Of a DNA stretch of 46,312 bases, positions 1 through 46,312 are shown piece by piece (within the stretch, counting starts at the first letter, position 1; the number at the start of each line of letters is the position of its first letter). The notes beneath the pieces were generated by a model. It was not told the origin of the DNA, did no database searches, and was given only the letters and a program-made list of their open reading frames with translations. Origin of the DNA: a virus; the IMG/VR virus record IMGVR_UViG_3300022707_005255, positions 1 through 46,312 of that record, one strand, 5' to 3'. Position numbers and translations under genes: made by a program.

Positions 1-1
1 G

Positions 2-616
2 TTTCTACCTGTTATGACAAAGGTGAATAGACAGCTCAGAAAAACCCTATTAAAAGAACCCGAAGAAGTATTTTATTACAATAATGGGGTTACCATTGTT
101 GTAAAAGATTTTGAAGTCAATGGAAATGAAATAAAGCTTATAGAACCACAGATTGTTAATGGGGCACAGACTTCTACTACTATTGCTGATATAGTAAAAG
201 GAGATCCGAACATTGTCGGAAACATCCAGATTACTATAATCAAAGAAGACGGTAGAACCACAAGAAATAACATTACCAGATTTAGAAACTCTCAAAATGC
301 AGTTAAAGGAAGAGACTTGATTTCATTAGAAAGATTTCATGATTCAATTAATGGACAGCTTGAAACAAAACTTGGATATTATTATGAACAACAAGCTGGT
401 TCTTGGATTGCATTAAGTGACAAAGAAAGAGAGTCATTCAAAGGCAATGATGTTTTCAACCAATATTTACCAGATGATCATGATCACAGGATTCCAGCAA
501 CGACGCAACACAGCGAACAGCTGCTGCAAAGTATGTGGTGGATCAAGGGAGTGGAAAAGCCACTGAAAATAAGGTGTTTGAGCACAGACTTAAAGACCTA
601 TCCGATGAGCAAATAG
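2..616 (+). CDS. AIPR-family protein, partial and probably chimeric
   Basis: The frame is already open at the window edge, so the true N-terminus lies outside. Residues around FYYNNGVTIV, IVNGAQTS and TRFRNSQNAVKGRDL are the hallmark blocks of AIPR proteins (abortive infection phage resistance, PF10592), which are bacterial and plasmid anti-phage proteins whose biochemical activity I will not assert. The match runs to about nt 470. After the palindrome TGATCATGATCA (475-486) the translation looks random, while another frame starts to read like a phage terminase small subunit. The last 45 or so codons are therefore read out of frame through phage DNA. Either the assembly joined two molecules here or a recombination broke the gene. 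The family call is fairly secure; the C-terminal end as drawn is not. Confidence 0.6.
   Translation, partial: FLPVMTKVNRQLRKTLLKEPEEVFYYNNGVTIVVKDFEVNGNEIKLIEPQIVNGAQTSTTIADIVKGDPNIVGNIQITIIKEDGRTTRNNITRFRNSQNAVKGRDLISLERFHDSINGQLETKLGYYYEQQAGSWIALSDKERESFKGNDVFNQYLPDDHDHRIPATTQHSEQLLQSMWWIKGVEKPLKIRCLSTDLKTYPMSK
475..486. repeat. 12-bp palindrome at the apparent junction
   Basis: TGATCATGATCA reads the same on both strands. It sits where AIPR-like coding stops making sense and terminase-like coding begins in a different frame. A palindromic junction is typical of misassembly or of a recombination point. The sequence itself does not say which. Confidence 0.5.
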
Positions 617-672
617 ACAGCCTCATCTTAAGCCAACTAGAAGACGAAGAGAAAGAAGAAAAGGTAAACTAA
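484..672 (+). CDS. Terminase small subunit-like C-terminus, 5'-truncated
   Basis: The frame opens after a TGA at 481-483 and ends with TAA at 670-672, giving about 62 codons without a credible start. The translation contains AAAKYVVDQGSGKATENKV and then an acidic end (KDLSDEQIDSLI). This resembles the C-terminal helix and tail of many phage small terminase subunits, which bind DNA and feed the large subunit. Its place just ahead of the large terminase supports this. The N-terminal DNA-binding part is missing because the sequence upstream of about 483 is AIPR-like. It may be the intact end of a gene whose start lies elsewhere on the real genome. Confidence 0.45.
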   Translation, partial: SQDSSNDATQRTAAAKYVVDQGSGKATENKVFEHRLKDLSDEQIDSLILSQLEDEEKEEKVN

Positions 673-673
673 C

Positions 674-796
674 ATGCCCATTCATTCAAGATCAGAAAGA
701 AAAAAGAACGTGAAGGCCGGTAGACGTCCCAAGCAAGCAGCCACTAAAAAGAAGCAACGAGAAGGCGCTCGAAAAGCTGCCAAGAAGAAGAAATAA
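674..796 (+). CDS. Small Lys/Arg/Ala-rich basic protein (40 aa)
   Basis: This short frame starts one base after the preceding stop and ends one base before the next ATG, so it fits the gene packing exactly. The protein is strongly basic: its second half is almost entirely Lys, Arg, Ala and Gln, like a histone H1 tail (ATKKKQREGARKAAKKKK at the C-terminus). It could bind nucleic acid or be a structural peptide. I do not recognise a family. The composition and exact spacing support a real gene. Confidence 0.55.
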   Translation: MPIHSRSERKKNVKAGRRPKQAATKKKQREGARKAAKKKK

Positions 797-797
797 C

Positions 798-998
798 ATG
801 GCCAAACATGATCCTAACTTAAATAGACGAAGCGTAGGCTCCGGCTCTAAAGGAGACGATAGCCATTTTTTTGATGAAGAACCTCCAGGCTTCGGCCCTA
901 GCGGTGGACGACTTAAAGGTCCTGATGAGCCTCTCACTAAAAAAGAGAAAGCCGAACAACGAAGAAATAGAAAAAGTCGCAATATCCCTATAGGATGA
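798..998 (+). CDS. Hypothetical protein, Gly/Pro-rich and charged (66 aa)
   Basis: The gene lies between the basic peptide gene and the large terminase with almost no spacing. The middle is rich in Gly, Pro and Asp (EEPPGFGPSGG) and the C-terminus is basic (KKEKAEQRRNRKSR). It looks disordered, with no fold or motif that I can name. Position suggests a packaging or head accessory role, but this is only inferred. Confidence 0.5.
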   Translation: MAKHDPNLNRRSVGSGSKGDDSHFFDEEPPGFGPSGGRLKGPDEPLTKKEKAEQRRNRKSRNIPIG

Positions 999-1001
999 TC
1001 C

Positions 1002-2456
1002 ATGCCAAAACCAGATCTGTCCAATTTAACAAAAGATGAAAAATTACGTCTTCTAGACTCCATTAAGGAACAGAAGCGACGTAAGAAACTTAAGTCTACA
1101 CGCATGGTGCCTAATGCTGGCCAAATGCCTGTAATAAAATCGGGCGCAATGCAACGAGCCATGACATCAGGTAACGGAGCAGGCAAAACTTGCCTAGGTG
1201 TCCATCTTGTCATGTGGCACGCACAAGGCTATAATCCAATAACAAAAGAAATGAATAAAGTGCCCACAGATGCTGTGGTGCTCATTGACCAAGGACGAAA
1301 AGCCGACCTAATATGGAAGAAGGAAGTGCAGAAGTGGTTCGAGATCCCAGATAAGTGCTTTAAGAAGAATGGAACACCCTACACTCAAGAAATCCACCTA
1401 GAAAACGGCTCCATTATAAGATTCTTCTCACAAGAAGCTGCCGAGTACAGTTTTGAAGGAATACAAGGCTATTCACTAGTGTTGGCCGATGAACCATGTC
1501 CTGAATGGCAATATAACGCCCTATTTCGTGGAGCCCGTGAAAAAGGCACCATTCCTAAGTTTGTAATCCTTGGCACCCTCATTGGCCCCAATTCAGTGTG
1601 GTTAAGAAAACTTAAGAATCAATGGGAAACAGAAGGCATAGAAGATTGGGAATTCTTCACCACAAGTAGTTGGGTGAATGAGGACAATTTGTCCGATGGT
1701 TTCCTTCATAAGTTCGCCGCCCGATTATCTGATGCGGAGCGACATATTCGACTAGAAGGTGGAGCATCCGACCTCGATGGACTGGCATTGGCTCATTTAT
1801 TCAATAGGCGGGACCATGTTGTACCTGTAGAAGAATTTCGGCCCGATTGTAATATGCCTTGTGTAATAGGAATTGATCCACACACACGAAAGAATAGTGT
1901 GGCTGTGCTATTAGGAGTTGATAACGAAGGCATGTTATTTGCCATAGATGAAGTGTCAGTGAAGAAAACTGCTGCAGAGTTCTATCAAGACATTAAGCCT
2001 TGGATGGATAAATATCAAATCATTGATGTGGTGTGTGATTCATCTGGTAGTGCTGACATGACTTCTGGAGATCACTTCAGATCTTTCATAAGCGTGCTAA
2101 CTGAATGCATGCAGAGACATCATCGTATTGGCTGTAGATCTACAAGGTATAGCGAAAAATCAGATGAAGCATTCATAGATAGAATTCAAGATGTCCTACT
2201 TCTTCCAGAGAAAGAAGACATTTTTGGTAAACGCATTCCCAAGCTTAGAATATTAGATGCATGTAAAGGATTAATATCCAATGTGGAGAATGCCACCTGG
2301 CAACGAGATAGAAGGATGGGCATTAATAAGCCTAAACTAGATATTAGAGAACTTGACTATCTAGCTGCTTTAAAATATGCTTTAGCTTGTAACCTCACTC
2401 CTAGAGCTTCCAGATATCATCCAGTTAGAATAAATTGGAACGGTAAGCGCCGGTAA
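1002..2456 (+). CDS. terL: Terminase large subunit
   Basis: This is the packaging motor ATPase and nuclease (484 aa, normal length). The N-terminal ATPase has a Walker A loop SGNGAGKT at residues 56-63 and a Walker B strand LVLADE ending at D163-E164. The C-terminal RNase H-like nuclease begins with VIGIDPHT (D292), continues with VCDSSG (D346) and ends near RELDYLAALKYAL. ATG at 1002 follows a TAGGATG stretch. It acts on the portal encoded just downstream to pump DNA into the prohead and cut concatemers. The ATPase call is secure; the packaging strategy (cos or headful) cannot be told from this. Confidence 0.95.
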   Translation: MPKPDLSNLTKDEKLRLLDSIKEQKRRKKLKSTRMVPNAGQMPVIKSGAMQRAMTSGNGAGKTCLGVHLVMWHAQGYNPITKEMNKVPTDAVVLIDQGRKADLIWKKEVQKWFEIPDKCFKKNGTPYTQEIHLENGSIIRFFSQEAAEYSFEGIQGYSLVLADEPCPEWQYNALFRGAREKGTIPKFVILGTLIGPNSVWLRKLKNQWETEGIEDWEFFTTSSWVNEDNLSDGFLHKFAARLSDAERHIRLEGGASDLDGLALAHLFNRRDHVVPVEEFRPDCNMPCVIGIDPHTRKNSVAVLLGVDNEGMLFAIDEVSVKKTAAEFYQDIKPWMDKYQIIDVVCDSSGSADMTSGDHFRSFISVLTECMQRHHRIGCRSTRYSEKSDEAFIDRIQDVLLLPEKEDIFGKRIPKLRILDACKGLISNVENATWQRDRRMGINKPKLDIRELDYLAALKYALACNLTPRASRYHPVRINWNGKRR

Positions 2457-2459
2457 CTA

Positions 2460-2468
2460 TGCTATACT
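2460..2468 (+). promoter_or_regulatory. Extended -10 promoter candidate TGCTATACT
   Basis: TGC directly precedes TATACT (2463-2468) in the 45-bp gap between the terminase stop and the portal start. TGn plus TATACT is a typical extended -10 element for sigma70. No good -35 is visible. The same 9-mer occurs at 46055-46063 and a one-base variant at 20601-20609, which argues against pure chance. Confidence 0.4.
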
Positions 2469-2501
2469 GGCCTCAGCAGTCAGTTGCATGAAAGGACCTC
2501 C

Positions 2502-4736
2502 ATGAGCAATCAATTCGGTAATGATGAAGACGTTGTTAGAAAAAAAGCTCGTCAGGATAAGCTTAAAGATGTAGAAGCTCCATTAAGAGACCAAATTGTT
2601 AAAAAACTTTTTAACACTGTAGAAGACTTGGAACTGCCCAGAAAAGTGGACGATATGTGGCATCAAGCCAATGCAGATCGATCTAGGCGTTTAAGCGATC
2701 TTATAAATTACATGACTGAATATGATCAGTTTCTAGAAGCAACCATTGAGGGGCCTTTCACAGTGGCTGGAGATTTACATCTTCCCACAACCTATGTGGC
2801 GCTTAAAACTGTTCATGCAAGATTTATGCAAGCTCTCGTGACCTCCATGGATAACTTCACTGCAAAAGCACGCAGTAGAGGTAACTCTGAGCGAGAACAA
2901 GGCATCTCTGATGTAATGAAATATTACTTAAGTGATGCCAGCAATAATAACGAGGGCTACACAGCTGAATTGGATAAGTGGGTTTGGGCCTGGATAGGAT
3001 ATGGACAAGCCTTCTTTAAACAACGCTGGGAAAAACGATATAGAAAGTTCATTGATGTGGAAGAACGAGCTGTACCAGGAGCCCCGGACATCACTATTGA
3101 TGACCAAGGAAATGAAGTACTAACTCCACGCATTGAACTAAAAGAAGTGGAAGTTGATCAAGTAGTAAAAATATTTGATGGCCCAGTTGGCGAATACATT
3201 GCTGAAGAAGACATAGTGATGATTGGTACAGATAATCCGCAAACAGCTGAAGGAGTCATTCATAGACAATGGCTAACAGCTGATCAACTATGGCAACTCA
3301 CTGATCAAAAGATATTTGACGAAGCTGCAGTTAAAGCAGTTATTAAAGGTGGAAAAAGTTCTCTCTCAGGCGACCAAGATACACAAAGACGACAAATTAG
3401 CAAACAAATTGGTGGAGAAAGTGAACTAGATAAAGATTTCATAGCAGATCGTTATGAAATATACGAAGCCTATCTATCTTATGATGTAGATGGATCTGGC
3501 ATCAATTCAGAAATTATTGTTTGGGTGGCTAAAGACTCTCGAAGATTACTTAGAGCTACCTACTTAGATCGAGTAAACAAACAAGGTAAAAGACCCATTA
3601 CTCGAATTGTATACCAACCACGTGAAGATAGTAATCATCCATTGGGATTAATTGAAATGCTTCATCCTCTTTCTAAAGAGGTAGACTTCTTTCATAACCT
3701 AAGAGTTGATTTTGGATTTATATCATCTGTGCCCTTTTTCTTTTATAGGGCCACATCTAACATCGAAGCAGAGAAACTTAAAATAGAACCTGGTATGGGA
3801 ATACCAGTAGATGATCCGCAGAGAGACGTATTTTTTCCCACTATAGGTAATAGAACTTCATTCGGTCAAGCTGAAGAGCAAGGAATAAAAAGTGAAATCG
3901 AAAGACTCACTTCTATATCTGACTTGAACTTAGGAGTGCTTACAGGAGCCCAAGGAGCTACAAGAACAGCTACTGGTACTAGAGCCCTACTTGGTGAAAC
4001 TTCAGCCAACCTAGATGTATTTCTAAGAAGGCTTAATATGGGTTGGGGCTCATTGCTCACTTATTTATTTGGCATGGTCCAAGAAAGAATTCCTTCTGGT
4101 TTATCTTTTCGATTGTTGGGAGAGGATGGAATGGATGTCTTCCGAGAAATACCGACACGAGATGAAATTTCCGGTGAGTTTGATTTTATTGTTGATCCTA
4201 GTTCTAGTTCTAGTAATAAACAAGTTCAGTTAGCTAACGCTGGGCAAATTATGCAAATCACTTCTGATCCTTTAGCCATACAACTCGGCATCGTCACGCC
4301 CACTGAATACTATGAAGCTCGAAAGAACTTCTTAAAGCAACTTGGAGTTAAGGACTTTGGAAAGTATGTGCGCAAGCCCACTTTAAAGCCTAAGCTCACT
4401 CCACGAGACGAGATAGACATGGTGTTAGCAGGACAGCAAGTAGATATATTCCCTGACATGGACCATCTTGGCTACATACAACTTTGGGAATTTATAAAGA
4501 GCGATGATCAATTATTGGGCCAATTCAATGAGCAGCAAGTAATTGCAGCCGAGCAGCAATCTCAAGGTCATCAAGAAATGCAGGATGCATTGCAAGCTCA
4601 ACAAAACCAACAAATGAACATACAGCAGCAGCAGCTGAATAAGCCTGAGAATCAACCGCCTCCAGGAGCAGGACAAGTGAACGGTGAGCCTGAGGGTCAG
4701 CCGCCCACTCCTACTGGAGCTACCGGTGGGCAATAG
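2502..4736 (+). CDS. Portal protein
   Basis: A 744-aa protein downstream of the terminase. ATG at 2502 is preceded by AAAGGA with 5-nt spacing, better than the upstream in-frame TTG at 2484. The N-terminal half has patterns common in large podovirus portals (DMWHQANADRSRR, then VAGDLHLPTTYVALKTVHARF), and a long central helix region precedes the C-terminal barrel area. The last 80 residues are very rich in Gln, Asn and Pro, as is common for disordered portal tails. Portals form the dodecameric ring at the head vertex that docks the terminase and adaptor. Size resembles P22-like portals. Scaffold and capsid genes follow as expected. Confidence 0.85.
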   Translation: MSNQFGNDEDVVRKKARQDKLKDVEAPLRDQIVKKLFNTVEDLELPRKVDDMWHQANADRSRRLSDLINYMTEYDQFLEATIEGPFTVAGDLHLPTTYVALKTVHARFMQALVTSMDNFTAKARSRGNSEREQGISDVMKYYLSDASNNNEGYTAELDKWVWAWIGYGQAFFKQRWEKRYRKFIDVEERAVPGAPDITIDDQGNEVLTPRIELKEVEVDQVVKIFDGPVGEYIAEEDIVMIGTDNPQTAEGVIHRQWLTADQLWQLTDQKIFDEAAVKAVIKGGKSSLSGDQDTQRRQISKQIGGESELDKDFIADRYEIYEAYLSYDVDGSGINSEIIVWVAKDSRRLLRATYLDRVNKQGKRPITRIVYQPREDSNHPLGLIEMLHPLSKEVDFFHNLRVDFGFISSVPFFFYRATSNIEAEKLKIEPGMGIPVDDPQRDVFFPTIGNRTSFGQAEEQGIKSEIERLTSISDLNLGVLTGAQGATRTATGTRALLGETSANLDVFLRRLNMGWGSLLTYLFGMVQERIPSGLSFRLLGEDGMDVFREIPTRDEISGEFDFIVDPSSSSSNKQVQLANAGQIMQITSDPLAIQLGIVTPTEYYEARKNFLKQLGVKDFGKYVRKPTLKPKLTPRDEIDMVLAGQQVDIFPDMDHLGYIQLWEFIKSDDQLLGQFNEQQVIAAEQQSQGHQEMQDALQAQQNQQMNIQQQQLNKPENQPPPGAGQVNGEPEGQPPTPTGATGGQ

Positions 4737-4977
4737 GATAAGTCTCTCTTTAGAAGAGAAGGGCTATCTTATAGAATCCATGGATCATCCTGGCTATAAG
4801 ATCATTCTTAAAATATTAGATAAAGTCGCAGACGAGCGGCTAGAAAGAGTTGCCCAATATAATTTAGAGGGTGGTTCAGATAGAGAGTTGGCTTTTTTAA
4901 AGGCACGTCATGAAGGTAGTGTTGCTACCATCAGAACCTTTAAAGAGTTGGCTAAAAAAATACGGTTAACGGCGTAA
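4726..4977 (+). CDS. Small head-associated protein next to portal (83 aa)
   Basis: I place the start at GTG 4726 because GGAG lies 6 nt upstream and the conserved-looking part begins with LSLEEKGYLIESMDHPGYKII, before the first ATG at 4780. It overlaps the portal end by 11 bp. The protein is helical and charged, with a PGYKIIL motif and a regular C-terminal helix (FLKARHEGSVATIRTFKELAKKI). Short proteins of this pattern often sit between portal and scaffold in tailed phages. No function can be assigned. Confidence 0.65.
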   Translation: MGNRISLSLEEKGYLIESMDHPGYKIILKILDKVADERLERVAQYNLEGGSDRELAFLKARHEGSVATIRTFKELAKKIRLTA

Positions 4978-5035
4978 GACGTTGATGGCATGAAGTCATC
5001 GTATCAAAGCGCTACCCGGCGTAAAGGAGTGAACA

Positions 5036-5764
5036 ATGAGTGAAGAAACTGAAAAAGAAGCTACAGAGTCAGAAGAGTCTGAAGCAAAAGAACAAGATAG
5101 ATTTAAAAATCTACAAGCTGAGTTTAGCCGAAAACAAGAAAACATGGATGAGAAGCTGAATGGCTTGTCTCAATCTAATGCTCAGCTATTATCTCAATTA
5201 CAAGAGATGACTGCGGCACAACAGAAAGTGGAAAGTGCTCCTGTAGAAAAATCTGCCGACCTATCTACTTTAATGTATGATGATCCAGATAAGTTTGCTG
5301 CAGTGATTGAAAAACGAGCAGAAGAAAAGATCATTAAAAGATATGATGAAGTTGAAAAGAATAGAGACGCCAAACAAAAGATATTTAATGATATTGTTAA
5401 AGATTTTCCAGAAAGCCAAGATGATAACCATCCACTAACAAAAAGGGCTCTAGAAATCTTTACTGCAGCTGGTTCTAAAGATCCTTACATGCTACAGGCA
5501 GCTGTCTACCAGGCAGCAGCTGAGCAAGGAATAAAGCCAAAGAGTAGACGAGAAGAACCTACAGAGGAGTTTCAAATGGGATCAGGACCCAAGACAAGAA
5601 TACAGAGAAAACGAGAAATGGAAGACGAAGAATTACCTTACGAGACTAGTGAGTTTGCTAAATTAATGAATTATGACATGGATGATCCAGAAGTGGTTAA
5701 ACGACTTAAGAAGCGCACTGAGAAATATAGACAACGAATTAACAAAGAAAAGGACTATAAATAA
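5036..5764 (+). CDS. Capsid scaffold protein
   Basis: A 242-aa, highly charged, mostly helical protein with a coiled-coil N-terminal half (FKNLQAEFSRKQENMDEKLNGL and following) and an acidic start (EETEKEATESEESEAKEQ). These features, plus position between portal and major capsid protein, are those of phage scaffold proteins, which nucleate prohead assembly and leave before DNA entry. AAAGGAG lies 7 nt before the ATG. The C-terminus is basic, as expected for a coat-binding helix-turn-helix, but I cannot prove that. There is no protease domain. Confidence 0.75.
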   Translation: MSEETEKEATESEESEAKEQDRFKNLQAEFSRKQENMDEKLNGLSQSNAQLLSQLQEMTAAQQKVESAPVEKSADLSTLMYDDPDKFAAVIEKRAEEKIIKRYDEVEKNRDAKQKIFNDIVKDFPESQDDNHPLTKRALEIFTAAGSKDPYMLQAAVYQAAAEQGIKPKSRREEPTEEFQMGSGPKTRIQRKREMEDEELPYETSEFAKLMNYDMDDPEVVKRLKKRTEKYRQRINKEKDYK

Positions 5765-6225
5765 TGAGTAATACTTCAAAAAAGGGAAGAATGCCCATAT
5801 CTGACAAGCAGACAGCTAAGAGGATTTCATATGGCGAAGTGTTTGAAGATAATAGCGCCATCCCAGCCGATATAGTGAAAGACATAGCTGATCAGGGCCT
5901 AGAGTGTAGGTGGTTGGATGCCAAATCACTCCACGAGAATCAGGGATATCACAAAAGGGGCTGGGAAGTATATCGCAGACCTAAGTATGATAAGATGGGA
6001 AATGTAAGTAAAGTTTGGGGAAATGACCCAGATGGACTTGTTAGACGGGGAGATAGGATACTCGGGGTTAAAACGCAGGAGAAGGCCGAGCTTCATAGAA
6101 ATTATCTTACCCAACAGGCAGATGCACAGAATCTAAAAAATCTACAGAAACGACAAGTAGAAGAACTTAGACAACTGGGTAGAAATGAAAAAATTGATAT
6201 CAAAATTGATTCAGATTTTGATTAA
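5764..6225 (+). CDS. Hypothetical head-cluster protein (153 aa)
   Basis: It begins inside the scaffold stop (TAATG) and so is translationally coupled to it, and ends just before the capsid gene. It has a Trp/Tyr-rich central part (CRWLDAKSLHENQGYHKRGWEVYRR) and a helical C-terminus with many Lys and Gln. Proteins of this kind between scaffold and coat are common in podoviruses, but the role is unknown to me. A head accessory or coat cofactor role is inferred from place only. Confidence 0.7.
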   Translation: MSNTSKKGRMPISDKQTAKRISYGEVFEDNSAIPADIVKDIADQGLECRWLDAKSLHENQGYHKRGWEVYRRPKYDKMGNVSKVWGNDPDGLVRRGDRILGVKTQEKAELHRNYLTQQADAQNLKNLQKRQVEELRQLGRNEKIDIKIDSDFD

Positions 6226-6242
6226 CAAAAAGGAGAATATGA

Positions 6243-7181
6243 ATGGCTAATTCTAATCCAAAAGCGGTAAGAGGTGACTATTCGGACTTATATGGAACTA
6301 CCCAACTACCGGTGTTGGAAGATCTATTTATGAGCGAATATGATCGTCACCCAATGCGAAGAGAAAGTATTTTTAACAACAGAACAACAGATAGAGACAT
6401 CTATCAAACTACAGAACTACATGACACACCATTATTCACGTCTGTGGCTGAAGGTGATAATGTGCTCTATGACCAACCAAATCAAGGGTTCGATAGAACT
6501 TACACCATGGTGAAGTTTCAACGGGGAGTAAGTATCTCTAAAGAAGCTGTAGCTGATGGTAAGTTTGACATGATTGCTCACATGATTCGATCATTGGGTA
6601 AGTCGGCACGAGAAACTCAAGAAGTAGCTGGTATGAATGTATTTAATAATGGCTTCACTTCTGAGACCACTCCAGACGGTCAACCTTTATTTGATCTTGC
6701 TCACCTTAATCCTTCTGGTTCCAATCCATTCAATAATGAGCCAACCACACCTTCTGACCTCACAATTAGCTCACTTGAAGATAACATTGCTGAATTTCGG
6801 CAAACGTTTCTTGGAGATACAGGAATCATTCAATTCATCACCCCTAAGATTCTTCTTGTTCCTGAAGAACTTCGACATCAAGCAATTCAACTAATCGGAT
6901 CTGAGAAGCGACCTGGATCTGCAGACAACAACATCAACTCTGTGGCTCAAGACGGTCTTCAAGTAATCTCTTCTCCACACCTCACTGATACAGATGCTTG
7001 GTTTCTTCTCTCAGAGAAGTCTGACCATCGTCTAGATCTCGTTGTTCGAGAAGCTCTTTCTACATCAGCAGCTGGACCTGATCTTGGATTCCATAACGAC
7101 ACTATGTTTTTTAAAGGAAATTATCGAGAAGACATTGGAGCTTCTGGACCTCAAGGTGCTTTTGGTAACCCAGGCGCATAA
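6243..7181 (+). CDS. Major capsid protein
   Basis: A 312-aa protein after the scaffold, preceded by AAAAAGGAG with good spacing. Features expected of a HK97-fold coat are visible: an N-terminal arm rich in Arg and Asp, an E-loop-like segment (SVAEGDNVLYDQPNQGFDRTY), a long spine-like helix (DMIAHMIRSLGKSARETQEVAG) and a C-terminal A-domain with ITPKILLVPEELRHQA and LRDLVVRE-like strands. The pattern also recalls Mu gpT-type coats. It is not followed by a dedicated protease gene. It assembles the head shell on the scaffold. The call rests on order, size and pattern. Confidence 0.85.
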   Translation: MANSNPKAVRGDYSDLYGTTQLPVLEDLFMSEYDRHPMRRESIFNNRTTDRDIYQTTELHDTPLFTSVAEGDNVLYDQPNQGFDRTYTMVKFQRGVSISKEAVADGKFDMIAHMIRSLGKSARETQEVAGMNVFNNGFTSETTPDGQPLFDLAHLNPSGSNPFNNEPTTPSDLTISSLEDNIAEFRQTFLGDTGIIQFITPKILLVPEELRHQAIQLIGSEKRPGSADNNINSVAQDGLQVISSPHLTDTDAWFLLSEKSDHRLDLVVREALSTSAAGPDLGFHNDTMFFKGNYREDIGASGPQGAFGNPGA

Positions 7182-7201
7182 TCATAGAAAGGATATAAAC
7201 T

Positions 7202-7501
7202 ATGAGTACACTATATTTATCTGGCGACGGAACCATTGTCACAGGCACTGTAACTGTAAACCCTGGCTCCATTGCTGATGAGGCTACACTTGACGTAGAT
7301 GTAACTATCACTGGTATTGAAACTGGTGATGTGCTAATTGCACTTCAACCATCCGCAGACCTTATAGCTGATCTTCAGCAAGTAGGTATTTGGATTAGTG
7401 CAGCAGATACCGCAACAGTAAGACTTGCTAACGACTCAGGTGGAGCTCTTGATGAGCCAGAAACCACTTGGAAGTTTGCATATATTAAAACAAACAGCTA
7501 A
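7202..7501 (+). CDS. Small beta-rich protein, decoration-like, copy A (99 aa)
   Basis: The protein is nearly all predicted beta strand with Thr, Val, Asp and Gly, and starts right after the capsid gene behind GAAAGGA. It is a paralogue of the gene at 7577-7921. The two share a core (GTVTVNPGSIADEATLDVDV against GTVSVTVSALAAAAEEDIDV), then TxDTxTxR, an acidic Gly turn, and an ending with an aromatic W-(K/R)-(F/Y)-x-(Y/L)-(I/L) strand. Capsid decoration or head-fibre proteins often sit here. The head location is inferred. Confidence 0.65.
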   Translation: MSTLYLSGDGTIVTGTVTVNPGSIADEATLDVDVTITGIETGDVLIALQPSADLIADLQQVGIWISAADTATVRLANDSGGALDEPETTWKFAYIKTNS

Positions 7502-7518
7502 TTTAAACTGTCCTTAGA

Positions 7519-7543
7519 CTAGGGGATCGCAATGATCCTCTAG
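7519..7543 (+). other. Stem-loop between two paralogous head genes
   Basis: CTAGGGGATC (7519-7528), loop GCAAT, then GATCCTCTAG (7534-7543) forms a 10-bp stem with one G-U pair. No U-tract follows, so it is not a classical terminator. The region also carries three variants of TAGACTAGG (near 7515, 7541 and 7558). It may tune expression after the very abundant capsid gene, for instance by RNase processing or partial stopping. Confidence 0.4.
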
Positions 7544-7576
7544 ACTAGGCTTTCCAATAGACTAAGGAGTGCAAAA

Positions 7577-7921
7577 ATGGGAAGAACAACTTTTAATGGA
7601 CCTGTACGATCCGAAAACGGATTCCAGTTCGGGACCGATGACACACAAATCACTAAAATGGAAAAAGGAACAGTGAGTGTAACTGTCTCAGCTCTTGCAG
7701 CTGCTGCAGAAGAAGACATTGACGTCACAATTACTGGAGCTGCCACTGCAGACATGGTGATGGTTAACCCTACAGAAGCTGCTGCTGAAACTGGACTTTC
7801 AGTTTCTGCTGCTTGGGTTTCTGCTACTGACACTGTAACGATTAGAGTGTCTAATCAAGATGGTAGTGGGCTCACTGGTAGTACTGAAAACTGGCGCTAT
7901 CTTCTAATTCAATCAGCGTAA
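7577..7921 (+). CDS. Small beta-rich protein, decoration-like, copy B (114 aa)
   Basis: This is a paralogue of the gene at 7202-7501. It carries an N-terminal extension of about 25 residues (GRTTFNGPVRSENGFQFGT), a motif often seen at the start of phage head or fibre proteins. The rest is beta-rich and low in charge. AAGGAG precedes the ATG. The two copies probably form related capsid-surface or tail-surface subunits. The function is inferred from place and fold impression. Confidence 0.6.
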   Translation: MGRTTFNGPVRSENGFQFGTDDTQITKMEKGTVSVTVSALAAAAEEDIDVTITGAATADMVMVNPTEAAAETGLSVSAAWVSATDTVTIRVSNQDGSGLTGSTENWRYLLIQSA

Positions 7922-7948
7922 GGTTGGTTATAACATTTAGGAGGAAAT

Positions 7949-8221
7949 ATGGCGACGAATTTTGCAGAAAGTGTGATTCAAATGACTGCAGATAATGATA
8001 CGGTAGCTGGACCAAAAGATATTAAAGCTATTAAGGTCATTGCAGGTGGAGCTGGTGGATTAACTCAGTTGAAACAATCTGATACCAGTGGTACAGTTAT
8101 GTATGAAACCACTCAAGCAGCTGATGCTGAGACGTTTGAACAAGTAAATATGAAAATTGGTAACGGAGAGACTTTGCATCTCGACACTGTAGATGCTACG
8201 GTATGGCTCTATCTAGGATAA
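7949..8221 (+). CDS. Small beta-rich structural protein (90 aa)
   Basis: A strong AGGAGG lies before ATG 7949. The protein alternates hydrophobic and polar residues, as in a beta sandwich (IKAIKVIAGGAGGLTQLKQ, then METxxxxADAETFEQ-like segments), and ends with a WLYLG strand. It is likely a virion accessory protein in the decoration/head-fibre set. I do not recognise the family. Confidence 0.6.
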   Translation: MATNFAESVIQMTADNDTVAGPKDIKAIKVIAGGAGGLTQLKQSDTSGTVMYETTQAADAETFEQVNMKIGNGETLHLDTVDATVWLYLG

Positions 8222-8224
8222 GTC

Positions 8225-8542
8225 ATGTCGAATATCGTTACAGCTTTAAATGAGCTGACTATACCGACAGCTGGCACAGCAGTTCAAATAACACCCACTG
8301 CTATCCAAGCTCATTCTATTAGTATCGAGGCTGACGCATTGAATACGGGAAAGGTTTATATTGGCCTATCCACCGTAGACAGCGACAACTATATAATGGC
8401 TTTAGAGAAAGGAGAACAGTTAGAAATAGAAGCTGCGCTTATACGTGGTAACTCGGAAGTGTTTACACTGAGTGACTACTTTGTAGATACTGAAACCAAC
8501 GGTAACACGGTGCATGTTTCCTATCAGCATAGAAGGAAATAA
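8225..8542 (+). CDS. Small beta-rich structural protein (105 aa)
   Basis: It starts 4 nt after the previous stop. Beta strands dominate (AHSISIEADALNTGKVYIGL, then DNYIMALEKGEQLEIEAA). The pattern of one strand-rich domain ending in HVSYQHRRK is similar to that of small proteins in podovirus head and tail gene sets. It is probably a virion component. No named family is claimed. Confidence 0.6.
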   Translation: MSNIVTALNELTIPTAGTAVQITPTAIQAHSISIEADALNTGKVYIGLSTVDSDNYIMALEKGEQLEIEAALIRGNSEVFTLSDYFVDTETNGNTVHVSYQHRRK

Positions 8543-8545
8543 ACC

Positions 8546-9100
8546 ATGTCGATTAAGAAGAGGTTTAAAACAGGTTCGGGCGGAATAGCCTTCACCATTT
8601 TTCAACCTGACTTCGGCACGGCTCCCACTGCAGACTCCTCAAACGACACAATCACTTTCACTTCCACTGACTCCACCATTGATATAACCGGTTCCGCATC
8701 CACCGACACTCTCGACTTCACTCTCAATGCAGCCAATGTAACCTCTGCTTCTCCGGGCTTTACCTGGGGACGCCAAGGCGATGTTGTGGCTAATACCTGG
8801 CTTCTTAATGATGGTGTGCCTAGTAATAAGGCGGGTCGTACTATGGCTCTCACAGGACCTCAGGTGGTGCGAGTATTTGTTGCTAGCGAAAATGAAGATA
8901 CATATGAAATAGAAGTATTTGAACATGAGGGCGATGAAGTTAACCTCACTTCTCTAGGCACAGTTAGTATTGTAGCGGTACGTAGAGATAGTTTTACAGT
9001 TGCTTTTAATGGGACCGAAGATAGACAATTGGCAATTAAATTAATTACGGGTACAGCCAGAAACATAGTGGTTGGAACGCAGTTAAAGGGAACCACCTAA
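8546..9100 (+). CDS. Head-fibre or decoration-like protein (184 aa)
   Basis: It has two parts. The N-terminal third is Thr/Ser/Asp-rich and repetitive (DTITFTSTDSTIDITGSAST), as in fibre shafts. The C-terminal part (from about residue 70) looks like a compact beta domain: FTWGRQGDVVANTWLLNDGV, then MALTGPQVVRVFVASENEDT. This second domain recurs in fibre or head-spike proteins of other phages as far as I recall. A surface-exposed trimeric protein is a reasonable guess. It ends in TAATG, coupling it to the next gene. Confidence 0.55.
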   Translation: MSIKKRFKTGSGGIAFTIFQPDFGTAPTADSSNDTITFTSTDSTIDITGSASTDTLDFTLNAANVTSASPGFTWGRQGDVVANTWLLNDGVPSNKAGRTMALTGPQVVRVFVASENEDTYEIEVFEHEGDEVNLTSLGTVSIVAVRRDSFTVAFNGTEDRQLAIKLITGTARNIVVGTQLKGTT

Positions 9101-9795
9101 TGAGTAAAGTTTTACGAAATGATACTCTCAGTGATATCATCATTGATGACACTGGTATAACTATTGGTGTAGGAGCACCCAACCAATACACAATTCCACC
9201 TCAAGATTATTTATTATGGGCAGCTAGCTCTGACATCACCACTGAAGTGACTGCAGGTAACATTGTAGTGAAAGACTCTGTTGGTGACTTAAATGCCACT
9301 GATGGTAATAACTATCTAGAATATACAGACACTGCTTTTAATGAGCGATTTTTAAGTGAACCTGAACGCAGTAACACCCTCACCAAAAAGAACGTTCAAG
9401 AAGCCATTGAAGAGGTTAAGGACCTAGTTTTTTCTGACAGCGGAGTTCTTAAGGATATACCTTGCTTGGCTTCTGTGGCCATAGGAGAAGCTGTTAGAAT
9501 GGTGTCTGGAACTGCTGAAGAAGCCATAGCCACAAGTGCAGCAGGGGCCAATGTAATGGGAGTGGTGCAAGCTAAATCATCCTCAGTGCTCTGTGATATA
9601 AGAGTGTCGGGCGTCACTTCATCCATTTTTGCGGGATTGGATGATACAAAAGCATATTTTCTGTCGGATATCACAGCAGGGCTACTAACCACCACACCTC
9701 CTACAGCTGCTGGCAGTGTTATAATAAGGGTGGGCAATCCATTTGATGGAACCAAAATGCTTGTGAACAAAGGAATAAGGATTAAGAGATCATGA
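9100..9795 (+). CDS. Structural protein with decoration-type C-terminal domain (231 aa)
   Basis: The N-terminal segment has IPPQDYLLWAASSDITTEV and a helical linker (TKKNVQEAIEEVKDLVF). The C-terminal domain (about residues 125-231) runs from VAIGEAVRMVSGTAEEA to GSVIIRVGNPFDGTKMLV. A very similar plan is seen at the end of the gene at 10167-10997: a strand with GxAVxMVS, a GV(V/A)xA segment, a VSGVxxxFxGL turn, and TTPPTAAGS. Such domains resemble capsid decoration (DUF2190-like) folds. The start overlaps the previous stop. Confidence 0.6.
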   Translation: MSKVLRNDTLSDIIIDDTGITIGVGAPNQYTIPPQDYLLWAASSDITTEVTAGNIVVKDSVGDLNATDGNNYLEYTDTAFNERFLSEPERSNTLTKKNVQEAIEEVKDLVFSDSGVLKDIPCLASVAIGEAVRMVSGTAEEAIATSAAGANVMGVVQAKSSSVLCDIRVSGVTSSIFAGLDDTKAYFLSDITAGLLTTTPPTAAGSVIIRVGNPFDGTKMLVNKGIRIKRS

Positions 9796-10145
9796 CAAAA
9801 AAGAAGAAATCAGCTAAGACCGAGTATCAAGATCCAGCCTCTATTGGGCAAATTCCCCCGGTACAATATTGGAAGTGGAGGCTCTCTATAGAAGAGATGC
9901 AGCACTCCGATACTAGGCGAGAAGTGACCATGATGCACTTCAGATTGAAGGAAAAAGAAATTGAAAACAATACCATGCAGTTAAGTTTTTTGCGTAATAA
10001 AATCAAAGAGAAGATAGCTGATCAAGAAAAATATAAAACAGAGTATGATACTATAGTGAAAGAGATCGAGGAGGAACTCAACCTCACTTTAAAAGACTGC
10101 ATCATAGACGAATATACATTTGAGGTTAAGAAGCTCGATCCATAA
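9792..10145 (+). CDS. Coiled-coil protein in the head/fibre cluster (117 aa)
   Basis: ATGA overlap with the previous gene. After a short basic start it has a PPVQYWKWRLSIEEM segment and then a long charged heptad-like helix (residues about 35-85). It could be an assembly chaperone or a linker of a neighbouring fibre, as is common for short coiled-coil genes next to fibres. No family is recognised. Confidence 0.6.
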   Translation: MTKKKKSAKTEYQDPASIGQIPPVQYWKWRLSIEEMQHSDTRREVTMMHFRLKEKEIENNTMQLSFLRNKIKEKIADQEKYKTEYDTIVKEIEEELNLTLKDCIIDEYTFEVKKLDP

Positions 10146-10166
10146 ACATGACCAAGGAGAAAAAAC

Positions 10167-10997
10167 ATGGCCGAAATTAAAATTTTAAAGATTGATTCAG
10201 ATGGGTTATCCCTAGAGCACACAGGCTCCGCTGATGATCTTACAATGAATCAGTATACAGTTGATGGTGGTTTAGTTGCCAGCTCAACTGGTATTGACAT
10301 GAACAATGGAACAATCATTGACTCTGATAATATCAGTTTCACTGATCCTGCCACTGATGGTCTTACACAGACTGCTGGTGTTGTTGCTGCAGATGATCTC
10401 ATGGCTAAAGAGCGTGAGAATCTAATGACAACTGCTGGATCAGTTACATTTCCTACTATTACAGATGATGCAGGTGAAGTAGATTCTTTACGTCTTCCTC
10501 AACTTGCTGGAACACCTACAGCTACACCTACTACTGGCGGAGAAGGTCACTTAGTATGGGATAGCACCAATGACAAGATGTATGTTTGGGATGGTGCTGC
10601 ATGGAGTAACAACTTCTCAGAGTCTGATGAAACTAACAAAGTGGTTAATGACTACACTGCTGACGAGGCACTCACTGCTAACGACATGGTGTATATCAGT
10701 GCTGCTGACAATGTGTCTAAAGTAGACTCATCTGGTTCTGGTATTGCTACTAGAGCTGTAGGATTTGCTAAGACAACTGTAATTGACACTGCTGCTGTTG
10801 AAGTTTGTAGTGAAGGTGTTCTAACTGGATTCAGTGGTTTAACTGCTGGAGACAGAATGTTTGCTGACCCTGCTACAGCTGGATTAATCACTAACACCAC
10901 ACCTGTTGGAGCTGGTAATACCATCGTTCAAGCTGGATATGCCAAGAATACAACAACACTTCACATCCACATCGAGCAACTAGGTAGACGCGTTTAA
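10167..10997 (+). CDS. Fibre/decoration protein with shared C-terminal domain (276 aa)
   Basis: The N-terminal half is a strand-rich shaft-like region (DLTMNQYTVDGGLVASSTGID) followed by GEGHLVWDSTNDKMYVWDG. This last is the short (V/W)-x-D-x-x-x-(K/N)-x-(L/M)-x-x-(F/W)-x-G motif often found at fibre heads and also present in the gene at 16245. The C-terminal 110 residues resemble the C-terminal domain of the 9100-9795 product (DMVYISAADNVSK, GFSGLTAGDRMFADP, TTPVGAGNTIVQAGYA). AAGGAG precedes ATG 10167. It is probably a virion surface protein. Confidence 0.65.
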   Translation: MAEIKILKIDSDGLSLEHTGSADDLTMNQYTVDGGLVASSTGIDMNNGTIIDSDNISFTDPATDGLTQTAGVVAADDLMAKERENLMTTAGSVTFPTITDDAGEVDSLRLPQLAGTPTATPTTGGEGHLVWDSTNDKMYVWDGAAWSNNFSESDETNKVVNDYTADEALTANDMVYISAADNVSKVDSSGSGIATRAVGFAKTTVIDTAAVEVCSEGVLTGFSGLTAGDRMFADPATAGLITNTTPVGAGNTIVQAGYAKNTTTLHIHIEQLGRRV

Positions 10998-11011
10998 CTA
11001 GGAGTAATTAA

Positions 11012-11455
11012 ATGGTTGATAAGGTTAAACCTTTGGGATTTGAAACATCAATTGATGGATCACAAGACTTACCACTTCCCACTGAATTTAATCCCAATGA
11101 GGATTATCTTGCAGTAAAAGGAATAGCCTTTGAAAACCAAGACACCTTTAGAGCCGAGAAAGTTGGGGGCATGTTAGCTTTAACTGTCCCTGACTCCTCA
11201 TTTAAACCCTCCTTTTTTACCAGTGGTCCAAATATAGGCGAGCTAGAATTTCTCGAACTATTTGAAGGAGCCACTCAAACAACACCTAATAGACGAGCTA
11301 GAATAGACATGACTTATGATGGCAGTCAAAATCCAACTATAGAAGTTCTTAAAGTATATGACCCAGCTGACGGCACTACAATTTTACGCACAATCACACT
11401 CACCCTCACTTGGGTTACGAATGAAATAACAAAAATTACGGAAGTCACTACATGA
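11012..11455 (+). CDS. Structural protein, beta-rich (147 aa)
   Basis: An AGGAG site precedes ATG 11012. The protein has a Pro/Asp-rich N-terminus (DLPLPTEFNPNEDYLAV) and a C-terminal beta sheet ending in TITLTLTWVTNEITKITEV. It is in the head/tail structural set and overlaps the next gene by ATGA. No family is recognised; a virion role is inferred from neighbours. Confidence 0.6.
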   Translation: MVDKVKPLGFETSIDGSQDLPLPTEFNPNEDYLAVKGIAFENQDTFRAEKVGGMLALTVPDSSFKPSFFTSGPNIGELEFLELFEGATQTTPNRRARIDMTYDGSQNPTIEVLKVYDPADGTTILRTITLTLTWVTNEITKITEVTT

Positions 11456-12519
11456 TTAATAGCATTCTAAAAGTGGTTCGCGGCATCGTGAAGATTCGCG
11501 GCGATGATGGAACCATAGCTGATGTAGTAACTCGCGGTGATGGTAAGAAAGCTATAGCTGTTGATGGATCTTTTACTGCTGAGATTGACGAACTTTTAGG
11601 ACAAGACAACTTTCCTGATAGTAACTTTACTATCACAGCTGCTCCAACCACTTCTGATTCTATTAGAGTGCAGATATCAGACCTCTCCATTGATGTGACA
11701 ATAACAGCCACTGCCACTGAGAATGGTGATGCAGATAAGATGGCCACTCTTGTAGTGACCACTCTAAATGCTGACTCAACTTTTAATACATCTTTTGAGG
11801 CTACAAAAGTTTTAGATAATCCAATAATTCATATAGGATCTATTATATGGGCAGAGGCTGGCCAACATAATGATGTTAATGATCTTACAGTGACCACTCC
11901 TGTAGCTGTGACAGTTGCAGTGTCGGTGTTTGATACTAAGATATTGATACGAAAAAAAGTTGTATCATTAGGTAGAGATGCCAGAGATAGACGAGTGGGT
12001 ATACTAGCCATTTCTGGAGATGTCCGTACAAAAGCTGGAACAGTAGATGAAGTGATGGTTGATTTTGCTAAGAATGCTGGAAGCTCAGATCTATTGGTAG
12101 ACGGTAGTAGCACTGCTGTTACATTCACTTTTAATGCAGATGCAGATGATGATCTCACTCTAACTAGTATTAGAATGTTGGCTACAAGTAACGGAACAAT
12201 TAAATTTGCACAGTTCCTATCTAAAAATACTACTCTTACTAATGGAGTAGAAATAAAAATTACAGCTAATTCTAAAGTATTAACTCTTCCTCTTATAAAG
12301 AATACCGAAGACTTTAGAAATCTCTTTGCTTTAGAACGAGGAATATTTGATCTTCAACAATTACCTTCAGGTAATAACCTAGTTGCAGACTTTTTTCCTC
12401 TAGGCTCAGCTGTATTAAAAGCAGGAAGTTCAGATAAAATTGAAATAAAGATACAAGATGATTTATCTACAGGTGTAGCAAGTAATTATGAATGTTTAAT
12501 ATCAGCCTTTAAAGGATAA
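11452..12519 (+). CDS. Structural protein with two beta regions (355 aa)
   Basis: ATGA overlap with the previous gene. The N-terminus carries two GDDGT/GDGKK turns, then a Thr/Val/Ala beta domain (residues about 60-170, SIDVTITATATENGDADKM). The C-terminal half has another beta domain (about 200-355; VTFTFNADADDDLTLTSIRM). Nothing catalytic is seen. Size and composition suit a head fibre or a collar/tail accessory. Unrecognised. Confidence 0.6.
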   Translation: MINSILKVVRGIVKIRGDDGTIADVVTRGDGKKAIAVDGSFTAEIDELLGQDNFPDSNFTITAAPTTSDSIRVQISDLSIDVTITATATENGDADKMATLVVTTLNADSTFNTSFEATKVLDNPIIHIGSIIWAEAGQHNDVNDLTVTTPVAVTVAVSVFDTKILIRKKVVSLGRDARDRRVGILAISGDVRTKAGTVDEVMVDFAKNAGSSDLLVDGSSTAVTFTFNADADDDLTLTSIRMLATSNGTIKFAQFLSKNTTLTNGVEIKITANSKVLTLPLIKNTEDFRNLFALERGIFDLQQLPSGNNLVADFFPLGSAVLKAGSSDKIEIKIQDDLSTGVASNYECLISAFKG

Positions 12520-12522
12520 TGT

Positions 12523-12852
12523 ATGGCTTGGAATGAACTTAAGATATCTAAATCAGTCACAGCTGGAACAAAAGCAGCAACTACGATAACTCCTGCAAAT
12601 GGAAAAATTGTAACAGTAGGAGTCTTTAAAGGAGAGGCTGCATTCACTGCGATTTCTTCTGTGATGTTAATTTGGGATTATCAAGGAGCTGGGGAAACCT
12701 GTATATGGACTGTTAAAGGTTCTGGATCTATGCCCTTTAAACATATAATCACTGACGCAGATGGAACTAAAAAACTTGCAGTTTGTCTTGATAACGGAGA
12801 AGCATCAGATATAGTAATGAGCGGTTTCGCTGATGTCTATGTAAAGGATTAA
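12523..12852 (+). CDS. Small beta-rich structural protein (109 aa)
   Basis: It begins four bases after the preceding stop. A beta-sandwich-like pattern (KIVTVGVFKGEAAFTAISSV, then ETCIWTVKGSGSMPFKHII) is visible. Like its neighbours it is probably a small virion protein. It is not similar enough to the other small beta proteins to call a paralogue by eye. Confidence 0.55.
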   Translation: MAWNELKISKSVTAGTKAATTITPANGKIVTVGVFKGEAAFTAISSVMLIWDYQGAGETCIWTVKGSGSMPFKHIITDADGTKKLAVCLDNGEASDIVMSGFADVYVKD

Positions 12853-12854
12853 CC

Positions 12855-13223
12855 ATGCCTAAAACAAAAATAGTATTATTTGGCCCATGTGGGGCTAGGA
12901 TTGTAACCACATCAAATCCTAAGAAGTACAGAAAATATAAGAACGCCATGGTGAACCCCAGTCTCGAATCTGTGAGAGGTATTCCGCCACATTTCTGGAT
13001 GCGTAAAAACGGTATAATTGTAGAGATGAGCCGTCCCAGAAAGCTAGCTCGATTGGCTCGCATTGACGCCATGACCCGCTTACAATGGGGCCCAAGGCCC
13101 ACAGGCATACTATGGCTCATAGCTAGCACCTGTGGTATACTTGGTGCAGCAGCTGGCTATTCAGCCAGTAAGTGGGAGATTGCAGATTGGCTAATAAAGT
13201 CACTACAAACACTATATTCGTAG
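12855..13223 (+). CDS. Tail/adaptor-region protein with C-terminal membrane segment (122 aa)
   Basis: The first 80 residues are basic and begin KTKIVLFGPCGARIVTTSNP. A clear hydrophobic stretch follows (GILWLIASTCGILGAAAGYSA, about residues 91-110), consistent with one transmembrane helix near the end. A membrane segment among virion genes is odd. It could be an ejection component or a small assembly factor. The gene overlaps the next by about 37 bp. Confidence 0.6.
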   Translation: MPKTKIVLFGPCGARIVTTSNPKKYRKYKNAMVNPSLESVRGIPPHFWMRKNGIIVEMSRPRKLARLARIDAMTRLQWGPRPTGILWLIASTCGILGAAAGYSASKWEIADWLIKSLQTLYS

Positions 13224-13480
13224 ATACGGGAAATTCAGCTCTCACAGATTTTCCCACTAAGATAGTAGGGATCTTTATGACAGCCACTTCAGCTGACTCC
13301 ACCTTCGAACTAAAAGAAAACAATGTAGCTCAAGATGATAAGGTCACATTAATTCAAACCCTTTCTGATCCAACAACTCACATGAGGCTGATGGATCATC
13401 CTCTCGTTTTCCCCAATGGTGTCTTTGTGGGCACAGTCACAGCTGGGGGCAAGCTCACCCTACAATATATAAGGACTTAA
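13187..13480 (+). CDS. Small beta-rich structural protein, likely TTG start (97 aa)
   Basis: An in-frame GTG exists at 13172, but TTG 13187 is preceded by GGGAG with about 8-nt spacing and yields MANKVTTNTIFVDTGNS, a normal-looking start. The body is beta-rich (KIVGIFMTATSADSTFELKE, KLTLQYIRT). It overlaps the preceding gene and ends just before the adaptor. It may be a stopper-type tail completion protein, but that is conjecture. Confidence 0.5.
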   Translation: MANKVTTNTIFVDTGNSALTDFPTKIVGIFMTATSADSTFELKENNVAQDDKVTLIQTLSDPTTHMRLMDHPLVFPNGVFVGTVTAGGKLTLQYIRT

Positions 13481-13481
13481 T

Positions 13482-14768
13482 ATGGCTCAAGACTTTAGAG
13501 ACTTTAAAGATATCCAAGATGCCATCATGGACCAACTTAAGTACCAGCAGTCAGATACTGTAAGTCGCTCACGCATTAAACGTGACATCAATATGATTTA
13601 TGATCAAGTGATAATGTTCAAAAAGTGGTGGTGGGCCAAAGGGCAAACAGCTGCCCGAATAGAACCTTTCGTTAATGATGGCACTGTGACAGCAACTGAA
13701 GACAGCACCACCATTACATTTAGCACAGCTCCCACCACATCTAAAACCAATCACTACATTAATATTAGCGCCAGCCTAGAGGTGTACCGCATCACAGCCC
13801 ACACAGCAAACTCCACCACAGCCACCATTGAAGTGGCATATACAGAGGTCACCACCACAAGTTCTGCATATAAGATGTGGAACCCAGTGATAGATTTGCC
13901 CACCGATTGTAGAGAAGTGGATGTTGTGTGGACTGACTTTCTTAATGAGCCACTTCGTGCTGAAGGTCCCGCTAAAATAAGAGAGCTCATGGCAGCCACT
14001 AGGTGGACTGTGCAAGGACGACCGCGCCATTATGCAGTGTTGGATTATTTTACCCCAACAACTCCTGAAGTGGAAGCAGATAGGATACGACAACTTCTTG
14101 TTCATCCTGCCATACTTGATAGACCAACTCAAATTAAAATTGACTATATAAAAGAAAATTCATCTTTAGATGCTGACACCGATGAGCCGATCATGCCCAT
14201 AGAAGACCGCATGGTGCTTTATTATGGGGCTTGTGCAGAAGCTTGGCATCGCGAACGCGACCCAGAAGCAGCTGCCCGCTACGATGTGAAGTTCCAACAA
14301 CGGTTGGCTCAAATGGCTGGTAAACAACAAGACTCTATGGACACCATGAAGCTTCACTCGAGTAAGATTTACTTAGACGGAAAGAGACGATCTCAAAAAA
14401 AAAATTTCCCTTTCGCCGAGGCTAACATCTTCTCAGATTGTTCGGAGGACAAATTGGTAGTTTTTGAAGAAGTAAGCTTGAATGATAATCAAATTGTTCC
14501 TCAAGCCATAATCACAGAAAATAAGAAAGCGTTATTCGTTAAGTATCATATCCGAAGAGGAAATGGAAATGCAGAGACGGGCGAAATATTTATAGCAGTG
14601 CCCACCGATTTATCTGATGTGGCCTACAGTCCCACCACTGTTGAAGTGGGCGAGACTGGCGTGACACTGATTGGCGCTGTGAGCGGTGTCAATGTACAAC
14701 TTCTATATACAACCACCTCTACTGGAACACCTGCCTCCATGCTCTTTTGGGCGATTGGACCAGACTGA
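13482..14768 (+). CDS. Head-tail adaptor-like protein with extra C-terminal beta domain
   Basis: A 428-aa protein. The N-terminal helices (DFKDIQDAIMDQL, then IKRDINMIYDQVIMFKKWWW) followed by a beta insert and the segment IDLPTDCREVDVV are typical of podovirus adaptor or gp11-like proteins that join portal to tail. PIMPIEDRMVLYYGACAEAW is the usual late helix. After about residue 320 comes a second beta module (VKYHIRRGNGNAETGEIFIA to LLYTTTSTGTPASML) also seen in the products at 14768 and 20176. The adaptor should occur as a 12-mer below the portal; the appended module would then ring the tail neck. Confidence 0.65.
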   Translation: MAQDFRDFKDIQDAIMDQLKYQQSDTVSRSRIKRDINMIYDQVIMFKKWWWAKGQTAARIEPFVNDGTVTATEDSTTITFSTAPTTSKTNHYINISASLEVYRITAHTANSTTATIEVAYTEVTTTSSAYKMWNPVIDLPTDCREVDVVWTDFLNEPLRAEGPAKIRELMAATRWTVQGRPRHYAVLDYFTPTTPEVEADRIRQLLVHPAILDRPTQIKIDYIKENSSLDADTDEPIMPIEDRMVLYYGACAEAWHRERDPEAAARYDVKFQQRLAQMAGKQQDSMDTMKLHSSKIYLDGKRRSQKKNFPFAEANIFSDCSEDKLVVFEEVSLNDNQIVPQAIITENKKALFVKYHIRRGNGNAETGEIFIAVPTDLSDVAYSPTTVEVGETGVTLIGAVSGVNVQLLYTTTSTGTPASMLFWAIGPD

Positions 14769-16213
14769 TGAGTATACTAGCAAGAAAATTTAGAGAGCTA
14801 ATTAATCTAGCTACAAGAACTGCTGCTCCTAGTGATGTCGACCAGGGTGATATATGGTCTGAAGATGACGGTGCACGATCAATTCTTAAATATTTTGATG
14901 GAGTTGACACTAAGGATATCTCACAAGGAATTCAGGGACCTAGCAGCTCAACTGATAATGCTCTTGCACGATGGGATGCCGGTACAGGAAATCTTATTCA
15001 AGACAGCACTGTAATCGTTAGTGATGCAGGAGCCATGACAGGCATCACAGATCTCACTGCTTCAGGAACTGTAACAGCCACCACTCTTACAGGCACTGTG
15101 AGTACAGCATCTCAACCAAACATTGATCATGATTCTCTCTTAAATTTTGTTACAAATGAGCATATAGACCACACCACAGTGGATATCGCAACAGCAGCTG
15201 CTGACGGTTTATCTGGCGGTGGAGATATATCAGCTACAAGAAATATAGCTGTGCAAATTAATGGGGTGACAGATTTACCAGCTCCAGCTGTGGGTGACGA
15301 ATTACTCATCTCAGACATCGATAATAGTAATGCTTTACGGAAAGCTGATTTGGCGTCCATTGTAAATTTAGCTGATCATGACCAACTAATTAACTTTGTG
15401 GGTAATGACCACATTGACCACACAACAGTGGACATTGCTACCGCAGCTAGTACAAGCGGACTATCTGGCGGTGGTGACATCAGTGCCACTCGTAACATAG
15501 CCATTGATATTAATGGTACAGGTGACTTAGCAACCCCGGCCATAGATGATGAACTCTTGTTGGCTGACACTGACGATAGTAATAATCTTAAAAAGGCTGA
15601 CATCGCATCCATAGTGAACCTAGCCGACCATGACGCTCTCACCAACTTTGTAGCCAATCAACACGTAGATCACACCACAGTGGAAATTGCCACTGCAGCT
15701 AACACTAGTGGTCTTACAGGTGGTGGAGACATAACCGCCACTAGAAACATTGCAGTGGATATTAATGGCACCTCTGACAAAGCAACTCCCATAGCAGCAG
15801 ATGAAATTATATTAGCTGATAGCGCAGATAGCAATAACAATAAGAAGGCCGACATTGGCTCCATGTTTAATGCAATCTATGGGGCCACAGTGACGGCGGC
15901 TCAGCTAACTTCAGTGGCACTGGCGGATAACCAAGCAGCAGCTGCAGACGTGGTTACATTTGATGATGCTCAAACAGCAATTGTGGCCGATTATTCTCTT
16001 ATACGAGGATCAGCCAATGTTGAATGTGGTCAATTATATATTACAAATGATGGATCAACCGCGAACGTAGCTCTCTCTGCTTCTACTACAGGAAGCTTAG
16101 GTGTCACATTCAGCGCTGATATAAGTGGCGGCACAGTTCGCTTACGGTATACTAGTACAAGTACGGGCACAGCGCCCACATTTCAATTTTCCAGTAGAAC
16201 CTGGGCAAGTTGA
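14768..16213 (+). CDS. Tail fibre with three tandem shaft repeats
   Basis: ATG 14768 overlaps the adaptor stop (TGATG) and gives a 481-aa product starting MSILARKFRELI. Near residues 120-370 an approximately 83-residue unit is repeated three times (starts near 15130, 15376 and 15628). Each copy has NFVxNxHIDHTTVxIATAA, GLSGGGDISATRNIA and DSNNxKKADIxS. HIDH and SGGGDI repeats are hallmarks of fibre shafts. The C-terminus ends with the beta module shared with the adaptor and the protein at 20176. It likely forms a trimeric fibre attached near the tail; the shared module may serve as its docking or receptor-contact part. Confidence 0.8.
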   Translation: MSILARKFRELINLATRTAAPSDVDQGDIWSEDDGARSILKYFDGVDTKDISQGIQGPSSSTDNALARWDAGTGNLIQDSTVIVSDAGAMTGITDLTASGTVTATTLTGTVSTASQPNIDHDSLLNFVTNEHIDHTTVDIATAAADGLSGGGDISATRNIAVQINGVTDLPAPAVGDELLISDIDNSNALRKADLASIVNLADHDQLINFVGNDHIDHTTVDIATAASTSGLSGGGDISATRNIAIDINGTGDLATPAIDDELLLADTDDSNNLKKADIASIVNLADHDALTNFVANQHVDHTTVEIATAANTSGLTGGGDITATRNIAVDINGTSDKATPIAADEIILADSADSNNNKKADIGSMFNAIYGATVTAAQLTSVALADNQAAAADVVTFDDAQTAIVADYSLIRGSANVECGQLYITNDGSTANVALSASTTGSLGVTFSADISGGTVRLRYTSTSTGTAPTFQFSSRTWAS

Positions 16214-16244
16214 TGATAACTTTTAGATATGGGGATTGGGAACT

Positions 16245-18146
16245 ATGTCAAATGAAATGAAAATTAGAAACGGAATTAACGTCGGTGGAGATCAAAATGA
16301 TGACTCTGCTGCAGTTCAGATAGATAGCACAACTAGAGGTATGTTAATACCTCGTATGACTAGTGCACAGATTGCAGCCATTGGCACACCTGCTAACGGG
16401 TTGCAAGTATATGACATTGATCTAGACAAGCTGCAAATCTTTAATGGAACATCTTTTATTAGCGTTGGTGCTGGGGGTGGAACAGGAATTAACCACATCG
16501 AGAACTCTGATGCTGAAGGTGGAACTACAGGCTACGCTGTTTTTGATGATGGAGCTGTAACCATTCCTGTTGATGGTGCAGGCGTAGGCTCACCCACCCT
16601 TACATTCACTCAAACATCATCCGAGCCTCTTCGCGGTGATGCTTCATTTCTCATCACGCATACAGCTGCTGATGAGCAAGGTAACGGAGTGGCGAATGAT
16701 TTCACCATAGATGACGCTGATAAGAACATGGTTATGGCAATTTCTTTTGATTATGAAGTTGCTTCTGGAACTTATGTTGATGGTGATCTTATCACTTATA
16801 TCTACGATGTAACTAACGCAGCTCTCATTGAGCCCGTTAGCATTGAGATAGAAAATACCACTGTAGAGAATAATTATAGAGCAAGCTTTCAAACAACTGA
16901 TAGCACCTCTTATAGATTAATCCTCATGATGACAAAAACAACCACTGATGCATTCACTATGAAGATGGATAATGTATTTGTTGGCCCTCAAGATACGGCG
17001 ATTGCTTCTAGAACAGTTTCTGCTCGAATGAGCGGAGACCCTGTTAATGCTTCTGCAAATACCCCTATAAAGTTCCCAACCACTGACTTTGATTCACATG
17101 CTGCTTATAATAATGGTACAGGTTTATACACTTGCCCTTCTGGTGGAACTTATATGATCCATGGATATGTAGATGGACCTACTAGTAATATTGCTTTTGT
17201 TATGGCGAGGAACGGAACTAGTGAAGGTAGGATTGGACGAAGTGATCAAAATGGAAACACTGCTTTTTCAGGTATACTTGATTGTGTAGCTAACGATACT
17301 ATTGCACTAGAGTGTTTAAGTACTATTGATATTGGTGGAACTTCGATATTAAATATTCAACGACTAGGAGGCTCGGCCGACGCTCAAGAATCGAGAGTGG
17401 TTGCCATGACTACTTCTGGTGATGCTCCAAATGCTGTAACAGCAGGTGATCCTATAATCTGGCCATCAACTAAATTTGATACCCACGGGGCTTACAATAC
17501 AACTACGGGTCTTTATACTTGTCCAGTAGCTGGTTTTTATAATGTTAGTGGCGCAGTGGGAACAGCAAGCCCAGCGGCCTCCATACAAGTTACTCAAAAT
17601 GCAACTGATCAAAATTTCTCTGGTCAAACTGACTCTAATGGAGAAGGTACGTTTTCAGAAGTTCTTAAATGTATTGCTGGGGATACTATTAATTTAGAAT
17701 TTAGCCAGAATAATGTAAATGTTGGGGCCACATCTACCATGGCTATTTTTAGACTCTCAGGACCTACAGCAATCGCGGCCAGTGAAACAATTGCTGCAAA
17801 CTTCTCAGGTGATGATGGATCAATAGGAGCTGCAGCCATTCTAATTCTACCCGATACAAACTTCGACACACATGGGGCCTACAATGCAGCAACTGGTGTT
17901 TATACAGTACCAATAGGAGGCATCTATCGGGTGTATGGAGCACTCGCAAGTGTCAACTCCACAATTAACATGTATATTTATGTGGATGGTGTGTTGACTA
18001 GGTTTTTAGGAAAGACAGCTGCATCGGGAGAGGTAACACTATCGTCCTCAGTTCAAGTGACTGCAGGACAACTTATAACTGTAAGACCTGATGGAACTCT
18101 AGATGTCGCTGGAGATTCAAACATAAGCATTGAGAGGGTTAAATAA
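16245..18146 (+). CDS. Tail fibre with three C1q-like domains
   Basis: ATG 16245 is preferred over the TTG at 16236; it gives 633 aa. The product begins with the fibre-head pattern IDSTTRGMLIPRMTSAQIAAIG, then GLQVYDIDLDKLQIFNGTSF. A beta-sandwich like a carbohydrate-binding module follows (about residues 85-250). The C-terminal half holds three tandem domains of about 125 residues (near 17008, 17390 and 17780). Each has FDxHxAYNxxTGxYTxPxxGxY, the C1q/TNF-like jelly-roll signature, usually trimeric and ligand-binding. It is a strong candidate for the receptor-binding protein. Confidence 0.8.
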   Translation: MSNEMKIRNGINVGGDQNDDSAAVQIDSTTRGMLIPRMTSAQIAAIGTPANGLQVYDIDLDKLQIFNGTSFISVGAGGGTGINHIENSDAEGGTTGYAVFDDGAVTIPVDGAGVGSPTLTFTQTSSEPLRGDASFLITHTAADEQGNGVANDFTIDDADKNMVMAISFDYEVASGTYVDGDLITYIYDVTNAALIEPVSIEIENTTVENNYRASFQTTDSTSYRLILMMTKTTTDAFTMKMDNVFVGPQDTAIASRTVSARMSGDPVNASANTPIKFPTTDFDSHAAYNNGTGLYTCPSGGTYMIHGYVDGPTSNIAFVMARNGTSEGRIGRSDQNGNTAFSGILDCVANDTIALECLSTIDIGGTSILNIQRLGGSADAQESRVVAMTTSGDAPNAVTAGDPIIWPSTKFDTHGAYNTTTGLYTCPVAGFYNVSGAVGTASPAASIQVTQNATDQNFSGQTDSNGEGTFSEVLKCIAGDTINLEFSQNNVNVGATSTMAIFRLSGPTAIAASETIAANFSGDDGSIGAAAILILPDTNFDTHGAYNAATGVYTVPIGGIYRVYGALASVNSTINMYIYVDGVLTRFLGKTAASGEVTLSSSVQVTAGQLITVRPDGTLDVAGDSNISIERVK

Positions 18147-18149
18147 CTA

Positions 18150-20174
18150 ATGCCAAAGCGTACCCAAATATTCAACCAGCTGCCTTGGAGTGGCGGGCTC
18201 AACACATCAGTTGATCCTGGCGCCATTCCACCTGGTCAACTTGTGCAAGCAGATAACATTGTGTTTGACACTAGTGGTACGCGTAAAAAGAGAGAAGGCA
18301 TAGACAGCTTCGTATTACCAGCAGGTGCTGGCGATGTAATAGCCATCTCTGATTTCTGGCATGAAATAGCCAATGGGAAACAACAGCGCATCATTAATGT
18401 AAAAAATAACCTACTCACCACAGTGACAGTTAGTGTCATAAGTGATTTGGGCGTGGAATCAACACCCACAGAAATAGGCACCGTAACCTTCACTCCCATC
18501 ACATCCACTCAATGCCACATAGAAACTGTGGGCAACTTCGCCATTCTTTCTTTCAACGGTGGCACCACACCTAAGAAGATTGGCTTCGTTAATACAGCGG
18601 TGGCCGAAGTGAGCACTGTGACTTATGAAACTAAAGCAGCCTCAGATTCAGCTGACTACACGGTGGTGTACGATACTACAGGTCAACCTTGGGCTGTGGC
18701 ATTAGATCTTACTGGAGCAGATGCTGAACCAACAGGAGCAACCTGGGTGGCCATTGGCGCTGCCTTTAAAACTCAAGCAGACATTTCAGGAGACACAACT
18801 GCAGCTAATGTGGCAGCAACTGTGGAGACAGCATTCAATAGTCTTACTGGCTTCACTGCTGTCATAACAACAGATGACACCGCAGCTGATGGCACCATGA
18901 CTTTTACTAGTGTACTATCTGCATTTGCTAGAGACGCTGAAGTGTTTGATGCAATTGACGGAACACCTGATATAACAATAGTTACAAACACTCAAGGTAA
19001 AACTTTGGGTGAGTATTTCATACAAGATTTAGGGGGAAGCCCGCCTGATTTTTCAATATGCCGAGAGCATCTTGGGAGACTATGGACTAATGACAAAACG
19101 AGACCTGACTTCTTACACTATTCATCCACTGGAAATCCAGAAGAATGGAATGGGGAAGGAGACTCAGGAGGCATAAACGATTTAGGTGTGGGCGACGGAG
19201 ATCCAGATGGGATTACGGCCATTTTCCCACCATTCAAAGCTCAATTATTTGTAGCTAAACGTTACCGCATCTATCGTATCACTGGCTTCACCCCCCTAGA
19301 CTTTCAAGTGAAGGTTATTTCCACAAACCTTGGCTGCATTTCACATAGATCAGCAGTGGGAGTGGAACAGGACGATGTGGTTTTTGCTAGTGAGCGGGGC
19401 ATTCACTCTGTAATAGCCACAGCTGACTTTGGTGATTTAGAAAGTGCCTATCTTAGTGCAGACATACAGCCAACATATCAAGATGACCTTAATAAGGATA
19501 GGCGCGATTTTATACAAGGGGCTTACATTCCCATCATTAACTCTATAGCTTTCTCTGTTACTAGAGTTGGTGAATCCAAAAATAGAGACCTCTATTTACT
19601 TAACATTCCCACTAAGCAGTGGTATAGGTGGCCAGATATAAGTTGTGAAGCCATCGCCACAGTGAAATTGAGGGGTAGGCAAACCATGCTTGTGGGAGAA
19701 GACAACGGTGTATTTGGATTGGGTAGATTATTAGAGACTCAAAAAGAAAATACTTTTAGAGACTTCAATAGCTCAGCCATAAATCTGGTTATTAAATCGG
19801 GATTAATCTTTCCTGATAACTCTGTGTACACTATAAAAGGATTTAAAAAACTTGGGCTAGTCTTTAGAAATAAAGGTAAGACTGAATTAGATACAACATT
19901 CACTGTGGATGATTTCACTGAGCAGCAGCTGCTGTTCACTATTGAAGGTGGCAGTGATTTATTAGGCTCCACTTTTATTTTAGGAGCTAGTAAGCTCGCG
20001 GGCCTAACTGTGTTGGCTCCATTAACACTACCGATAGATGGTTACGGGCGAGGGTTTCAACTCACCATTGAGAACATGCAGATTGATGAGCCCACTGAAA
20101 TATATGGATTTTTTGTAGAACTCGATCAAAGAGGAGACTCACAAGAGTCTTCTTCGAATAGGGAGGCGTCTTAA
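18150..20174 (+). CDS. Tail protein with beta-propeller-like repeats (nozzle-like)
   Basis: A 674-aa protein. The start NQLPWSGGLNTSVDPGAIPPGQLVQADNI matches a widespread podovirus tail pattern (GLN-x-V-x-P-x-x-IPPG, then RKKREG), known from tail tube or nozzle proteins of the T7 gp12/stabilisation type. An inserted Thr/Ala/Asp-rich domain is seen at about residues 165-285. The rest contains blade-like segments (LGRLWTNDKTRPDFLHYSST, GITAIFPPFKAQLFVAKRYR). It would form the hexameric tip below the adaptor through which DNA leaves. Confidence is fair for a tail beta-propeller and lower for the exact homologue. Confidence 0.7.
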   Translation: MPKRTQIFNQLPWSGGLNTSVDPGAIPPGQLVQADNIVFDTSGTRKKREGIDSFVLPAGAGDVIAISDFWHEIANGKQQRIINVKNNLLTTVTVSVISDLGVESTPTEIGTVTFTPITSTQCHIETVGNFAILSFNGGTTPKKIGFVNTAVAEVSTVTYETKAASDSADYTVVYDTTGQPWAVALDLTGADAEPTGATWVAIGAAFKTQADISGDTTAANVAATVETAFNSLTGFTAVITTDDTAADGTMTFTSVLSAFARDAEVFDAIDGTPDITIVTNTQGKTLGEYFIQDLGGSPPDFSICREHLGRLWTNDKTRPDFLHYSSTGNPEEWNGEGDSGGINDLGVGDGDPDGITAIFPPFKAQLFVAKRYRIYRITGFTPLDFQVKVISTNLGCISHRSAVGVEQDDVVFASERGIHSVIATADFGDLESAYLSADIQPTYQDDLNKDRRDFIQGAYIPIINSIAFSVTRVGESKNRDLYLLNIPTKQWYRWPDISCEAIATVKLRGRQTMLVGEDNGVFGLGRLLETQKENTFRDFNSSAINLVIKSGLIFPDNSVYTIKGFKKLGLVFRNKGKTELDTTFTVDDFTEQQLLFTIEGGSDLLGSTFILGASKLAGLTVLAPLTLPIDGYGRGFQLTIENMQIDEPTEIYGFFVELDQRGDSQESSSNREAS

Positions 20175-20175
20175 T

Positions 20176-20598
20176 ATGGCAATGCCTGACATTACCGCTA
20201 ATAAAAATTATGCAGATAATACAATTCTGTTAGAGCAGGACTTAGATGATCTCTTCATTGATCAGATTGAGACACTATACATCAATCAAACCACTGTCAC
20301 TTTAGCAGATAATACAGCTAGTCCCACTTCTATTTTTGCAGTGAGTGCTTCTAGTAACACTGCAATTAGAGTTCATTATTCAATAACAAGAAGTGCTGCC
20401 AACATAGAATCAGGAAGCATGTACATTGTAAATGATGGTACAAATGCCAGTGTCACTACATCGGGTGCTGTTATAGGAACTATGGGTATTACATTCACCG
20501 CTGATATAGATAGCGGTAACGTGCGATTATTATATACCAGCACTTCCACTGGACAAGCAGCCACTTTTAAATATCAAAAGATTGCATGGCAAGCCTAA
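20176..20598 (+). CDS. Stand-alone copy of the shared tail beta module (140 aa)
   Basis: After a 35-residue helical start (LLEQDLDDLFIDQIETLYIN) the protein is one beta domain that closely matches the C-termini of the adaptor (13482) and repeat fibre (14768). Matching elements are YSITRSAANIESGSMYIVND, TMGITFTADI, VRLLYTSTSTGQAATFKY. It is probably a separate subunit that joins the same tail site, or a free receptor-contact module. The start ATG is two bases from the previous stop. Confidence 0.6.
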   Translation: MAMPDITANKNYADNTILLEQDLDDLFIDQIETLYINQTTVTLADNTASPTSIFAVSASSNTAIRVHYSITRSAANIESGSMYIVNDGTNASVTTSGAVIGTMGITFTADIDSGNVRLLYTSTSTGQAATFKYQKIAWQA

Positions 20599-20600
20599 TA

Positions 20601-20609
20601 TGATATACT
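20601..20609 (+). promoter_or_regulatory. Extended -10 promoter candidate TGATATACT
   Basis: TGA plus TATACT lies just after the stop of the preceding gene and before an AAGGAG-led start at 20639. A TTGCAT with 16-nt spacing (20582-20587) could be a weak -35. It resembles the element upstream of the portal. If active, it would give extra transcript for the ejection-protein genes. Confidence 0.35.
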
Positions 20610-20638
20610 TAGACAAGTCTTTCAGAAGGAGACCTTAA

Positions 20639-21628
20639 ATGGCCACAGAAGAAACCACCACCTCCGTCGATATCTCCCAAGGATCTCTAAGTGAGTTCTT
20701 ACAGGGAGCCATATTCACTGGAGCCAATAGAGATAAACTAAAAGAATTATCTGAAACACGTCAGAAAGCTAATGACAAGTTTCTTGATAGAGAAACAGCA
20801 AAAAGAAAAGCTCAAATAGGTGAGCAGCTACTCCGGCGATCGCGAGGAGCTGGACTAGACGAACCAGACATCCAGCCTCTATCCCAAGTAGAACGAGATA
20901 TCTTTAATGCTTCTCATGGTCCTGTGGGTGAAGAGCAGGAGCTCTTAGGACTACAGGCTAAATCAAAAGAAAGTGGGGGCCTAATTCAAAGAGCCCTAAC
21001 TGACTTAGAAGCTTTCACAACAGCTGGCCCTGGAGCTGAAGATGTGGCAAGAGGAACAGAAGCACAACGTGGACTGGCCGCCATACTAGGCGACTTGGCT
21101 GAGACAGGATTTCGCCCCACTGAACAAGACATATCATTTGGTAGCGAAGTGTCGGGCACTTTATTTGCAGAACAACGACTAAGACTGGACCAATCATTCA
21201 CACGTCAAGGACAAGAAACCAGTCAGCTGGCCGCCAGACTTGGGCGAGCCACTGATGATCCCATATTACAATCTAAATTGAGAACAGGTTTCCTTCAAGA
21301 ACAAGCCGCACTACAAGCGCGTCAAGGCGCTTTAGGTCAGCAGCTTGCTCTTCTTCAACCAGAACAAAGACTACAACTAAAGCAAAATGAAGCAAGCGTG
21401 CTATCAGGTTTAAGCCAGCAAGCATTTGCTAATAAGCAATCTCTAATTGGAATTAGTGCAGGTGTGCTGGGCCAACAACAAGGATTTGAATTGGCCACAG
21501 CTACACAAAACCAAGTGGTGAAACAAAGTTTAGGTGGGGTTGGAATATTTGGAGCCATTGCTGGAGGCATTGGAGCCCTTGCTGGTGGTGTTGGATCTGT
21601 TGCAACTGGCTTTGGAGGAGGCAAGTAA
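20639..21628 (+). CDS. Ejection / internal virion protein candidate (329 aa)
   Basis: It is rich in Ala, Gln, Leu and Arg, mostly helical, with a glycine/alanine-rich membrane-like end (GIFGAIAGGIGALAGGVG). This plan is typical of small internal virion proteins of podoviruses, which leave the head and form a channel through the envelope. AAGGAG precedes ATG 20639. The following two genes overlap by one base each, so the three are produced together as a likely ejection set. Confidence 0.6.
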   Translation: MATEETTTSVDISQGSLSEFLQGAIFTGANRDKLKELSETRQKANDKFLDRETAKRKAQIGEQLLRRSRGAGLDEPDIQPLSQVERDIFNASHGPVGEEQELLGLQAKSKESGGLIQRALTDLEAFTTAGPGAEDVARGTEAQRGLAAILGDLAETGFRPTEQDISFGSEVSGTLFAEQRLRLDQSFTRQGQETSQLAARLGRATDDPILQSKLRTGFLQEQAALQARQGALGQQLALLQPEQRLQLKQNEASVLSGLSQQAFANKQSLIGISAGVLGQQQGFELATATQNQVVKQSLGGVGIFGAIAGGIGALAGGVGSVATGFGGGK

Positions 21629-22731
21629 TGGGAGTAAGTAACGCAGACGTAGATGCTCTCTTCAAAGGGCTTAAACTCTTTAATGAAGGTGTTCAAAGTT
21701 TAGCCATTGCTAGATCTCTCCATAGAGCTAGTGGGCAAATTGAAGATATTAGAAAAGTTGTAGATGAAGATCAAGATGTTAGGGCAGGTAAAATTAGAGA
21801 GGTGAATGAAGACCTAGCTAGAAGGCTGGTTGCTCTTAATGTTTCTGGAGGTCAAATTAAAGCTGCCATGTTTGGCGGTGGAGTTGAACCTCCTAAGCGT
21901 CTTCCCACCACTCCTTTTCAAGCATCTCTTGTAGGTAAATCTCCTGAAGAAATACAGGCAGCTGGAACTGCTGGAGTTACTGCTCAAACTGAAGCTAAAC
22001 AAATTAAGGCCGATGAAGCTAAAGATAAACTAGTTCAGTCTGATCTTCAAAGATTGGTTAAGTTGGCTTCTGTTCCTTCTTCTAGAAGACGGTCAGGTAG
22101 AGTGCAGGTGAACATTGATGTTGCTGACGCCCTACTCACTCTCTTCACTGGTAAAGTTCCAGAAGGAGAGAACTTAGCTCGAATGACTGTGGAGGAACGA
22201 GAAAAAGTTTTCAATAAACTTAGTGCATTTGAAGTTGAAGAAACAGCAGTGGTATTAAGTAGATTACTTACACAAGCAGCTCCAACTCAAGGTGGAATTG
22301 AAAACTTAACCGCAGATTCTATAATTATTAAAGCCAATAGAAGGCTTGGAGAAATTAGGAACAGACCTGAGGGAGCTCAGGCAGGTAAATTTATTGAATC
22401 TTTCTATCAAACTGTAGTTAGAGAAAGAGGTCTAAATGTAGCCAAGCAGAAACAAATATTTGGAACATTTAGAGCAGCATTTGGTAGAGCTGCAGCAGCT
22501 CAGCCTGAAGCAGTTAATACAATTCTAACACCAGATAGAATAGAATTTGATTTAGATAAGATTCTTAAGGGAGGCGAGGGCACTCGATTTATTCCAGCTC
22601 CACAGCTAGAAGCTCCTCCACTTTTTGCCCCACAACCAGGGGTTCCAGGTTCACAACAAGGTCCTAGGGATCTACCTTCAACTAGACCTAGAAAACGTAA
22701 CTTTAGACAATTCAGAAAGAAGGGTGATTAG
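21628..22731 (+). CDS. Ejection-set protein, helical (367 aa)
   Basis: It starts inside the previous stop (TAATG). The first third is a helix-rich, possibly coiled-coil region (RSLHRASGQIEDIRKVVDED). The middle is globular helical, with RVQVNIDVADALLTLF, and the end is Pro-rich and basic. No enzymatic motif is seen. Placement between two proteins with ejection features suggests a partner of the same complex. The family is not recognised. Confidence 0.6.
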   Translation: MGVSNADVDALFKGLKLFNEGVQSLAIARSLHRASGQIEDIRKVVDEDQDVRAGKIREVNEDLARRLVALNVSGGQIKAAMFGGGVEPPKRLPTTPFQASLVGKSPEEIQAAGTAGVTAQTEAKQIKADEAKDKLVQSDLQRLVKLASVPSSRRRSGRVQVNIDVADALLTLFTGKVPEGENLARMTVEEREKVFNKLSAFEVEETAVVLSRLLTQAAPTQGGIENLTADSIIIKANRRLGEIRNRPEGAQAGKFIESFYQTVVRERGLNVAKQKQIFGTFRAAFGRAAAAQPEAVNTILTPDRIEFDLDKILKGGEGTRFIPAPQLEAPPLFAPQPGVPGSQQGPRDLPSTRPRKRNFRQFRKKGD

Positions 22732-24824
22732 TGGCTGAAGAAACAGAAGAGAAGCAAAAAGTTCAACCCACACCTGCTGGCATGGTTGGCTTCTATGATA
22801 TGGGAGCAGATCTAAAGGAGCAGGGACTTGAACTAGTTGACGTCACTCCAGAAGGTGATCCAATTGTAGTTGATCCTTCTAATGACTTTGTAAAGTTTAC
22901 AATATCTAGTTCTGAAATTCTTAATGCTGCTCAAGAAAAAGGTATATATCAGCCAGGAGATGAAGTAGACTATAACACTCCTGATAATCCTGTCAACTAT
23001 TCGCCCATGGGCCCCATTGAGAGAGCTTGGTTTGGCCATGCAGGTAAGAGAAGTGTCAAAGCTCAAGAAGAATATCTTCAAAAAGAGTTTGGAAAAAATA
23101 ATGTTAAGCGAAGAAGGGATAAAGAGGGAGACCTATCCTTTTCAGTGAGAAAAGGAGACAAGGGTAAGGTTTGGTACAATGCTGATCCTGAGCACTCTTG
23201 GAAAAAAACTCTAACTGGCGGAGCTTTTGATGAAGCTAGCGGAGAAGTCTTTCAATATATAGGAGCACATGGTTCAAAAACTGTAGGTGCTCTAGCCGTA
23301 GTTGCTGCTGTAGGTAGTGGTGTAGGCATCATTCCTGCTGCCATTGCTAGTGGAGTGGGAGCTGTGACGGGCGAGAGTACAGAATTAGGGGCTGAGCTTC
23401 TACTTGGAAATGACATCTCTCCAGAAGAAATGCATCAACGACTAACTGGTGCTGCCATCTTTGGAGCCACACAAGAGTTCGGCGGACGAGCTGCTTCTAA
23501 GGTGATTGGTAAGACTATAGAATTTACCGCAAAAACTTTAAGCGTTTTAAAAAATTCAAATAGTGTTGTTGCTAGAAAAATGTTTAAGATGTTAAGTAGG
23601 CAAGACGATGCACTAGTATTGGCTCGTATAGATGATATTCCTAAAACAGCTCGCTTTGATCAAATAGCTAGAGAAGATGCCTTTAGAGGATTTAGACAAG
23701 ATAGACTTCTAAATGCCAATCAAGATGCAGTGAAGCAATTGGTTGATGATGCCAGTGACGCCATGGTTAATGTGCAGAAACAATATGGAGAGTTGGCTGA
23801 GAAATTTAGAAAAGGAACAAAGGGAAAATTTGAATCAGCTCCTTCTGATTTTGTTAAAAGACTTAATGAAAAAGGAATGATGACTGAAAAATTTGAATTA
23901 AATCCTGCTAAGCCTGGTGAACCTGGTATACGTTTAAAAGGTGCTGATAAAGAAGCCATGAATGAAGCTTTAGTTTCTATGCGTAATATAAGAGCACGAG
24001 GAAATAAGATAACTTATGACGAATTGATTAGAGAACAATCTAATGTTAATAGCCTTTTATATAAAAGAACTGGTAAAAGTGAATTATCAGATAGTGTGTG
24101 GTCAGACATTCAACTTCTATCTAAAGATATTCAAGATGTTTTAAATAAAGGTATAGCAGCAGCTAACGATCCTGCTCTCATAGTGGAGAAGCAAGCCTTA
24201 GATAAACTATATGAGCCTTCTAAAAAATTATTAAATGAATTTAGAAAGGCATCTAACAAAGAAGCCAAGTATGATCTATTCCTTAATAGAATAAAGAAAG
24301 CAGATGGAAGCTTTAACAGTGAGGCAGCCACTTCATTATCCAACCTCCTAAAAGTTAAAGATCCCACGGGCGACATTCTTAGAAGAGAATCGGCTCGACA
24401 AGCTGTGCCTCTATTTGGAAGCAGAGGCACAATTCCCACATCTCCTAGAGCTGCCACCGCTATTGTAAAAGCTGGAGCTGGACTCAAAAAAGCTGCTAGA
24501 GAATCTATAAGCCTAGGACCTGTAGGGGTTGGCATTAAAAGAAAGATTGGCGATGCACCCATTGTGAAACAAGGCGCTGAAGGTGTGCGAAAACTTGATG
24601 AAGCTCTAACTGCAAAGGTGATACCCTTCATGCATAAAACTGTGCAGCAGCTGAATAAAATGGATCCTGGATTTAAGAAAGCTTTACTAGGTGGATCTCA
24701 AGGAGCAGAAGTTTTAAACGCTATACAACTTAATTCTATAGACGCAGCTCTATTAGAAGAATCAACCACTCGACAATTAGTTGAGGAGGGCACTGCAGTA
24801 GGAAATGAACCAAATGGCCAATGA
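22731..24824 (+). CDS. Large ejection / internal virion protein candidate, GTG start (697 aa)
   Basis: GTG 22731 shares one base with the previous TAG. An acidic N-terminus is followed by a domain with SPMGPIERAWFGHAGKRSVK, then a hydrophobic Ala/Gly/Val region (AVVAAVGSGVGIIPAAIASG, about residues 188-215) able to span a membrane. The rest is a long charged helical rod (VNVQKQYGELAEKFRKGTK and beyond). Membrane patch plus rod is the usual plan of the large DNA-ejection proteins (P22 gp16 or T7 gp15-like). No lytic transglycosylase motif is visible. Confidence 0.6.
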   Translation: MAEETEEKQKVQPTPAGMVGFYDMGADLKEQGLELVDVTPEGDPIVVDPSNDFVKFTISSSEILNAAQEKGIYQPGDEVDYNTPDNPVNYSPMGPIERAWFGHAGKRSVKAQEEYLQKEFGKNNVKRRRDKEGDLSFSVRKGDKGKVWYNADPEHSWKKTLTGGAFDEASGEVFQYIGAHGSKTVGALAVVAAVGSGVGIIPAAIASGVGAVTGESTELGAELLLGNDISPEEMHQRLTGAAIFGATQEFGGRAASKVIGKTIEFTAKTLSVLKNSNSVVARKMFKMLSRQDDALVLARIDDIPKTARFDQIAREDAFRGFRQDRLLNANQDAVKQLVDDASDAMVNVQKQYGELAEKFRKGTKGKFESAPSDFVKRLNEKGMMTEKFELNPAKPGEPGIRLKGADKEAMNEALVSMRNIRARGNKITYDELIREQSNVNSLLYKRTGKSELSDSVWSDIQLLSKDIQDVLNKGIAAANDPALIVEKQALDKLYEPSKKLLNEFRKASNKEAKYDLFLNRIKKADGSFNSEAATSLSNLLKVKDPTGDILRRESARQAVPLFGSRGTIPTSPRAATAIVKAGAGLKKAARESISLGPVGVGIKRKIGDAPIVKQGAEGVRKLDEALTAKVIPFMHKTVQQLNKMDPGFKKALLGGSQGAEVLNAIQLNSIDAALLEESTTRQLVEEGTAVGNEPNGQ

Positions 24825-25098
24825 CATATACACTGAAAAACTAGATAAGATTCAAGACACTCAAACCACTATGCAAGTGCAGCTGGGCGAATATAATGTC
24901 ATACTCAAAGATCATATGAAACGCACTGAGATGAGCGAGCACCGAATAGAGAACATTGAAAAAACAAGCCACAGCACCATGATGTCCATGCACACTAAGA
25001 TTGATAAGAAAGCAGATAGAAGTTATATTACATGGGCTCTAGGTGTATCCACCACTCTAGTTGCTTTAGCAGTGGCCCTATCTAAAATGATTGGTTAA
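24814..25098 (+). CDS. Small coiled-coil protein with C-terminal membrane helix, XhlA-like (94 aa)
   Basis: The start at 24814 has AGGA about 9 nt upstream; an alternative ATG lies at 24805. The first 60 residues form a charged helix (EHRIENIEKTSHSTMMSMHT), and residues about 73-91 are a transmembrane segment (ITWALGVSTTLVALAVALS). This layout recalls haemolysin XhlA-type or holin-associated proteins. It is the last gene of the rightward block, and its stop shares TTAA with the stop of the opposite gene. Confidence 0.6.
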   Translation: MANDIYTEKLDKIQDTQTTMQVQLGEYNVILKDHMKRTEMSEHRIENIEKTSHSTMMSMHTKIDKKADRSYITWALGVSTTLVALAVALSKMIG

Positions 25099-25808
25099 AA
25101 ATTCCTAATCATGAATTCTCTAATCTCTTCTAAAGGAACAGCATAGCCATACCAGGTTCTTCGTTGACCGGCAAACATCATGCCCACAACATTACCTGTT
25201 GCATCCAACACAGGACTACCTGAGCTACCTGGAAATATTCTAGCATTGGTGTAGATAGTTTTAAAGACCCTCATACAAACTTCATAGGGCCTGCCAAAGA
25301 AGCTACTCTTTTCTTTCTTAAGATGTTCTCCCTTACATTTAACTATGGGTATGTCTTCTGGTAACATTATATCCTCTCGTACAAGCATGCTACCTTCAGC
25401 TGGTGTGAGGCTATTACCAAGAGGGTGGCCATACACCACAATATCTTGCAGCACTCTCCAGCTGGTGGCTAGTTCATAGCCAGTAGTGCTGGACACCTTA
25501 GTGAGGGCGCACACATCACGCTGCCTATCCATCTTAAGAATGGTGACCATTTCTTTATTATTTCCCCTATGAGTCCACAGCACTTTCTTCTTATTATTGG
25601 TGGCGATTCTGCATACATGGGCGTTTGTAATGGTGTATATTTTATTTTTATATCTAAGTGCCCAGGCTGTACCGCTACCGCCTGTGCCATCTTTCTTACC
25701 TGATATTTTAAAGACATTGCGCTTGGCCTTATGATAGAACCTGGGATCAGATTTTAAGGCAGATGCTAGGGTACTACATAGTAGTAGTAAGATTATAATC
25801 CGGGTCAT
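25095..25808 (-). CDS. Secreted trypsin-like (HtrA-type) serine protease
   Basis: A 237-aa protein with a clear signal peptide (basic start, then IIILLLLCSTLASA). It has a complete chymotrypsin-fold triad: TNAHVC (H64), DVCAL (D98) and PGSSGSPV (catalytic S196). Flanking strands (GTGGSGTAWALRYKNKIYTI, VVGMMFAGQ) fit the family. There is no PDZ domain, unlike DegP. It would act in the periplasm or outside the cell. GAGGAG lies 5 nt before the ATG. It is the most distal gene of the leftward block, right after the lysis-like genes. Secreted trypsin-like proteases are unusual in phages. The fold is sure; the target is unknown. Confidence 0.85.
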   Translation of the reverse strand: MTRIIILLLLCSTLASALKSDPRFYHKAKRNVFKISGKKDGTGGSGTAWALRYKNKIYTITNAHVCRIATNNKKKVLWTHRGNNKEMVTILKMDRQRDVCALTKVSSTTGYELATSWRVLQDIVVYGHPLGNSLTPAEGSMLVREDIMLPEDIPIVKCKGEHLKKEKSSFFGRPYEVCMRVFKTIYTNARIFPGSSGSPVLDATGNVVGMMFAGQRRTWYGYAVPLEEIREFMIRNF

Positions 25809-25820
25809 GCGCTCTCCTCA

Positions 25821-26165
25821 TTAGCGAGAGAGAACCATTCCTCCTAATGCGCCAACTGCCACTCCAGCAGCCAACCATAGCAGGGTGTTATTCCAGATAC
25901 TTGACTGGTCTTTCTCCAGCTCGCCAATCCTCTTAGCCTGAAGATCAATTTCTTCAGCCTGACCTCCTATTATATCAGACTGGCTACTCACTAACACTTC
26001 ACAGTCCACTAGAGATAGGTCACAGGCTTTAAACAATTTCAAGGTGAGATTTAGGTCGCTTTGGCACTGCTGGCACTCTTGCCCCGAGACGTTTGATGTC
26101 GTCAGCATAACGAAGCTTAAGCTTGTTATAATAATCAAGACGTTTTTTAAAGTTCTTCTTATCAT
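25821..26165 (-). CDS. Periplasmic coiled-coil membrane protein, spanin-pair candidate (114 aa)
   Basis: I choose the start at 26165 because AAAGGAG lies upstream. It encodes an N-terminal hydrophobic signal or anchor (VLIIITSLSFVMLTTSNVSG), a Cys-rich periplasmic part (QECQQCQSD), a helix and a C-terminal membrane segment (TLLWLAAGVAVGALGGMVL). The first 137 bp lie inside the preceding gene in another frame, the typical arrangement of nested spanin genes. There is no proper lipobox before the first Cys, so it is not a classic outer-membrane lipoprotein spanin. Confidence 0.6.
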   Translation of the reverse strand: MIRRTLKNVLIIITSLSFVMLTTSNVSGQECQQCQSDLNLTLKLFKACDLSLVDCEVLVSSQSDIIGGQAEEIDLQAKRIGELEKDQSSIWNNTLLWLAAGVAVGALGGMVLSR

Positions 26166-26331
26166 TTTCTGCTTTCTCCTTTGCAGCATGGAGTTTATCT
26201 TCAATTGTTTTCTTCTGCAGGTTATAAATTGTGGTGGCTAATTTTTGCCCTTGTCTATTGTACATGTATAGCAGCACTGCTATGATTATTGTGCTGGCTA
26301 AGAATCCGTATCTAGTAAATTTATCTATCAT
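26029..26331 (-). CDS. Inner-membrane spanin-like protein (100 aa)
   Basis: The start at 26331 (MIDKFTRYG) overlaps the stop of the small upstream gene, with GAGGAG about 10 nt before. One N-terminal membrane helix (GFLASTIIIAVLLYMY) is followed by a long charged coiled coil (KLHAAKEKAENDKKNFKKRL) and a Pro-rich end. This is the plan of i-spanins (Rz-like), which connect to an outer-membrane partner and disrupt the outer membrane at lysis. A 137-bp overlap with the next gene supports it. Confidence 0.6.
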   Translation of the reverse strand: MIDKFTRYGFLASTIIIAVLLYMYNRQGQKLATTIYNLQKKTIEDKLHAAKEKAENDKKNFKKRLDYYNKLKLRYADDIKRLGARVPAVPKRPKSHLEIV

Positions 26332-26491
26332 GTTTCTTCTTCTCCTCATCCGCTTTAGCAACACCGTAGGCAGCAACTAAACAGCTACTAATCACAATGT
26401 GAATCCATGCCCAAGGATCCCATGTATGAAATGCCATGAGCACTAGGTTAGCGATTAAAAGGGAATGGGCTATTAAAATACTAATGGCCAT
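26321..26491 (-). CDS. Small two-helix membrane protein, holin candidate (56 aa)
   Basis: AAAGGAGG lies well placed before ATG 26491. The product has a hydrophobic helix at residues 3-21, a short turn with WDPWAW, a second helix at about 29-45 (IHIVISSCLVAAYGVA), and a charged tail DEEKKKHDR. Two helices and a basic/acidic tail are usual for class II holins and pinholins. It sits just before the spanin-like pair. It is too short for ordinary gene calls but has a strong ribosome site and overlaps both neighbours. Confidence 0.55.
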   Translation of the reverse strand: MAISILIAHSLLIANLVLMAFHTWDPWAWIHIVISSCLVAAYGVAKADEEKKKHDR

Positions 26492-26633
26492 GATTGTGCC
26501 TCCTTTTTTTACATGTTGGGCACACAGGGCACCCTTCTTCTTCTACTATTGGTACATCACAAAGATACTTCATATCCTCTATTGGATCACCGCACGTTGT
26601 CATGAGGGTTAAAAGTATAATAAGTATAATCAT
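26481..26633 (-). CDS. Very small Cys-rich lipoprotein (50 aa)
   Basis: AGGAGA precedes ATG 26633. The N-terminus is a hydrophobic signal (MIILIILLTLMTTC) with a plausible lipobox ending at C14, so the mature product would be a lipid-anchored peptide of about 37 residues. It has CPVCPTC near its end and a basic His-rich tail. Small lipoproteins in lysis cassettes often act as outer-membrane spanins. Here it would pair with the inner-membrane gene downstream, but the gene order is not the usual one. Confidence 0.5.
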   Translation of the reverse strand: MIILIILLTLMTTCGDPIEDMKYLCDVPIVEEEGCPVCPTCKKRRHNHGH

Positions 26634-26660
26634 AATCTCTCCTAGTGATAACCTATATTA

Positions 26661-26828
26661 TCATTCATCTGGTATAGCCAAATGAATACCAACGCCAATC
26701 CACAATGCAATCCCTACCGTTGTCGCAAATACTTTTAATGCTGTACCGAAGTTAGAATCAAAGCCCATAAATAGGAATAGAGCTACAAATAAAGATACAA
26801 TCATGGTTTTACCAATTAAACTTCTCAT
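26661..26828 (-). CDS. Small two-helix membrane protein (55 aa)
   Basis: AGGAGA lies upstream of ATG 26828. Helices are predicted at about residues 8-22 (TMIVSLFVALFLFMG) and 31-52 (LKVFATTVGIALWIGVGIHL). Together with the 39-aa and 56-aa genes it forms a run of tiny membrane proteins typical of a lysis or holin/antiholin set. Which one is the timing holin cannot be told. The leaders before this gene and before 26633 both contain a CTAGTGATA-like sequence. Confidence 0.5.
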   Translation of the reverse strand: MRSLIGKTMIVSLFVALFLFMGFDSNFGTALKVFATTVGIALWIGVGIHLAIPDE

Positions 26829-26859
26829 AACATCTCCTAGTGATAATCTATGTTATCGC

Positions 26860-26979
26860 TCATAACACACTTGTCCAAACTAATCCAGCCGCCATCCAGC
26901 CAGTTCCAAACATGAATCCAATAATGGCATATTGAAGGGTCCAGGTAATTGTGGCCAACACAGCCGATACAGCTCTCAT
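26860..26979 (-). CDS. Tiny hydrophobic membrane peptide (39 aa)
   Basis: AAAGGAG lies about 6 nt before ATG 26979, which overlaps the HNH gene stop (ATGA). The peptide is almost entirely hydrophobic (YAIIGFMFGTGWMAAGLVW), with one transmembrane helix and no charged tail. The strong ribosome site and precise overlap argue that it is translated. A lysis-related role is inferred from its neighbours. Confidence 0.45.
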   Translation of the reverse strand: MRAVSAVLATITWTLQYAIIGFMFGTGWMAAGLVWTSVL

Positions 26980-27284
26980 CGCCTACTCCTTTGTTTATTG
27001 GTTATTTCTTTATGGCATTCTTTACATATTGCTTCAAGCCCTTCCACTGGTACAAATAATCGGGCTATATATACATCGAAACTTACGAACCCATCTTCCG
27101 GATCTATAACAGGTTCCTTATGATTGACATCAATCTTACTATCAATGAATCCACACCTCTTACACTGGTACTCTCCAGGTGCCACTCTAGCATTGCGGCG
27201 GCACTCACCAATGGCGGGCCATTGCATGGACAACTTTCTAAGCACGCTTGTTACGCGAGTCTTTATGTTAAACTTTTTAGGCAT
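26976..27284 (-). CDS. HNH endonuclease (102 aa)
   Basis: It carries the HNH finger: CKRCGF (first zinc ligands), DVNHKEPV (catalytic His in a DxNH context), then a segment DVYIARLF and CKECHKEI at the end (second zinc ligands). Spacing matches small phage HNH nucleases of the kind often linked to packaging or acting as free-standing homing enzymes. Here it lies far from the terminase, among lysis genes on the opposite strand, so a homing or host-DNA degradation role is as likely as packaging. The ATG overlaps the previous stop. Confidence 0.75.
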   Translation of the reverse strand: MPKKFNIKTRVTSVLRKLSMQWPAIGECRRNARVAPGEYQCKRCGFIDSKIDVNHKEPVIDPEDGFVSFDVYIARLFVPVEGLEAICKECHKEITNKQRSRR

Positions 27285-27480
27285 CTTGTAAATAAACTCC
27301 TAACAACACCATTTCTACAATGTGTATGTCTTCCAACATTTGTGGCTGGTAAATCACCACTGGACAAATCCACTTATACTTAAATAAGTAATCGTACACA
27401 CCCTCTTGAATGTGATCCTCCCTATTAAACACCAACGACTCAATGTACATGAATGGACTTTCAGGAATTGTTAACGCCAT
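27277..27480 (-). CDS. Hypothetical protein (67 aa)
   Basis: It overlaps both neighbours by a few bases, which supports it as real. The N-terminus has TIPESPFMYIESLVF and a Tyr-rich stretch (GVYDYLFKYKWICPVVIYQ), and it ends in LLGVYLQDA. No motif or family is recognised. It lies between the GroES-like gene and the HNH gene. Confidence 0.5.
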   Translation of the reverse strand: MALTIPESPFMYIESLVFNREDHIQEGVYDYLFKYKWICPVVIYQPQMLEDIHIVEMVLLGVYLQDA

Positions 27481-27985
27481 TCAACACTCCAAACACTGCA
27501 TTGTAGGCCGCCTCATCGCCCACATTCCACTGTATGTCATTCTCTGTGGTGAGGCCAATGCTGTCTTGTTCGTAATCTTCCATGGATCCAAACTGACTGA
27601 ACCACTTAACGGTGACGAAAGGCACAGCAACTATGTCGCCTGGCTGGGTGTCTAGTGGTATTAGAACCTCTTTTGGCGTTACATAGACAGCACCTTCTTT
27701 AGCGCTAAGTGCCGACTCTCCTCTATATGGATCTTCAGGGATAGTCTCATAGTACCCCACACCAACATGAACCACTCTCACAAACAACAAGCTTCTCTCT
27801 GGAGCTCGGCCACTAATTTGCCGGCTGCTCACTTCATCACTTGGCATGACAATACCACCTTTAGATACCTGTTCGCCTTTGGGTATCTTTTCTATGAGCA
27901 GATAATTACCTTGAAGCTGGGATGATTCGCCCAGCTCTTCGGTTAGCTGCTGGAACCTTTTTAAATATTTACTTTGAGCTATCAT
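27461..27985 (-). CDS. GroES-like (Cpn10) co-chaperonin candidate (174 aa)
   Basis: After a short helix the sequence reads GNYLLIEKIPKGEQVSKGGIV, then VRVVHVGVGYYE, then LDTQPGDIVAVPFVTV. This is the order of GroES elements: the first strand with a mobile-loop-like Gly-Gly-Ile-Val segment, the V-x-x-VG-x-G strand, and the GD-x-V strand. It is longer than GroES (about 97 aa), with an insert at about 85-115 and a 35-residue C-terminal extension. T4 gp31 is a known phage analogue used for capsid folding. Sequence identity is low, so this is a fold-level call. Confidence 0.5.
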   Translation of the reverse strand: MIAQSKYLKRFQQLTEELGESSQLQGNYLLIEKIPKGEQVSKGGIVMPSDEVSSRQISGRAPERSLLFVRVVHVGVGYYETIPEDPYRGESALSAKEGAVYVTPKEVLIPLDTQPGDIVAVPFVTVKWFSQFGSMEDYEQDSIGLTTENDIQWNVGDEAAYNAVFGVLNGVNNS

Positions 27986-28214
27986 TATCCACTTCCTTTC
28001 GAAGCTTCTTCAGCTTAGCTTTAAGTTCTTTGTGCTCTTCTCTAGCATACTTATAATCCTTTTGGTTCCACAGAGCTGCTTCCATTCTATTCGCCATGGA
28101 CTGGGCTTCTTCTATTAGAGATTCAAGGTAGGCATAGTTGTGGGTCTTGTTGCATTGGCGCATCTCATCCAACACACCACATATGGTTCTATTAGCCACT
28201 CGAAACCTCATCAT
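27969..28214 (-). CDS. Small coiled-coil protein (81 aa)
   Basis: Mostly one or two charged helices (YLESLIEEAQSMANRMEAAL, then EEHKELKAKLKKLRKEVD). It starts with ATGATG at 28214 and overlaps both neighbours by 15-25 bp. No enzymatic motif. The function is unknown, though short coiled-coil proteins of this type are common in phage early operons. Confidence 0.55.
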   Translation of the reverse strand: MMRFRVANRTICGVLDEMRQCNKTHNYAYLESLIEEAQSMANRMEAALWNQKDYKYAREEHKELKAKLKKLRKEVDNDSSK

Positions 28215-28437
28215 CCTGAAACCACTCCCATATCCTATACCTTATAATGTTAAACCACAGGGCCAATTTCCAACCATTATGAAACTCACTGAAGTGGTGC
28301 AAGGTGCGATGGCCATTTGAAGTTGCCAACCAAATGTATTCATTTTCAACTTGCGCTATCGTATACATTTCAGTGGTGCCATCTTGTTGAATCACGCAAA
28401 TCATATCAGAACATTTAAAATAGTTGGGGTGTTTCAC
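28192..28437 (-). CDS. Hypothetical small protein, aromatic-rich (81 aa)
   Basis: Trp, Tyr and His are frequent (ENEYIWLATSNGHRTLHHF, FHNGWKLALWFNIIRYRIW). The N-terminal half looks like a small beta barrel (CVIQQDGTTEMYTIAQV). It starts in an ATGA overlap with the previous gene. It is unrecognised. Confidence 0.5.
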   Translation of the reverse strand: MKHPNYFKCSDMICVIQQDGTTEMYTIAQVENEYIWLATSNGHRTLHHFSEFHNGWKLALWFNIIRYRIWEWFQDDEVSSG

Positions 28438-28799
28438 TTCTTTGGGCTCAGCAATCCAACCAGCTGACTCAAAGCGGTGCTACTGTTCTTAGCTTCTTCT
28501 GCCAACTTCTCGCCACTATTCTTCAGCTCATTCATTTGTTCTTTCTGCGCTGTTAGCACACTGTTCAAGCTGACCACATAATTATTAAAATATTCTTCAG
28601 TGATGGCTTTGTCCTTATTTCGCCCAGCCATGTGCTCAATGCCATTGGCTAAGAAAAAGGTGGTGCCTAGAAAGCTCATAAATATCATGAGGTTTTGTGG
28701 CAGGTCTTGTAGATGTATTGTGACGGCAACTGACACGGATAAAAGAAGAAGGCCAAACATGACCTTCCTCCCTCCTATTGAATCAATTAATTTGCGCAC
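28434..28799 (-). CDS. Membrane protein with C-terminal helix, holin-like (121 aa)
   Basis: Two transmembrane helices are visible at about residues 13-30 (VMFGLLLLSVSVAVTIHL) and 38-53 (MIFMSFLGTTFFLANG). A charged helical tail ends in PKK. The topology fits a class II holin or a related small phage membrane protein. It lies upstream of the other lysis-like genes. Two or three holin-type proteins in one region would imply holin plus antiholin. Confidence 0.5.
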   Translation of the reverse strand: MRKLIDSIGGRKVMFGLLLLSVSVAVTIHLQDLPQNLMIFMSFLGTTFFLANGIEHMAGRNKDKAITEEYFNNYVVSLNSVLTAQKEQMNELKNSGEKLAEEAKNSSTALSQLVGLLSPKK

Positions 28800-28800
28800 T

Positions 28801-29130
28801 TTATTTTACCTGCTTAGCTTTTAAATCAGCCACTGCAGAACTGGAAGCAGCTGCTACTGCTGCTCCGCCGCCTTCAACAACTTGAGGTGTGCGTGGCACT
28901 GCTCGAATTGAGCCCCCAATGAACTTGCCATACTTGCCGTCTTGCTCTGAGTGAACAATGTCAACTAGTGCTGGTAGTCCTTCTGCCTTGGCTCCCTCTA
29001 ATTGGCCAATGATGAAGTGCAGATCTTCGTTCTTAATTGTGAACCTGATCACCTCCTTATTGTCTCCGAATTGACTTGGAAACATTTTGAGTCCATTAAC
29101 ATAAGCGTTCTTTCTTTCAAATGTAGTCAT
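28801..29130 (-). CDS. Hypothetical protein with Ala-rich tail (109 aa)
   Basis: An ordered alpha/beta part (EVIRFTIKNEDLHFIIGQLE, then GKYGKFIGGSIRAVP) is followed by a low-complexity Ala/Ser/Val tail (GGGAAVAAASSSAVADLKAK). An ordered core plus flexible tail would suit a nucleic-acid-binding accessory protein, but no signature proves it. ATGA overlap with the upstream gene and an AGGAGC site support the start. Confidence 0.5.
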   Translation of the reverse strand: MTTFERKNAYVNGLKMFPSQFGDNKEVIRFTIKNEDLHFIIGQLEGAKAEGLPALVDIVHSEQDGKYGKFIGGSIRAVPRTPQVVEGGGAAVAAASSSAVADLKAKQVK

Positions 29131-29357
29131 TGCTTCTTGCTCCTTTTTTTGGTGACTTTCTTGGTCACGGGTTTAGGTGTTATCAATTCTATAATTTCTT
29201 CACGAGTGCCCACTGCTGGTAGTATGGCGCCGCCCACTGACATGACAATGGATCCTTCGCCGTCATCTCTAGGCTTAATCATGAATATTTGGTCCTTATT
29301 TACAGATGCCATGTAGGTGTTGCCATGGGCATCTTTTAATTCTAACTCTACAAACAT
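29127..29357 (-). CDS. Small beta protein with basic tail (76 aa)
   Basis: The body has strands VELELKDAHGNTYMASVNKD and GSIVMSVGGAILPAVG, then a helix and a strongly basic C-terminus (KPVTKKVTKKRSKKQ). The tail suggests nucleic-acid contact. It overlaps both neighbours. Not recognised. Confidence 0.5.
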   Translation of the reverse strand: MFVELELKDAHGNTYMASVNKDQIFMIKPRDDGEGSIVMSVGGAILPAVGTREEIIELITPKPVTKKVTKKRSKKQ

Positions 29358-29683
29358 TTCTTCATCTTCCTTCCTAAAGCTTTCATCATTTTAATGCGTG
29401 CTTTAGTTTCATCTAAATACTTCTGGCTTTTTTCATTGCCTTCCTTCACTCGTTTTTCATACTTCTTCTTAATCTCTAAATTGAAAGGGGCCATCTCTAT
29501 GAGGAGTCGGTCCAGTGTTTTTGCTTGTGGATATGATATGTTTATTTCGTTTCCCTTTCTCATCTTCTTCATTAGGTCATCTAGTATGTCGTACATGCTG
29601 TTGGATGAGGTGATGAGCATGAGCCGTTTCACATTGGCCTTAATCCACATGGCCTCATCATCCTTTAGCTTAATTAGTTTCAT
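29348..29683 (-). CDS. Hypothetical helical protein (111 aa)
   Basis: A charged helical protein with a Lys-rich C-terminal half (EIKKKYEKRVKEGNEKSQKY). It sits directly after the Cas4-like nuclease gene (stop at 29685) with a spacing of one base, so it is expressed with it. No motif identified. Confidence 0.5.
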   Translation of the reverse strand: MKLIKLKDDEAMWIKANVKRLMLITSSNSMYDILDDLMKKMRKGNEINISYPQAKTLDRLLIEMAPFNLEIKKKYEKRVKEGNEKSQKYLDETKARIKMMKALGRKMKKCL

Positions 29684-29684
29684 G

Positions 29685-30839
29685 TCACTTCTTAGTCCTT
29701 CTTATCACTAGCCCGTCTTTCAAATCCTTTATTCTAAAGATGCGCCCGTCTTCCAGCTCCACTTTCCACAACTTGTTATCATGCATGAACTTGGACAAAT
29801 CGCTTTCAGTTTTCTTTTCTTCAGCTTTGATGCTGCTGGCTACGTCATACTTCTTAAAATAATTCATAAAGTCTTTTCGTATGCCTGGTGACATGGATGT
29901 CACTCTAGCGGGCCAACTCTTCTTAGGCAGGGTACGGAACCATTCTTTAAGAGGTTCTTCCCTTGGCCAGCACTTGCCTTTATAATCACAGAAGCCACAC
30001 TTCATACTACCTAGGATGAAATCTTTAGGAGCCATGTCAATGTTGCCTTGATCCACGGCTTTCTGTACACTCTTAAACTTATCAATGACTTTTTTATAAG
30101 TCTTAGCGCACGGTTTAAATCGTACTTCACGTAGCCTACTATCATTTTTGCAATATTGAATAATGGCTGCATGGTCCACTCCTCTTTCCTTTAGAAATTG
30201 TGAATTAGCATACAAATTGAGCTGAAGGAAATTTGCTTCAAAGAATGAATCGTTAAGTTCATCTAGAAAGTCTTCCAAATTCTCCACCCAATATGATGTG
30301 CCCTTATCGCCTATACTTATCACTGACTCCATGTTGCGCAATTTCTCATCTGTCTCATCCCAATTGGTTTTGTGTATGAAACTGAATCTATCTTTCTTAC
30401 TCTTGATGTCAGCCACACACTTCCAGTCATCCGAAATAAATGTGAGGTCAAGCTTCCCCTCTATCCATTGAGAGAGGGAGGGATCTTCCACATCATCTAA
30501 GTTGACGAAGCTTAGGGTTTGTTGCCCATAAAGCATCTTAATGTCCCACGCTGGCATGGCCTTACGAAAATGCTTAAGTATATGGTACTCTATGCTGTGC
30601 CCTAAGTCAAGTAATAGTTTTGTTTCTGGCTTCATGGGCTCGGCTGGAGTGAACTCCTTGCCAGAGTAGCTTTGAAACTCATGGTAGAGCTCTCTGCTAC
30701 ATTTGCCTGCTGCTGACGGTCGAAGCGGTGTGTATTTCTTTTTATACTCTGGGTCAGCTGCCTCCGTGGTTGCCATTTCATTCATCTCATGGAATAAAAT
30801 ATCCACGTAACCTACGTTTGGTCCTAATATATCGCTCAT
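29685..30839 (-). CDS. Cas4/RecB-type PD-(D/E)XK nuclease with Fe-S cluster
   Basis: A 384-aa nuclease. The first Cys (SAAGKC, C47) and a later C-x2-C-x5-C cluster (CGFCDYKGKC, about residues 288-297) form the usual four ligands of the iron-sulphur cluster. The active-site order is His (LGHSIEYH, about 80), GKLDLTF (Asp about 131) and VADIKSKK (Asp-x-Lys about 143), followed by a QLNLY motif. This matches Cas4/AddB-like phage exonucleases, likely used in DNA processing during replication or recombination. There is no CRISPR array or other cas gene. It overlaps the transglycosylase gene by 53 bp. Confidence 0.85.
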   Translation of the reverse strand: MSDILGPNVGYVDILFHEMNEMATTEAADPEYKKKYTPLRPSAAGKCSRELYHEFQSYSGKEFTPAEPMKPETKLLLDLGHSIEYHILKHFRKAMPAWDIKMLYGQQTLSFVNLDDVEDPSLSQWIEGKLDLTFISDDWKCVADIKSKKDRFSFIHKTNWDETDEKLRNMESVISIGDKGTSYWVENLEDFLDELNDSFFEANFLQLNLYANSQFLKERGVDHAAIIQYCKNDSRLREVRFKPCAKTYKKVIDKFKSVQKAVDQGNIDMAPKDFILGSMKCGFCDYKGKCWPREEPLKEWFRTLPKKSWPARVTSMSPGIRKDFMNYFKKYDVASSIKAEEKKTESDLSKFMHDNKLWKVELEDGRIFRIKDLKDGLVIRRTKK

Positions 30840-31209
30840 ATTTCCTCACTCTCTCTTTGACTTTTTTGACGTATCTTTTGTTCCATTTATTTGCGTGTCC
30901 GGCATTATAAGCCGATACAGCTTTACACACATCTGTGTCATAGCGCTGAAGATTATAGCTAACATAATTAGAGGCAACCCAAAAATTAAACGAGGGATCC
31001 ATAAGATCGTGGTCAGTAATGGATTCATCTTTCATCACCCATCTCGCTGTGGCCAATTTGATTTGACATATCCCATAGCTATGCGTTGTCCCGTCTAACT
31101 TTGTTATGTTTCTCCAGTCGCTCTCCGCGCTGCAAATTGCCACCGTCAGTATAAACAACTTCAACGTCATGAATTGTGACATGGCTAGTATTGTTTCTGG
31201 AATCAGCAT
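30787..31209 (-). CDS. Secreted lytic transglycosylase (SLT domain)
   Basis: ATG 31209 is preceded by AAGGAGG at 9 nt, better than the upstream ATG at 31236 and giving 140 aa. A hydrophobic segment (LKLFILTVAICSA) could be a signal peptide. The SLT signature follows: AESDW with catalytic Glu (E29), SYGICQI, and SAYNAG. It would cleave the glycan strands of the wall. It may assist lysis with the M15 peptidase or act early. The N-terminal 131 bp are inside the upstream gene in another frame. Confidence 0.8.
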   Translation of the reverse strand: MLIPETILAMSQFMTLKLFILTVAICSAESDWRNITKLDGTTHSYGICQIKLATARWVMKDESITDHDLMDPSFNFWVASNYVSYNLQRYDTDVCKAVSAYNAGHANKWNKRYVKKVKERVRKYERYIRTKRRLRGYFIP

Positions 31210-31522
31210 CCTTTGATTCCTCCTTATACCTATCATCTAAATTTTTTCTATGGCGTGTGTGCCAGGATAAAAACATTAGGCAACACATGCAATGAGCCAG
31301 GTGAGGCAGGCCCGATTCTTCATCGTCATCCTCTCCATCTATGAACGCATAAAGATGACGTAGAGCTGCATCAGATAGCCGAGTCCATTTAAGTCCCTGC
31401 TTCCAATTGTCACGCCCATACTTAGCAGCTCCAAAGGCTAACACCTTAGCTGTATCAAGTAAAGCCACTCTCGGTAGTAATCCCATTGGTGCTTTTCCAT
31501 CGTCATACTTCTTTCCTTGCAT
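31079..31522 (-). CDS. DUF5664 / MazZ-type (d)NTP pyrophosphohydrolase-like protein
   Basis: The first 95 residues carry the family pattern: KYDDGKAPMGLLPRVALLDT, FGAAKYGRDNWKQGLKW, AALRHLYAFIDGEDDDEESG and HLAHCMCCLMFL. The acidic cluster and His residues suit metal binding. Members are annotated as dATP/dGTP diphosphohydrolases, known from Z-genome phages but also from normal ones; no PurZ is present here, so base replacement is not implied. The 45-residue hydrophilic tail overlaps the next gene and may be little constrained. Confidence 0.7.
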   Translation of the reverse strand: MQGKKYDDGKAPMGLLPRVALLDTAKVLAFGAAKYGRDNWKQGLKWTRLSDAALRHLYAFIDGEDDDEESGLPHLAHCMCCLMFLSWHTRHRKNLDDRYKEESKDADSRNNTSHVTIHDVEVVYTDGGNLQRGERLEKHNKVRRDNA

Positions 31523-31530
31523 GGCTTCTC

Positions 31531-32100
31531 CTATTCGCCTAGAATCTTATCAGCTAGTCCTAGGGCAATTGTTTCTCTGGCTGACATATATTTGTCATAC
31601 TTAATAAAATCTTTTAACTTAGCTCTTGTATATTTAGGATGCTTGTCTTTTATCTTTTCGAGATAGACATCTTCCATCATGCCATCCGATACTTTTTCAT
31701 CCTCGGCAGCTGCTTGAAAGTCTTTACTATGCATCCAATCTATTCCAGCTATTCCATAATGCACCATAAATCTTATATTAGGGGTAAGAATGCGGTCGTC
31801 AGCTGCTTGTAATATAATAGTGGCTGCACTCATACAATACCCATACGCAATTATTGTTATATGGCTTCGGCATTCTTTAATGAAATCATATATTCCCCAC
31901 ATATTATAAGCACACCCTCCAGGAGAAGTCATCTTAATTACAATGGGCTCTTGGCTTTTTGCATCCAATATATGAAGATTTTTCATTAAATTAGATGCTG
32001 AATAATCATCTACCTCTTCAAAGAATTCGATGGTTCTTGTAGGTATATACAATCCAGTTTCATGGAACTGGGTAGTATCATCTCTAATAAACTTACTCAC
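31531..32100 (-). CDS. ClpP-like serine protease in the replication operon
   Basis: The start is GTG 32100, overlapping the polymerase stop (GTGA); an in-frame GTG lies at 32109. The 189-aa product has the ClpP/crotonase fold markers: SPGGCAYNMWGIYDFI, then GYCMSAATI (Ser in the A-x-S-x-A context), RFMVHYG (His) and YMSARETIALGLADKI (Asp region). In phages such proteases usually process heads and lie beside the portal. Here it is on the other strand with the polymerase. A role in regulated proteolysis is inferred; the catalytic Ser context is slightly unusual. Confidence 0.8.
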   Translation of the reverse strand: MSKFIRDDTTQFHETGLYIPTRTIEFFEEVDDYSASNLMKNLHILDAKSQEPIVIKMTSPGGCAYNMWGIYDFIKECRSHITIIAYGYCMSAATIILQAADDRILTPNIRFMVHYGIAGIDWMHSKDFQAAAEDEKVSDGMMEDVYLEKIKDKHPKYTRAKLKDFIKYDKYMSARETIALGLADKILGE

Positions 32101-34049
32101 TTCTCCCACCTATCTGATATCTGACCTTCCACCTCAATCTTAACAGGTCCATGGGCAGTTGTCAAGGTGTAATTTGTCATGCAATGCTCTAATAGTTTCA
32201 TGGCTTTGAGTCGTCGGTCACCATCAGCTGGAGCCTCCACCACCAATTCATCATGAACATATAATAGGGGGTGGGCATCCCAAGAATATCCTTCCATTTC
32301 TTTCTCAAACTTGTGGGCAGAATTGAGCAGCAAATCTGAGGCACTACTTTGAATGAGGGTGTTGAATCCCTTCATGTATACATCATCAGCATTCTCTATG
32401 TATATTGGTCGGCCAATTAAATTATATATAACTTCACCTGCCTCTAATTTTTTATCTATTTGTTTCTTATAATCAAACACTCCCGCATAACTGGCTCTAA
32501 ATTCTTTCACCATACTTGCACACTCCTCTATTGTCCAGAAGAAGCCATGCTTTTGCACAGAACGCTTTAATCGTTTAGCACCTGCGCCATAAAATATAGA
32601 TAGCCCAACCTCTTTACCTATCTTACGCTCAATAGGATATAGTTTCTTCACTTCAGAGGGATGGCAATCTAAGTTGAAGAAAATTTTAGTGGTTAGTCCA
32701 TGAAAATCCACACCCTCTGCCAGCACCTCACAGAGAACTGGGTCTTCTGAAAGGTACGCAATAATTCTAGGCTCAATGGCAGAGAAGTCAAGCGTAATAA
32801 GTTTTTTGTCAGGCCGTGCGACGAATAGAAAGTGTAGGCCGGAGGGTACTTGTTGTAGGTTTGGGTTGCTACTACTGAGCCTTCCGGTCCTAGTTCCAGT
32901 TGGATTAAAACTTCCATGTAGCACTCCTTTGTACTGCTTCTCTTGGTAGCCAGGGAAAAATTTTGTAGCTAAGGTCTGCTGTTTACGGTACTGAAGCAAA
33001 AGTTTAATATCTTCCTTACCCTCTCCTGCTAATACTTCTAACACTTCCACTGCTGTAGAAGAGTTTTCTTCAAAGTCTGCCATGTCATATCCAAGGTAAC
33101 TCTCCAGTAGCCACAGTAGTTGGGTGGGTGAGTCTATGTTGAAGGGCTCTAGTCTGTCTAAAGCTGCTTTTCTTAATTTTCTATATCTGTCTTGAACTCT
33201 CTCATATCTATCTGCATTAGATCCAGCTTTATCTCCAGCACGATGGCGCATGGTTCTGTATTTTTTACAGGTCTCTTCTATTTGTGTATCAGTCCAGGCT
33301 TTAATACCAGGAGCCCAAGCTGTTTCTAATAACTCTTTAAGGTGAGTGGCCTTAGTGAATGCTGCTTGAGTAGCTATCTCTAGTTCAGGCATGTCTATGG
33401 CAATACCCTTCAGCTCACTCCGCATTAGCATCTTAGACCAAGGTAGTAAGGTCTCTTCATAAAACTTCCACTCTTCTTCAGTGGATAATACTTTAAATAA
33501 CTTATACAATCTATACGTGTACTCACAATCCTTTAAACAATATTCAGGATCATCGTGGTTGGAGGGATCCTCCCAGAATCTAGGCACGTCTAAGAAATAA
33601 GGGGCCAATGATTTAAGGCTGGTCTTTCGAGCCTTTCTATGTGTGCCTACAATTTTTTTATTCTCTTCTTTACGTTGAAGCTCATAATCCTTTAGCCATT
33701 CATCTGGTATCTTATGCTTAATGATACTGGAAAGCAGCTGCGTGTCTGCCACCCATCTATCTGTTAGATCGATGCCTCTAGCTATTAAGTGTTTGAAGTC
33801 AAACTTGCCGTTGTGTGCTATGAAGGTGAAGTCACAATCTTCATCATCTATGAGTTCTTTGAAGTCTTCTATGGTGTCGAAGGCAACATCAAAAGTTAAG
33901 CCTGTTTCTGGGAGAATAGCGTAAACACCAACTAAAGTTATCCTGTTCCTATTGTGATCTAAAGCATGGAGGCACTTACTACTTCCACCAAATCCTTCAC
34001 ACTCCTTTACGTCACAGCAGGTCTCAATGTCTAGGGCAGCTAAGGTCAT
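32097..34049 (-). CDS. DNA polymerase I (family A) with 3'-5' exonuclease
   Basis: A 650-aa protein. The exonuclease has DIET (D7, E9), HNGKFDF (D85) and YCLKD (Y170, D174), all intact. Polymerase motif A is LDFSAIEPRI (D421, E425), motif B is RKIGKEVGLSIFYG (R475, K479, Y487) and motif C is VHDE (H599-E601). The residue equal to E. coli Phe762 is Leu483. Dideoxynucleotide discrimination and slower, more accurate synthesis have been linked to this change in virioplankton. The start ATG overlaps the stop of the upstream zinc-ribbon gene. It likely works with the PrimPol-helicase. Confidence 0.97.
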   Translation of the reverse strand: MTLAALDIETCCDVKECEGFGGSSKCLHALDHNRNRITLVGVYAILPETGLTFDVAFDTIEDFKELIDDEDCDFTFIAHNGKFDFKHLIARGIDLTDRWVADTQLLSSIIKHKIPDEWLKDYELQRKEENKKIVGTHRKARKTSLKSLAPYFLDVPRFWEDPSNHDDPEYCLKDCEYTYRLYKLFKVLSTEEEWKFYEETLLPWSKMLMRSELKGIAIDMPELEIATQAAFTKATHLKELLETAWAPGIKAWTDTQIEETCKKYRTMRHRAGDKAGSNADRYERVQDRYRKLRKAALDRLEPFNIDSPTQLLWLLESYLGYDMADFEENSSTAVEVLEVLAGEGKEDIKLLLQYRKQQTLATKFFPGYQEKQYKGVLHGSFNPTGTRTGRLSSSNPNLQQVPSGLHFLFVARPDKKLITLDFSAIEPRIIAYLSEDPVLCEVLAEGVDFHGLTTKIFFNLDCHPSEVKKLYPIERKIGKEVGLSIFYGAGAKRLKRSVQKHGFFWTIEECASMVKEFRASYAGVFDYKKQIDKKLEAGEVIYNLIGRPIYIENADDVYMKGFNTLIQSSASDLLLNSAHKFEKEMEGYSWDAHPLLYVHDELVVEAPADGDRRLKAMKLLEHCMTNYTLTTAHGPVKIEVEGQISDRWEK

Positions 34050-34372
34050 GCTTCCTCCCAGCCTGTTGATTTGAGTTCAATTTCACATCTATGGCATTTA
34101 TAAATATTATCTTCTAAGTCATATCCAACACTAATGTGTTTGCACTCTTCTCCTGTAACGTCTTCAACACACACCAGAATCGCTTGCTTCTGGTTATACA
34201 TACCTTCGTTCACGCTACTCCAGGCCCACTGTCTTTGGTGACCACGTGCCTCATACCCATAAACAACCTTACCTGTTGCTTCCAGCCATCTTTCATAAAT
34301 TCTCTGGGCTTGTTCAGCTATAGGTCCTAGCTCATAATGAAACATATCAGAGGTAAACTTTAACTTACTCAT
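34046..34372 (-). CDS. Small zinc-ribbon protein, paralogue 1 (108 aa)
   Basis: The start SKLKFTSDMFHYE resembles the starts of the three tandem genes at 41.5-42.5 kb, as do IYERWLEATGKVVYG, the QAILVCVED strand, and the Cys/His end (ECKH and CHRC, then STGWEEA). Cys-x-x-His plus Cys-x-x-Cys implies one bound zinc. Its C-terminal codons (GGGAGGAAGC) supply the ribosome site for the polymerase, whose ATG overlaps the TGA. Role unknown. Confidence 0.75.
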   Translation of the reverse strand: MSKLKFTSDMFHYELGPIAEQAQRIYERWLEATGKVVYGYEARGHQRQWAWSSVNEGMYNQKQAILVCVEDVTGEECKHISVGYDLEDNIYKCHRCEIELKSTGWEEA

Positions 34373-34533
34373 CGCTTCTGTCCCTTCCTGTAACGGGTTG
34401 ACATATACTTTCTCTTCATGGCGCGGTTAGGTCTAAGAGGCGGAGGCCAACAGCTACTGGTTACTCCACGTTCGTCTTTCTCTTCTCTAACGTAGTAGAC
34501 GAACCCTTCAGCTTGCTGTTTGTGTCTGCTCAC
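34369..34533 (-). CDS. Small basic protein, GTG start (54 aa)
   Basis: GTG 34533 overlaps the upstream TGA (GTGA) and the stop overlaps the next ATG (ATGA), so it fills the gap exactly. The protein has GFVYYVREEKDERG, a Cys-Trp-Pro-Pro-Pro segment (SCWPPPLRP) and a Lys/Arg C-terminus (MKRKYMSTRYRKGQKR). No family known. Overlap at both ends is strong evidence that it is coding. Confidence 0.55.
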   Translation of the reverse strand: MSRHKQQAEGFVYYVREEKDERGVTSSCWPPPLRPNRAMKRKYMSTRYRKGQKR

Positions 34534-34967
34534 TCCATCTCCTCAATTTTCTTACTAAACTCCTTCCACTCTACCAAATTTAATGTGAAAGTGCAATGTT
34601 TATTTTTAGAGTGTATGAGGGCCTCCACATCCACCATGCGGTGCTTGATGTCGAACCTGCAATACACTACACTGTCCTTCCTTATCCCTCTATCGCCATA
34701 GCCTCGTTGTCTCTTATCCCATTCAATCCAATAGGCGCCAGGCACCTTCACCCCTTCTCCAACAGTGAATTTTTTTATAGGGTTGTTATACACGTCCCAC
34801 ATCATTTCTATCCATGCATCGGCGGACATTCTCATTGGTTTATATTCTAATAGCGGAAATATCATGGTATAGTATAGGTTTCGTATGTCTGGGTAGCGTA
34901 ACTTGTTGGTCATGCGTTTATGGAATTCATAATCGAAGCCATCATAATCATTATTCTTACTTGCCAT
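34530..34967 (-). CDS. Hypothetical protein (145 aa)
   Basis: The start at 34967 (MASKNNDYDGFDYEFHKRM) is chosen because it overlaps the endolysin stop by 11 bp; an upstream ATG at 35024 would extend over that gene. A globular mixed protein with VPGAYWIEWDKRQRGYGDRG and TFTLNLVEWKEFSKKI. No recognised motif. It links to the next gene by GTGA overlap. Confidence 0.6.
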   Translation of the reverse strand: MASKNNDYDGFDYEFHKRMTNKLRYPDIRNLYYTMIFPLLEYKPMRMSADAWIEMMWDVYNNPIKKFTVGEGVKVPGAYWIEWDKRQRGYGDRGIRKDSVVYCRFDIKHRMVDVEALIHSKNKHCTFTLNLVEWKEFSKKIEEME

Positions 34968-35385
34968 AGGTCCACTGTCTGCTTGTGTCTCTCCTGGTGT
35001 CAACATGTATAAAGCTCTCTCCAAATCCTAGAGCAAGGAAGAAATCGGCCACTAAGCCTTCTAGTATGGCCATGTCAACCCTATCCTTATTCCAGGGTTG
35101 TATGTCCACAGCATTGCCTAATGTGTGTTGGCTTTTCTTAGCTGCTCCAATACCCTTACCTCTTAATTTTTCTTGATAGGCTTCAGTTCGGTAGCCGCTA
35201 GTGATGCGCAACGGTTTCTTAAATGTTTTGCGTAATGCTTCAAGACATCCCACTAATTCTATGCTTATTTTATGTGTGCCTGTGACATGAGGCTCTTTAC
35301 ATTCAAACTCTTTGGTGTTGAAATGTGGGGTGAGCATTAAGTCCTCACCGGTTTGCCAATAGAAATAGCCTTGTTCAATTCTCAT
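34957..35385 (-). CDS. M15-type zinc peptidase endolysin
   Basis: The core is the peptidase M15A pattern: LTPHFNTKEFEC, LRITSGYRTEAYQ, SQHTLGNAVDI (His and Asp zinc ligands) and FIHVDTR (second His). It should cut the peptide stems of peptidoglycan and serve as the endolysin. It has no signal peptide, so it needs a holin to reach the wall. Start 35385 overlaps the upstream gene by 11 bp; ATG 35337 has a better GAGGA and begins right at the conserved MLTPHF, so either is possible. Confidence 0.9.
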   Translation of the reverse strand: MRIEQGYFYWQTGEDLMLTPHFNTKEFECKEPHVTGTHKISIELVGCLEALRKTFKKPLRITSGYRTEAYQEKLRGKGIGAAKKSQHTLGNAVDIQPWNKDRVDMAILEGLVADFFLALGFGESFIHVDTRRDTSRQWTYGK

Positions 35386-35749
35386 TTAGTTTGTCTGCTT
35401 GTTTAAGTGCTTCGATTACTTCTACACCAATGTATGAAGATTCTCCAGTTCTTGCTAGCACATATCCTAAAGCACCTTTATAGATGTCGCAGATATTTTG
35501 AATTTTAGTGATATATTCTTTATGTTTTATATTTTCTTTTATTAAATCTTTACTGTTATCTACCCCTTTTTCAGATAAAGTGAGACCAAAAACAATATCA
35601 AGATATTCCTCTGCATATTGTTTGTCCCACCAAGCTTGTCGAAGTTCTCTTATTAAGAAGTCAAGATGCTCAGCTTTGATTACTTCTTCCTCTTTATTCC
35701 AAGAATAAGTTTCTCTTATATATTCAAGCTTAGCTCGTTTATCTTCCAC
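35375..35749 (-). CDS. Helical W-motif protein, GTG start (124 aa)
   Basis: I prefer GTG 35749 (MEDKRAKLEYIRETY) because it lies after the structured leader; an in-frame ATG at 35800 lies inside the leader stem-loop. It is helical and acidic. AEHLDFLIRELRQAWWDKQY matches HVDWLILELRAAWKENVSL and DVSWLVANLELSWRVNVTL in the products at 36831 and 40682, so the three are paralogous at this segment. The gene comes right after the promoter/leader at 35.8 kb, which may control it. Confidence 0.6.
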   Translation of the reverse strand: MEDKRAKLEYIRETYSWNKEEEVIKAEHLDFLIRELRQAWWDKQYAEEYLDIVFGLTLSEKGVDNSKDLIKENIKHKEYITKIQNICDIYKGALGYVLARTGESSYIGVEVIEALKQADKLNEN

Positions 35750-35764
35750 AGCTCCACCCTTTCT

Positions 35765-35842
35765 AAAAGAAAGTCCCTGGCATCCGCTTTGTGGCCGCAT
35801 TACCAGGGACCGAAGGAGAACATGAGGCGAGGCACCTCATGC
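35765..35842 (-). ncRNA. Short structured leader or small RNA with terminator
   Basis: Transcription from the promoter at 35847-35875 should begin near 35840-35842. It would read GAGCATGAGG, loop, CCTCATGTTC (a 10-bp stem with one G-U pair; the perfect 7-bp part lies at 35821-35841). A second stem follows, GTCCCTGG (35810-35803) with CCAGGGAC (35780-35773), then a U-rich run TTTCTTTT. That is an intrinsic terminator. The product would be a roughly 75-nt RNA, or an attenuator before the gene at 35749. No RNA family recognised. Confidence 0.5.
35773..35810 (-). terminator. Rho-independent terminator or attenuator
   Basis: An 8-bp GC-rich stem, GTCCCTGG / CCAGGGAC, with a 22-nt loop, is followed by TTTCTTTT on the minus strand (down to 35765). 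The downstream GTG gene starts 24 bp beyond the stem. Read-through would give the gene and stopping would give a short RNA. A later CTTTC/GAAAG hairpin lies between it and the gene. Confidence 0.5.
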
Positions 35843-35846
35843 TCTA

Positions 35847-35875
35847 AGTATCTCACTTTTTACTGCGTTTGTCAA
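35847..35875 (-). promoter_or_regulatory. Sigma70 promoter TTGACA-N17-GATACT, copy 2
   Basis: On the minus strand, TTGACA (35875-35870), a 17-nt spacer and GATACT (35852-35847) with TGA before it (extended -10). It lies inside the last codons of the poly-lysine peptide gene. The flanks (TTGACAAA and GTGAGATACTT) are nearly identical to the promoter at 43963-43991. The start point would be at or next to the first base of the leader stem. Confidence 0.75.
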
Positions 35876-35993
35876 CCTTTTTCTTTTTTTTCTTCTTCTT
35901 TTTTTTCTTTTTCTTTCGCCTACTTAGAGCTGGTAGCTGTGTGGCTCCAAAGAAATCTGGGAATGAAGTGGTCTTAATCTTAGGTCCGGGCAT
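35853..35993 (-). CDS. Small protein with a run of 13 lysines (46 aa)
   Basis: GGAGAG about 8 nt upstream and a 3-nt gap to the preceding stop support ATG 35993. After a normal first half (KIKTTSFPDFFGATQLPALS) come two Arg and 13 consecutive Lys, then VDKRSKK. It must bind nucleic acid or acidic membranes. Its last codons also hold the TTGACA/GATACT promoter. A run of Lys codons may itself cause ribosome slipping. No homologue is recalled. Confidence 0.55.
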   Translation of the reverse strand: MPGPKIKTTSFPDFFGATQLPALSRRKKKKKKKKKKKKKVDKRSKK

Positions 35994-35996
35994 GGG

Positions 35997-36437
35997 CTAG
36001 TCTCTCCAAAAATAATTGTTTAATAATGCTGTGGGTTTGTTTTTCTGCCAGAAATGAATGGTGACACCAACGCTATCCTGCACAGGGAAACTGAAAGGCC
36101 ATGGCCCTGGGGTGTCCAAACTATGTTTAGAATAATGTTTGTAGTCTATGTCTAGCCAAGGTGTGACATGCAGCCCCACTTTATATCTCCAGCCAATGAG
36201 TGCAAACTGACTCTCATTAACCAATGAATGAATGGTGTTATTGAAGTATCCGTATTTTAATATGTCCACATTGATGTGGAAGTTCACTTCTTTTTTGGGA
36301 GGGGTGCGCAAATTTTCATGGCGGCCTTTAGGAAAGAACCACCTCGCTTCCATGGCGACATCTCTTAGCTCGAAGAGCTCAAAAGCAGCTGCCTGTTGGG
36401 CTAAGAAGCAGCTGGCTGCTAGTAGTATTACTTTCAT
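35997..36437 (-). CDS. Exported protein of beta-strand type (146 aa)
   Basis: A signal peptide is clear (MKVILLAASCFLAQQAAAF). The mature part shows alternating strands with aromatic residues (FALIGWRYKVGLHVTPWLDIDY and VGVTIHFW), as in small outer-membrane or secreted beta proteins. Similar proteins are known to me in other phages without an assigned role. Possible uses are envelope change or superinfection exclusion. This is inference from targeting only. Confidence 0.65.
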   Translation of the reverse strand: MKVILLAASCFLAQQAAAFELFELRDVAMEARWFFPKGRHENLRTPPKKEVNFHINVDILKYGYFNNTIHSLVNESQFALIGWRYKVGLHVTPWLDIDYKHYSKHSLDTPGPWPFSFPVQDSVGVTIHFWQKNKPTALLNNYFWRD

Positions 36438-36441
36438 CTCA

Positions 36442-36834
36442 TCATCCTTTCAGCAGAGCCCAGTCTTCCCAATACCGTGCCATCTTATCACTCTCTATGT
36501 CTATTGTAACATGCAGGCCACCTTTAGGAGCTTCTGTGAGGTGGGCCCTAGGTATGAGATACCAGGGACCCTTATGCCCACACTTACAGGCCAACACATC
36601 GAAATCTGTGGCATGGGGCTTCACACTGAAGATGTAGGTGGCGCCATATTTAGCTTCTGACTTAGCCTTCACTTGCACCCTGTTCATGAACCCATGACTA
36701 TCCACTATGAAGTCATAGGACCTATAGTCAGAAAAAGGTCGGCTGCACACTAGCCCTTGTTCAAAGGCATCATTATTAAAATCTAGTTCGCCTTGCACAC
36801 CTACAAGTATGGCGTCATGTTTTTCTTTAGTCAT
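36442..36834 (-). CDS. PD-(D/E)XK endonuclease-like protein (130 aa)
   Basis: The pattern VQGELDFNNDAFEQGLVCSRP, YRSYDFIVDS and NRVQVKAKSE reads as the PD-(D/E)XK core: acidic helix, Asp in YDFIV, and Q-x-K. It matches the PDDEXK_5 type found in group I intron endonuclease-like proteins and archaeal resolvase-like nucleases. Two Cys (LACKCG) near the end may bind zinc. It may resolve branched DNA during replication. The call is motif-based. Confidence 0.65.
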   Translation of the reverse strand: MTKEKHDAILVGVQGELDFNNDAFEQGLVCSRPFSDYRSYDFIVDSHGFMNRVQVKAKSEAKYGATYIFSVKPHATDFDVLACKCGHKGPWYLIPRAHLTEAPKGGLHVTIDIESDKMARYWEDWALLKG

Positions 36835-37031
36835 TCTTTTTGTAGCCTTTTCTTATATTTTTCTTCATTCCTAATGGACCATGCAAGCTGGTCTTTAAGT
36901 GAAACATTTTCTTTCCAAGCAGCTCGAAGTTCTAATATGAGCCAATCAACATGGGCTTCTGTTTCAGCCAAGGGGGCTCGGTACTCCCAAAGCTCATCGA
37001 TCGCTTCAAGCTTTTTCAGTTTATCTTTCAA
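36831..37031 (-). CDS. Small helical W-motif protein (66 aa)
   Basis: A short charged protein with KLKKLEAIDELW and HVDWLILELRAAWKENVSL, matching the motif in the products at 35375 and 40682. The repeated Trp pattern suggests a conserved hydrophobic face, perhaps a dimer or an inhibitor-like coiled coil. Overlaps on both sides (ATGA type). Function unknown. Confidence 0.55.
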   Translation of the reverse strand: MKDKLKKLEAIDELWEYRAPLAETEAHVDWLILELRAAWKENVSLKDQLAWSIRNEEKYKKRLQKE

Positions 37032-37369
37032 TCTTCCTCCAATTCTAAGTAATAACTCTCCGGCATAAACTTAGAGGCTGGTAGGTCATCATAAATCCAC
37101 TTAGGCTTTTCAATGACTAGGTCTACATACTCTTCCAACTCTAAAGCTTTAACCACTTTTTCTGCCCACTCCCAGCCTCCCTGGCTCCACACTATGATGG
37201 TGTGACCACGGGCTGCGTGTTTCTTTAACACTTCTATGTGTGGTTTGTGAACTTTAAAGTAAGTGCCGTCAATCCACAGATTGTTCTTCATAGTATCAGG
37301 CAGATCCCACATAACTAACGTGTCATCAACATCGAAGTAGGTGGGCTGTGTGCACTTAAGGACTATCAC
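37028..37369 (-). CDS. HAD-family phosphatase (113 aa)
   Basis: All four HAD motifs are readable: motif I YFDVDDTLVMW, motif II VWSQGG, a Lys in motif III (VIEKPKW), and motif IV YDDLPA. At 113 aa it is a minimal core with no cap domain. Substrates may be nucleotides or DNA/RNA ends; nothing shows which. It lies directly downstream of the Ead-like gene and overlaps it by 14 bp. Confidence 0.85.
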   Translation of the reverse strand: MIVLKCTQPTYFDVDDTLVMWDLPDTMKNNLWIDGTYFKVHKPHIEVLKKHAARGHTIIVWSQGGWEWAEKVVKALELEEYVDLVIEKPKWIYDDLPASKFMPESYYLELEED

Positions 37370-37673
37370 CGTCGCTCCATTTCTTGAAGTGCTGGCTACT
37401 TGGGTCTATTCCATCTGGATCCTCTAAATAAGATTGCCATATAAACAATGCTACCTCAGCGTCTTCAAGCCTCTCAATCAGCTTAAGCACAACATCAGGT
37501 GACGCCGCTGCGATGTATTCTGTTTCGCATTCAACTAGTCCAAATGTAATTCTTCTGTGCTTTGACACTACACCAGGCGTAGTATCTTCTAAGCCTACAT
37601 CTGACTCAGTTGGAAAAATTCTCCACGGTCCACTATCAGAAACATTCTCAGCCAACTCTTTAAGTTTTTTCAC
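37356..37673 (-). CDS. Ead/Ea22-like protein (105 aa)
   Basis: The C-terminal half has the segment EYIAAASPDVVLKLIERLEDAE, the recognisable part of Ead/Ea22-like proteins of lambdoid phages (PF13935), followed by an acidic helical end. Their function is not established. ATGA overlap to the FmdB-type gene. Confidence rests mainly on that one segment. Confidence 0.6.
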   Translation of the reverse strand: MKKLKELAENVSDSGPWRIFPTESDVGLEDTTPGVVSKHRRITFGLVECETEYIAAASPDVVLKLIERLEDAEVALFIWQSYLEDPDGIDPSSQHFKKWSDGDSP

Positions 37674-37852
37674 CGTCGCCTCTTCCTAGTACTGCCTGAA
37701 TTATCTCCTTTAACCACATACCCTGCAAAGCTACTAATTTGTTTCTCGGCCATGTTGCTGCACTTGTCACATTGCGTTTGGATTACATCGCTGTTGGCCA
37801 CAATTCGGTCAAATTCATGCCCATTCTTACATCTATATGTGTATAGTGGCAT
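37670..37852 (-). CDS. FmdB-type zinc-ribbon protein (60 aa)
   Basis: ATG 37852 (MPLYTYRCKNGHEFD) is preceded by AGGAGGG at 5 nt. This N-terminus with YxC-x3-H and then CDKC is the FmdB/CxxC_CxxC_SSSS zinc-ribbon signature. The C-terminus is basic (GSTRKRRR). FmdB-type proteins are small putative regulators in bacteria. A longer in-frame version (from 37894) would overlap the primase gene and is less likely. Confidence 0.75.
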   Translation of the reverse strand: MPLYTYRCKNGHEFDRIVANSDVIQTQCDKCSNMAEKQISSFAGYVVKGDNSGSTRKRRR

Positions 37853-37853
37853 A

Positions 37854-39848
37854 TCATCCCTCCTTTTTAAATGACAACACTTTAGATTTAGCATGGTGCC
37901 TACTTCTTATGGGCCGTAAACCTATATAGTATCCTCGGTTATTTTTCACATCGTATTCCATTCCTTTATTATTTATTAAATACTTTCTGAAGTCTTCTTT
38001 TTCATATACATTATTTAACACCTCATTAATGGAGGAGTTATATTCTGATGCAGAGCATGTATAATCTGCTCCAAACTCAAAGGCTTTCTCTGCTGCAATT
38101 TCTAACACCTCTTCAAACATCATGTGAGCACTCTCCACTAAAACTTTAGTGGAATCATCCAACTCGATGATGTCATGGGTGGGGCAAACTTCCTCATACA
38201 CTTTTCTGCAATCATATAAAAACTGAGGCAGCTCTGTGGTGAGGTCTTTTATCCAGCCTAGGTCTCCTTTCACCTTGGATTCAGACACCGTGATGAGCAT
38301 TAGTCGGCTAATGTCAGCGCCCACAGATGTGATCTTTGGCGGATAGTTTGAGGCCACCATTAGACGGGCGTAGAAGTGAGCAGAAAAAGCATCCTTGCCC
38401 TTCCGCTCTATTGGTTGCAAATCGCCCGATGTAATACTTCGTGTGGTTTCTCTCATGGGAAATGTTAGGTCTTTGCAATCTGGATAGACAACAACACGCT
38501 TACCAAGAAGCGGAGCCAACACAAACTGCTTACCGCTGCCAGCAACTGTTGCGTTATTAATGGCACCCTTAGCTGGTCCGAAACAATTACTAATGGCGTT
38601 GAGCACAGCTGACTTTCCGTCTTGGCCTTTTGGCCCATAGAGCCATAGGAGCTGTCTACCCTCGTGTTTAGGTTCAAAGCATGACCAAACAAAAGCCATG
38701 AACATGGGGCTACTGCTCAATCGTTTTAGAAATTGTTCCCAAGCAGGATAGGGGCCAGACTGTAGGTCGAGATTAATTTTATGGAAGGTGAATTCTTCGC
38801 TATCTCCCCAAGCATAGGCTTTAGGCACTGCATTAGCAGCGGGGCCAAATCTATGCCATGTGCGAATGATGGTGTCTATGTCATTGGTGCGGTAATCATC
38901 CGAGTTGAGTACGAGAGAAGCCACATGTCTTTCAAGCAGCTGCTCATTAGCAGTGTACGTTACTATTTTTAACTCCTGATCTGTAATTCTATATAATGTT
39001 GCTGCTTCATCTGTCACCGCCTGTAAGAAATAAGGATCTATTAATATGCGAGAAGCTGTTAACGCCTCATCAATGCCTATTTTGTGTGGCCTATCAGCAG
39101 GCTTTTCAATTCGTGGCTCATGGCGAGGTGCTCCAGCATAGGCTCTATTAATGGTGACCTCATCATTATAATCCAATTTGCCATAGTTGCCAGGTAGATT
39201 AACAGTCCACCCTTCTAGCACCTTTTCCAGTTCGTGTTGCTCATAGCCCTGCTGTTGAAAATCTTTAGCCACCTTATACAAATCGCTATTGAAATTGTAT
39301 TGCACCTTACTGCTCTGTATAAAATTAAGGGTGTGGGCACTCAGCTTACCTGCTCCTTCACCTGGAGTTAATCTATATCCGTCCACATTCACTGATATAG
39401 GGCGGTGGCCCTTATAAAAGAAGCGAGCTGGGTCCATGGCGGCAAGATCTATGAAAGGAAATAGGAGGAAGAGTTGCTGCATGGTGGTGAGCCAAGCATC
39501 GTGACTTGTTATTGGCTCCGCTAATTCCAGCACCACACGAAATCTGTCTTGTGCTGGCTTATTCCCTTTGGCTATTTGATGTGACTTGGACGGTTGAATT
39601 ATGTGGGCAAAATCTTTGAAGTATGCTTTGGCCTCATCTATGGTGATGAACTCGTCTACATCCAACCCAATATAGTGGGCCTGCACAAAGTTGTCTTTCT
39701 TTCTATAGTCGTCTTTAAATATGGCCGGACACCAATTCTGTTCTGTGATGATGGCCGCCACTTCGAGTAAGCTGTCTGCGGTGCGCCGTTCACACTTTAC
39801 ATTTCCATTGGGCGTGTCGCTACTGCCTGTAGTGCTGATCTTTTTCAT
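37854..39848 (-). CDS. Primase-helicase (AEP primase fused to SF3 helicase)
   Basis: A 664-aa replication protein. The N-terminal archaeo-eukaryotic primase domain has GLDVDE (D63, D65), SKSH (the SxH motif) and DRFRVVLEL, with MDPARFFYKGH after it. A D5-like linker is followed by the superfamily 3 helicase: Walker A GPKGQDGKSA (about residues 404-413), Walker B VVVYPDCKDL and the SF3 motif C VASNYPP with an Arg finger (SRLMLI). The one chain both primes and unwinds DNA. It works with the family A polymerase 4 kb downstream. It ends with TGA in an AGGAGGG site for the next gene. Confidence 0.92.
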   Translation of the reverse strand: MKKISTTGSSDTPNGNVKCERRTADSLLEVAAIITEQNWCPAIFKDDYRKKDNFVQAHYIGLDVDEFITIDEAKAYFKDFAHIIQPSKSHQIAKGNKPAQDRFRVVLELAEPITSHDAWLTTMQQLFLLFPFIDLAAMDPARFFYKGHRPISVNVDGYRLTPGEGAGKLSAHTLNFIQSSKVQYNFNSDLYKVAKDFQQQGYEQHELEKVLEGWTVNLPGNYGKLDYNDEVTINRAYAGAPRHEPRIEKPADRPHKIGIDEALTASRILIDPYFLQAVTDEAATLYRITDQELKIVTYTANEQLLERHVASLVLNSDDYRTNDIDTIIRTWHRFGPAANAVPKAYAWGDSEEFTFHKINLDLQSGPYPAWEQFLKRLSSSPMFMAFVWSCFEPKHEGRQLLWLYGPKGQDGKSAVLNAISNCFGPAKGAINNATVAGSGKQFVLAPLLGKRVVVYPDCKDLTFPMRETTRSITSGDLQPIERKGKDAFSAHFYARLMVASNYPPKITSVGADISRLMLITVSESKVKGDLGWIKDLTTELPQFLYDCRKVYEEVCPTHDIIELDDSTKVLVESAHMMFEEVLEIAAEKAFEFGADYTCSASEYNSSINEVLNNVYEKEDFRKYLINNKGMEYDVKNNRGYYIGLRPIRSRHHAKSKVLSFKKEG

Positions 39849-39856
39849 GTCTCCTC

Positions 39857-40603
39857 CTATATATGATTGGGGTGCCGAGGGTCTTCATAAATTCTACGAA
39901 ATGAACCCTCCATGGTGAGCATCTTGGCCCACCACTTCTTACGGGCATATTTATAAAATAGTTTTTGAAAGAATCCTAGCTTATCTATTGCTATGTCTAT
40001 GGCTTGTATTCGTAGCCAATTTAATTGGGCTTCGCTTTCATATCGCAAAGGAATGTATTTAAACTTAATGAGGTAGATGCATAGCCATGTAAGGCTGAAC
40101 CACCCTGGTTTTTCATTTCCACATAAGGAATAGAGCACCCAGTTGTGAGGGAGGTGAATGCCTATGGGGTGATGGTGCTTTTTTCCTTTTCGTGCCCACT
40201 GTATCATCTTTATGATGCCAAAATCTGGGTCCACGTTATTACGCCAGAACCAATGCTTGCTTAAGTATTTGCCAATGTCGGACCTATTATATAGTATTAG
40301 TCCTGCTGCAATTGCCTGGTCATTGTCATGACTGCTTATTATTTTATTTCTGCCAGGATTTCGGTGCCAATAGCCAGCTCTGCTTGCTTCTATATTATAT
40401 TGTGTGCGTATCCAATCTTGATTGCGGGCTGGGAAATGATAGTCGGAGTCTTGGTTGAGGTGTGACTGGTAGTCATCTACTGTTTTGTAAAGTATGCCAT
40501 TATCATTATCACAGGTTTCTATAAATTTTTCTCTGCTCCATGCAGGCCAACGTCCATTATAGTTGAGACTCATTAGGCCATCTTCTGCGTAGAATGGGCT
40601 CAT
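39857..40603 (-). CDS. Hypothetical protein, aromatic-rich (248 aa)
   Basis: Unusually rich in Trp, Tyr and His (SREKFIETCDNDNGILYKT, then WARKGKKHHHPIGIHL). A hydrophobic stretch is seen at about residues 168-185 (WFSLTWLCIYLIKF). It starts in ATGA overlap with a tiny upstream gene and ends 8 bp before the primase start. No family known. It may be membrane-associated. Confidence 0.65.
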   Translation of the reverse strand: MSPFYAEDGLMSLNYNGRWPAWSREKFIETCDNDNGILYKTVDDYQSHLNQDSDYHFPARNQDWIRTQYNIEASRAGYWHRNPGRNKIISSHDNDQAIAAGLILYNRSDIGKYLSKHWFWRNNVDPDFGIIKMIQWARKGKKHHHPIGIHLPHNWVLYSLCGNEKPGWFSLTWLCIYLIKFKYIPLRYESEAQLNWLRIQAIDIAIDKLGFFQKLFYKYARKKWWAKMLTMEGSFRRIYEDPRHPNHI

Positions 40604-40692
40604 GTTTTTCTCAGTATTGTTAATAGATCCATAGCTTCTATCATAGTGAAACCCATTTCTAACAGCAACTCTATCAATCTTTTATTTTGCAT
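40600..40692 (-). CDS. Mini-protein, 30 aa
   Basis: A short helix-type peptide (MQNKRLIELLLEMGFTMIEA and ten more residues). Its start overlaps the stop of the gene upstream by 11 bp and its stop overlaps the next ATG (ATGA). Without it, a 72-bp gap would break the chain of overlapping genes. Coding is therefore likely, though the small size limits confidence. Confidence 0.45.
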   Translation of the reverse strand: MQNKRLIELLLEMGFTMIEAMDLLTILRKT

Positions 40693-40909
40693 GCACTGCC
40701 TCCTCAAGTTCTACTATTGCTGATTCAATTTCTTGATCATTAATACGTGTTAGTTCTTTTATTGTTTGTTGAAGCGTGACATTCACACGCCAAGACAACT
40801 CAAGATTGGCCACCAGCCAGCTCACATCGGTGGGGCTGAGCGATCCTTCACTTAATATAACCTTCCATGTTTTAGCTTTAATGCCTTCTAACTTCTTTAA
40901 AGCTTTCAT
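40682..40909 (-). CDS. Small helical W-motif protein (75 aa)
   Basis: KKLEGIKAKTWKV and DVSWLVANLELSWRVNVTL match the products at 36831 and 35375. The C-terminal half is an acidic helix (DQEIESAIVELEEAV). Overlap ATGA with the gene upstream. It is the third member of the W-motif set. Unknown function. Confidence 0.55.
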   Translation of the reverse strand: MKALKKLEGIKAKTWKVILSEGSLSPTDVSWLVANLELSWRVNVTLQQTIKELTRINDQEIESAIVELEEAVHAK

Positions 40910-41202
40910 GTTTCCTCCAAGTATTTATCTAAGGCTTCTTTCACTTCATCCAGTTCACCACATAAGGAATTAGCTTCGTGCATGCCACGACCAGTCCAGG
41001 CCTCTCCACACTTACACTCATTAATCCACATGATACCCTCGACAGCATCCACTAGCACTTGAGCATCAGATAGCGACTCTTTATATATAAATTCAATTAG
41101 AGGATACACCGTGTCATCCCAGATATCCATTCTCCAACCTGATCTACATAAAACAGCTATCTCTCCTAACCGCTTTTGTTGGTGGTCTGTTAGCTTTAAC
41201 AT
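40906..41202 (-). CDS. Hypothetical protein with Cys motif (98 aa)
   Basis: ATG 41202 has AGGTGG at 5 nt; a GTG at 41211 is an alternative. The protein contains LTDHQQKRLGEIAVLCRSGW, then CKCGEAW near residue 67 and an acidic C-terminus (GELDEVKEALDKYLEET). The CKCG pair might bind zinc with another Cys (SLC). Not recognised. Confidence 0.55.
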   Translation of the reverse strand: MLKLTDHQQKRLGEIAVLCRSGWRMDIWDDTVYPLIEFIYKESLSDAQVLVDAVEGIMWINECKCGEAWTGRGMHEANSLCGELDEVKEALDKYLEET

Positions 41203-41483
41203 TTCTGCCACCTATCCAGCTGCTGATCTGTAAGGAAGTGCCATTCATCGAGTTGTCCTTCCCACTGTCCGTGATTGGTGGGGTCATCCAACACCTGATG
41301 CACTACGTCCAGTAAGCTTTCTAAACTGTCTATGAGAGGCGCTATTTCTGACAGCACCAATTCAGCTCCAGATCTAAAGGCAGCTGGCCGATTCAAATAC
41401 GTTAAGCTAAAGTCTGCATCTCTTCCATATTTCTCTGCTAGAAACGCCACGTGTAGTTTTTGTTCATCTGATTGGTAGCTCAT
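41196..41483 (-). CDS. Hypothetical helical protein (95 aa)
   Basis: Contains AAFRSGAELVLSEIAPLIDSL, a segment that I recall from small proteins of other phage early regions without known role. Acidic and helical overall. It lies between zinc-ribbon paralogue 2 and the gene above, with a stop that overlaps the next start. Confidence 0.5.
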   Translation of the reverse strand: MSYQSDEQKLHVAFLAEKYGRDADFSLTYLNRPAAFRSGAELVLSEIAPLIDSLESLLDVVHQVLDDPTNHGQWEGQLDEWHFLTDQQLDRWQKC

Positions 41484-41492
41484 AGCTCCTCC

Positions 41493-41816
41493 TTATTTTG
41501 ATTTAAATTTAGTTCCACATTTAAGGCAAACGAGTCCAATGGACCAGATATTCTCAATGTCATGTTCACACTTTTCAGTAACTGTCAGCGGTTCTACGTT
41601 TATGAGTAGGGCTTGGTGTGTGTGTATGTCTGACTGTTTGCGCCTACCTGAAATACATCCAAAGTCGTCCTCAAAAAACAAAACCTGCCCATTCTCTTCC
41701 AGCCATTTGTCATGGATTTCTTGGGCTACTCCGCATGCAAAAGCTGGTCCCATGTGCTCACCCTCCTGATAAATCCCATAACCAAACATCCTCGGCGTAA
41801 ACACTAGCTTACTCAT
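41493..41816 (-). CDS. Small zinc-ribbon protein, paralogue 2 (107 aa)
   Basis: MSKLVFTPRMFGYGIY, EIHDKWLEENGQVLFFE and HQALLINVE are the family blocks. The zinc part is reduced to CEH and CLKCG, and the usual end TGWEPA is missing (it ends FKSK). This fits with the next gene not overlapping its stop. The start at 41816 (ATGA overlap) is preferred over 41828. It is the most divergent member of the four. Confidence 0.7.
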   Translation of the reverse strand: MSKLVFTPRMFGYGIYQEGEHMGPAFACGVAQEIHDKWLEENGQVLFFEDDFGCISGRRKQSDIHTHQALLINVEPLTVTEKCEHDIENIWSIGLVCLKCGTKFKSK

Positions 41817-42160
41817 GCTGGCTCCCATCCTGTTGGCTTAAGGTCTATGTCGCACTTAACACATCTATATTCAAGATCACGGTCACTCCAAACGCCTTCA
41901 TGCTCACACTCAACCGCAGCTGGTATTTCTTCCACGTTTATGAGCAGGGCTTTGTGTGTGTCTTTTTCATTCGCTTCATGTGACCACCACCAGTAGTTCT
42001 GATCTTGATACTGACCATACATAACCTGCCCGTTCTCTTTGAGCCAAGTGTCGAAAATGTTTTGCGCTGCATCAGCCGCACTTTCTATGATTGACTCCTC
42101 ATCAAAATTATCTATCCCTTCAATGCGTAACATCAAAGGCGTGAAGGTTAACTTAGTCAT
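41813..42160 (-). CDS. Small zinc-ribbon protein, paralogue 3 (115 aa)
   Basis: MTKLTFTPLMLRIE, NIFDTWLKENGQVMYG, HKALLINVEEIPAA, CEHEG and YRCVKCDIDLKPTGWEPA. CxH plus CxxC suggests one zinc site. The ATG overlaps the previous stop. The terminal codons (GGATGGGAGCCAGC) act as ribosome site for the next gene. Closely related to paralogue 4, so a recent tandem duplication is likely. Confidence 0.75.
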   Translation of the reverse strand: MTKLTFTPLMLRIEGIDNFDEESIIESAADAAQNIFDTWLKENGQVMYGQYQDQNYWWWSHEANEKDTHKALLINVEEIPAAVECEHEGVWSDRDLEYRCVKCDIDLKPTGWEPA

Positions 42161-42507
42161 GCGGGTTCCCATCCTGTGGGGTTTAGCTCCACATTACAGT
42201 GCATGCAACGCCAGCCATCAGCATCTCCTTCAACATTTGGCCAATGATCACACTCAACAGCAGCTGTCTGTATCTCTTCTATGTTAACCAGCAGGGCTTT
42301 GTGTGTGTAGGAAACTTCAAAGCCTTTATCATACTTAGCCCATAAATCATTCTCATCATTTAATATTTCCGAATAAACAACCACACCGTTCTCTTTGAGC
42401 CAGGTGTCGAAGATATGCTGCGCATCCCATGCAATCTTTTCAGATTTCAGGATAGCACCAGGAACATAATCAAACATCTCCTGTGTGAAGATTAACCTAC
42501 TCATCAT
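42157..42507 (-). CDS. Small zinc-ribbon protein, paralogue 4 (116 aa)
   Basis: Same plan as its neighbours: SRLIFTQEMFDYVPG, HIFDTWLKENGVVVYSE, HKALLVNIEEIQTAA, CDH, then WRCMHCNVELNPTGWEPA. Starts at ATGATG (42507 or 42504). Again the ending overlaps the next ATG as ATGA. These three tandem genes and one distant copy form a family with unknown role, perhaps host-takeover factors. Confidence 0.75.
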   Translation of the reverse strand: MMSRLIFTQEMFDYVPGAILKSEKIAWDAQHIFDTWLKENGVVVYSEILNDENDLWAKYDKGFEVSYTHKALLVNIEEIQTAAVECDHWPNVEGDADGWRCMHCNVELNPTGWEPA

Positions 42508-42739
42508 CTTTCTCCTTGTCTGTTAATATATCCACTAGTTCTGGAGATGGTTTTCTCTTAAGGTTTGTTTCGTGATCCTCACGCAGCCTCTTCACAGCGC
42601 CCTTCCTTGGGAGCTTAATGTCCTCTTTAAAGCAGCTGCTTATGGTTAGGTATAATGCTGCGCCAATTAGGGCAATGAATGCTCCTGGTATTACAATCAC
42701 CAGCGAGGCTTTCAGTAGCATGAAGATGACCTCTTTCAT
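42497..42739 (-). CDS. Small membrane protein (80 aa)
   Basis: ATG 42739 (MKEVIFMLLKASLVIVIPG) lies in ATGA overlap with the gene upstream; a longer in-frame version would run through that gene. One transmembrane helix at about residues 9-33 (LLKASLVIVIPGAFIALIGAA), followed by a charged cytoplasmic part (GAVKRLREDHETNLKRKP). Possibly a host-modifying membrane protein. No family. Confidence 0.6.
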   Translation of the reverse strand: MKEVIFMLLKASLVIVIPGAFIALIGAALYLTISSCFKEDIKLPRKGAVKRLREDHETNLKRKPSPELVDILTDKEKDDE

Positions 42740-42948
42740 TCTTTTAGTGCCTTTATTAATGCTTCTGCCAATGCCACTGAGAAAACGGCAGTTTCTTCTA
42801 TTCCTAGCTTTGCCTCTCCTGAATGTATGTGGGACGTTAGTCCTTGTAAGGCAGCAGCTGCATAGTATTCTCGTTTTGTTAAGCCGCATGGGCCGTCATT
42901 TCTCATATATTTTTGTGGAAATACATGGTTAAACTCATCATCTCTCAT
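42736..42948 (-). CDS. Conserved small phage protein (70 aa)
   Basis: MRDDEFNHVFPQKYMRND followed by GLTKREYYAAAALQGL is a pattern I recall from many phage early operons, annotated only as hypothetical. Helical and compact. It is joined to both neighbours by overlaps. Confidence 0.6.
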   Translation of the reverse strand: MRDDEFNHVFPQKYMRNDGPCGLTKREYYAAAALQGLTSHIHSGEAKLGIEETAVFSVALAEALIKALKE

Positions 42949-43181
42949 TTAGTCCATCCTTTTGTGGTGTGTAGGTGAGTGCCGCTTATACCATTAGTGC
43001 CACCCCATTTTGCACCGCATTCTTTACAGTCCATTATTTCCCCATCTACATAAGGTAATGTCCAATCAAAACAATCTTCTTTTATAATCTCTCCAACATA
43101 AATATCTCTATTGGCAGTGCCAAACTCAATGCCACAATTGGGGCAGCTTATTACATCGCCTTTTTCTAAAGGTGGCTTCAT
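42945..43181 (-). CDS. Zinc-ribbon protein (78 aa)
   Basis: Two CxxC pairs are present, CPNCG and CKECG, about 44 residues apart, enough for one zinc ribbon. The rest is mixed (GDVISCPNCGIEFGTANRD). ATG 43181 overlaps the previous stop; the ATG at 43199 is an alternative. Role unknown. Confidence 0.6.
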   Translation of the reverse strand: MKPPLEKGDVISCPNCGIEFGTANRDIYVGEIIKEDCFDWTLPYVDGEIMDCKECGAKWGGTNGISGTHLHTTKGWTK

Positions 43182-43615
43182 CCTCCACCACACTTGCATC
43201 CAGTCACCATGAGCACGGTGTCAAAGTCGCACGAGCAGGTGGTCTTTGAAGCTGGTTGGCCTCCATGATAATGAGGGAAAGGGAATTCGTCACAAGAGCA
43301 AGTGGGCTTTTCAGTAACTGTTTGCTCCCGTTCTTCCCATTGACCTTGTCTATATATGAGGTGCTCTTTTATGTCGCCTTCTTTGGGCTGAGAAGCAGCT
43401 GGTTGCGGTACTAAGAAATCTATTGGTTCTAGAGTCTCCTCGGGTTCGAAGATGTGCTTATAGTCCTCTATAGAGTACTGAGGATAATGAACTTGTCCTA
43501 CAGCGTCAATGACATATCTTAGCTTACCTTTATAGATTCTCTTAATTAGCCACTCCTCACCAGGAAATCGTAGCCTTAGGAATTGTAGTATCTCATCGGT
43601 TACTTTTATTTCCAT
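43178..43615 (-). CDS. Hypothetical protein with Cys/His-rich C-terminus (145 aa)
   Basis: An N-terminal ordered part (VTDEILQFLRLRFPGEEWLI, YPQYSIEDYKHIFEPEE) is followed by a linker and two short clusters, CSCDEFPFPHYHGG and CSCDFD/GCKCGGG. These suggest a metal site or disulphide region. It is not a family that I know. Confidence 0.6.
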   Translation of the reverse strand: MEIKVTDEILQFLRLRFPGEEWLIKRIYKGKLRYVIDAVGQVHYPQYSIEDYKHIFEPEETLEPIDFLVPQPAASQPKEGDIKEHLIYRQGQWEEREQTVTEKPTCSCDEFPFPHYHGGQPASKTTCSCDFDTVLMVTGCKCGGG

Positions 43616-43785
43616 GCTGCTTCCTGCTCCTTCTTTTCACATAGGGCCATGTGATCCAACAATGTGTCGGCGAATTTTATGGCTGACACTGCTGCTTTAT
43701 GGGGGTCGCTGCCTTGGCCTGCTATAATTAGGGCCTTCATCATTTCTGTGGCAATGAACCAACGTCTTTCGTTTTGCATTTTCAT
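43606..43785 (-). CDS. Small helical protein (59 aa)
   Basis: AAAGGAG about 7 nt before ATG 43785 is a good ribosome site. The protein reads MKMQNERRWFIATEMMKALI, then GSDPHKAAVSAIKFADTLLD, mostly helix. Its end overlaps the next gene's start by 10 bp. It is the first gene after the 43.8 kb structured RNA, from which it is separated by the U-tract and 23 bp. Confidence 0.55.
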   Translation of the reverse strand: MKMQNERRWFIATEMMKALIIAGQGSDPHKAAVSAIKFADTLLDHMALCEKKEQEAAWK

Positions 43786-43807
43786 GGGGGCGCTCCTTTC
43801 AGGGGTT

Positions 43808-43829
43808 AAAAAAAGTGTAGCTCAAAGGG
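43808..43829 (-). terminator. Terminator of the structured RNA
   Basis: The 3' half of the 12-bp terminal stem (CCTTTGAGCTAC) plus AC and seven consecutive T on the minus strand. The partner strand lies at the RNA's 5' end, so this is a long-range terminator stem. The inner GCTGG/CCAGC hairpin just before could also serve. A normal gene follows downstream with its own ribosome site, so some read-through is expected. Confidence 0.5.
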
Positions 43830-43956
43830 CTGGTTTCCCCACTCCAGCTCCTCGGCGCTCGGTTCCACCTAGGGACTTCGAACTTATGCGCCAATTGCTT
43901 TACCTATACAGAGGTCCACTTCCAGAGATGCCTGTTAACATTCTCCTCTGAGCTAC
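43808..43956 (-). ncRNA. Candidate structured small RNA (~149 nt) with own promoter and terminator
   Basis: The predicted start point from the promoter at 43963-43991 is G43956. The first 12 nt (GTAGCTCAGAGG, 43956-43945) pair fully with CCTTTGAGCTAC (43828-43817), and a run of seven T (43814-43808) follows. Inside lie further stems: AGAATG/CATCT (near 43944-43925), GGCGC/GCGCC (43892-43888 with 43858-43854) containing GTTC/GAAC, and GCTGG/CCAGC (43848-43844 with 43833-43829). The layout is a closed multi-branch RNA. No RNA family recognised; not a tRNA. Only its first bases overlap the stop of the gene upstream. Confidence 0.6.
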
Positions 43957-44141
43957 AATCCAAGTATCTCACGATTTTTAATCTTTGTCAATGGTTTTTT
44001 ATTTTTAAATTTAATGTGCTCTGAGATTCGTTTAGCGTTTCTTTCATACCATTCTTGGCTGTATCTATCCTCAAATTGCTCTTCATTTTCTCTTTGTTTA
44101 GGGTTCATTCTTTCTTGGATTTCTTCAAATACATCTTTCAT
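43953..44141 (-). CDS. Small charged protein, first gene of the leftward block (62 aa)
   Basis: AGGAGG about 7 nt before ATG 44141 fixes the start (an upstream ATG at 44168 lies before the -10 region). The protein is acidic in the first half (MKDVFEEIQERMNPKQREN) and basic at the end (EHIKFKNKKPLTKIKNREI). It is expressed from the promoter at 44160-44188. Its final codons hold the TTGACA/GATACT promoter of the structured RNA, the same arrangement as the poly-Lys gene at 35.9 kb. Unknown function. Confidence 0.6.
   Translation of the reverse strand: MKDVFEEIQERMNPKQRENEEQFEDRYSQEWYERNAKRISEHIKFKNKKPLTKIKNREILGL
43963..43991 (-). promoter_or_regulatory. Sigma70 promoter TTGACA-N17-GATACT, copy 1
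   Basis: TTGACA (43991-43986), 17-nt spacer, GATACT (43968-43963) with the TGA of an extended -10. Near-identical to the promoter at 35847-35875, sharing TTGACAAA at the upstream side and GTGAGATACTT at the downstream side. The implied start base opens the long stem of the RNA. Its quality predicts strong early transcription by host RNA polymerase. Confidence 0.8.
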
Positions 44142-44159
44142 GTCGCACCTCCTGATTGA

Positions 44160-44188
44160 AGCGTACACTAGCAGGCAGCTGCTGTCAA
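44160..44188 (-). promoter_or_regulatory. Leftward early promoter TTGACA-N17-TACGCT
   Basis: On the minus strand, TTGACA (44188-44183), then AGCGTA on the plus strand at 44165-44160 gives -10 TACGCT with 17-nt spacing. GCAGCTG follows directly after TTGACA, exactly as in the rightward promoter at 45096. The start point would be about 44153, 12 bp before the first gene. CAGCTG in the spacer is a possible operator or a DNA-methylation-type signal. Confidence 0.65.
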
Positions 44189-44471
44189 GCCTTATTAAGC
44201 GCGCCTATATATAAGGTAATAGAGGGCACGTGATATCAACTAGTTACAACGGGCAGCAACAGGCTGCGGAAAAGGCACGCTAAGTGTATGACGGCTGGTG
44301 TAAGTGCAGTGAGCAATATATACACACTCTTTATATTTAAATTAAATTTAAAATATAAGGGACGATGAGAGCTTGCACTATTCTGTAAGTTGTTGTTTAT
44401 TGGTTATAATGGGCAAAGTGGAAGTGGTCGGTGCCATTAAAAAACACATTCCTGAGCCGGGAAAATAATCG

Positions 44472-44502
44472 TATGTGTGCTATTCAGCCGTCTATGTGTG
44501 CT
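44472..44502 (+). repeat. Two direct TATGTGTGCT repeats, operator-like
   Basis: The 10-mers at 44472-44481 and 44493-44502 are identical and spaced by 21 bp, two helical turns. They lie just upstream of the -35 at 44513. Same-face copies just upstream of a promoter are typical of activator or repressor sites. Confidence 0.4.
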
Positions 44503-44512
44503 GAAAAATGTC

Positions 44513-44541
44513 TTGACAACAGCACCAAAATCTGCCATGTT
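44513..44541 (+). promoter_or_regulatory. Rightward promoter TTGACA-N17-CATGTT
   Basis: A perfect -35 with 17-nt spacing to a weak -10 (CATGTT, 3 of 6). It would start transcription near 44548, leaving a leader of about 14 nt with the AGGAGG site for the gene at 44562. The weak -10 suggests dependence on an activator, for which the upstream repeats are candidates. Confidence 0.5.
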
Positions 44542-44561
44542 GGATGTAGAAGGAGGAAATC

Positions 44562-44894
44562 ATGGAGATATTATTTCATTTACTAGGATGTCTGAAAGGG
44601 TTGGGCATTGCCGCTTCAATAAGTACTGGGATGGCAGCTATTATTTTCTATATTATGGGCTGCTGTGAGGATGATGAAAAGATGAAAAAGGGAGCTAAGT
44701 TCTGCATGGTAGCATTTCTGTTAGCTGTTCCATTTGCATGCATACCCACTATTAGTGATTTGTGGACAGTACGCATATCTCTCATCAAATATCAGCTAGC
44801 AGCCCCACAGAATGTGAGTAAAGGCATTGCTAAAATTGAGGAAATTGGTAGAAAATTAGAATGTAAATATTTAGGATGCGAAGAGGAAAAATGA
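44562..44894 (+). CDS. Early membrane protein with conserved tail (110 aa)
   Basis: AAGGAGG before ATG 44562 is strong. Two hydrophobic helices are seen (LGIAASISTGMAAIIFYIMG at about 14-33; KFCMVAFLLAVPFACIPTI at about 46-64). The tail, RISLIKYQLAAPQNVSKGIA followed by LECKYLGC, is a pattern I recall from other phage early proteins of unknown role. Being the first rightward early gene, it may alter the host membrane. Confidence 0.65.
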   Translation: MEILFHLLGCLKGLGIAASISTGMAAIIFYIMGCCEDDEKMKKGAKFCMVAFLLAVPFACIPTISDLWTVRISLIKYQLAAPQNVSKGIAKIEEIGRKLECKYLGCEEEK

Positions 44895-44895
44895 T

Positions 44896-45099
44896 ATGCT
44901 GAAAAGATATATGAGACAAAATGGCAGGCTGAGAGAGAACGTAACCAGCTGGCTTACAAATCGGCTTGAGGACGAGTTAATTGTGCTAAACACCCCGATG
45001 CCTCCCTTCAATTTAGAGCACGCCACCAAACTACTACGCTCGAGGTTGGAATTGAAGGCTCTTCAAAGAGAATTGGATGGAAAGCATAAAAAAGCTTGA
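44896..45099 (+). CDS. Small basic helical protein (67 aa)
   Basis: GAGGA is 8 nt upstream of ATG 44896. It is rich in Arg, Leu and Lys (RLRENVTSWLTNRLEDELIV, LLRSRLELKALQRELDGK). Its last codons contain the TTGACA of the next promoter, the same nesting of promoter in gene end as at 35.9 and 44.0 kb. Unknown function. Confidence 0.55.
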   Translation: MLKRYMRQNGRLRENVTSWLTNRLEDELIVLNTPMPPFNLEHATKLLRSRLELKALQRELDGKHKKA

Positions 45100-45124
45100 C
45101 AGCAGCTGTTTACGGTGCTACTAT
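45096..45124 (+). promoter_or_regulatory. Rightward early promoter TTGACA-N17-TACTAT
   Basis: TTGACA at 45096-45101, 17-nt spacer, TACTAT at 45119-45124 with TGC before it (extended -10). The spacer begins GCAGCTG as in the leftward promoter at 44160. It drives the small genes from 45146. The -35 lies over the stop of the gene before. Confidence 0.7.
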
Positions 45125-45145
45125 TAAGACATAAGGAGAAATATT

Positions 45146-45250
45146 ATGGATGAACTACAAGATATTATTTATTGGTTAGAATCACATGAATCTTTAAAAG
45201 AAATGTTAGCCTATTTAGATTATTTAGAGGAGAGTGATTATGCAAACTAA
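45146..45250 (+). CDS. Acidic mini-protein (34 aa)
   Basis: AAGGAG precedes ATG 45146. The peptide (MDELQDIIYWLESHESLKEM, then LAYLDYLEESDYAN) is acidic, helical and amphipathic. It ends inside the next gene by 11 bp. It is short, but the promoter and ribosome site are directly upstream, so it is likely expressed. Such acidic helices are often inhibitors of host enzymes; this is inference only. Confidence 0.5.
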   Translation: MDELQDIIYWLESHESLKEMLAYLDYLEESDYAN

Positions 45251-45455
45251 AGACTTAAATGGTAATGTGAGAGTGTTGGTTGATGTGGAGATTGGTAGCA
45301 TTGATTTTAAAGACTATCCTGAGTTTAGTGATGCGTTCTTAGAGTCAGCTGCCTGGGGTGATACATTAAAAAAGTTAACTGAAGAAGAATTAGAATTTAT
45401 ACAAGATAATAATCCAGAATTAATTCATGAGTTGGCTTATACTCAGCTGTTTTAA
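45240..45455 (+). CDS. Acidic small protein (71 aa)
   Basis: ATG 45240 has GAGGAG 7 nt before; an in-frame GTG at 45234 is less likely. The product has VRVLVDVEIGSIDFKDYPEF, then a run of acidic residues (TEEELEFIQDNNPELIHEL). Probably alpha/beta. Not recognised. Part of the early rightward set. Confidence 0.55.
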   Translation: MQTKDLNGNVRVLVDVEIGSIDFKDYPEFSDAFLESAAWGDTLKKLTEEELEFIQDNNPELIHELAYTQLF

Positions 45456-45466
45456 AGGAGTGAACA

Positions 45467-45730
45467 ATGGAACAGAAAGTTAAACTATTAAGTTTTAGTA
45501 AAGAATTTTTAACAGAGCACGGACTATCACCTAAATTATTGATGGCTATGTTTGAAGTATTGCCCCAAGATTTTAAGATAATTGGATTTGGTGAAGACTA
45601 TAGTAAAAACACAGTTTCTTGGATAGTAACTTCGGAAGAATTTGAAAACGTAGATCCTGGATCTAAACTACCTGAAATAAATATAGAGATTATTAATGAA
45701 AATGGATATTTACGCTGTGAGCTAATATGA
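45467..45730 (+). CDS. Acidic small protein (87 aa)
   Basis: AAAGGAG stands at 7 nt before ATG 45467, in the same context as the scaffold gene (AAAGGAGTGAACAATG in both). The protein is mixed alpha/beta (FEVLPQDFKIIGFGEDYSKN, EINIEIINENGYLRCELI). It overlaps the next gene by ATGA. Unknown function. Confidence 0.55.
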   Translation: MEQKVKLLSFSKEFLTEHGLSPKLLMAMFEVLPQDFKIIGFGEDYSKNTVSWIVTSEEFENVDPGSKLPEINIEIINENGYLRCELI

Positions 45731-45933
45731 AGAATAAAAAGAAACAAAAATATTTTAAAGACCGCGATTTAATGTTTCAAGCAAAAGATTGGTCCAATAA
45801 TTTAATACATTTTGAATCAGCACTGTCTCGATTGGCTAATAAGTATTGTATTGGTGGCATTGCAGTGCAGTCTGATAGGTTCTATTTTATCCAACGTAAA
45901 CTATCTGATGTTATAATTAAGAAGGCTAAATAA
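45727..45933 (+). CDS. Small basic protein (68 aa)
   Basis: ATGA overlap with the gene before. Starts very basic (MKNKKKQKYFKDRDLMFQ) and has a central ordered part (SALSRLANKYCIGGIAVQSD). The last 52 bp are also present in inverted form at the end of the window, so part of the gene appears twice in opposite orientation. Confidence 0.55.
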   Translation: MKNKKKQKYFKDRDLMFQAKDWSNNLIHFESALSRLANKYCIGGIAVQSDRFYFIQRKLSDVIIKKAK

Positions 45934-45934
45934 T

Positions 45935-46018
45935 ATGGATATATATTTAGTTTTAACTTTACTATTATATCTTTATCAAGCTATTATTATTTATTTATTG
46001 TTTAATAACAACCGCTAA
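45935..46018 (+). CDS. Tiny membrane peptide (27 aa)
   Basis: ATG two bases after the previous stop. The peptide is almost wholly hydrophobic (LVLTLLLYLYQAIIIYLLF, then NNNR), so one membrane helix. No strong ribosome site, so translation may be coupled. Nearly all of it is repeated in inverted form at 46179-46312. Low confidence as a real gene. Confidence 0.35.
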   Translation: MDIYLVLTLLLYLYQAIIIYLLFNNNR

Positions 46019-46178
46019 ACTTTCACCCACAACCAGCTGATTACCAGTATTTCATGCTATACTGTACCCATTGCCCACCTAACAGCCGCGCTTCGCGCGC
46101 TCACAGTACCATAAGCAGCTGATTATCAGCCCCTCCACCCCATGGCAACCCCCCACATATGCTTGTAACCAGCTGCCT
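46019..46178. other. Non-coding segment with direct repeats, hairpin and promoter-like site
   Basis: No gene is visible. There are two imperfect 17-bp direct repeats, AACCAGCTGATTACCAG (46031) and AAGCAGCTGATTATCAG (46111), plus a third CAGCTG at 46170. CGCGC-TTC-GCGCG makes a short GC-rich hairpin. TGCTATACT (46055-46063) is an extended -10 identical to that before the portal gene. It could be a replication or late-transcription control site that would lead into the terminase genes if the genome is circular. Confidence 0.5.
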
Positions 46179-46312
46179 GCGGTTGTTATTAAACAATAAA
46201 TAAATAATAATAGCTTGATAAAGATATAATAGTAAAGTTAAAACTAAATATATATCCATATTATTTAGCCTTCTTAATTATAACATCAGATAGTTTACGT
46301 TGGATAAAATAG

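What the first reader, a model, noticed from the sequence alone, without database searches (positions are those of the whole stretch)
43808..43991. Self-contained small RNA unit: strong promoter, closed multi-branch RNA, U7 terminator
The promoter TTGACA-N17-GATACT places the start at G43956, the first base of a 12-bp stem whose other strand sits directly before seven T. About 120 nt between them form at least three further stems (including GGCGC/GCGCC with an inner GTTC/GAAC). No frame of note lies inside. Promoter, closing stem and terminator define the same ends independently, which is hard to explain by chance. It could be a regulator of early mRNAs, a decoy of a host RNA factor, or a packaging or replication cofactor. 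I know of no family matching it.
Basis: partly seen in the sequence, partly recalled or inferred. Interest (0 to 1): 0.9.

Follow-up and report, generated by a model that had tools for sequence, protein, structure and literature searches.

The report
Phage early-operon small RNA or leader
A short phage transcript about 150 bases long, with a good promoter at one end, a long stem that ties its two ends together, and a strong stop signal, lies just before an early gene; it is probably real and most likely a leader whose terminator controls that gene, but it has no detectable relatives, so neither its inner shape nor its job can be proven from sequence.

Summary
The anatomy is real. On the minus strand a TTGACA-17-GATACT promoter (with TGn) points to a start at about G43956. 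A 13-pair stem (43957-43945 with 43828-43816) closes the unit and is followed by C and U7 (43814-43808). A stem this long before T7 is expected 0.017 times per shuffled window. The inner branches are not supported: the interior folds worse than its shuffles (z +1.36). The promoter lies inside the end of a co-directional 62-aa ORF whose UAG stop sits in the 5' arm of the stem. Twenty-two bases after the U-run comes the ATG of the next gene, with a good ribosome site. The unit is therefore also a leader with an intrinsic terminator, and I favour an attenuator over a trans-acting RNA, though not strongly. No Rfam family matches. No homologue was found in IMG/VR, in 84,980 genomes or in phages related at 30-45% protein identity, so covariation could not be tested. 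A look-alike in other phages (L046, L058, L059) shows real covariation, but homology with the window RNA is not shown.

The parts
43986..43991 (-). -35 element TTGACA
   Evidence: exact consensus
43963..43968 (-). -10 element GATACT with TGn (TGA) just upstream, 17-nt spacer
   Evidence: 10 of 12 in all, extended -10
43945..43957 (-). 5' arm of the closing stem, UGUAGCUCAGAGG; predicted start at 43957-43955; holds the UAG stop (43955-43953) of the upstream ORF
   Evidence: pair probabilities, shuffles, translation
43829..43944 (-). interior of about 116 nt with predicted hairpins (AUGUU/GGCAU, ACCU/AGGU, GGCGC/GCGCC with inner GUUC/GAAC, GCUGG/CCAGC)
   Evidence: predicted only; interior z +1.36, not better than shuffles
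43816..43828 (-). 3' arm of the closing stem, CCUUUGAGCUACA
43808..43814 (-). U7 tract of the intrinsic terminator, one C after the stem
   Evidence: sequence
43953..44141 (-). upstream 62-aa ORF with AGGAGG ribosome site; its 3' end contains the RNA's promoter; own likely promoter TTGACAGCAGCTG at 44188-44176
   Evidence: no Pfam family (longer reading frame)
43606..43785 (-). downstream 59-aa ORF, AAAGGAG-CGCCCCC-ATG, starting 22 bases after the U-run; first gene the terminator would attenuate
   Evidence: no Pfam family

Best explanation
A short early transcript starts at about 43956 from a host-type promoter and normally ends at the U7 after 43815. It folds with its two ends paired, and that end-to-end stem is the hairpin of an intrinsic terminator. 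Because the next early gene begins 22 bases later on the same strand, I read the unit as a promoter-proximal leader with an intrinsic terminator (an attenuator) in the leftward early operon. Transcripts from the internal promoter mostly stop, yielding a stable RNA of about 150 nt, and readthrough expresses the gene at 43785 and those beyond. On longer transcripts from the upstream promoter, ribosomes stopping at the UAG inside the 5' arm could keep the stem open and let polymerase through. Shown by sequence: promoter, stem, U-run, stop codon in the arm, downstream ribosome site. Inferred: that it is transcribed, that termination is conditional, and the ribosome step.
For: Promoter with 17-nt spacing and TGn places the start on the first bases of the stem. 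The stem before T7 is unique in the window, 0.017 expected per shuffled window. Sites of at least 10 of 12 occur at 26 per 92,624 strand-bases, so the coincidence with the stem start within three bases has a chance of about 0.001. The upstream stop lies in the arm, and the downstream SD and ATG are 22 bases away. The closing stem also dominates in the longer operon transcript (probability about 1 over six of its outer pairs) and is lost if the arm is held open, leaving only a weaker local hairpin. Before the 3' arm exists, the 5' arm is sequestered in an early hairpin of -9.7 kcal/mol.
Against: No transcript data. No homologue, so no covariation or conservation. The early competing hairpin is of a kind that shuffled interiors give in 13% of cases, so it is no evidence for a designed switch. 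The downstream gene is of unknown function, and no ligand- or factor-binding motif was recognised.
Confidence: 0.42

Rival explanations
1. A free-standing small RNA acting in trans (antisense regulator, protein decoy or cofactor); readthrough into the next gene is incidental.
For: Own promoter and terminator fix both ends. Abundant intergenic small RNAs are known from virulent phages, for example PAK_P3 sRNA1 and sRNA2 of about 100 nt (PMC4933390). Seven GGA motifs against 3.8 expected is borderline (P 0.05).
Against: No complementarity to phage transcripts beyond shuffles. The interior structure is no better than chance. It sits tightly between two co-directional genes. No homologues in phages or in 84,980 genomes.
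Confidence: 0.3
2. A plain constitutive intercistronic terminator or mRNA-processing or stability element between two early genes; the promoter match is only there to restart transcription.
For: Position between genes. Related phage L003 has an ordinary terminator hairpin GGUAGCAGG/CCUGCUACC with U6 between early genes. A structured intercistronic element also lies between genes in L046, L058 and L059.
Against: Simple terminators use a local hairpin; here the arms are 116 nt apart and the 5' arm starts at the predicted transcription start.
Confidence: 0.18
3. Chance coincidence of a promoter-like site, an inverted repeat and a T-run.
For: The promoter lies inside coding sequence. The interior fold is not exceptional. 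This was one feature picked from a whole window.
Against: About 0.017 for stem plus T7 times about 0.001 for the promoter position.
Confidence: 0.1

Closest known systems
Transcription-attenuation leaders with intrinsic terminators (riboswitches, T-box leaders, translation-coupled attenuators)
   Same: Promoter, structured leader of about 150 nt, intrinsic terminator, then a gene with its own ribosome site on the same strand.
   Different: No Rfam riboswitch or T-box match even at E 10. The terminator stem uses the very 5' end of the transcript. The downstream gene is an unknown phage gene. The T-box-like AGGUGGAACCG has three mismatches to the 14-base motif, and nine other sites in the window match it as well or better.
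Intergenic small RNAs of virulent phages (PAK_P3 sRNA1 and sRNA2; PMC4933390)
   Same: Short, intergenic, no coding potential, no family.
   Different: Those were seen in RNA-seq and are late; this one is only predicted and lies among putative early genes.
HK022 put RNA (PMC9378689)
   Same: A cis-acting structured RNA in the early operon of a phage that bears on termination.
   Different: put is an antiterminator near the promoter and carries no U-run terminator of its own (general knowledge); this element is itself a terminator.
Covarying intercistronic RNA of L046, L058 and L059 found here
   Same: GUAGC/GCUAC-ended closing stem of 12-15 pairs, about 115-120 nt, a few bases after a stop codon and about 20 bases before an ATG.
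   Different: Its model scores the window RNA at only 5.5 bits. No U-run in L058 or L059, so not a terminator there. L046 was itself picked by the stem sequence.

Membership tests
Intrinsic (Rho-independent) terminator | G+C-containing stem directly followed by a U-run on the same strand | tested here: met
   13-pair stem, one C, U7; the arms are unusually far apart (116 nt)
Discrete small-RNA transcription unit | promoter start and terminator end coincide with the structure | tested here: met
   sequence level only; transcription not testable here
Transcription attenuator / riboswitch leader | terminator between promoter and start codon of a co-directional gene | tested here: met
   U-run ends at 43808, ATG at 43785
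Transcription attenuator / riboswitch leader | mutually exclusive antiterminator structure selected for | tested here: inconclusive
   an early hairpin sequesters the 5' arm, but 13% of shuffled interiors do as well
T-box leader (RF00230) | match to the family model | tested here: not met
   no match up to E 10
tRNA / tmRNA or tRNA-like RNA | ARAGORN or Rfam tRNA match | tested here: not met
   only the GUAGCUCAG word is D-arm-like
Any Rfam 15 family | score at gathering threshold | tested here: not met
   0 matches in the whole window
Covarying RNA of L046/L058/L059 | significant score with its covariance model R2 | tested here: not met
   nothing with default filters, 5.5 bits unfiltered
Retron ncRNA or type III antitoxin RNA | adjacent reverse transcriptase or ToxN-type toxin; tandem repeats for the latter | tested here: not met
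   no such Pfam family in most of the larger ORFs of the putative early operon or in the 59-aa gene; no repeats visible in the RNA

The most novel reading that the evidence does not exclude
The window RNA and the covarying L046/L058/L059 RNA belong to one undescribed class of phage intercistronic multi-branch RNAs closed by a GUAGC/GCUAC-ended stem, with a shared role in expression of replication or early genes.
Probability: 0.07. Interest if true: 0.6.

Novelty: new member of a known kind. Interest (0 to 1): 0.3.

Why it matters
If transcribed, it adds a terminator-controlled early RNA in a phage family that is almost unrepresented in databases, and the overlap of an upstream stop codon with a terminator arm gives a simple, testable coupling of translation to readthrough. 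As it stands it is one sequence without relatives, so its value is mainly as a candidate for transcript mapping.

Tried and rejected
Rfam at gathering and at E 10: nothing plausible. tRNA and tmRNA: none. T-box lead from AGGUGGAACCG: rejected. CsrA-sponge lead from seven GGA motifs: P 0.05, several inside stems, not pursued. Antisense to the phage's own transcripts: best score within the shuffle range (an earlier duplex script timed out). Homologues by flanking, terminase, polymerase, capsid and portal proteins: only relatives at about 30-45% identity or less, and these share no early genes around the RNA. Pattern of the closing stem plus T-run in IMG/VR: 23 hits; apart from L046 they look like chance matches, several plainly conserved coding sequence. 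In 84,980 genomes: 6 hits, none scored by the covariance model; three Clostridia hits have the same length and look like one conserved coding gene. Model R1 on related phages, five whole genomes and 398 genomes of one phylum: no full match. Homology of the L046 element: not shown. Retron and type III toxin-antitoxin readings: no partner gene.

Full report
Observation. On the minus strand, TTGACA (43991-43986), a 17-base spacer and GATACT (43968-43963), preceded by TG, form a 10-of-12 extended promoter. The predicted start falls at 43957-43955. The sequence from 43957 reads UGUAGCUCAGAGG, and 43828-43816 reads CCUUUGAGCUACA: thirteen nested pairs with one G-U, followed by C and seven U (43814-43808). 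I scanned both strands for stems of at least 12 pairs with arms 80-300 bases apart lying next to a run of seven T. This is the only case in the window, and dinucleotide shuffles give 0.017 per window. Promoter sites of this quality occur at 26 per 92,624 strand-bases, so agreement with the stem start within three bases has a chance of about 0.001.

What is not supported. The interior of 116 nt, folded alone, is weaker than 185 of 200 shuffles (z +1.36). With the closing stem the unit is z -2.36, and in the longer 155-nt stretch -1.21. GGCGC/GCGCC and GUUC/GAAC are predicted with good probability, but such hairpins are what any sequence of this composition would give. The statement 'closed multi-branch RNA' is therefore supported for 'closed' and only predicted for 'multi-branch'.

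Context. The window is a virus record of 46,312 bases. Its terminase, portal, major head protein and DNA polymerase are 30-45% identical to those of MW202601.1 (Manatee Spring, 46,293 bases) and of IMG/VR record 3300025087_000012; the early region is not shared. Upstream of the RNA, on the same strand, lies a 62-aa ORF (44141-43953) with AGGAGG, whose own likely promoter begins TTGACAGCAGCTG at 44188. Its stop codon UAG is at 43955-43953, inside the 5' arm, and the RNA's promoter is inside its coding end. Downstream, AAAGGAG-CGCCCCC-ATG opens a 59-aa ORF at 43785, 22 bases after the U-run. The unit is therefore not isolated: its terminator stands between a promoter and a gene.

Mechanism. I favour a leader with an intrinsic terminator. 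In the longer operon transcript the closing stem still forms; if a ribosome stopping at the UAG holds the arm open, only a weaker local 3' hairpin remains. During synthesis the 5' arm first pairs with CAUCUCUGG in a hairpin of -9.7 kcal/mol and must be displaced when the 3' arm appears. Shuffled interiors do this in 13% of cases, so it is no proof of a designed switch. Trans action cannot be excluded: the terminated product would be a stable RNA of about 150 nt, but no target complementarity exceeds chance.

Search for relatives. Rfam gives nothing plausible. Single-protein scans of IMG/VR with flanking and core proteins found no close relative, and profile scans found only distant ones. The covariance model of the RNA finds itself at 192.7 bits and gives no full match elsewhere; its best other hit is a 41-base ordinary terminator in L003. 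A pattern scan of 84,980 genomes gave six stretches, none of which the model recognises. A draw of 398 genomes from one phylum was empty, which is weak evidence because the host is unknown.

The look-alike. The IMG/VR pattern scan hit L046:4935-5076. Two relatives, L058 and L059, carry an element at the same place after the same neighbouring gene. Across the three, 13 of 38 pairs have changes on both sides, with 0 of 500 shuffles as high on any measure. It is closed by a stem ending GUAGC/GCUAC, begins a few bases after a stop codon and ends about 20 bases before an ATG (DNA polymerase in L058 and L059; an HNH gene in L046). L058 and L059 lack a U-run, so there it is not a terminator. Because L046 was selected by its stem sequence, the shared GUAGCUC is no evidence of kinship, and model R2 does not recognise the window RNA.

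Verdict. Probably a real transcription unit (about 0.75). Most likely a leader or attenuator in the early operon, next a free small RNA. Ordinary in kind, orphan in sequence.

Noticed in passing
L046:4935-5076 (+), L058:3757-3889 (+), L059:2257-2395 (+): Intercistronic structured RNA with strong covariation (13 of 38 pairs changed on both sides in three sequences, 0 of 500 shuffles), before a DNA polymerase gene in two phages and before an HNH gene in the third; no Rfam match; one copy per record.
   Followed up: partly
44176-44188 (-) and 45096-45108 (+): Two divergent early-gene promoters share the exact 13-mer TTGACAGCAGCTG, possibly -35 plus an operator-like CAGCTG box; the RNA's promoter lacks it, so it may be regulated differently.
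   Followed up: partly
14-616 (+): AIPR-family (abortive infection phage resistance) protein, E 6.9e-34, at the left end of the phage record and possibly cut by it; a defence-type gene in a phage.
   Followed up: partly
31531-32109 (-): A ClpP-like/head maturation protease-type gene lies next to the DNA polymerase on the minus strand, away from the head genes.
   Followed up: no
L003:4547-4651 (+): In a related phage, an intergenic stretch with CACCTAT/ATAGGTG and GGUAGCAGG/CCUGCUACC hairpins and U6 stands between two early ORFs (z -2.7).
   Followed up: partly
41813-42507 (-), also 41493-41828 (-): Two neighbouring small ORFs that look paralogous (116 and 119 aa, sharing FDTWLKENG and a C-terminal zinc-binding-like Cys/His pattern) and a third, more diverged one (111 aa).
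   Followed up: no
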